From positions 1 through 33,302 of the forward strand of contig MHJY01000036.1 of the NCBI GenBank assembly GCA_001818235.1: 33,302 bases of DNA, read 5' to 3'. The position numbers were made by a program, and so were the translations under genes. Below the pieces are notes generated by a model. It ran no database searches and was not told the origin of the DNA. It was given only the letters and a program-made list of their open reading frames with translations. Shown in pieces: positions 1 to 33,302 of the stretch (positions are counted from its first letter, which is position 1; every line of letters begins with the position of its first letter). The stretch comes from Candidatus Jacksonbacteria bacterium RIFOXYB2_FULL_44_15. GTDB taxonomy: Bacteria; Patescibacteriota; Patescibacteriia; UBA9629.

Positions 1-129
1 TACTAGGCTCATTTCTGAACGTCAACTACACATTGTTGACAGTACTGTCCAAAAACAAGCTCAGTTATGGGTTAATTAATGGGACACGAGTGGGGCGGGC
101 AGGCAAGACGGGGTAGAAACTTCGAATTC

Positions 130-209
130 AAAAAGCCAGTCTGGAAAAATAGACTGTAACCCGGTTAGACAAGCTAACCATGTTACATCTTATCCATACT
201 GGCTTTTTT
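130..209 (+). ncRNA. Structured RNA or complex bidirectional terminator (nested hairpins inside an outer stem)
   Basis: Outer stem AAAAAGCCAGT (130-140) with ACTGGCTTTTT (198-208). Inside: TGTAAC/GTTACA and GGTTAG/CTAACC nested hairpin, and AGTCT/AGACT competing with the outer stem. A T-rich tract follows. Lies at the 3' end of the AbiEii-like gene. Confidence 0.5.
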
Positions 210-219
210 CTTTTGGAGA

Positions 220-1050
220 CTAAAGTTTCTCTTGAATTTCTCGCCTTAAAATATCTTTGATATTTTTAGCCAAGCCTTTCACAAAACTACTGTCTTCCAT
301 TAGCGGGCCTAAATCATACTCAATGCTTTTGGAATCAACCTTTGCTATCGCGACTAAAAGTTTTTCTTTCAGGCTGGCGGCGCTTTCTTTATTCATCAAA
401 CATTTTAAATTGGGCTTTATGGCTTTGTTTAAATACCAAACCAAATCAAAATAGTCACGGCCCTTTACTTTGGCTAACAGCTCGCCGCCTTTGGCGGTTT
501 TTTCCCATTTGCGATTCATCACCGCTCCGATTTTTGTAGCCATCATTGTTGATAAATCAAATGTTTTAATCAACAGCGACCGGTTAAACTTAAAAATCGG
601 CGTTGTATTTATTTGATAATCAGAGCAAAAATCAAACGCCCTAAAAATCTCTAACTTAAGATAAAGCATATCGGACTCGCTGGAACTGGCCAATCCTAAC
701 TCTTTCAAAATGGCAAACTTTACCTGTATACGGGACGACTGGATTTTTGTTTTTACAGCCAAATCGGTGTCTTTCTTAAAATAATCTTGCAAGTCATTCG
801 CTAAATGAGTCAATTGAATGTCTTTTTTCAAATCAACAAAATCCAGATCCTCGGATAGCCGGGGCAAATCAAAACAATGCCGCAAACAAGAGCCGCCGTA
901 AAAAACCAGCTGGCTGTATTTTGGATGAGAATAAATAAATTTCAAAATCACTATCTGCAGGTAATCTTTCAACAGATTCCGCTGATAAGTCAAACTCATC
1001 CCCACCGCTTCTTTAATTAAATCTTTTAAAAATGGTTTAATAACTTCCAT
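220..1050 (-). CDS. AbiEii/AbiGii-family nucleotidyltransferase toxin (type IV TA)
   Basis: 276 aa; nucleotidyltransferase motif GGSCLRHCFDLPRLSEDLDF typical of AbiEii; AbiEi-like gene immediately upstream. Confidence 0.85.
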   Translation of the reverse strand: MEVIKPFLKDLIKEAVGMSLTYQRNLLKDYLQIVILKFIYSHPKYSQLVFYGGSCLRHCFDLPRLSEDLDFVDLKKDIQLTHLANDLQDYFKKDTDLAVKTKIQSSRIQVKFAILKELGLASSSESDMLYLKLEIFRAFDFCSDYQINTTPIFKFNRSLLIKTFDLSTMMATKIGAVMNRKWEKTAKGGELLAKVKGRDYFDLVWYLNKAIKPNLKCLMNKESAASLKEKLLVAIAKVDSKSIEYDLGPLMEDSSFVKGLAKNIKDILRREIQEKL

Positions 1051-1054
1051 AGGT

Positions 1055-1702
1055 TTAAGGCAAAAGATGTTTAATTATCTCCTTCATTTTTTTGGAACCT
1101 TCCACAGTCACATATTTTTTTAATTCTTTTATGTCGGCCCGGCTCAAATTTTCCACGTTTAACCTTAGCTCTTTTACCGCCTCTCTAACCGGCAAAATAT
1201 TTTTGCGCAAATACAAAAAATCAAAAAGCGCTTTGGCTTTGGTGGCTCTCAAAAAGGTAAAGTTTCCTTCCTTAACTAATTCAAAACCGCAAAAAAGCGA
1301 GTCTTTGATTTTATAATAGAGAAAATTGCCGAACTTATTAGTGAAAACCGCTGTTTTGTTTTTAGTCACAGCGGTAAAATTATAAGGAACATCGGTCAAA
1401 AGGTTATGACGATAAAGCACAAACTCTAAGCTTAAATAAGATGGCTCATACAAAACACCAATCAAAAAATCTAAATAATAAGAGAGCCGCCCTTTTTTTT
1501 CAAGGTTGTCAATATACTCTTTAGTCACATATAATCCCTTTTTTAACCTGATAATCTTGCCGTTTTTTGCGTAGCGGCCCAACAAAATTTTCAAATAAGT
1601 CTTGTTGGTTTCAAGGGGGGCCAAATCATCTAAACTAAAGCAAGGTATTTCCTTTGCTACCGAAACAATTTCGCTAATTTTTGAATTATTGTCATTTCTC
1701 AT
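1055..1702 (-). CDS. AbiEi-like antitoxin / transcriptional regulator
   Basis: 215 aa; N-terminal winged-helix-like region (LLGRYAKNGKIIRLKKGLYVTKEYI) typical of AbiEi; 4-nt gap to the toxin gene. Confidence 0.75.
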   Translation of the reverse strand: MRNDNNSKISEIVSVAKEIPCFSLDDLAPLETNKTYLKILLGRYAKNGKIIRLKKGLYVTKEYIDNLEKKGRLSYYLDFLIGVLYEPSYLSLEFVLYRHNLLTDVPYNFTAVTKNKTAVFTNKFGNFLYYKIKDSLFCGFELVKEGNFTFLRATKAKALFDFLYLRKNILPVREAVKELRLNVENLSRADIKELKKYVTVEGSKKMKEIIKHLLP

Positions 1703-1704
1703 AA

Positions 1705-1721
1705 TATACTAAAATAGTATA
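1705..1721. promoter_or_regulatory. Perfect palindrome TATACTA-AAA-TAGTATA at the AbiEi start; candidate autoregulatory operator
   Basis: 7-bp perfect inverted repeat with 3-nt spacer, 3 nt upstream of the predicted AbiEi start codon; overlaps -10-like sequences on the minus strand. Confidence 0.55.
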
Positions 1722-1738
1722 CTATCGGAAACGGGTTG

Positions 1739-2107
1739 TCAAGAATTTTCAACGCCGTGGCGTTTTATCTTGTCCAAAATCGCTTCTAATTCAAAACCCT
1801 GTTGCTCGGCGCGGTCAAGATAAACCTTGACGTCCGGTGCAAATTTGAGGGTCAAATGTTGGTGTAATTGGAATTTTAAAGAACGTAAATTGCGGCGAAT
1901 CAGCGCAAAAATAGGCTCTACCGACTCTGCCGGATAAATAGATAAACCAATTCTGGCATGCCGCAAATCAGCCGAAGTTTTAACTTGGGTCACAGTAACT
2001 AAAACACCTTCAGGCAGTTCTAGCTCTTGGGTGATAATCTCGGCGAATTTTAGTTGAATCAGATCGTTTATCTGACTGAGCCGATGCGGCTTCCTCTTGG
2101 CTAACAT
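1739..2107 (-). CDS. rbfA: 30S ribosome-binding factor A
   Basis: 122 aa; RbfA pattern (RLSQINDLIQLKFAEIITQELELPEGVLVTVTQVKTSADLRHARIGLSIYP); next to infB as is common. Confidence 0.85.
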   Translation of the reverse strand: MLAKRKPHRLSQINDLIQLKFAEIITQELELPEGVLVTVTQVKTSADLRHARIGLSIYPAESVEPIFALIRRNLRSLKFQLHQHLTLKFAPDVKVYLDRAEQQGFELEAILDKIKRHGVENS

Positions 2108-2115
2108 AATTATTT

Positions 2116-2160
2116 TAAAAACCCCTCCCAGCCTCCCCTTCGTAAGGGGAGGAGTTCTTA
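2116..2160. repeat. GC-rich palindromic intergenic element (AAACCCCTCCCAGCCTCCCCTTCGTAAGGGGAGGAGTT)
   Basis: Hairpin CTCCCC-TTCGTAA-GGGGAG in an rbfA/IMPase gap. It resembles dispersed CCCTCCCAGCCTCCCCTT...AGGGGAGG elements I associate with bacterial genomes; copy number not verifiable here. Confidence 0.5.
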
Positions 2161-2168
2161 AGCAAGGT

Positions 2169-2933
2169 TTATTTTAATAAGTCACCAACAATTGAAACCA
2201 GCTCGCTGTGAATCAGGGGATTACTGACGATAAACGTTCTGGTAGTGTCCTTGTCTGGGCCAATATTCGTAATTTTCGCCCCGGCCTCACTGGCAATCAA
2301 TTTCCCAGCCAAAAAATCGTAAAGCTCGCTTTCCAAAACAATCATTCCAGCGCTGTAACCGGCAGAGAGCAGAGAGAGCTCGAAAGCCGGCGACCAGTTA
2401 GCCATAAAACGGCCAACGCCTTTATGATGTACCGCCGATTGAATGGTGTCAATTTTGTCGCGCGCGGTAGTATAATTACAGGTAAAAGAAATCGTTAATT
2501 TGCTAAACTCAGTCTGATCGTTAACTTGGATTTTTTGATTATTTAAAAAAGCGCCTTCACCCAAACGAGCCGAGTACATTTGATCCAGAATCGGATGGTA
2601 AACAACGCCAGCAATGGTTTGATCCTGATGCTGTAGCGCCAAAACGGTGGTAAAGAGCGGTAAGCCGAAGAAAAAATTATGAGTTCCGTCCAAAGGATCA
2701 ATCACCACGGTGTAAGGCGAGTGCTTATCAATACAACCAACTTCTTCACTATTGATATTAAACTCTGGCAGGCCTTGTTCGATGATTTTTATGATCACTG
2801 CCTCGCTTTGGTGATCAGCTTCGGTGGCAAAATTAAAATCCTGCCCTTTAAACTCGCGGTTGAGCACACTGCCAAAGGCTTGGCGTAAAACCTCGCCACC
2901 AGCCCGGGCAGCTTGTTGCATCACTTGAATCAT
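2169..2933 (-). CDS. Inositol monophosphatase family protein
   Basis: 254 aa; IMPase motifs SEEVG, DPLDGTHNF and C-terminal LYDFLAGKLIASEAGA. Confidence 0.85.
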   Translation of the reverse strand: MIQVMQQAARAGGEVLRQAFGSVLNREFKGQDFNFATEADHQSEAVIIKIIEQGLPEFNINSEEVGCIDKHSPYTVVIDPLDGTHNFFFGLPLFTTVLALQHQDQTIAGVVYHPILDQMYSARLGEGAFLNNQKIQVNDQTEFSKLTISFTCNYTTARDKIDTIQSAVHHKGVGRFMANWSPAFELSLLSAGYSAGMIVLESELYDFLAGKLIASEAGAKITNIGPDKDTTRTFIVSNPLIHSELVSIVGDLLK

Positions 2934-2957
2934 ATAGAAAAAATGACAGCAGAATCG

Positions 2958-4931
2958 TTATAACTTTCTCTTCTGCTCACGCACAGTATAAAATCGCAGG
3001 ATATCTCCTTCTTTAATTATTAAATCTCCGCTTACTTTTAAGCCAAACTCTGCTGGCGCCTTAACTTTTTTGACTACCTCTTTATTACTTTGTAATTCCT
3101 GAACCTTTCCCTCGCCAATAATCTCACCAGCACGGAAGATGCGAAAACGCCCGTCCTTGGTAATATGGCCGTCTTTAACCCGGCCGCCGATAACCATAAA
3201 ATTTCCTAGTTTGGAAAAAACCGCCAAAACATCGGCTTCGCCAGTATCTTCCTCAATTATTTCTGGCGGAAGAAGTTCTTCCAAAGAATTGCGTAAATCA
3301 TCCAATAATTGATAAATAACATTATATACGCGATAGGTAACATTGCGCGTGCTTACCAAATGCTGCGCCGCGCTGTTTAAGCTGACTTTAAAACCGATCA
3401 ATACCGAGCCCTCCGCCTCAGCGTCTAAAACATCGGTCTCGGTAAAATCACCCAGACTTTGCTTGATTACTTTTATATCCGCGATATCATGCTTAATTTT
3501 GTTTATTTCGCCGAGCAGTGCCTCAAGCGTTCCCATAACATCAGTTTTTAAATGCACTTTAATCTGCAGTTTGTCCTTGCCTTTCTTGCTCGCCGTTTCG
3601 ACATGACTGGCAGTTAAACGATATTTTTTGGTGGCTTTCTTAAGGCGTCGCAAATTATCGGCTTCTTCGACAATATCGCCAGCCTGGGCAGAACATTTTA
3701 GACCTAAAATTTTAACCGGCGTAGACGGGCCAGCTTGAGGAATTCTAGTCCCGCGGAAATCTAAAAGGCCCTTAACCCGCCCGCCAATCGTGCCGCATTT
3801 GATTTCATCACCCACTGACAAAGTTCCGTTCTGAACAATCATTGTCACTACCGGCCCTAATCCCTTATCAATGTGGGATTCGATGACCGTGCCAAATAAT
3901 TGCCCATGGGGATTGGCTTTTAATTCTTTGATCTCAGCTAGCAATAAAATATTTTCTAAAAGTTCGTCAATGTTTTTATTTTGTTTGGCCGAAACCGGCA
4001 CGCAAATTACATCCCCACCCCAATCTTCGGGAATCAAATTGATTTCAGCAAGCTGTTTTTTTATCCGGTCGATATCAGCTTCCGGTTTATCGATCTTATT
4101 GATGGCGACAATTAATCCCAAATTTTCTTTCTGAATGATTTCGATCGATTCCATCGTCTGCGGTTGAATTTTGTCGTCTGCGGAAATAACCAAGACCGCA
4201 ATATCCGCCACCTGGCCGCCGCGGGAACGCATTCCTTTAAACGCTTGATGCCCCGGGGTATCAATAAAAGTAATTGGCCGCTCTTCTTTGGAAGTTGGCA
4301 GAGACACTTTAACCTGATAAGCGCCGATATGTTGAGTGATGGCTCCGGATTCCTGATCAGCAATTTTGGTTTTTCTGATGCTGTCGAGCAAGGTTGTTTT
4401 TCCATGATCAACATGGCCCATCACCACCACGACCGGAGAGCGTAGCTCCAAATTCTGCTCTTGCGATAAAACTTGGGCGATATTGGGGCCGGATTTATCA
4501 TCAATAAATTCTTCAGCGGAAAGCTCGGTTTTTATGCCAAAATCTTCGGCAATAATATGGGCTGTTTCGTAATCAATCTGCTGATTCATGGCCGCCATCA
4601 CGCCTTCTTGCATCAATTTAATAATGATCCGGGCGACGTCCACATTCAGCCGGCGGGCAAAATCCGAAACGGCAATCGTCAGAGGCAATTTAATGGCCAC
4701 CGCAACTGCGTCCAGTACAACTTCTGCCGGTACAACCGCCTGCTTTTGCGCAAACTTCTGCTTTAAGGCCTCGCGCCTCTGCCATAACTTCCAAGCCGCT
4801 TTCGCGCGATCAACCGAGGCATCATCGATTTGGATTGCCCGTTCACCAATATGAATACCGAGCTCAGGGAGCTTTTCTCTTAGAACTTGCGGTTCGGTTT
4901 TTAATTGTCTGGCCAGCTCTGATATGTTCAT
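2958..4931 (-). CDS. infB: Translation initiation factor IF-2
   Basis: G motifs VVVMGHVDHGKTTLLDSIR, DTPGHQAF, NKIDKP; IF-2N-like start MNISELARQLK. The ORF track begins at 4955, but the internal ATG at 4931 gives the usual N-terminus. Confidence 0.95.
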   Translation of the reverse strand: MNISELARQLKTEPQVLREKLPELGIHIGERAIQIDDASVDRAKAAWKLWQRREALKQKFAQKQAVVPAEVVLDAVAVAIKLPLTIAVSDFARRLNVDVARIIIKLMQEGVMAAMNQQIDYETAHIIAEDFGIKTELSAEEFIDDKSGPNIAQVLSQEQNLELRSPVVVVMGHVDHGKTTLLDSIRKTKIADQESGAITQHIGAYQVKVSLPTSKEERPITFIDTPGHQAFKGMRSRGGQVADIAVLVISADDKIQPQTMESIEIIQKENLGLIVAINKIDKPEADIDRIKKQLAEINLIPEDWGGDVICVPVSAKQNKNIDELLENILLLAEIKELKANPHGQLFGTVIESHIDKGLGPVVTMIVQNGTLSVGDEIKCGTIGGRVKGLLDFRGTRIPQAGPSTPVKILGLKCSAQAGDIVEEADNLRRLKKATKKYRLTASHVETASKKGKDKLQIKVHLKTDVMGTLEALLGEINKIKHDIADIKVIKQSLGDFTETDVLDAEAEGSVLIGFKVSLNSAAQHLVSTRNVTYRVYNVIYQLLDDLRNSLEELLPPEIIEEDTGEADVLAVFSKLGNFMVIGGRVKDGHITKDGRFRIFRAGEIIGEGKVQELQSNKEVVKKVKAPAEFGLKVSGDLIIKEGDILRFYTVREQKRKL

Positions 4932-5049
4932 AAAAAAAACGATAAATTTTAACACTCGCTTTAATCAGCGCTTCACTGTATAACAGATTAATATACCATA
5001 TCAATTTTTTGGCTAGTTGTCAAAAAAAACTGGAAAAAACGCGCTTAAC

Positions 5050-5078
5050 TTGTCATTGGCCGACTAATAATTTATAAT
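5050..5078 (+). promoter_or_regulatory. Sigma70-like promoter of the TrpR/YerC-like gene (TTGTCA-N17-TATAAT)
   Basis: TTGTCA 5050-5055, 17-nt spacer, TATAAT 5073-5078, upstream of the ATG at 5105. Confidence 0.65.
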
Positions 5079-5104
5079 GAATTAAAAGTTTAGCGTCAAA
5101 AAAA

Positions 5105-5389
5105 ATGGAAACAAAAAAATGGACCAATCTCCAAACCTCCAGCCTGTTTAAAGCAATCTTGAAATTACGCACTGTTAGCGAAGCGGAAAAATTTTTTCGT
5201 GACTTATTAACGCTCAAGGAAATCGACGACATTTCTCGTCGCTGGCAGACCGTATTACTTTTAAAAAAAGGAATGCCGTACCGAGAAATCGCCAAATTAA
5301 CTGGCCATTCAACCACCACGGTCGCTCGCATTGCCCATTGGCTAAACCATGGCGAAGGCGGATATCAATTGATGCTTAAACGGAATTAA
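5105..5389 (+). CDS. TrpR/YerC (YecD)-family transcriptional regulator
   Basis: 94 aa; TrpR-superfamily pattern LTLKEIDDISRRWQTVLLLKKGMPYREIAKLTGHSTTTVARIAHWLNHGEGGY. Directly precedes the histidine operon. Confidence 0.85.
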   Translation: METKKWTNLQTSSLFKAILKLRTVSEAEKFFRDLLTLKEIDDISRRWQTVLLLKKGMPYREIAKLTGHSTTTVARIAHWLNHGEGGYQLMLKRN

Positions 5390-5434
5390 AAAAGTACAGA
5401 GTGATTTTAAAATTGAATTTTTAGGCCAAGGGAC

Positions 5435-5472
5435 TTGACAATTTTTTTTATCTGTATTAGTATATTAACACA
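5435..5472 (+). promoter_or_regulatory. his operon promoter with overlapping palindromic operator (TGTATTAGTATATTAACACA)
   Basis: TTGACA 5435-5440; -10-like TAGTAT/TATATT about 17-20 nt downstream. The 20-bp sequence 5453-5472 matches its own reverse complement at 16/20 positions and covers the -10 region. Confidence 0.55.
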
Positions 5473-5485
5473 GTAAGACAAGCGT

Positions 5486-5548
5486 ATGTTAATTAAATCC
5501 ATAATCCAATCCCATCATCTCTCGCCAGCCTTCTTAAAGAAGCGGTGA
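5486..5548 (+). CDS. Putative histidine leader peptide MLIKSIIQSHHLSPAFLKKR
   Basis: 20-codon ORF with tandem CAT CAT codons (5513-5518), TGA at 5546-5548, between the promoter and a terminator hairpin upstream of hisG. Confidence 0.65.
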   Translation: MLIKSIIQSHHLSPAFLKKR

Positions 5549-5578
5549 TTTTGATGTTCTGATTAAACTTTTTTCGAC

Positions 5579-5609
5579 ATCCCCTTCTTTAAGAAAGAGG
5601 GGGATTTTT
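5579..5609 (+). terminator. Rho-independent terminator/attenuator upstream of hisG
   Basis: Stem CCCCTTCTTT-AAG-AAAGAGGGGG (5581-5603, one G-U pair, extendable by AT/AT) then ATTTTTG. The 5' arm CTTCTTTAAGAA (5584-5595) is complementary to leader segment TTCTTAAAGAAG (5531-5542). Confidence 0.75.
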
Positions 5610-5622
5610 GATTTTCTTGCTT

Positions 5623-6492
5623 ATGAAGCTTAACGGCAACAATCTAAAAATCGCGATTCAAAAAAAAGGCAATTTAACCGCCGGCTCGCTTGATATCCTG
5701 AAAAAAGCCGGGCTCCAATTTGAAGTGCTGGAAAACCGATTACTTTCATCCTGCGAAAATTTTCCACTGGAGATAATTTTCGTCCGTGATGACGATATTC
5801 CGGAATACGTTAAAGACGGCATTGCTGATCTGGGAATCTTAGGGATTGATGTGTTAGCCGAGAGCCAATTAAAGTTTAAAAAATTACTGGATTTAGGATT
5901 TAGCCGGTGCAAGTTGCAGATCGCCGTGCCCAGGGATAGCCAAATGACCTCGTTGTCGCAGTTAAATAACAAACGCATTGCCACCTCTTTTCCGAACATT
6001 CTGCGAAAATTTCTCAAAAAGAAAAAAATCAAAGCAAAAATTATTAAAGTCGCGGGATCAGTCGAAATCGCGCCGATCGTCGGATCAGCTGATGCTATCT
6101 GCGATCTGGTGTCCAGCGGCAGTACCTTGAAAACGCATGATCTGGTGCCGACTAAAACGGTTTTAGTATCACAGGCGACACTAGTTTCTAAACTAATTAT
6201 TGATCCAGATAAACAGACGAAAGTATCAGACTTACTAAGGCGAATCAAAGCGGTACTGCAGGCACAAAAAACCAAATATATCATGTTAAATGCGCCTAAA
6301 AACAAAGTTAACGCCATTGCCAAAATTATCCCCGGCACCAAAAGCCCATCAGTCATTCCGCTTAATAAACCAGGCTGGGTGGCCATGCATTCAGTGGTGG
6401 AAGAAGATCGTTTTTGGGAAACACTAGATAAATTAAGAGCAGTCGGCGCGCGAAGCATCTTAGTGCTGCCGATTGAAAAAATGATTATATGA
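5623..6492 (+). CDS. hisG: ATP phosphoribosyltransferase (long form)
   Basis: MKLNGNNLKIAIQKKGNLTAGSLDILKKAGL; EYVKDGIADLGILGIDVL; ADAICDLVSSGSTLKTHDL; C-terminal regulatory domain present. ATG at 5623 chosen because the track start at 5608 falls in the terminator tail. Confidence 0.92.
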   Translation: MKLNGNNLKIAIQKKGNLTAGSLDILKKAGLQFEVLENRLLSSCENFPLEIIFVRDDDIPEYVKDGIADLGILGIDVLAESQLKFKKLLDLGFSRCKLQIAVPRDSQMTSLSQLNNKRIATSFPNILRKFLKKKKIKAKIIKVAGSVEIAPIVGSADAICDLVSSGSTLKTHDLVPTKTVLVSQATLVSKLIIDPDKQTKVSDLLRRIKAVLQAQKTKYIMLNAPKNKVNAIAKIIPGTKSPSVIPLNKPGWVAMHSVVEEDRFWETLDKLRAVGARSILVLPIEKMII

Positions 6493-7775
6493 TCAAAATC
6501 TATACTTGGGACCAGACCTCCGAAAAAATCAAGCAAAAAATAATAAAGCGCTCAATGCTGGATATCGAAAAGATACGCGACTATGTTCAGAATTGGATTG
6601 CTCAGGTACGGCGCGACGGCGACGCGGCGGTGCTGGGATACATCCGCAAATTTGATAATCCAAATTTCAAATTACGCGACTTGCGCGTCAGCCAAAAAGA
6701 CATTAAACAAGCGTACCAAAAAGTCGAGCCGCGAGTTTTAAAAGCGATCAAGCGGCAGATCAGTATTTCTAAACGAGTAGCCAGAGCGCGTCTTAGAAAA
6801 AATCCAAAGTTTAAAAAATACGTCCCCGGCGTTAAAATCGGTTATCAAATAACCGCCATCGAGTCAGCTGGATTGATGATTCCGGCCGGCCAAGCGCCGT
6901 TGCCGACCGTGATGCAAATCCTGGGGGTTAACGCCAAAGCCGCCGGGGTAGGGCGAATTGTCGCTTGTTTTCCGCCGACTGGTGATTATCCGGAAATGTT
7001 AGTCGCGGCTGATCTGGCTGGCGTTGATGAAATTTATCGCGTGGGCGGGATCGCGGGTGTAGCGGCGCTGGCTTATGGAACCAGGACAATCAAGTCAGTC
7101 TTAAAAATCGTCGGCCCCGGAAGCATTTATACGCAAACCGCTAAAATGCTGGTTTATGGCCAAGTTGATATTGATGGGGTGGCTGGCCCATCAGAAGCAG
7201 TGATTTTGGCTGATGACAGCGCTGACTCGCGATTTGTCGCGGCAGATATCTTAGCTCGGGCTGAACATGATGGTAACGCGGCTGGTGTGCTGATTACACC
7301 ATCAAGAAAGCTGGCGCTGGAGACACAGCAAGAGATTAAACGGCAACTGCCAAATTTAAATCGTCAGAAACCGATTTTAGAATCGCTCGCGAAATACAGC
7401 GCGATTATTATGACAAAAAACTGGACAACAGCGATTAATTTAACCAACCAGTACGCGCCAGAACACTTGGAAATTATGACGAAAAACCCGCAACAAACTG
7501 TAAAACAAATTAAAAACGCCGGGTCAATCTTTTTAGGGTCATACGCGCCAGTGGCGGTCGGGGACTATGCCAGCGGTACCAGTCACATTCTGCCAACTGG
7601 TTATTGGACCAAGGTTGCTTCGCCGGTGACGCCGGAAACATTCCAGAAAATTTCTGAAGTGCAATGGTTAAGCAAATCAGGGCTGGCTAATTTGAGCGAC
7701 ATCGTGACGCAAATTGGCGAAGTCGAGGGTTTAGACGCGCATGTTAAGTCAGTCTTAATAAGATTAAAAAAATAA
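6489..7775 (+). CDS. hisD: Histidinol dehydrogenase
   Basis: GPGSIYTQTAKMLVYGQVDIDGVAGPSEAVILADDSAD and APEHLEIMTKNP...GDYASGTSHILPTG; ATGA overlap with hisG. Confidence 0.93.
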   Translation: MIKIYTWDQTSEKIKQKIIKRSMLDIEKIRDYVQNWIAQVRRDGDAAVLGYIRKFDNPNFKLRDLRVSQKDIKQAYQKVEPRVLKAIKRQISISKRVARARLRKNPKFKKYVPGVKIGYQITAIESAGLMIPAGQAPLPTVMQILGVNAKAAGVGRIVACFPPTGDYPEMLVAADLAGVDEIYRVGGIAGVAALAYGTRTIKSVLKIVGPGSIYTQTAKMLVYGQVDIDGVAGPSEAVILADDSADSRFVAADILARAEHDGNAAGVLITPSRKLALETQQEIKRQLPNLNRQKPILESLAKYSAIIMTKNWTTAINLTNQYAPEHLEIMTKNPQQTVKQIKNAGSIFLGSYAPVAVGDYASGTSHILPTGYWTKVASPVTPETFQKISEVQWLSKSGLANLSDIVTQIGEVEGLDAHVKSVLIRLKK

Positions 7776-7785
7776 TTATAAATAT

Positions 7786-8448
7786 ATGAACGCATACAAA
7801 ATTACAACTAGCGACCAAACAAAAGTGACTGTCACGCGCACCACCGCTGAATCTGCTATCAATGTCACAGTCGAAGCGCCGTGGCTGGATAAGCAAATTC
7901 AACCGCGGGCAGGCGTTTGGCAGACTGGCATTAAATTTTTAAATCACATGATTCAGCTTATCTGCCGGCGCGGTGGAATGAATATTGACGCCGCGTATAA
8001 ATGTCAGTTGGAATCAACTTATTGCCAGCATGTAGTGTGGGAAGATGTCGGCCTGGTATTCGGCGCGGCTCTCAATGAATTATTAACCAACCGCCGTAAA
8101 GCAGGCGTGGAAGGAGCCGGTGAAGGTGTGGCCTGTATTGATGAAGCGTTGACGCGCTGTTATTTGAGTTTTGAGGGCCGGAGCGGATGTTATCTAAACA
8201 TCGCTGATTCTGACGCCAGCCAGCGTGAACTAGTCGAAGACGCCAAATGCCAGGATGTTCGCCAGTTTTTCGAAGGATTTACCCAAGGCGCGCGCTGTAC
8301 ACTGCAACTGGAACTTGGCCCGGCGATGGATACACATCACTTGTGGGAATCAGCATTCCGGGCATTCGGCGAGGCTTTACGCGCGTCACTACAAGCGAAT
8401 CCGTGGCGAAAAGGCGTAATTGTCGGCGTTAAAGATACAAAGGATTAA
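7786..8448 (+). CDS. hisB: Imidazoleglycerol-phosphate dehydratase-like protein (divergent HisB)
   Basis: FLNHMIQLICRRGG, QHVVWEDVG, DTHHLWESAFRAFGEAL match the IGPD layout and operon position; first HHxxED motif altered. Confidence 0.75.
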   Translation: MNAYKITTSDQTKVTVTRTTAESAINVTVEAPWLDKQIQPRAGVWQTGIKFLNHMIQLICRRGGMNIDAAYKCQLESTYCQHVVWEDVGLVFGAALNELLTNRRKAGVEGAGEGVACIDEALTRCYLSFEGRSGCYLNIADSDASQRELVEDAKCQDVRQFFEGFTQGARCTLQLELGPAMDTHHLWESAFRAFGEALRASLQANPWRKGVIVGVKDTKD

Positions 8449-8449
8449 T

Positions 8450-9031
8450 ATGCTAACCATCATCGACTACGGCGCGTCGAATTTAAAAAGTCTAACCAAC
8501 GCGTTAGACGCGATCAAAGCGCCGTATACAATCAGTAACAAGCGAGATGTCATCAAAAAAGCAGACAAAATTATTTTACCTGGTGTCGGCAGTGCTAATT
8601 TTGCTATGGCCCAGTTGAAAAAATTAAAACTGATTGATGTCATTCGTGAATTAAAAGTGCCGGCCCTCGGCATTTGTTTAGGCATGCAAATATTGTTTGA
8701 TTATTCCGAAGAGGGAAATACGCAATGTCTCGGCATCATCAAAGGACAAGTCAAAAAAATTACCAGTCCAAACCTGAAAGTTCCGCACATCGGATGGAAT
8801 ACCGTCAAGAAACAAGTAACAAGAAACAAGAAACAAACTGATGATTACTTCTACTTCGTGCATTCATACTATTGTATTCCGCAAGATAAAACGTCAATTG
8901 TTGCCCTGACTGATTATAGCGGTGAATTCTGTTCAATAGTCAGGCAAAATCATTTTTACGGGACGCAATTCCACCCGGAGAAGTCCGGGGAGGCCGGGTT
9001 AAAAATATTAAAGAGTTTTTGTAGTCTGTAA
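8450..9031 (+). CDS. hisH: Imidazole glycerol phosphate synthase glutaminase subunit
   Basis: MLTIIDYGASNLKSLTNAL; catalytic ALGICLGMQ; GTQFHPEKSG. ATG at 8450 preferred over the upstream TTG at 8420. Confidence 0.92.
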   Translation: MLTIIDYGASNLKSLTNALDAIKAPYTISNKRDVIKKADKIILPGVGSANFAMAQLKKLKLIDVIRELKVPALGICLGMQILFDYSEEGNTQCLGIIKGQVKKITSPNLKVPHIGWNTVKKQVTRNKKQTDDYFYFVHSYYCIPQDKTSIVALTDYSGEFCSIVRQNHFYGTQFHPEKSGEAGLKILKSFCSL

Positions 9032-9033
9032 GT

Positions 9034-9103
9034 GTCATCCTGAGCGGAGCGAAGGATCTCTGTCATTAAAGTCTGGGATTCTTCGCTAACGCTCAGAATG
9101 ACA
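9034..9103. repeat. Inverted repeat GTCATCCTGAGCGGAGCGAAGGATC ... GATTCTTCGCTAACGCTCAGAATGAC
   Basis: Arms 9035-9057 and about 9078-9102 are near-perfect reverse complements; the only sizeable gap in the his operon. Confidence 0.8.
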
Positions 9104-9111
9104 GTTAAACA

Positions 9112-9816
9112 ATGATCATCATACCGGCAATTGACCTGTTAGGCGGACAAGTTGTCCGCTTAAAACAAGGGCAGTACAATCAAATGACGGTCTATAACGC
9201 TGACCCAGTTGATCAGGCAAAAAAATTCGCAAGCCAAGGCGCAAAGTATTTGCATATTATTGATCTGGATGGCGCCCGCAGTGGGATGTTGAAAAACATC
9301 AACACGATTCTTAAAATTCGACAAACAATTAACATTCCATTGCAGGTGGGCGGAGGTATCAGAAGTCAATTAGCCATAGAACAATTACTATCGGCCGGAA
9401 TTGACCGCGTGATTGTCAGCACATTGGCGATTAACCAGCCAAACATGATAAGGCAATGGATTAAACAGTATGGTAGTGGCAAAATCGCGGTTAGTTTAGA
9501 CCTGAAAGATAATCAAGTAATGATCAAAGGGTGGCAGAAAACAGCTAACCGACAATCTTTATCCGTAGTTCTAAAACAGTTAAAATCAATTGGTTTAGAA
9601 TACTTAATTTTTACTGATGTTCTGAAAGACGGCATGATGGCTGGGCCGAATTTTAGCACGATCGCGGCCATGCAAAATTATGGATTTAAGTTGATCGTGG
9701 CTGGTGGAGTGTCGAGTTTAGCTGATGTTGAGCAATTAAAAGCGTCAGGGGTTTATGGGTGCATTATCGGACGGGCGATGTATGAAAAATCCGACGGTTT
9801 AAAAATTAAAAATTAA
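9112..9816 (+). CDS. hisA: Phosphoribosylformimino-5-aminoimidazole carboxamide ribotide isomerase
   Basis: MIIIPAIDLLGGQVVRLKQGQY; VGGGIRS; VAGGVSSLADV; IIGRAMYE. Confidence 0.93.
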   Translation: MIIIPAIDLLGGQVVRLKQGQYNQMTVYNADPVDQAKKFASQGAKYLHIIDLDGARSGMLKNINTILKIRQTINIPLQVGGGIRSQLAIEQLLSAGIDRVIVSTLAINQPNMIRQWIKQYGSGKIAVSLDLKDNQVMIKGWQKTANRQSLSVVLKQLKSIGLEYLIFTDVLKDGMMAGPNFSTIAAMQNYGFKLIVAGGVSSLADVEQLKASGVYGCIIGRAMYEKSDGLKIKN

Positions 9817-9820
9817 CCTT

Positions 9821-10585
9821 ATGTTAACCAAACGCCTCATCCCTTGCCTGGATATCAAAAACGGACGAGTGGTGAAAGGCATAAAATTCAAAAATCTAAA
9901 CGACGCTGGCGATCCAGTAAAACTCGCCAAATTTTATTATCAAGAAGGCGCCGATGAACTGGCAATTCTAGATATCACAGCCACGCTCGAATCGCGACAA
10001 ACAATTATCAAACTGATTAACGACATCAGCCAACAGGTTTTTATTCCGCTAACTGTAGGCGGCGGTGTTCGAAAGTTAGCAGATATCAAAGCTTTGCTCC
10101 GGGCTGGCGCAGATAAGGTGGCAATTAACACTGCGGCCGTTGAAAATCCGGAATTGATTAGCCGAGCAGCGCGCCGATTTGGATCACAATGCATAGTTGT
10201 TGCGATTGACGCTAAAAGGCGGCCGGCTAAAATTACTGGCTGGGAAGTTATGATTAACACCGGCACTAAATCAACTGGCGGTGATGTTATTAAATGGGCT
10301 CAAGTAGCTGCTGGTTTAGGCGCTGGTGAAATCTTATTAACTTCCATTGATCGCGATGGTACGCAAAGCGGTTATGATCTGGAATTACTACAAGCTATCA
10401 GCCAATCGGTGACAATTCCAGTGATCGCGTCTGGCGGCGCCGGCAGTGCCGAAGATATATACCAAGCTTTTGCCGCGGGCCAGGCTGACACCGCTCTGGT
10501 CGCTGGCTTATTGCACTTCGGAACCCTGCGTATCAAAGATTTAAAAAAATATTTAATCAGCAAAAAAATTAAAATACGATTATGA
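9821..10585 (+). CDS. hisF: Imidazole glycerol phosphate synthase cyclase subunit
   Basis: MLTKRLIPCLDIKNGRVVKGIKFKNL; DELAILDITAT; LTSIDRDGTQSGYD; ASGGAGSAEDI. Confidence 0.95.
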   Translation: MLTKRLIPCLDIKNGRVVKGIKFKNLNDAGDPVKLAKFYYQEGADELAILDITATLESRQTIIKLINDISQQVFIPLTVGGGVRKLADIKALLRAGADKVAINTAAVENPELISRAARRFGSQCIVVAIDAKRRPAKITGWEVMINTGTKSTGGDVIKWAQVAAGLGAGEILLTSIDRDGTQSGYDLELLQAISQSVTIPVIASGGAGSAEDIYQAFAAGQADTALVAGLLHFGTLRIKDLKKYLISKKIKIRL

Positions 10586-11175
10586 AACTTAACTTTAAAA
10601 AATTTAATAGCCTGATACCGGCAATTGTCCAAGACAGCAACACTAATCAAATATTAATGCTGGGATTTATGAACCAGCGCGCTTGGGAAATCACACAAAA
10701 AACAAAACGAGTGACCTTTTGCAGCCGGACTAAAAAACGGCTCTGGACCAAGGGCGAAAGCTCCGGTAATTACTTGATTTTAATCAATGCTAAAACCGAT
10801 TGCGATCAGGACACATTGCTTCTAAAAGTACAGCCGCAAGGGCCAACATGCCATCAAAAAAAATATTCTTGTTTCGGCGAAAAGCAAACCCAATCGCTTA
10901 ATTTTCTGATGACTCTTTTAACTGTGATTAAACGACGAAAAAATAAACTGCCGGCTAATTCCTATACGGCATCACTTTTTAAAAAAGGATCCTCAAAAAT
11001 TTTAGCCAAGGTAAAGGAAGAGGCAGATGAGGTGATCCGCGCGGCGCGAAATGAAGGGCAAGAACGCTTAATCGAAGAAATTGGCGATCTCTTGTATCAT
11101 TTAGAGGTATTAATGGTTGATAAAAAAATTGAATGGAAAGAAATTATTAATTGCCTTGAAGCGCGTCAAAAATGA
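10582..11175 (+). CDS. hisIE: Bifunctional phosphoribosyl-AMP cyclohydrolase / phosphoribosyl-ATP pyrophosphatase
   Basis: LWTKGESSGN, DCDQDTLLLKV, GPTCHQKKYSCF; C-terminal KEEADEVIRAARNEGQERLIEEIGDLLYHLEVLM. ATGA overlap with hisF. Confidence 0.92.
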   Translation: MKLNFKKFNSLIPAIVQDSNTNQILMLGFMNQRAWEITQKTKRVTFCSRTKKRLWTKGESSGNYLILINAKTDCDQDTLLLKVQPQGPTCHQKKYSCFGEKQTQSLNFLMTLLTVIKRRKNKLPANSYTASLFKKGSSKILAKVKEEADEVIRAARNEGQERLIEEIGDLLYHLEVLMVDKKIEWKEIINCLEARQK

Positions 11176-11220
11176 TTGCTCTTTACGCCAATTTAGGCTA
11201 TAATCGGGAAGTAAAGCGTA

Positions 11221-11867
11221 TGCGTAATCAAAAAATAAACCTCCTCCCAGAAATCCAAAACCGATCAAGCGTGCTCTTGTATGAAGAAGATCGGGAAATT
11301 GAACCGGAAAAATTGGCGGCAGTGATGGAAGCGGCCAGACTGGCGCCATCAGCCAGGAATTTACAGCCATGGCGCTATATTGTGGTTCAGGAAAAAACAC
11401 AGCGCGACCGCATGGTAAAAGCAATGAACGCGGTAAATTTTTGGGCGAGCTCAGCCCCGTGTTTGATTACCCTTATTTCCCATCCGCCGCTCGGTTATAC
11501 CGGGGAAGGTAAATGTTATTATCTATATGATTGCGGACTGTCGGTGATGAGTTTGGTGATTGAAGCGCAGCATCAAGAATTAAAATGCCGGCAGATCGCG
11601 GCTTTTGAGGAAAATAAAATCCGGGGAATATTGGCTATTCCGGCTGACTGGCAAGTGATAGTAGTGGTGGCCATTGGTTACCAAGGCGACCTTGAACGAG
11701 AAAAACCGCATTTATTGAAACGCTGGGGAATTGAGGCTTACTCGCGAGTTGAGTCGCGGTTGTTGAATTCACGAACAAGAAAAACGATGGAGGAGATTGT
11801 GAGTTATGGTAAATTTAATAACCAAGATACAAGAAACAATAACCAAACAAATTCAAAATCGCAATAA
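11221..11867 (+). CDS. Nitroreductase family protein
   Basis: LAAVMEAARLAPSARNLQPWRYIVV; WASSAPCLITLI; ECK-like YDCGLSVMSLVIEAQ. Probable start ATG at 11221 (track start 11172). Confidence 0.85.
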
Positions 11868-11938
11868 CCAAACCGTTTGGTAATTAATATTTGGTTATTG
11901 ATTATTGTTTGTATCTTGTTTCTTGGTTATTGGTTATT
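11813..11938. repeat. Long imperfect inverted repeat built of AATAACCAA/AAGAAACAAGATACAA units
   Basis: AATAACCAAGATACAAGAAACAATAACCAAACAAA on the left; right side TTTGGTTATTGATTATTGTTTGTATCTTGTTTCTTGGTTATTGGTTATT is its near reverse complement. Confidence 0.75.
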
Positions 11939-11951
11939 CGTCATTTATTCG

Positions 11952-12608
11952 ATGCAGATACTAAATTTAAAACCTCGCGCTGTTATTTTCGATATGGACG
12001 GAGTGCTAATTGACTCCGAAAAATGGTGGCCGCTCTTTGAGCGGAAATTTTTTATCGAAATCCTCGGAAAGTGGTCAATGCCATTGCATCGAGAAGTAGT
12101 CGGCAGAAGCATCAAAGATATTCACCAAATTCTTACTCAACACCACGGGCTTAAAATGAATTGGCAGGAATTTCGGCAGGCGTATGATGTGGCGGCGCTT
12201 GATCTTTACAATCGGCAGTGCAGTTTAATGCCCGGCGCGCGAGCAGTAATTGAACACTGCGCTAAAAAAGGCATCAATTTGGCCGTGGCTTCATCAGCCT
12301 TTCGCTCGTGGATTGATTTAGTGCTGACTAGATTTGAACTGACTATTTTTTTTAAAGTAGTCGTCAGCGCCGAAGATGTTGGCGGCCGCGGCAAACCAGC
12401 ACCAGATATTTATTTGGCATCTCTCGACAAATTAGGACTACCGCCGGAAAAATGCCTAGTTATTGAGGATTCCAAAAATGGCATCCTAGCCGGCAAAGCG
12501 GCAAAAATTAAAGTTATCGGCTATCGGACACCGGACAACGTCGGCGTTGATCTAAGCGCCGCTGACCAGGAGATCGCCAATTTAGAGGAAATCATAAAAT
12601 TATTATAA
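11952..12608 (+). CDS. HAD-superfamily phosphatase (beta-phosphoglucomutase-like)
   Basis: FDMDGVLIDSEKWW, VASSAFRSW, GRGKPAPDIYLASLDKLGL, VIEDSKNGILAGKAA. ATG at 11952 preferred because codons upstream lie in the inverted repeat. Confidence 0.88.
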   Translation: MQILNLKPRAVIFDMDGVLIDSEKWWPLFERKFFIEILGKWSMPLHREVVGRSIKDIHQILTQHHGLKMNWQEFRQAYDVAALDLYNRQCSLMPGARAVIEHCAKKGINLAVASSAFRSWIDLVLTRFELTIFFKVVVSAEDVGGRGKPAPDIYLASLDKLGLPPEKCLVIEDSKNGILAGKAAKIKVIGYRTPDNVGVDLSAADQEIANLEEIIKLL

Positions 12609-12620
12609 TCTTAATTTTTT

Positions 12621-13919
12621 ATGCAGATCGATAAACTCCAAATTAACCATTATAAAACCATCGAAGAACCGCTCGTAATAAATCACTTTTCTAACCTGCA
12701 CATTTTGATCGGTCCCAATAATTCCGGCAAAACCAATATTCTGGACGCCTTGGAGATGTTTTTTAGCCCGGATTTGAATCCGGAACGTTTTTACGACTCC
12801 AGCTCTGACTTGAACATATCCTTAAAATTTACCCGGGGCGACACGTTGCAAATCAATTTTTTAAATAATCACCGCACTTATTTGCTAAATAATGAGCCGG
12901 CTACCGGGGAGCATCCCAAAATTCAAGAAGCACAAAAAAGAATTATCAGGATTAAACCACAGGTGGCAATGCACCGACTTATCAGCCATGATTTGCCAGC
13001 GTTTGAAGCAAGCTATCCGGACGTCTATCTAGAATTCTGCAACGCCCTGAAAGAATATTTTGATGACATCGAAATCAGCGAAAAACTGCTTAAAGAAAGT
13101 ATCCACAGCGACCGACAGGATCGGCCGATCGAACGCATGGGCGACGGGTTTAAGCGCCTCTTTATGATGCTCTTTTACATTTTCCATCCTGATTTTGACC
13201 TGATTTTGATTGATGAGCCGGAGATGCACTTGCACCCGACGGTTTTAAAACGTTTTCTTAAAGTTTTAATGGACAAACAGTTTAATAATCAAGTTTTTTT
13301 AACAACCCACAGTTCGGTCCTGGTACAACCAAAAACGATTACCCATCTTTGGCGAGTCACCCGCGACCTAAAACGAAATACGACGGTTAACTTTTTAGAT
13401 ACCGCATCTGTCACGCTTACCCCGGAACGCCTAGTGCAAGAACTGAACGCCGATAACTCGGAAATGTTTTTTGCCGACAAGGTCTTGCTTGTCGAGGGCG
13501 TTTCTGATAGGATTCTAATGCGCGGATTGATTGACCATTTTTATCAAGGGCCGCATGACATCAAAGTAATCTATACCGGCGGTAAAGGGAATATTGATAC
13601 CTATATTCAACTGTTTCGAGCTTTCCGCATCCCGTACCTGGTGATGCTTGACCGCGATGTATTAACCGGCACCTGGCCGGAAATAATTAGAGAAACGCTC
13701 GTTCACGCGGAACACGCCTCGCTCAAACAAAAAATTCAAACGCTCAAAGAACATCATATTTATATTCTAAACGGTTGCCTGGAAGACAGTTACCCCCGAC
13801 ATTACCAAACCAAGGATACCAAACCTTTAAATACTTTATACGCCGCCCATTGCATCACCGAAAAAGATTTAAAATCAGGGCAGATGCAAATAGTTAACGA
13901 AATCATTGCCAATTTGTAA
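12621..13919 (+). CDS. OLD-family ATPase-TOPRIM endonuclease-like protein
   Basis: Walker A LIGPNNSGKTNILDALEMFF; Walker B DLILIDEPEMHLHP; LTTHSSVLVQP; TOPRIM VLLVEGVSDRILM and MLDRDV. Confidence 0.85.
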   Translation: MQIDKLQINHYKTIEEPLVINHFSNLHILIGPNNSGKTNILDALEMFFSPDLNPERFYDSSSDLNISLKFTRGDTLQINFLNNHRTYLLNNEPATGEHPKIQEAQKRIIRIKPQVAMHRLISHDLPAFEASYPDVYLEFCNALKEYFDDIEISEKLLKESIHSDRQDRPIERMGDGFKRLFMMLFYIFHPDFDLILIDEPEMHLHPTVLKRFLKVLMDKQFNNQVFLTTHSSVLVQPKTITHLWRVTRDLKRNTTVNFLDTASVTLTPERLVQELNADNSEMFFADKVLLVEGVSDRILMRGLIDHFYQGPHDIKVIYTGGKGNIDTYIQLFRAFRIPYLVMLDRDVLTGTWPEIIRETLVHAEHASLKQKIQTLKEHHIYILNGCLEDSYPRHYQTKDTKPLNTLYAAHCITEKDLKSGQMQIVNEIIANL

Positions 13920-14000
13920 ATCCGAATTCGAAATCCGAAACAGCATGCCGTGTCGTTATGACATGAGGTTGTTCCGTGCTTCGATTTTCGAATTTAATAA
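13920..14000. repeat. Palindromic intergenic element TCCGAATTCGAAATCCGAAAC...GTGCTTCGATTTTCGAATT
   Basis: AATTCGAAATCCGAA-type left end mirrored by TTCGATTTTCGAATT; inner GCATGCCGTG/...CCGTGC. Confidence 0.5.
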
Positions 14001-14003
14001 TTT

Positions 14004-14564
14004 ATGATTATTGTTCTGTACATTATTCTCGGCCTGATTGCCGTCGCGGCAGTCTGGCTGATTGCGACTTACAACCGCTTGGTGACCAAACGCAACCAAG
14101 TCGATGAAGGCTGGTCTGATATTGAGGTTCAACTTAAACGCCGCCACAGTCTGATCCCAAATTTAGTCGAAACGGTTAAAGGATACGCTACGCACGAAAG
14201 CGGGGTTTTTCAGAAAGTCACCGAAGCACGCGCGCAGGCCATCTCCGCCCAAAACCCAAAAGCTCAAGCTGAAGCCGAAAACATGCTGTCTGGAGCTTTA
14301 AAATCGCTGTTTGCGGTGGCGGAAAGTTACCCAGACCTTAAGGCGAACCAAAATTTTGCCAAACTGCAAGACGAATTAACCGACACTGAAGATAAAATTC
14401 AGGCCGCACGCCGCTTTTATAACGGCCAGGTCCGCGACTTTAACACCGCCTTGCAGACTTTTCCAACAAACACCGTCGCCGGTTTCTTTAAATTTATTGC
14501 TCGCGAATTTTACGATTTGGATTCGGAGCCCGAAGCTCGCAAAGACATCAACGTAAAATTCTAA
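14004..14564 (+). CDS. lemA: LemA family protein
   Basis: N-terminal TM, YNRLVTKRNQVDEGWSDIEVQLKRRHSLIPNLVETVKGYATHE; typical LemA C-terminus. Confidence 0.93.
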   Translation: MIIVLYIILGLIAVAAVWLIATYNRLVTKRNQVDEGWSDIEVQLKRRHSLIPNLVETVKGYATHESGVFQKVTEARAQAISAQNPKAQAEAENMLSGALKSLFAVAESYPDLKANQNFAKLQDELTDTEDKIQAARRFYNGQVRDFNTALQTFPTNTVAGFFKFIAREFYDLDSEPEARKDINVKF

Positions 14565-14581
14565 AACTAATTACGAATCTT

Positions 14582-14617
14582 AAAAAAAGACCGGAGCCAA
14601 AACGTTCCGGTCTTTGT
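14582..14617 (+). terminator. Intrinsic terminator after lemA
   Basis: AAAGACCGGA-GCCAAAACG-TTCCGGTCTTT perfect-arm hairpin, usable on both strands. Confidence 0.75.
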
Positions 14618-14676
14618 GTATCAAGCCTAAAAAATATTGACGTCACGCTTTACCCGTCCTACAATGCAATTATCCT

Positions 14677-15579
14677 ATGTATAAACAAATTTCCGCCAAT
14701 AAACAAAAAACTTTTGCCTTGCTGACTTTTTTCCTGGTGTTTGTTATCGGGCTTGGTTATGTTTTTTCGCGCGTTTATCCGGAATACACCTGGATATTGC
14801 CGGTGGCAGTTATTTTCGCAGTTGGATCTAGCTGGATCAATTATTTTTATTCCGACAAAATCGTCCTGGCGATCTCGCGCGCGCGCGAAGTAAAAAAAAG
14901 CGATAATCCGGAGCTGTACCGCTTAGTCGAAAATCTAGCGATCACCGCTGGTCTGCCGACGCCAAAAGTTTATTTAATTGATGACACGGCGCCGAATGCT
15001 TTTGCCACCGGCCGCGGCCCAAAGCAAGCAGTGGTGGTAGTAACTATCGGGTTACTGCAAAAATTGGATAAACTGGAATTGGAAGGAGTGATCGGCCACG
15101 AACTCTCCCATGTCAAAAATTACGACATCCGCCTGCAGACAATTGTGGTGACTTTGGTGGGTGTTGTTGCCTTAATGTCTGACTTTTTCTTGCGCTTTAC
15201 TTGGTTTGGAGCCGGACGCCGGCGCGACCGCGAAGAGCGCGAAGGCGGGGGACAGTTGCAATTGATACTTTTTGTCGTCGCGATTGCTTTGGCCATTCTA
15301 GCGCCAATCGCCGCGACCTTGATTCAGCTGGCCATCTCTCGCAAGCGCGAATTCTTGGCTGATGCTGATAGCGCGCTTTTGACCCGTTACCCGGACGGGC
15401 TCGCCAAGGCACTGCAAAAAATCGCCGCTGACCCAGAACCTTTGGAAGTCGCCAACAAAGCGACTGCTCATTTATATATTGCCAGTCCTTTTAAAGGCGC
15501 CCAATTTATGTCCAAACTTTTTTCCACCCACCCGCCGATTCCTGAAAGAATCAAGGCTTTACGGGAAATGGCGATTTAA
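14677..15579 (+). CDS. htpX: M48-family zinc metalloprotease HtpX-like
   Basis: HELSHVKNYDIRLQTI zinc motif, ISRKREFLADADSALLTRYPDGLAKAL, FSTHPPIPERIKAL; paired with lemA. Confidence 0.93.
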   Translation: MYKQISANKQKTFALLTFFLVFVIGLGYVFSRVYPEYTWILPVAVIFAVGSSWINYFYSDKIVLAISRAREVKKSDNPELYRLVENLAITAGLPTPKVYLIDDTAPNAFATGRGPKQAVVVVTIGLLQKLDKLELEGVIGHELSHVKNYDIRLQTIVVTLVGVVALMSDFFLRFTWFGAGRRRDREEREGGGQLQLILFVVAIALAILAPIAATLIQLAISRKREFLADADSALLTRYPDGLAKALQKIAADPEPLEVANKATAHLYIASPFKGAQFMSKLFSTHPPIPERIKALREMAI

Positions 15580-15588
15580 CACGCATCC

Positions 15589-16653
15589 CTAGCCGCCGAA
15601 AGAAGCTCTTTGGAGCTGGCTGATTACTTTCTGTAGCATCAACGCGAAACCCATCACGAAAGCGGCGACGGTGATAATCATGGCTGGCTCCAGTACTGCC
15701 ATAAACTGCTTAAGCTCTAATTCCAATTCTTCGGCTAAAAGTTGATTTAAGGCTTTGATTTCACCGGACAATACTCCGGAACGAAAACCCATCAGGAGAA
15801 ATTGATAGACTAAAACCGGAAACAAACGCCGGTTTTTTTTATTTTTCCAAAAAGTTTTCAGATCACCGCCTTGCTCTAAATACAGAGCCAATTGCTGCAG
15901 ACCTGCCCGGTAAGCCAAATTATTAGTTACCCCAGCTCCAGCTTTGAGCACCGCCGGAAAATTCTTGGGGTTAATTTCGCCCTGTAACTGTATAAAGTTA
16001 AAAATTTCCTGCAGACACATTAGCCGATAAAGATGCCCGAAACGCGGCAGATTAAGCCACCAATAATCAAACCGCGATTTGACTTTCGGGAGCAGAATAA
16101 ATTCGCGGATAAACCAAATTATCAATACAATAAGTATCAACCAAGGCCAATGATCAATAATCAACACACTTTTTATTAACCGATGAGTGCCGATTAAAAC
16201 CTGGAGTAAAACAGGGACATCCAAATGAAGGCGATAGAAAAAAAATTGCATCTGCGGCACCAGCCAAAAAAGAGTAATCCCCAAAATTACCATTAACTCT
16301 ATGGCCAAAATGATCGGATAAATAAAGAGTGTCCTAATCTTCTTTTTGATGATGCTCTGCTGACTTAAATTATGAGCCAATGAGTGCAATAATTTATGAT
16401 CAGGGGCATTATGTAAAGTTCCGTGTTCCAGAACTAAATATTCCACTCTTGGGATAACGCCCGCCGACCATAAGGATGCTGCCAGATCGCGGCGTTTTTT
16501 TAATAAAAAAAGAGCTTTGGTTAGCTCTGGATGCCGGCGGTTGCCGACAGCTTCGGATAGGTAAAATTCAAGCGCTTGCCGCACCGGCACGCCACTTTCG
16601 AGAGTCTTCGCTAAATATCGATACAAAAATCTTCTTTCCGGCAAAGAAAGCAT
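15589..16653 (-). CDS. Type II secretion/type IV pilus F (PilC/GspF)-like membrane protein
   Basis: 354 aa; duplicated GspF-like domain with membrane segments (TLFIYPIILAIELMVILGITLFWLVPQ and MAVLEPAMIITVAAFVMGFALMLQKV). Confidence 0.7.
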   Translation of the reverse strand: MLSLPERRFLYRYLAKTLESGVPVRQALEFYLSEAVGNRRHPELTKALFLLKKRRDLAASLWSAGVIPRVEYLVLEHGTLHNAPDHKLLHSLAHNLSQQSIIKKKIRTLFIYPIILAIELMVILGITLFWLVPQMQFFFYRLHLDVPVLLQVLIGTHRLIKSVLIIDHWPWLILIVLIIWFIREFILLPKVKSRFDYWWLNLPRFGHLYRLMCLQEIFNFIQLQGEINPKNFPAVLKAGAGVTNNLAYRAGLQQLALYLEQGGDLKTFWKNKKNRRLFPVLVYQFLLMGFRSGVLSGEIKALNQLLAEELELELKQFMAVLEPAMIITVAAFVMGFALMLQKVISQLQRASFGG

Positions 16654-16672
16654 AGATAGTAGTAATGCAGGC

Positions 16673-16748
16673 TGGTGCCCCCGGGCTGACTCGAACAGCC
16701 ATTAGTCCCTTAGGAGAGGACAGTTCTATCCTGTTGAACTACGGGAGC
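16673..16748 (-). tRNA. tRNA-Arg (anticodon CCT), CCA encoded
   Basis: Reverse complement GCTCCCGTAGTTCAACAGGATAGAACTGTCCTCTCCTAAGGGACTAATGGCTGTTCGAGTCAGCCCGGGGGCACCA folds as a cloverleaf: acceptor GCTCCCG/CGGGGGC, anticodon loop CTCCTAA, T-loop TTCGAGT. Confidence 0.93.
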
Positions 16749-16751
16749 GGA

Positions 16752-16889
16752 CTATCCCATTAAAAATTTATACAACCCGAGCGATAAATTAGTAAAAAAA
16801 CCGGTCTGGAGATCGATTGTTTTTAACACTATAAGTCCGCCGATTAGAGTAACTAAAAAAATAATGGATTTTGTAAAGTCTTTAGCCAT
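16752..16889 (-). CDS. Small putative membrane protein, 45 aa (MAKDFTKSIIFLVTLIGGLIVLKTIDLQTGFFTNLSLGLYKFLMG)
   Basis: ORF below the track threshold; one hydrophobic helix; 4 nt upstream of the tRNA gene on the same strand. Confidence 0.5.
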   Translation of the reverse strand: MAKDFTKSIIFLVTLIGGLIVLKTIDLQTGFFTNLSLGLYKFLMG

Positions 16890-17040
16890 ATAGATTAAGT
16901 CTTAACCGAGTATAGCGCAGGTTATAAACTTTGACAAGTCGCTTTAAATTCATTAAGATTAAACATAGAGCTGTTTATTCTTTGTTTGATAATTATTATG
17001 TAATTTCCTGGCAGGGGGAAATTATAATACGCAACTTTTT

Positions 17041-17514
17041 ATGTTTAAAAAAGGTCCAAAAGAAATGTTTGATTTATCAAACGACAGCGTGGAAACGATT
17101 GTCGGCCCATCAGTAAAAATTGAAGGGGATTTTAAAAGTGGCGGCAATGTGATTGTCGCCGGGCATATTTCCGGAAAGTTTTCAAGCGGCGCAAGCCTGC
17201 GGGTCGAAGAGCGGGCGAAAATTATTGCCGATATCCAAGCCAAAGACGCCGTTATCGCCGGAGAAATCAACGGCAATATTAATATTGAAGGGCACTTGGA
17301 AATTCTGGCCACCGCTAAAATTACCGGCGACATTCAAACCGGCTCCCTCGCCATTCAACAAGGGGCGATTATTAACGGCAGTTGCAGTATGACGCACGCG
17401 AAAAGCGGCGCTAAAATCGAGGCGCCATCAAAAGAACAAGTTACGCATGAATGGTTATTGGGAGGTGGCGATGAAAAAGTTAATTTCAAAAATAAGGAAA
17501 CCTTCGTCAAATAA
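17041..17514 (+). CDS. Bactofilin (polymer-forming cytoskeletal protein)
   Basis: ETIVGPSVKIEGDFKSGGNVIVAGHISGKF...AVIAGEINGNINIEGHLEILATAKITGDIQTGSLAIQQGAIINGSCSM: beta-helix repeats typical of DUF583/bactofilin. Confidence 0.9.
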   Translation: MFKKGPKEMFDLSNDSVETIVGPSVKIEGDFKSGGNVIVAGHISGKFSSGASLRVEERAKIIADIQAKDAVIAGEINGNINIEGHLEILATAKITGDIQTGSLAIQQGAIINGSCSMTHAKSGAKIEAPSKEQVTHEWLLGGGDEKVNFKNKETFVK

Positions 17515-17610
17515 TTTGCTGGATATGCGATTTTATTCACAAGTTAAGGGCAAATTAAGTTGGACGAAGTCTTTTTAATTTACTAACGTCAATGCCCCTA
17601 GTAAAATATT

Positions 17611-18414
17611 ATGTATTTTTACCTTTACGACGCCTTTCTCCAAGATAAAAAATACACTAAACTGCTGTCCGAAATCGAAGCTCGACTAATTGATTTAAGT
17701 ATCCAAGGCCGGACTACCAAACTTAATATTTTAAATGACATCAAAGAATTGATTTTAGACGCCGTCAAGCATGGCGCCGAAACTGTGGTGGTGCTGGGTG
17801 ACGACAAAACTATCAGCAAAGCGATCGGCGCCGTAGTCAATTTACCTGTTACTTTAGGCATTATTCCGATCGGCGACAACAACTTGCTCGCCAAATATTT
17901 AGGCATCCCCGAAGGCCTAGCTGCCTGTGAAGTCTTATCTAAACGCGTAAAAGAACAACTGGATCTGGGTAAGGTCGGCAATCACCATTTTGCTTTTTAT
18001 CTTAAAGCGCTCTCTCCGCATATAAAAATTATCAGCGCCAACGACCAATATACCATCACGCCGATGTCATCCAATATGGAAGTTTACATCTGTAATTTTC
18101 GACCCGCTGATGTTCAACTTTCAACCGCCGGCCAAAAAAAGTTTTTCGTGCCGCACGACGGCTACCTGGAAGTGGTAATTAAAAATTTACGGATACCTTC
18201 GTTGCTGAACAAAATTTTTCTGAAAGATAATCGCCATCAGAATCAAGACGGCCAATATACAATTTTGCCTTTTAAAAAAATCAAACTCGAAGCTGAGGGC
18301 GACCATGATGTTAAATTAGTGCTTGATGACGACAGAATCATCAAACCGCCGGTGGAGATTGAGGTACTGCCGCGAAAAATTAATTTAATCGTCGGCCGGG
18401 AAAGAACTTTTTAA
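17611..18414 (+). CDS. Diacylglycerol/lipid kinase-like protein (NAD kinase-like fold)
   Basis: VVVLGDDKTISKAIGAVVNLPVTLGIIPIGDNNLLAKYLGIP resembles the GGDGT..EV..G.......GIIPLGTGND..R.LGIP pattern with a modified first motif. Confidence 0.7.
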   Translation: MYFYLYDAFLQDKKYTKLLSEIEARLIDLSIQGRTTKLNILNDIKELILDAVKHGAETVVVLGDDKTISKAIGAVVNLPVTLGIIPIGDNNLLAKYLGIPEGLAACEVLSKRVKEQLDLGKVGNHHFAFYLKALSPHIKIISANDQYTITPMSSNMEVYICNFRPADVQLSTAGQKKFFVPHDGYLEVVIKNLRIPSLLNKIFLKDNRHQNQDGQYTILPFKKIKLEAEGDHDVKLVLDDDRIIKPPVEIEVLPRKINLIVGRERTF

Positions 18415-18427
18415 ACCTCTGGCAAAT

Positions 18428-21094
18428 ATGTCTTTACCGAAAATTTATAATCCTCAAGAAATCGAGGACAAAATTTACCAGACTTGGGAAAAGTCCGGTT
18501 TTTTTCGGCCCAATAAATCGACAAATAAAAATTTTAGCATCGCCATGCCCCCGCCAAACGCGACCGGTGAGTTGCATTTAGGGCATGCCGTAATGTTGGC
18601 GATACAGGATATTATGGTCCGCTGGCAGAGAATGAAAGGCAAAGCCGTTTTATGGCTCCCAGGGACTGACCACGCGGCAATTGCCACGCAAAACAAAGTT
18701 GAAAAAATTTTACTGGCAAAAACCGGCCAAACCAGGCAAGCAATCGGCCGGACAAAATTTTTGGAGTCTGTTAATGATTTTGTCAGCAATTCCCAGCATG
18801 TAATCCGCGGCCAAGTGCGTAAAATTGGTTCGTCTTGCGACTGGTCGCGCGAACGCTACACTTTGGATCCAGGTCTTTCGACGGCGGTTAAAGAAGTCTT
18901 TGTCCGGATGTATCAAGACGGCCTGATTTATCGCGGCAACCGCATCGTCAATTGGTGTCCGCGCTGTATGTCCACCCTGGCTGATGACGAGGTTGAGTAC
19001 AAAGAAGAAACCGCCAAGCTTTATACTTTTGCCTACGACAAAAACTGCCCGATTAAAATTTCGACCACCCGCCCGGAAACAAAATTAGGGGACACAGCAA
19101 TTGCCGTTAATCCAAAAGATTTACGCTACAAAAAATTTATCGGACAAATTTTTAATGTGGACTTCTTAGGCCAAGCACTGACTTTAAAAGTAATTGCTGA
19201 TAATGCAGTGGATATAAAATTCGGCACCGGCGCCTTAGGCGTTACTCCGGCGCACAGTTTAGCTGATTTTGCTTTGGCGGAAAAGCATGAACTCCCAGTT
19301 ATTAAAGTAATCGACGAAAACGGGCGAATCATCAAGGGTCTAGGCGAATTCTCCGAGCTGAAGGTTATTGAGGCTAGAAAAAAAATTGTGGCTGAATTAA
19401 AAACCAAAAAACTGCTGATTTCTGAGGATCAGTGCCAGCACAATCTTTCAATTTGTTACCGTTGCGCAACACCGATTGAACCTTTAACATCACGGCAATG
19501 GTTTGTGGATGTAAATAAAAAAATAAAAATTAAAAATGAAAAACTAAAAAAAACTATTGGTAAAAAAACTGCTTCCTTGAAAAAATTAGCTCTGGGGGTC
19601 GTTAAAGCCGGAGAAATCAACATCATCCCTAAACGCTTTAACAAAATATATTTTCAGTGGATGGAAAATTTGCGCGACTGGTGCATTTCCCGGCAAATTT
19701 GGTTTGGACACCCGATTCCAGTGTATTATTGTCAAAAAAGTAACTGTCAAGAAATCATCGTTAGCCGTACACCTGTCTCCAAATGTCCAAAATGCGGTGG
19801 AACCAAGTTAAAACAAGACCCGGATACTTTAGATACCTGGTTTTCCTCAGGTCTTTGGACGTTTTCCACGCTGGGCTGGCCGAGTGAAACTAAAAACTTA
19901 AAAATAAAAAATAAAAATAATGGAATATTAAATGATCTTGAGCGGTTTCATCCGACAAGCGTGATGGAGACCGGTTATGACATTTTGTTCTTCTGGGTGG
20001 CGCGGATGATTTTGATGACCACCTACGCTTTAGGCGAGGTGCCGTTTAAAACAGTCTATTTGCATGGCCTTGTCCGCGACAAAGAGGGGAGAAAAATGTC
20101 TAAATCCCTGGGCAACGGCATTGATCCGGTGAAAATGATCAAAAAATACGGCGCTGATGCCGTGCGGCTGTCTTTGATTATCGGCACAACCCCCGGCAAC
20201 GATGTCCGGCTGTATGAGGAAAAAATCGCCGCTTATCGTAATTTTATCAACAAAATTTGGAATATCGCGCGATACATCATTGAAAATGAAAAAAGTAAAA
20301 CGAAAAATGAAAAACCACAATTAAAAATCAAAAATCTACAGCACTCTGACCAGTGGATTTTGTATGAACTGGAAAAATTGATAAAGAATGTTAATCATAA
20401 CTTAGAGCATTATCACTTTTCCCGCGCTGGCGAAGATATTTATGATTTTATCTGGCACAAACTGGCAGACTGGTACATCGAGGCGGCAAAAGTTGAAGCT
20501 GTACCGCATCAACAAGAACTACTTGATTATATTCTGAAAAAATGTTTGGTAATGTTGCATCCATTTGTGCCGTTTGTGACTGAGGAAATTTGGGGAATAA
20601 TGAACATTGAACAAGGAGCAATAAAAAATAATCTGTTGATGATTGAGCCGTGGGTAGAGAAAATTGATTTTAAAATTACCAGAGCGCAGGCGCAAAATTT
20701 TGTGAAAATTCAAGAAATAATTACGGCAATTAGAAACGCTCGGGCCGAACAAAAACTAGCGCCCGCGGAAATAATCAATTGTTTGATTGATTCACGTTTG
20801 GAAAATTTGATTGACGAAAACAGGGGATTGATTGAGAAGATGGCTAAAATCAAAATTTTGACAAAAAGCGACGAGCTTAAAACATTTGACCAAATCAACC
20901 TCTCTCACGCAAAAATCTATTTAGAAAAAATCACCAAACTTGAGCCAGCCAAAGATACTGCCCAGCTCGAAAAATACATTCAATCACTGGAAGCGCGGCT
21001 TAATAATCCTGACTTTTTGGCCAAAGCGCCGAAAGAGGTGATCGCTAAAGAAAAAACCCGGCTAGAGGAAGCGCGGGCGAGATTAACCCAATAA
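18428..21094 (+). CDS. valS: Valyl-tRNA synthetase
   Basis: PPPNATGELHLGHA (HIGH), GTDHAAIATQ, CISRQIWFGHPIPVYYC, KMSKSLGNGIDP (KMSKS), coiled-coil C-terminus. Confidence 0.95.
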   Translation: MSLPKIYNPQEIEDKIYQTWEKSGFFRPNKSTNKNFSIAMPPPNATGELHLGHAVMLAIQDIMVRWQRMKGKAVLWLPGTDHAAIATQNKVEKILLAKTGQTRQAIGRTKFLESVNDFVSNSQHVIRGQVRKIGSSCDWSRERYTLDPGLSTAVKEVFVRMYQDGLIYRGNRIVNWCPRCMSTLADDEVEYKEETAKLYTFAYDKNCPIKISTTRPETKLGDTAIAVNPKDLRYKKFIGQIFNVDFLGQALTLKVIADNAVDIKFGTGALGVTPAHSLADFALAEKHELPVIKVIDENGRIIKGLGEFSELKVIEARKKIVAELKTKKLLISEDQCQHNLSICYRCATPIEPLTSRQWFVDVNKKIKIKNEKLKKTIGKKTASLKKLALGVVKAGEINIIPKRFNKIYFQWMENLRDWCISRQIWFGHPIPVYYCQKSNCQEIIVSRTPVSKCPKCGGTKLKQDPDTLDTWFSSGLWTFSTLGWPSETKNLKIKNKNNGILNDLERFHPTSVMETGYDILFFWVARMILMTTYALGEVPFKTVYLHGLVRDKEGRKMSKSLGNGIDPVKMIKKYGADAVRLSLIIGTTPGNDVRLYEEKIAAYRNFINKIWNIARYIIENEKSKTKNEKPQLKIKNLQHSDQWILYELEKLIKNVNHNLEHYHFSRAGEDIYDFIWHKLADWYIEAAKVEAVPHQQELLDYILKKCLVMLHPFVPFVTEEIWGIMNIEQGAIKNNLLMIEPWVEKIDFKITRAQAQNFVKIQEIITAIRNARAEQKLAPAEIINCLIDSRLENLIDENRGLIEKMAKIKILTKSDELKTFDQINLSHAKIYLEKITKLEPAKDTAQLEKYIQSLEARLNNPDFLAKAPKEVIAKEKTRLEEARARLTQ

Positions 21095-21117
21095 AAAAAA
21101 TTGACTCATAACAACAC

Positions 21118-21696
21118 ATGCTTCATAAAATTGTTTACGACGTAGAAACTAAACGCGCTTTTGACGAAGTTGCCGGCCGCGACCCCAGCAAACTCGGCAT
21201 ATCAATCGTAGTTGTCTATGATTACGCTGACGACATGTACAAAACTTTCCGCGAAGAAGATCTTAAAAAAATGTGGCCGCTGTTCGAAAACGCGGACTTG
21301 ATAATCGGCTATAATCATAAAAATTTCGACAATAAGGTTTTATCGGCCTATTACCCGGGTAATCTGGACGCGATGCCGCACTTGGACTTATTGGAAGAAT
21401 TCTATCGCGCCGCCGGCTTTAGAGTACGGCTGGCTAATTTGGCGCAGGTTAATTTAGGTGAAGCCAAACTCGCTGATGGACTCCAAGCCATTAAATGGTA
21501 TCAGCAAGGTGATTTTGAATCCTTAGAGCGCTACTGCCGGCAAGACGTAAAAGTGACCAAGGATTTGTACGAACACGCTTTAAAGCACGGGAAATTAAAA
21601 TACAAAGAAATCACGGAAATAAAAGAAATCCCGCTCAATACCAGCGCTTGGGGAGAAATCAAAAGCAAGACCATTAATTATACGTTACCGTTTTAA
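21118..21696 (+). CDS. YprB-like RNase H-fold 3'-5' exonuclease domain protein
   Basis: IVYDVETKRAF, ADLIIGYNHKNFDNKVL, LERYCRQDVKVTKDLYEHAL exonuclease motifs. Confidence 0.7.
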   Translation: MLHKIVYDVETKRAFDEVAGRDPSKLGISIVVVYDYADDMYKTFREEDLKKMWPLFENADLIIGYNHKNFDNKVLSAYYPGNLDAMPHLDLLEEFYRAAGFRVRLANLAQVNLGEAKLADGLQAIKWYQQGDFESLERYCRQDVKVTKDLYEHALKHGKLKYKEITEIKEIPLNTSAWGEIKSKTINYTLPF

Positions 21697-21758
21697 AATA
21701 TCAGTTAGTGAGTTAACGGATTAACTCGTTAACCCATAAACTGTTTAGATTTAGGTAT

Positions 21759-21992
21759 ATGTCTGATCCCAGAATTTCCAAAGTAGTAGTTTTGCGCGAC
21801 GTGTGTATCGGCGCCGCGCCTTGTACCGTGGTCGCGCCGGACGCCTTTGAACTTGATTCCGAAGGCAAGGCTGTAGTCAAAGACAGCTGGAAAAACACGG
21901 CTGGCAAAACTGTTCTAGAAGCGGCCCAATCCTGCCCAGTCAACGCTATCGAAGTTTACGACGAGGCCGGCACAAAAATCTATCCGAAATAA
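21759..21992 (+). CDS. Small single-cluster ferredoxin
   Basis: 77 aa; RDVCIGAAPCTVVAPDAFELD...AAQSCPVNAIEVYDEAG. Confidence 0.85.
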   Translation: MSDPRISKVVVLRDVCIGAAPCTVVAPDAFELDSEGKAVVKDSWKNTAGKTVLEAAQSCPVNAIEVYDEAGTKIYPK

Positions 21993-22010
21993 AATAGGTT
22001 CCTGTAATCT

Positions 22011-25000
22011 ATGTCTGCCGAGACACAACCACAATTTGGATTTGAACAGCCAGAATATCAGCCTAATATTCAGGTTCTTACTGCTGAAAAAGAAAAAATT
22101 AGTACCCCAGAGGAGACTGACCAAAAAATTATTGATTGGGCTAAAGAGTGGCTAGAAAAAGCATTTGATCAAAATCAGAATCTCGACCCAGATATACCCC
22201 TTGAAGTACAGATAGGAATACAAAACGAACTGGAAACAAAAATCGCCAACCTAACTGATCCTCAATATCTTACTACTGGTTATTTATCGCCGGAGTATAA
22301 AAATGGCGTTAATATTTTTTTTAGTGAACTGGTAAAATTTATTGGCACTCACGCACGCTCGGCCAATAAATTAGAACGCGATAAATTGACTCGCTTTATA
22401 GGAACCATTACAAATGCATTATTTTCCAGTAGCGGGAGCATCGACACGCAAATGGATGCTGATGTATTACTTTTGGAAACTGCAAAGTTAACGCGGATAC
22501 CGCAGGCGCGCGGATTTCTCAGCAGCGGAATTTTAAGCTCATTGGCTTATCAATTACAATTCTCTGGAGAGGCCGCCCGTCGAATTATCAAAAGCTTCCC
22601 GCTATTACCGCCGGAAGAACAAATGGATGTATTAAAACAACTGGCGACAGTCGGCGCGACCGCCCTTGGCACCGGGTACTTAGAAGCCTTTGGACTAGTA
22701 AAAAAGATCGTTGAGCAAGGGCAAAACGAAAATAATTCACCGCTAGTTCAGTACGAAGCTAACCTTGTTTTGGAACAACTTAATCAAGAAACGCATTCAC
22801 CCAGCCTTGATCTTGTTACGTCAGGGCGGCCGGATGAATCACGTTTGGCAGAAAAGGGTATTGCAGAAAGATTAACGGAAAGCCAAAAATGGGAATCGTT
22901 GATTAATTCTGACCTAAAGCCGAGTAATGATACTTATGCCCGGGTGGCCGCGGATGCGATCGCGACTCTTGACCACAGCGGTTTACCGCAAAAATTAACA
23001 CAATTGGAGCTGTCCACGTTGCCCGAAAAGCCAAATGCGATTAATCTTGGCATACTAAAACGAGTTTTGTATAAAGCCGATAATCCTGACGAATATCATT
23101 TAGACCTAATTAATGACCTCAGAACTACCAATCTACAAATTATTGAAAAATTAAACGGAAAAGAAAACCCTGCGCAAGAATGGGCGGGGATATCAGACGT
23201 CTTATCAGAGAGAGAATGGGCTGATTATCTGGACTTATGCAATCAAAAAAAGCAGTGGGATGTCCAGTTTCGACAAAAACAAGAAGATGTAGAAAAAGAA
23301 AGGCTAATGCAAGCCGAACAGGCAAGCCTGGATTTTTTAATCTTCTTTCAAAACGAGGCGCCAAAAATTATTGAACAAGATACTACCGATAAAGCGCAAA
23401 TGTTAAAACAACTCTATGATAATTTCAATTCCCATTTTATTGCGCTACAACAAAATCATGACCCTTTGTTAATGGAACAAGCGTTCAGCGCGGCAGAAAA
23501 ATTTATTTATTCCCTGAGATATAAAGAAATTTTGAGCGAATCGATAAGACTTCATAATTACGTCCAAGAGTTAGACATGCCAAAGGATGCAAAAGAAAGT
23601 CTTTTGGAATCTCTTTACATACTTAAAGATTCAATACCCAAAAAAAATGATTACCCTCCAGAAGTACAGCTTCTTATTAACCAGCACGAAGCGCTGAATT
23701 TGCGACACAGACAAGTCAACGAGCAGGCTTTAACCGAACTCAAAAATTATGCTGACTCGCTAGTTCCAAAAGATGCAGAAGAAAAATTTTTAACGCTTAT
23801 TAACAAACTTAAAGCGCAGTATCCAGAATTTGCCGATGATTTAGGCCAATATTTAACAAATCTCCAAGCAGATCTTGCGCCCAACTACTTCCCGGCCCAT
23901 TTTATCGACTATCAAGACAGCCCAGATGATCCAGCCTTAAACCCGTTTCCCGAAGGCAGTGCCGACGAAAACATAGCCTTATTTTTACAGGATCTACATT
24001 CGCCGGCTATGCGGGACAAGATCGAAGAAGACTTGGGCTTTAGCCTAAACGAACTGCCTTTAAACTCGCAAATCCATCTCTTGCGCTATTTGGCGAAGCA
24101 AAATAACACGGAGTGGCAACAGATTAGCGCTGTTTTTAAACAAAACCAAGCGACCCAGCCAGAATTGGCTATTTCTTTCCTCGCTTGCGCGGAAAATCAG
24201 CAATACGGTGATTTGATAATTGATCTTGCCTCGCGGCTCGAAAATCGCCCGGAGTTAACTAAACAAGTTTTGGAGCAATACGGCGAAATCGTAACTTTTG
24301 CACAAAAATTTCGTCAAATTGTAATGCCTTACCTCTTACAAGAAGCGCCAAACTTTAATCAAGATGATTTTTTTAGAGGGATGCTCCATTCAGCGAATAT
24401 TTACCTGGTTATTAGCGAACAAGAAATTCGCAACAATCCAAATATCGAATATCAAACTATATTAGATACTCTAAAAGAGCAGTGCCCTGGATTTGATCCG
24501 AGCAATTGCGCTGAAGCGGTAATTGCTGAGGCGGTAGTGGAACTGGTGAATCAAGTGGGGCTGGAAAAAACTCGCGATGTCTTAAACCGCGTTGCCCGCA
24601 ACAATTCGGACCAAAACGTACAAGAGCTAATCAATACTGCAATTTCATTTATAACCCCGCCGGTAGACGGCACGGCCGTACACCGCGTTGATGATTTATA
24701 CGAACACTTAATTAAATTCGAAGGCTACGAATACAGTACGCACGAAGCCGAATTAAAATTATTAAACAAATATACGACCCCCAATGATTTAATATTGGAT
24801 GACGGTTGCGGCACCGGCCGCCTCCTAATCCCACTTCGGCGAGAACTAGGCCGTAATGTTACTGGCCTGGATTATACAGGCCGACATGTAAATTATATTA
24901 AAAAGCAATTGCCTGACGCGCCAATATTACAAGGCGACTGGACAAATTTGGGTCTAAAGAAAGAAGCCTTTACCGTCGTTTATAGCCTGGGACGGAACAT

Positions 25001-25400
25001 CTTGCATGAATATCGGCCAGAACGCCAAAATCAGCTCTTCGCCGAAGCTAATCGCGTCCTTCAAATTGGGGGAAAGTTCATTATTGATATACCAGACCGC
25101 GATCTGGGGCATTATAAAAAAATAGTGGATGCCCACCGTGAGATTATGCAAGAACGAGGGATCGAAACTTTTCGCCAAAAAGGCCTGATTTACGACAGCC
25201 CTGATGACAAAAATTATTCTACCCGCTATTTATATAGTGAAGATGATATTTTAAAATTAGCGACTAGTAACGGTTTCGAAATCGAAGTAACCGAACGTGC
25301 ACCTTTAAACAATGGTTACGATGATGAAAATATTTATTATGTCTTAAAAAAAGTTGCTGAAGTAGCAAGTAACGCAGACACTAACTCAAACTTGTCGTAG
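22011..25400 (+). CDS. Large helical protein of unknown function with C-terminal class I SAM-dependent methyltransferase domain
   Basis: 1129 aa; C-terminal LILDDGCGTGRLLIPLRRELGRNVTGLDYTGRHVNYIKK...ADPSNL-like region; first ~900 aa match no family I recognise. Confidence 0.75.
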   Translation: MSAETQPQFGFEQPEYQPNIQVLTAEKEKISTPEETDQKIIDWAKEWLEKAFDQNQNLDPDIPLEVQIGIQNELETKIANLTDPQYLTTGYLSPEYKNGVNIFFSELVKFIGTHARSANKLERDKLTRFIGTITNALFSSSGSIDTQMDADVLLLETAKLTRIPQARGFLSSGILSSLAYQLQFSGEAARRIIKSFPLLPPEEQMDVLKQLATVGATALGTGYLEAFGLVKKIVEQGQNENNSPLVQYEANLVLEQLNQETHSPSLDLVTSGRPDESRLAEKGIAERLTESQKWESLINSDLKPSNDTYARVAADAIATLDHSGLPQKLTQLELSTLPEKPNAINLGILKRVLYKADNPDEYHLDLINDLRTTNLQIIEKLNGKENPAQEWAGISDVLSEREWADYLDLCNQKKQWDVQFRQKQEDVEKERLMQAEQASLDFLIFFQNEAPKIIEQDTTDKAQMLKQLYDNFNSHFIALQQNHDPLLMEQAFSAAEKFIYSLRYKEILSESIRLHNYVQELDMPKDAKESLLESLYILKDSIPKKNDYPPEVQLLINQHEALNLRHRQVNEQALTELKNYADSLVPKDAEEKFLTLINKLKAQYPEFADDLGQYLTNLQADLAPNYFPAHFIDYQDSPDDPALNPFPEGSADENIALFLQDLHSPAMRDKIEEDLGFSLNELPLNSQIHLLRYLAKQNNTEWQQISAVFKQNQATQPELAISFLACAENQQYGDLIIDLASRLENRPELTKQVLEQYGEIVTFAQKFRQIVMPYLLQEAPNFNQDDFFRGMLHSANIYLVISEQEIRNNPNIEYQTILDTLKEQCPGFDPSNCAEAVIAEAVVELVNQVGLEKTRDVLNRVARNNSDQNVQELINTAISFITPPVDGTAVHRVDDLYEHLIKFEGYEYSTHEAELKLLNKYTTPNDLILDDGCGTGRLLIPLRRELGRNVTGLDYTGRHVNYIKKQLPDAPILQGDWTNLGLKKEAFTVVYSLGRNILHEYRPERQNQLFAEANRVLQIGGKFIIDIPDRDLGHYKKIVDAHREIMQERGIETFRQKGLIYDSPDDKNYSTRYLYSEDDILKLATSNGFEIEVTERAPLNNGYDDENIYYVLKKVAEVASNADTNSNLS

Positions 25401-25405
25401 GTAGA

Positions 25406-26251
25406 TTAGGAGGATTTAGTACTGTTTGCTTTCTGCACCCAAGGCGCATCCGCCTCGGGCGGACAAGCGCGCGCACCTGTAGTCGCTTGCGCCCAGGCTA
25501 ATTTAAAAAAAGTTTTCATGGTGTTATAAATATGTGGACTCTCTAAAATAACGCCGATTAGTTCGTCGGCGCGGTAAGATATAAAAGCGACCTTATTCTG
25601 GCCATAAATATTTACTTCTACCGCGACTGGATAATCTTCGCCAGAAATTACTAATGTTTCGCGTAAAGATTTTTCGTCCAATTGGTGATAATTAACTGTT
25701 TCCTTTGACATTGGCGCGATAACTTGAGCTTTAATTCCAGCTTTCACCCGAGCTTTAATATAAGTGGCGTCCAGCCATTTTTTTAAATTAGGTTCAATTT
25801 CTGCGGGCGTAAGTAAGGCATAGATCATTTCCGTATTAACCAGCGTGTCCAAATAAACCTGTTTTAGCCCTTCCACGCCCTCAAAAAACCTGATTCCTGG
25901 CCGGCCGGAAATAAGGTTAAAAGCCGAAATCAATCCAGGCAGGGAACTGGTAAGTGTTTTTTCAACGTTTTTTAACTGCCCTTGGCGCTCTTCCAAAAGC
26001 GCGGCCAGTGCGGACGGGTGAGTCGAGCGAAAAGTGGTTACCTGGCCAGGCTTGGTTTCTTTCTCTGCCAGCCCCAGCTTAACTAAATCATCCAGCAACT
26101 TATAAACCAACGCCCGCTTATAGGGCGTTTTTAATGTTAAGTCCCGCGCCTTAAGAGCACCAATTTTAAGCAGGGTCTCGTAGATTACGATTTGATCCGA
26201 AGTTAAACCGATTGTTTGTAATAGGGATTCATGCATAGCTGTATTATACAC
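25406..26251 (-). CDS. TrmB-family transcriptional regulator
   Basis: LTSDQIVIYETLLKIGALKARDLTLKTPYKRALVYKLLDDLVKLGLAEKETKPGQVTTFRSTHPSAL winged helix with a C-terminal TrmB-like effector region. Confidence 0.8.
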   Translation of the reverse strand: MYNTAMHESLLQTIGLTSDQIVIYETLLKIGALKARDLTLKTPYKRALVYKLLDDLVKLGLAEKETKPGQVTTFRSTHPSALAALLEERQGQLKNVEKTLTSSLPGLISAFNLISGRPGIRFFEGVEGLKQVYLDTLVNTEMIYALLTPAEIEPNLKKWLDATYIKARVKAGIKAQVIAPMSKETVNYHQLDEKSLRETLVISGEDYPVAVEVNIYGQNKVAFISYRADELIGVILESPHIYNTMKTFFKLAWAQATTGARACPPEADAPWVQKANSTKSS

Positions 26252-26366
26252 CTGCCTCGATATATTGTCAAAAAAACTATGACACTTTTTTGGCTTTATT
26301 ATTAGCCTTTTTGAGTTTATTACTAGCCTAATTCGCTGTTACTTAATGATTATTGTCTATCTACTC

Positions 26367-26395
26367 TTGACAATATTTTAGACATATGCTATAAT
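26367..26395 (+). promoter_or_regulatory. Full-consensus sigma70 promoter TTGACA-N17-TATAAT
   Basis: TTGACA 26367-26372, spacer 26373-26389 (17 nt), TATAAT 26390-26395; points into a non-coding region. Confidence 0.85.
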
Positions 26396-26401
26396 ACGCA
26401 G

Positions 26402-26553
26402 TCAAATTGAAAATTTAAACAGCCGGCTTTTAGACAACCAGCTAAAAGCTAGCCTAACGAGGAGAGAGAAAATTAACTGGGCTCATTTTATCATGTCTAT
26501 ATTTAACGTGACATAAATGGCCTCGGAATCTCTCCGGGGCCATTTATTTTTTC
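26402..26553 (+). ncRNA. Structured RNA element 1 with terminator
   Basis: Starts just after the consensus promoter; CTTTTAG/CTAAAAG and ATGTC/GACAT hairpins; GGAGAGAG 26461-26468; terminator hairpin AATGGCC...GGCCATT + TATTTTTT (26515-26552). Confidence 0.65.
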
Positions 26554-26579
26554 GCCAACATCACAACCGGAGCGGAAAG

Positions 26580-26762
26580 ATCGATGTAGAAGAGGAGAGA
26601 GTAAATTACTTAAGTCTACTGGCAGGTGTGTTGATAAAATAAAAAAGTTAAATCAACAACTGCCAACTAAGTAAATACAAATAGCTTGTCGTGCCAACTG
26701 CTCTTGCGGTAAAAGCCTTTGGCTACACCCAAAAGCGGCGGCCTCGTCTACATCGATTTTTT
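26580..26762 (+). ncRNA. Structured RNA element 2 closed by a long terminal stem
   Basis: ATCGATGTAGA (26580-26590) perfectly complementary to TCTACATCGAT (26747-26757), extended by GAGG/CCTC, followed by TTTTTT; GGAGAGAG at 26594-26601; inner hairpin TGGCAG...CTGCCA. Confidence 0.65.
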
Positions 26763-26783
26763 CGCCAAATCAAGGTAGCAGTC

Positions 26784-26897
26784 AGAAAAGTGGGGAGAGA
26801 GAATTAGTGCCGGACAATCCTTAAACTGGTTTTTGGATCAATAAAAGATCTAAAAACTAGAATAACGGAGAAAGCCGCACCCTATCCCTACTTTTCT
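26784..26897 (+). ncRNA. Structured RNA element 3 closed by a long terminal stem
   Basis: AGAAAAGTGGGGA (26784-26796) pairs with TCCCTACTTTTCT (26885-26897); GGAGAGAG 26794-26801; inner GGTTTTTGGATC/GATCTAAAAAC hairpin. Confidence 0.6.
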
Positions 26898-26924
26898 CAC
26901 TACTATCTTTAAATAGAAAGTGAG

Positions 26925-27080
26925 TTGAAAATTTAAACCGTGCTCTTGATTTTAGACAATTAAATTAACCTACCGAAAGGAGAGAGTTAATTTCCTAAGG
27001 TCACGAGCCGACCATAAAAATAGCCAAGCGGAATACCCAACTCTGCACAGCTGTGCGGAGGGATACAAGCTTGGCTACAA
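26925..27080 (+). ncRNA. Structured RNA element 4, partly homologous to element 1
   Basis: Shares TTGAAAATTTAAAC, TTTTAGACAA and GGAGAGAG (26979-26986) in the same order as element 1; hairpin TAGCCAAGC...GCTTGGCTA enclosing GCACAGCTGTGC. Confidence 0.55.
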
Positions 27081-27225
27081 AAAGTGCGAAAATATCCTTA
27101 ACTTTACCGCTTAAAACGGTAATAGTGAGGAGACTCTCGGGACAAAAATTTATTGCCCCGAGAAATGTCCTTACTAACTAACCCCTGGACAAAGATTTAC
27201 TATGCCTACTTAAAGAATAAAAAAA

Positions 27226-27298
27226 TAAGTAAGAAAATACGCTGCCAGTGAGCTTTTTTTTACAACTTTGCTCATTGGCAGTAATTTCCTTACTTTTT
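27226..27298 (+). terminator. Long hairpin AAGTAAG..CTGCCAGTGAGC..GCTCATTGGCAG..CTTACTT
   Basis: Two stacked stem segments with a T-rich loop and following TTTTTATT; terminator-like or RNA domain. Confidence 0.5.
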
Positions 27299-27301
27299 AT
27301 T

Positions 27302-27500
27302 ACTCCTGTCGTTATGAGGAGAGCAGGAGTGATGTTTTAAAAAGAGTAGGTTCCGGCTAAACCGGAACACCGGGCGCGGTAAGCAGTGCCCGCGGGGTGA
27401 TCTTTGAAAATTTTTCTCTAAACTCCCAATCAGAAGCCAGAAATTATATATAAATTCGCGCTTCTCGCTTGGGAGCTTAGAGAAGCTTCGCACTGTATAT
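27302..27500 (+). ncRNA. Run of hairpins at the distal end of the non-coding region
   Basis: ACTCCTG/CAGGAGT with loop containing GAGGAGAG; GTTCCGG-CTAAA-CCGGAAC; CACCGGGC/GCCCGCGGGGTG; CTCTAA.CTCCCA/TGGGAG.TTAGAG; CACT/AGTG. Confidence 0.5.
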
Positions 27501-27544
27501 AGTGAGAGGCAAAAAAAACAAATAAAAACTAAGGTGGTAATGTT

Positions 27545-27784
27545 TCATTTACTATGCCTTAAAACGATAAATTCCGCTGGAGTAATTTCTAAGTCATCAA
27601 GAATCGCCTTGAAAGTTTGGCGCTTAATGCCGGCAGAACCGTGGCGTGGGATAGTAGTGTAGCGACCATCCGAACGGCGCCAAATTTCGTGGCTTCCCTT
27701 ACCCTGCCGATAAAAAACAAAACCCAATTTACGGGCAACTTTAGCGACGTCTGCATAGTCAGCTTGAGGAAACTTAGGAGCCAT
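27545..27784 (-). CDS. hicA: HicA-family mRNA interferase toxin
   Basis: 79 aa; KVARKLGFVFYRQGKGSHEIWRRSDGRYTTIPRHGSAGIKRQTFKAILDDLEITPAEF. Confidence 0.92.
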   Translation of the reverse strand: MAPKFPQADYADVAKVARKLGFVFYRQGKGSHEIWRRSDGRYTTIPRHGSAGIKRQTFKAILDDLEITPAEFIVLRHSK

Positions 27785-27789
27785 AAAAC

Positions 27790-28077
27790 TTATAACGAAA
27801 CCGGCAAAGGTAAGGAGAAACGAAAATCTTTTTGAGACTTAAATGATACGCTCGGGATAAAATCACCTTCGGCCTGACGAACTTGGATTTGCGTTTTGAT
27901 GACATCTTGAATGTTCTCTATTACTTCCGAATAGCTGGCTCCTTCGGCATGACAGCCCTGCAAAGTAGAGCAATCAGCAAAAAAACCACCTTCCTCCATG
28001 GGCTCTATCGTAATTGGAAAAAAATACATTTCTTTGGCCATATTTTTACTAATTTTATTTAATGTAGCGGTACGCAT
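27790..28077 (-). CDS. hicB: HicB-family antitoxin
   Basis: 95 aa; FFPITIEPMEEGGFFADCSTLQGCHAEGASYSEVIENIQDVIKTQIQ. Confidence 0.9.
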   Translation of the reverse strand: MRTATLNKISKNMAKEMYFFPITIEPMEEGGFFADCSTLQGCHAEGASYSEVIENIQDVIKTQIQVRQAEGDFIPSVSFKSQKDFRFSLPLPVSL

Positions 28078-28092
28078 AATAAACTTTAGAAG

Positions 28093-28302
28093 TTAAAACT
28101 GGGAGCGTAATTCTTTAAGAGATTTAATTTTTCTCACTTTGCCAGAGGTATAATCTTTTTCTGCTCGCGATAAACTGGCCAAAAATTCCGAATTAAAAAA
28201 CCCAAAATAAGCCGCTAATTTTTCGAATTTGTTTGCATCTAGCTCAATTACTATTTTTTTTGACGTTTTGCAGGGAGCGATATTAAGAGTTAGTGAAGCC
28301 AT
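28093..28302 (-). CDS. Small putative antitoxin-like protein
   Basis: 69 aa from ATG at 28302; IVIELDANKFEKLAAYFGFFNSEFLASLSRAEKDYTSGKVRKIKSLKELR, with an antitoxin-like DYTSGKVRKIKSLKELR tail. Confidence 0.55.
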   Translation of the reverse strand: MASLTLNIAPCKTSKKIVIELDANKFEKLAAYFGFFNSEFLASLSRAEKDYTSGKVRKIKSLKELRSQF

Positions 28303-28445
28303 AATTTGATTGATTATTATTCCCAGTATATTATTTTGCCAGGATTGTGTCAAATTTAGTCCCTTCTTAAAAACCCATGTCATTCCTGGTGTTTTAAGAG
28401 GGGATTACCCTTCTATGTTAAAGTTTAAAATTCACCAAAAAGGAG

Positions 28446-29813
28446 GTGAAAATTTTGAGGTTTAAAGGGGAAAAAGCATTGGAACGGTTGCTTGATGACC
28501 CGCTACAGGCGATCCAAGATAGCGAGATCATCTGCCTGCTATGCGGGCAACCCTTTCAGTCGCTGTATGCGCATTTACATACGCATCAGGTTTCGCCTGA
28601 TGAATATAAGCGATTGATCGGGTACAAAGATGGCGTCTTTTTGATTGCCCGTGGGAAAACGCCTGAGTTTGTAAAAACAGCACGGGCACAAGTGATTTCG
28701 GAAAACGTCGATGGTTACTGGGACGCGACGTTGAGTGAAGACGTAAACTGCCAAAACATAGCCGGTGTGTTTGGCATAACCGAAAAACAAATTTGGAAAC
28801 TTTATACCGGCGACTCCCAGTTAAAAAAAATGCGCGAGACTCCCTATCGCGCAATTGGGAAACAATCAATTACTTGTTTGGAGTGTGGTAAAAAATTTCG
28901 CTCACTCACTACTGACCACCTCCGAACACACGGTCTCGATACTTGGGCAGAGTACAAAACAAAATGGGCGTACGCCCAACATACCCAGTTAAATAGTCAT
29001 TCGGCTTTTATTGACTATATAATTGGCCGGGATAGAAAAATTGTGACTAAACGCTGGAACGCGCGTGGCTGGCAAGGGCGGCCGTGCACAGTTGATGACG
29101 TTATTTCTCTTTGGGATGTATCAAAAACCCGCGAAGAGAATTTAGACGCCATCGGTGAACAATTCGACCTTTGCTGGGGCGAAATTATCCATCTGTTTAT
29201 GGGCAAAAAGCATCCGAAAAAGCTCCAACTGATGGAGCTGATGGATAAAAGCAGCCAGCACAGCCAGCAGGAGCAATGCTCCGCAAAAAAATCAACCGCT
29301 AATCTTTTATCGGTTGATGAATATGAGGAGTTGAGTAAGCTCCTTGCTCTTGGCACTGATCCAGACATCGCCGCTTTAAAGTTAGGGATCCAACCTAACA
29401 CCGTAAAAGAATACACAAAGCGGCAAAAAAAAGCCCAGCGAAATTCAGAAAAAATCAGCCGCCTGAAAGCAGACCCAATGGCGGCAATTAATAATACAAC
29501 CATTACCTGCCTGGTCTGCGGGCAGGAGTTCAAAGTATTAACGGCCAATCATCTGGCCACCCACGGGCATACCGGCAAGTCGTACAAAAAGACTTTTGGC
29601 TATGCACCAGACGTGGCGCTGATGAGCCGGGAACAGTTGAAAAAGCAAGAAAACCGTGACCAGCGGTTAAACTGGGCAAATCCTGCTTGCCGTCCAGATG
29701 TTACGAAGGATCAAATTTTGACTTTGCGCGAGCAGGGTTGCAAAGTTGACGCAATTTCGGCGGAACTGGGAATATCACGTTCCCTGATTTACCGCCGGTT
29801 AAAGGAGGTATAA
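28446..29813 (+). CDS. MucR/Ros-like multi-zinc-finger protein with interspersed HTH segments
   Basis: Three CxxC...H..TH modules (IICLLCGQPFQSLYAHLHTH; ITCLECGKKFRSLTTDHLRTH; ITCLVCGQEFKVLTANHLATH) and HTH-like segments incl. C-terminal VTKDQILTLREQGCKVDAISAELGISRSLIYRRLKEV. Start may be TTG at 28455 after AGGAGG. Confidence 0.75.
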   Translation: MKILRFKGEKALERLLDDPLQAIQDSEIICLLCGQPFQSLYAHLHTHQVSPDEYKRLIGYKDGVFLIARGKTPEFVKTARAQVISENVDGYWDATLSEDVNCQNIAGVFGITEKQIWKLYTGDSQLKKMRETPYRAIGKQSITCLECGKKFRSLTTDHLRTHGLDTWAEYKTKWAYAQHTQLNSHSAFIDYIIGRDRKIVTKRWNARGWQGRPCTVDDVISLWDVSKTREENLDAIGEQFDLCWGEIIHLFMGKKHPKKLQLMELMDKSSQHSQQEQCSAKKSTANLLSVDEYEELSKLLALGTDPDIAALKLGIQPNTVKEYTKRQKKAQRNSEKISRLKADPMAAINNTTITCLVCGQEFKVLTANHLATHGHTGKSYKKTFGYAPDVALMSREQLKKQENRDQRLNWANPACRPDVTKDQILTLREQGCKVDAISAELGISRSLIYRRLKEV

Positions 29814-29814
29814 A

Positions 29815-30414
29815 ATGGGTTTTCCGGATTTATCGTTAGATTTTCCGTTCCTGGAAAATCCCACAGGACTAATCGTGGCCACTATCCGCCGGTGGTTTAG
29901 CAATTGTATATCAGAGGGCGGCCTTGTGGAATCGATGGACCTCTTTAATGTCGGGGTTGAGGCGCTTTGTATAGTCCGAGAAGCCATAGACAATGGCCAG
30001 CCAACACCCACATGCAAAGAGATCCGAAAAGCGGTCCGAAACGCTATGGCTTCTGTAGCATGGCGCCAATGGACCAAACGTACCCGCAAAGAAAGTGAAT
30101 TTTCCGCATTCGCCACACCTGATGACGAGGGCGATGAAGGCGGCGAGTTCACCGATTTTTACCCAAATCCCGAGGCAGAAATGCCAGAGGAGGAGGTACT
30201 GAATAGTGAATTGGTCCAGACGGTAATGGCCGCGGTTGGGCTTAATAATGAATTAGTGGAGAAAATTTTGTTTTTTGCTTTATTCACTAATCTACGACCA
30301 ACCGGCATTGCCGATCTTGTTCAGACAAAGGTTGAGGTCATAGCTCGGACTTTAACTATAATATTTGCGCGAGCTAAAAAAAATAAGCAGCTAAGGCAAT
30401 ACCTGGCTGCATAA
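29815..30414 (+). CDS. Uncharacterised protein, possibly divergent sigma-70-like
   Basis: 199 aa; DLFNVGVEALCIVREAI...EIRKAVRNAMASVAWRQW resembles sigma region 2; GIADLVQTKVEVIARTLTIIFARAKKNKQLRQYL resembles a region-4 HTH. Follows the MucR-like gene within 2 nt. Confidence 0.45.
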   Translation: MGFPDLSLDFPFLENPTGLIVATIRRWFSNCISEGGLVESMDLFNVGVEALCIVREAIDNGQPTPTCKEIRKAVRNAMASVAWRQWTKRTRKESEFSAFATPDDEGDEGGEFTDFYPNPEAEMPEEEVLNSELVQTVMAAVGLNNELVEKILFFALFTNLRPTGIADLVQTKVEVIARTLTIIFARAKKNKQLRQYLAA

Positions 30415-30478
30415 GGGGGTGATTAGGGGGATTTTGGTTGAGATTTCGCACTGCTCCTAAAATCTCCCACCTTTTTCT

Positions 30479-30763
30479 TTAATGAAACAATCGTTTTAAT
30501 TTTTCGTAGAAATTTTCCCGCGTCTTAGCAAAATGAAAAACAATTTCCTTTTTTTGAGGATTAACAGTATAAGCTACCCTATATGCAACATTACCAACCT
30601 TAAAATGGAAAGAGTATAAAAAATGTAACGATCCGGAAAGTTTTTCGCCAGCATAAGGATTTGTCTCTAATATTCTGGTAACTCTAATTAACTCCTCGCG
30701 CACATAAGCTGGTAACCTCTTAAGCGAACGTTTGGCAGTGGGTGTAATAACTCGTTGGTACAT
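30479..30763 (-). CDS. RelE/ParE-family toxin
   Basis: 94 aa; ITPTAKRSLKRLPAYVREELIRVTRILETNPYAGEKLSGSLHFLYSFHFKVGNVAYRVAYTVNPQKKEIVFHFAKTRENFYEKLKR. Confidence 0.88.
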   Translation of the reverse strand: MYQRVITPTAKRSLKRLPAYVREELIRVTRILETNPYAGEKLSGSLHFLYSFHFKVGNVAYRVAYTVNPQKKEIVFHFAKTRENFYEKLKRLFH

Positions 30764-30765
30764 AA

Positions 30766-31002
30766 TTACCTAATAACTTCCAACGGCTCCACTTGACCAG
30801 CAGCCGCTTCGGCTAAGCTCGCCTCTAAATCTACCATCAACTCTTGATCTAATAAGAGAGAAAGAGACTCGGTATCTTGCGGTGAAAGTAAACCCTTAAG
30901 AGTTTTAAGAGTCATTACTGCTTGTTGCGCTTCTTCTAAAATGCGAAAGCGTACATCAGCTGGAGGAAATTCGGTTGATTTTAAAAAAGTTTCTTTGGCC
31001 AT
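30766..31002 (-). CDS. Putative antitoxin partner of the RelE-like toxin
   Basis: 78 aa, 2-nt gap to the toxin, co-directional, upstream. Confidence 0.7.
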   Translation of the reverse strand: MAKETFLKSTEFPPADVRFRILEEAQQAVMTLKTLKGLLSPQDTESLSLLLDQELMVDLEASLAEAAAGQVEPLEVIR

Positions 31003-31027
31003 AGTTGAATTTACAATTTACAGGCGC

Positions 31028-31057
31028 ATTATAAGATAGAAAAGCTACGTTTGTCAA
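31028..31057 (-). promoter_or_regulatory. Consensus promoter TTGACA-N18-TATAAT for the RelE TA module
   Basis: Reverse complement reads TTGACAAACGTAGCTTTTCTATCTTATAAT immediately upstream of the antitoxin gene. Confidence 0.7.
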
Positions 31058-31082
31058 TAAATTGAAGCCGCACGAACACTTT

Positions 31083-31135
31083 TTTGCCTAGATCTCTCGC
31101 TGATTTCATAGAAATTAGTGAGGGACTTGGGCAAA
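31083..31135 (+). ncRNA. Long near-continuous hairpin in the csm operon leader
   Basis: TTTGCCTAGATCTCTCGCTGATTTC-ATA-GAAATTAGTGAGGGACTTGGGCAAA pairs over most of its length with G-U wobbles. Confidence 0.55.
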
Positions 31136-31255
31136 GTGAGATAAAAATCAAATCGCTCCGCGCGGGATTAAAACCGCACTGATATATTTTATATCAGCCC
31201 AAGAGGAGCAAATTCAAAACAAGCTCAAAAAGAGCTAAAAATGGAGGTCCGAAAA

Positions 31256-31789
31256 ATGGGTTACAATGGAAATCGTGGTGGCTATCGTGATGATAGGAGA
31301 GACGATCGACGGGATGATCGACAACAAGCGCCAGCCGGTCCGTTTGAAAAAGAGATTTTTGCGAATAGCGGAAAAAACCTGACAGAGACTGGTAAGACGA
31401 GAGTGCAAAGTGCGATAGTTAATGGTGACCCGTTTACGGCTAACGAGCTGGCAGAAGGCTTGATCGACGTTTTGTCGTCAAAGCGCTTTTCAAAAAGCCA
31501 GTTTGGGTTAGTCCGTAATGGAATTACAAAAGTAGAACGCTCGTTCACAAAAAAGGATGCCACAGATGCAGAACATGCCGTCGCGGTATTGGATTTTAAA
31601 ACAGGGTTGATTCCTATAGGAATACGACATGCTAATGCAGGTGGTGGATTTCTGGTTACTTTAATAACAGCCGCAATTGAGGCTTCAATCATAACGGTCG
31701 AGAATTGCAAAAAAATTGATCAAAAGCTTTTTGCTAATTTCCAAACCCTTATGAGGTATCTCACAAACCACGCTGTAAAATTACAGTAA
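31256..31789 (+). CDS. csm2: Csm2-like small subunit of a type III-A CRISPR-Cas effector
   Basis: C-terminal helical region LDFKTGLIPIGIRHANAGGGFLVTLITAAIEASIITVENCKKIDQKLFANFQTLMRYLTNHAVKLQ fits Csm2; immediately followed by Csm3. RBS GGAGG supports ATG at 31256. Confidence 0.7.
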   Translation: MGYNGNRGGYRDDRRDDRRDDRQQAPAGPFEKEIFANSGKNLTETGKTRVQSAIVNGDPFTANELAEGLIDVLSSKRFSKSQFGLVRNGITKVERSFTKKDATDAEHAVAVLDFKTGLIPIGIRHANAGGGFLVTLITAAIEASIITVENCKKIDQKLFANFQTLMRYLTNHAVKLQ

Positions 31790-31852
31790 GCTGAGTAAAC
31801 TGCACGTCATGTATTGTTTTAAAAAAACAAAAAAAGAAAAAGGAGAACGAAA

Positions 31853-32659
31853 ATGTTTGGAACAGTAGAAATCACTGGAAATTTAGTGGCGAAAACAGGT
31901 ATATTGATCGGTGGAAATGGTCAACGATTAGGAAGAGGACCAGTAGATAAAGAAATAATCCGAGATCCTAACACGGGCATGCCCTATTTACCAGGTTCCT
32001 CTCTTCGAGGAAAAATCCGCTTCCTAGTGGAAAAAACGCTTGGCGCCCCGGCTAACAAGAGGGTTGCCAATAGCATGATTCATACGTGCACGCAATCGCC
32101 GGCTTGTTCAGTTTGCCTACTCTTTGGTGTAGATGCCAACAATTCAAGTGGCGCAGGGAAATCGCGTATTGATGTGATGGATTCTTTTCTCAATCCAGAC
32201 TCGGAAAACATCATTCTAAGTAAAGATACGGATGGGATTGGTACTGAATACAAAACAGAGGCGGTCCTCGATAGAGTCACCAGCGCAGCGACTCCGCGAA
32301 CAAATGAAAGAGTTATAGCTGGAGCCATCTTTGATTTTGAGGCGAACTACCATCTCCAAGGTGTGGAGGATCGTACTCTGCTCAAAATATTCCTTGGTGG
32401 CATGTTAGCTATTGAAGATTACGGAATCGGCGCCGCCACCAGCCGTGGATATGGGCAAGTAACATTAGAAAATCTTGCCATTGTATTTCACTCCCGTGCT
32501 TACTATCTTGGTGAAGAGCAACCAATCGTCTTAATCGAAGCGCCAACTATTGGCGACATCGTTAAATCCTACGATGAGTGGATCAATCAGGTGCCGTGGA
32601 ACGATACTAATAATGAAACTGTATTCGAAGTCCATAACAATGCCGAGGAGGTAAAGTAA
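31853..32659 (+). CDS. csm3: Csm3 RAMP backbone subunit / RNase
   Basis: GPVDKEIIRDPNTGMPYLPGSSLRGKIRFLVEKTL; CSVCLLFGVD; TEYKTEAVLDRVTSAATPRTNERVIAGAIFDFE; GAATSRGYGQV. Confidence 0.93.
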   Translation: MFGTVEITGNLVAKTGILIGGNGQRLGRGPVDKEIIRDPNTGMPYLPGSSLRGKIRFLVEKTLGAPANKRVANSMIHTCTQSPACSVCLLFGVDANNSSGAGKSRIDVMDSFLNPDSENIILSKDTDGIGTEYKTEAVLDRVTSAATPRTNERVIAGAIFDFEANYHLQGVEDRTLLKIFLGGMLAIEDYGIGAATSRGYGQVTLENLAIVFHSRAYYLGEEQPIVLIEAPTIGDIVKSYDEWINQVPWNDTNNETVFEVHNNAEEVK

Positions 32660-32660
32660 A

Positions 32661-33302
32661 ATGATAACACAGATTATCAAACTCGAAGCCTGCGACTATC
32701 GCACCGGCAGACCGTCATCGTTTATTTTTCATTGGACGGAGGACGGCAAAGATACTTTTCTGACACGCCCGTGCGTTACCTCAGATACATGGTGGGGGAG
32801 TTTATGTTGCCGCTGGCAAGATTTAATTGGGCATATCGAGCTAAATGATATGCTGGAACAGGATTACCGGCACAGCAATGGAAATCCGCCATTCGTAGTT
32901 TCCTCGTTGTTTCCATACAAGGGAAACGTTCTCTTCTTCCCAATACCGCAAGGTTTTGAGGTTGAAGGGAGCATGATAGAATTTATTTCCCAGGGACTGC
33001 TAGAGGAGATACTTCGCGGAGAACGTACTTCTCTATTTCCGCCTATCGCAGCGCAACGTATGGTTCAACCCGGGACCATGCCGCCGATTATGATAGGTAC
33101 TGCTGCGTGTTCCATCTGGGAGGCACCCAACCTTGGGGATATAACCCAGCCACTATATAAAGTGGAAACACGGACGTGCATTACAAAGGGGCAAGGGAAC
33201 TCGACCGAACCCCGCAAGCAAACAGAGATCTGGTTTGGCCCGGACAGTGGTTTTTATTCTTTCGTTCAAATACGCGAAGAATATGTACAACCTTTGGAAG
33301 CC
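32661..33302 (+). CDS. csm4: Csm4-like protein, truncated by the window end
   Basis: Open from ATG 32661 to the end (214 codons): CVTSDTWWGSLCCRWQDLIG and FVVSSLFPYKGNVLFFPIPQ match Csm4/Cas5-like patterns. Absent from the ORF track because it runs off the end. Confidence 0.8.
   Translation, partial: MITQIIKLEACDYRTGRPSSFIFHWTEDGKDTFLTRPCVTSDTWWGSLCCRWQDLIGHIELNDMLEQDYRHSNGNPPFVVSSLFPYKGNVLFFPIPQGFEVEGSMIEFISQGLLEEILRGERTSLFPPIAAQRMVQPGTMPPIMIGTAACSIWEAPNLGDITQPLYKVETRTCITKGQGNSTEPRKQTEIWFGPDSGFYSFVQIREEYVQPLEA

Follow-up and report, generated by a model that had tools for sequence, protein, structure and literature searches.

Does the hairpin-rich stretch at 26400–27540 encode several small RNAs, one large RNA or the leader of a longer transcript, and what might it control? 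The window, meaning the whole 33,302-nt stretch of DNA that was analyzed, is an entire contig (C36) of a 1.25-Mb genome in 54 contigs (G000). The initial annotation had described a tandem array of structured non-coding RNAs, about 1.15 kb in length.

Architecture of the window RNA

No ORF of at least 80 aa is present over 26400–27540. Stretch by stretch across the RNA, folding z-scores are −4.0, −6.2, −7.9, −7.1 and −9.7, and the region forms the longest low-z run in a scan of the whole window. It is preceded by a sigma-70 type promoter (TTGACA-17-TATAAT, 26367–26395, + strand) that matches the consensus at 12 of 12 positions, carries a TG before the −10 element and is the sole strong + strand promoter within 26200–31300. 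When the window RNA was compared with Rfam 15 (4227 families, including OLE, GOLLD, ROOL, RNase P and tmRNA), there were no matches at the gathering score; the relaxed matches (mir-653, mir-2755 and an L10 leader at 21 bits) are far under the cut-off. A full-consensus promoter, a lack of ORFs, a structured RNA and the absence of a known family had each been proposed from the letters, and each holds.

The + strand carries the motif GGAGAGAG at 26461, 26594, 26794 and 26979, exactly where it had been noted, and scanning the whole window returned a single further copy (18010, − strand). Dinucleotide shuffles give an expected count of 0.33 for the whole window, and at least five copies were found in 0 of 100 shuffles.

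Read 5′ to 3′ on the + strand, the RNA begins with a boxA-like site (AGTCAAATTGAAAATTTAAACA, 26400–26421), which scores 10.2 against a matrix built from 18 rRNA-leader sites of the class. Module E1, identified by the motif count and a pattern search, carries the first GGAGAGAG (26461–26468). Behind it stands a terminator-like hairpin of 15 pairs with a T run (26513–26552), detected by folding and by a promoter and terminator scan and backed by a stem shuffle test; TCTCTCC, complementary to GGAGAGA, occupies its loop and the start of its 3′ arm (26529–26535). Modules E2 (26572–26765) and E3 (26772–26909), defined by fold and covariation, are each bounded by a long closing stem P1 (26572–26595 with 26742–26765, and 26772–26796 with 26885–26909), and GGAGAGAG is placed at the inner end of each (26594–26601 and 26794–26801). 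The arms of these two elements, and the ATTTTTTCGCCAA shared by E1 and E2, are as first described. Module E4 opens with two boxA-like sites (26918–26939 and 26946–26967, scores 12.0 and 10.0) ahead of the fourth GGAGAGAG (26979–26986); its leader sequence resembles that of E1, the two elements having TTGAAAATTTAAAC, TTTTAGACAA and GGAGAGAG in common. Farther on, folding predicts a long imperfect hairpin (27221–27300), where the relaxed Rfam matches amount to miRNA-like noise, and a hairpin (27298–27333) with GAGGAGAG in its loop, confirming the loop position claimed for GGAGAG (27318–27323). A fourth boxA-like site (GTGATCTTTGAAAATTTTTCTC, 27397–27418), found in the matrix scan, holds TCTTTGAAAATT, 12 nt that recur unchanged in the rRNA-leader boxA of a relative (G001). 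Predicted 3′ hairpins (27411–27510) close the structured region.

Relatives, module types and boxA-like sites

DNA similarity searches of 58 near genomes returned short chance matches and no relatives, and searches of phages and plasmids likewise returned no relatives. Pattern searches of 384 genomes of the class first revealed clustered GGAGAGAG in G092 and G269, and then a locus in G367. A pattern modeled on the window and G269 (GGAGAGAG-N50/80-TCTCTC-N8/38-T6) gave 18 matches in the 384 genomes, compared with 1 for the reversed control. The 17 distinct loci comprise seven antisense tRNA genes, one coding sequence, one promoterless hairpin and eight loci led by a strong promoter 33–88 nt upstream, which the pattern does not require. 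This added six leader-like loci (G302, G237, G010, G333, G241 and G348), so that, with the window included, the design is seen at ten loci, each in a different genome of the class. The distance from promoter to first GGAGAGAG is 14–270 nt, usually 33–88 nt. In all ten, the first 300 nt past the first GGAGAGAG fold far better than shuffles (z of −3.2 to −8.8), and an Rfam scan of nine loci covering the other nine genomes gave no match. The search of related genomes suggested at the outset thus yielded relatives in nine of them.

Outside the class the picture differs. The same pattern in viral contigs gave 97 stretches; among 80 testable matches one had a promoter, and it is an antisense tRNA. 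A longer composite pattern had 0 matches in viral contigs, and GAGGAGAGAGTNAATT was not found in about 350 sampled genomes from other classes of the phylum. Matches to the single motif, in the class and in wider genome contigs, are mainly chance or coding, the majority of the 68 within the class being chance. A terminator hairpin resembling E2, from a genome that does not belong to the class (L156, − strand, 493–545), has the loop GAGAGTAAATTA and a stem ending in GAGGA; it was also judged to be chance. We are almost certain that the family exists, and its description as a structured RNA family without an Rfam entry, seen in one bacterial class, is well supported.

Two types of module can be distinguished: a first GGAGAGAG followed by a terminator-like hairpin, and later GGAGAGAG copies at the base of a long stem. 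For the first type, eight loci have, past the first GGAGAGAG, a hairpin that ends in a T tail and carries a complementary TCTCTC in the loop or next to it. The invariance of GGAGAGAG and TCTCTC is not evidence in itself, because both were fixed by the search pattern; promoter, stem and boxA were not part of it. Each of the seven E1 loci other than the window also has a promoter of the form TTGACA-16/18-TAnnnT upstream of its first GGAGAGAG. In seven of the eight, the stem formed around TCTCTC and ending at the T run is better than in dinucleotide shuffles (p of 0.01 or less). The exception is G241, in which the stem is seen by direct reading and the loop is larger than the shuffle test allowed. 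As in intrinsic-terminator attenuators, a hairpin and T run lie between promoter and genes. In half of the eight loci (G302, G237, G333 and G241) the best predicted fold has GGAGAGAG and TCTCTC paired and contains no terminator, which suggests that E1 may adopt two mutually exclusive folds. A leader peptide after GGAGAGAG was considered and fails in most loci.

Later GGAGAGAG copies are found at the inner end of a long stem (score of 34 or more) in 7 of 11 cases, compared with 2 of 251 GGAGAG sites, drawn from the retrieved loci and not from random genome positions, and 0 of 10 first copies. The stem copy in G333 was found after the placement rule was set. In an alignment of P1 from seven elements in five genomes, 90.8% of cells pair and both sides have changed in 11 of 14 pairs; the sequence differs everywhere while pairing is kept. 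The covariation score is 0.878, against a maximum of 0.341 for slid partners, and is reached in 0 of 500 shuffles. This test leans towards structure, because stems were sought within each sequence, a bias from which the 251-site placement control is free. Covariation over five genomes thus upholds the early impression, gained from E2 and E3, that the fold is kept while the stem sequence differs.

The rRNA-leader sites behind the boxA matrix were picked by a seed motif. Across the window, four + strand matches score at least 10 (26400, 26918, 26946 and 27397), all inside the RNA, and three − strand matches do so, all outside it; 500 shuffles of the window RNA yielded at most two. Taken together, the ten loci have a boxA signal in the interval from promoter to first GGAGAGAG with a combined p of 4e-5 in the sense direction and 0.90 in the antisense direction, placing boxA near the transcript 5′ end for the ten loci as a group. 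The best match lies 17–28 nt upstream of GGAGAGAG in 6 of 10 loci and is weak in four (G092, G237, G241 and G302). Leader scores reach 12.3, at the low end of the range for rRNA sites (12–28). All five genomes tested encode NusB and a single NusG, with no NusG paralogue. The rRNA leaders lack GGAGAGAG, so the RNA is not a displaced rRNA leader.

Neighboring genes and competing explanations

The window RNA is flanked by genes for a TrmB-type regulator and a HicB-type antitoxin, both on the − strand; downstream it first meets convergent genes, and no + strand gene starts until 0.9 kb farther on. Beyond are a ROS/MUCR-type protein and a 199-aa protein (+), a ParE-like toxin (−) and, 3.7 kb downstream of the RNA, csm genes (+). 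Csm3 (7e-47) and the start of Csm4 (3.6e-6) were matched, and the 182-aa protein ahead of csm3 is called Csm2 by position only. The − strand toxin–antitoxin genes have promoters of their own; to judge from the sequence, the lone strong + strand promoter is consistent with a long + strand transcript that would reach csm. In G333 convergent genes again come next, with no + strand gene in the stretch examined, and the G010 locus is cut short by a contig end. In the remaining seven loci (G269, G092, G367, G302, G237, G241 and G348) codirectional ORFs follow about 150–800 nt past the RNA. The proteins behind the leaders have marginal matches and no significant family in Pfam, PADLOC or PHROGs, with the exception of a recombinase farther down in G348; across all loci these databases name little beyond Csm3, Csm4, ROS/MUCR, ParE, HicB and that recombinase.

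Several features of the surroundings were recorded separately. TrmB-type regulator homologues (24% identity, E of 2e-15) adjoin the RNA both in the window (25406–26251) and in G367 (L102, 1–573); this neighbor might be a regulator of the RNA, or its position might be chance. Upstream in the window, 22011–25400 encodes a protein of 1129 aa whose C terminus carries a methyltransferase domain and whose long N-terminal part has no family assignment. The ROS/MUCR-type gene (28350–29550; three ROS/MUCR matches and a helix-turn-helix) has an unusually structured sense strand and a 17-pair hairpin immediately ahead of it. Long near-perfect hairpins (31075–31245, z of −5.9) immediately precede the first csm gene, possibly as another regulatory element of the CRISPR operon. 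In G269 (L089, 1000–3500, − strand) there is an operon of small membrane or secreted proteins with the same two-hairpin element, CTCTTTYCCAAGRYTA...TTTTAGAAAAG, behind each gene; at its end is a hairpin loop with CTCTCTCC, complementary to GGAGAGAG of its own leader. The leader-following genes of G367 (L102, 600–2980, − strand) are about 60% G+C in a contig of 45% and have in common a 49-nt palindromic spacer (98% identical), which together suggest a foreign origin; G+C is also high in the genes behind the leaders of G302, G237, G241 and G348. The promoter, small genes, palindromic spacers and reversed toxin–antitoxin genes also led us to consider an integron-like arrangement; spacer sequences vary between loci.

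With the observed modules, their recurrence, the covarying stem and the association with promoter and boxA in hand, the best reading, by analogy with nut, put and LoaP leaders, is a termination/antitermination leader of a new family. That 26400–27540 is a modular cis-acting leader RNA controlling elongation of the transcript from 26367 has, in our judgment, about an even chance of being right. Polymerase started at 26367 would meet the T-tailed E1 hairpin about 150 nt on. The boxA-like sites would recruit NusB/NusE, and GGAGAGAG would pair with the TCTCTCC of the E1 hairpin or bind a putative factor, tipping the balance between stopping and reading through. Modules E2–E4 may repeat or strengthen the effect, and polymerase would thereby carry on into downstream accessory genes. 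We infer the read-through control, the binding factor and a transcript reaching the + strand genes of the window (ROS/MUCR-like and csm2–4). More tentatively, these could be class-restricted large modular RNAs in which GGAGAGAG loads a dedicated putative factor, forming a new complex for processive antitermination through which mobile sets of accessory genes are controlled; in this genome these would include the type III-A CRISPR locus.

The main rival is a stand-alone large ornate RNA, possibly processed, that acts in trans as OLE, GOLLD or ROOL might; proteins would bind it at GGAGAGAG, and its link to the codirectional genes would be loose. About 1.15 kb without an ORF, z-scores down to −9.7, repeated modules of kept fold and an invariant motif amid variable stems would all suit it. 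The gene arrangement in the window and G333 speaks for this reading, and at least there the RNA may act by itself. Against it, seven relatives run directly into genes with a ribosome-binding site, the E1 hairpin and T run 150 nt past the promoter would shorten the transcript, and OLE, GOLLD and ROOL gave no Rfam match; we regard it as possible but rather doubtful. The proposed roles as a sponge or defence RNA gained no direct support, despite the nearby csm genes.

Several small RNAs, each with its own terminator and with GGAGAGAG as a seed for CU-rich targets, would account for E1 (a promoter, about 150 nt and an intrinsic-terminator-like hairpin) and for the T run that also ends E2. This is unlikely, given one strong + strand promoter in the region, later modules that lack promoters and a T run after P1 that is missing in most E2 relatives. 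Of the tandem array first proposed, the repeats stand, but as modules of one leader-like architecture also present in nine other genomes and not as a simple array of separate RNAs.

The STAB-SD element of Bacillus is a Shine–Dalgarno-like sequence that binds 30S subunits and stabilizes mRNA. The motif, as RRGGAGAGAG, could be a similar stabilizer or ribosome decoy, 30S binding without a start codon protecting or insulating the transcript. Most copies have an AGGAG core, and direct reading of the eight E1 loci showed no consistently placed start codon, with a nearby one only in G302 and possibly G241. This explanation leaves the conserved AGAG after GGAG, the TCTCTC hairpin, boxA and the covarying P1 unaccounted for, and we consider it quite improbable. 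Chance or artefact in AT-rich low-complexity sequence with hairpins is very improbable given recurrence in ten genomes: purine-rich motifs do match easily, as the single-motif matches in the class illustrate, but every control comparison (stem placement, boxA, reversed pattern, E1 stems, viral contigs, folding and covariation) runs contrary to it.

Significance and comparison with known systems

The family defined here is one of structured RNAs that Rfam lacks; its hosts are uncultured bacteria with small genomes whose gene regulation is almost unknown, and its modules offer concrete targets for mutation. It suggests a common switch ahead of accessory genes that are otherwise unrelated. Should antitermination be the true role, the Nus-type systems would gain one with neither a NusG paralogue nor a known N-like protein.

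Transcripts of rRNA, phages and CRISPR loci are targets of the Nus complex (PMC12691694). As in boxA antitermination (lambda nut, rrn leaders, CRISPR arrays), boxA-like sites lie near the transcript start, often by a structured element, and NusB is present. In contrast, nut and rrn sites have no GGAGAGAG modules or long P1 stems, and a good boxA is not found in every locus here. No N-like protein is known for this leader system.

In the LoaP/dfn system, a structured 5′ leader with an RNA element and then an intrinsic terminator lies ahead of an accessory operon (PMC12691694). The structured leader and terminator-like hairpin before accessory genes are similar, but the five genomes tested have a single NusG without a paralogue, and this is not a LoaP leader; nor was a UNCG dfn hairpin noticed. 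Attenuators such as riboswitches, T-boxes and r-protein leaders likewise combine promoter, leader, terminator-like hairpin and a possible competing pairing (here GGAGAGAG:TCTCTC). Unlike them, this RNA matches no riboswitch, T-box or leader in Rfam, has many repeated modules past the first hairpin and places one motif ahead of unrelated genes. OLE, GOLLD and ROOL are ornate bacterial RNAs, large and extensively folded, whose function is unclear (PMC12286853). The RNA described here is also large and highly folded; it differs in that neither Rfam nor phage records gave a match, viral contigs gave none that is leader-like, module number varies by locus, and genes usually follow it.
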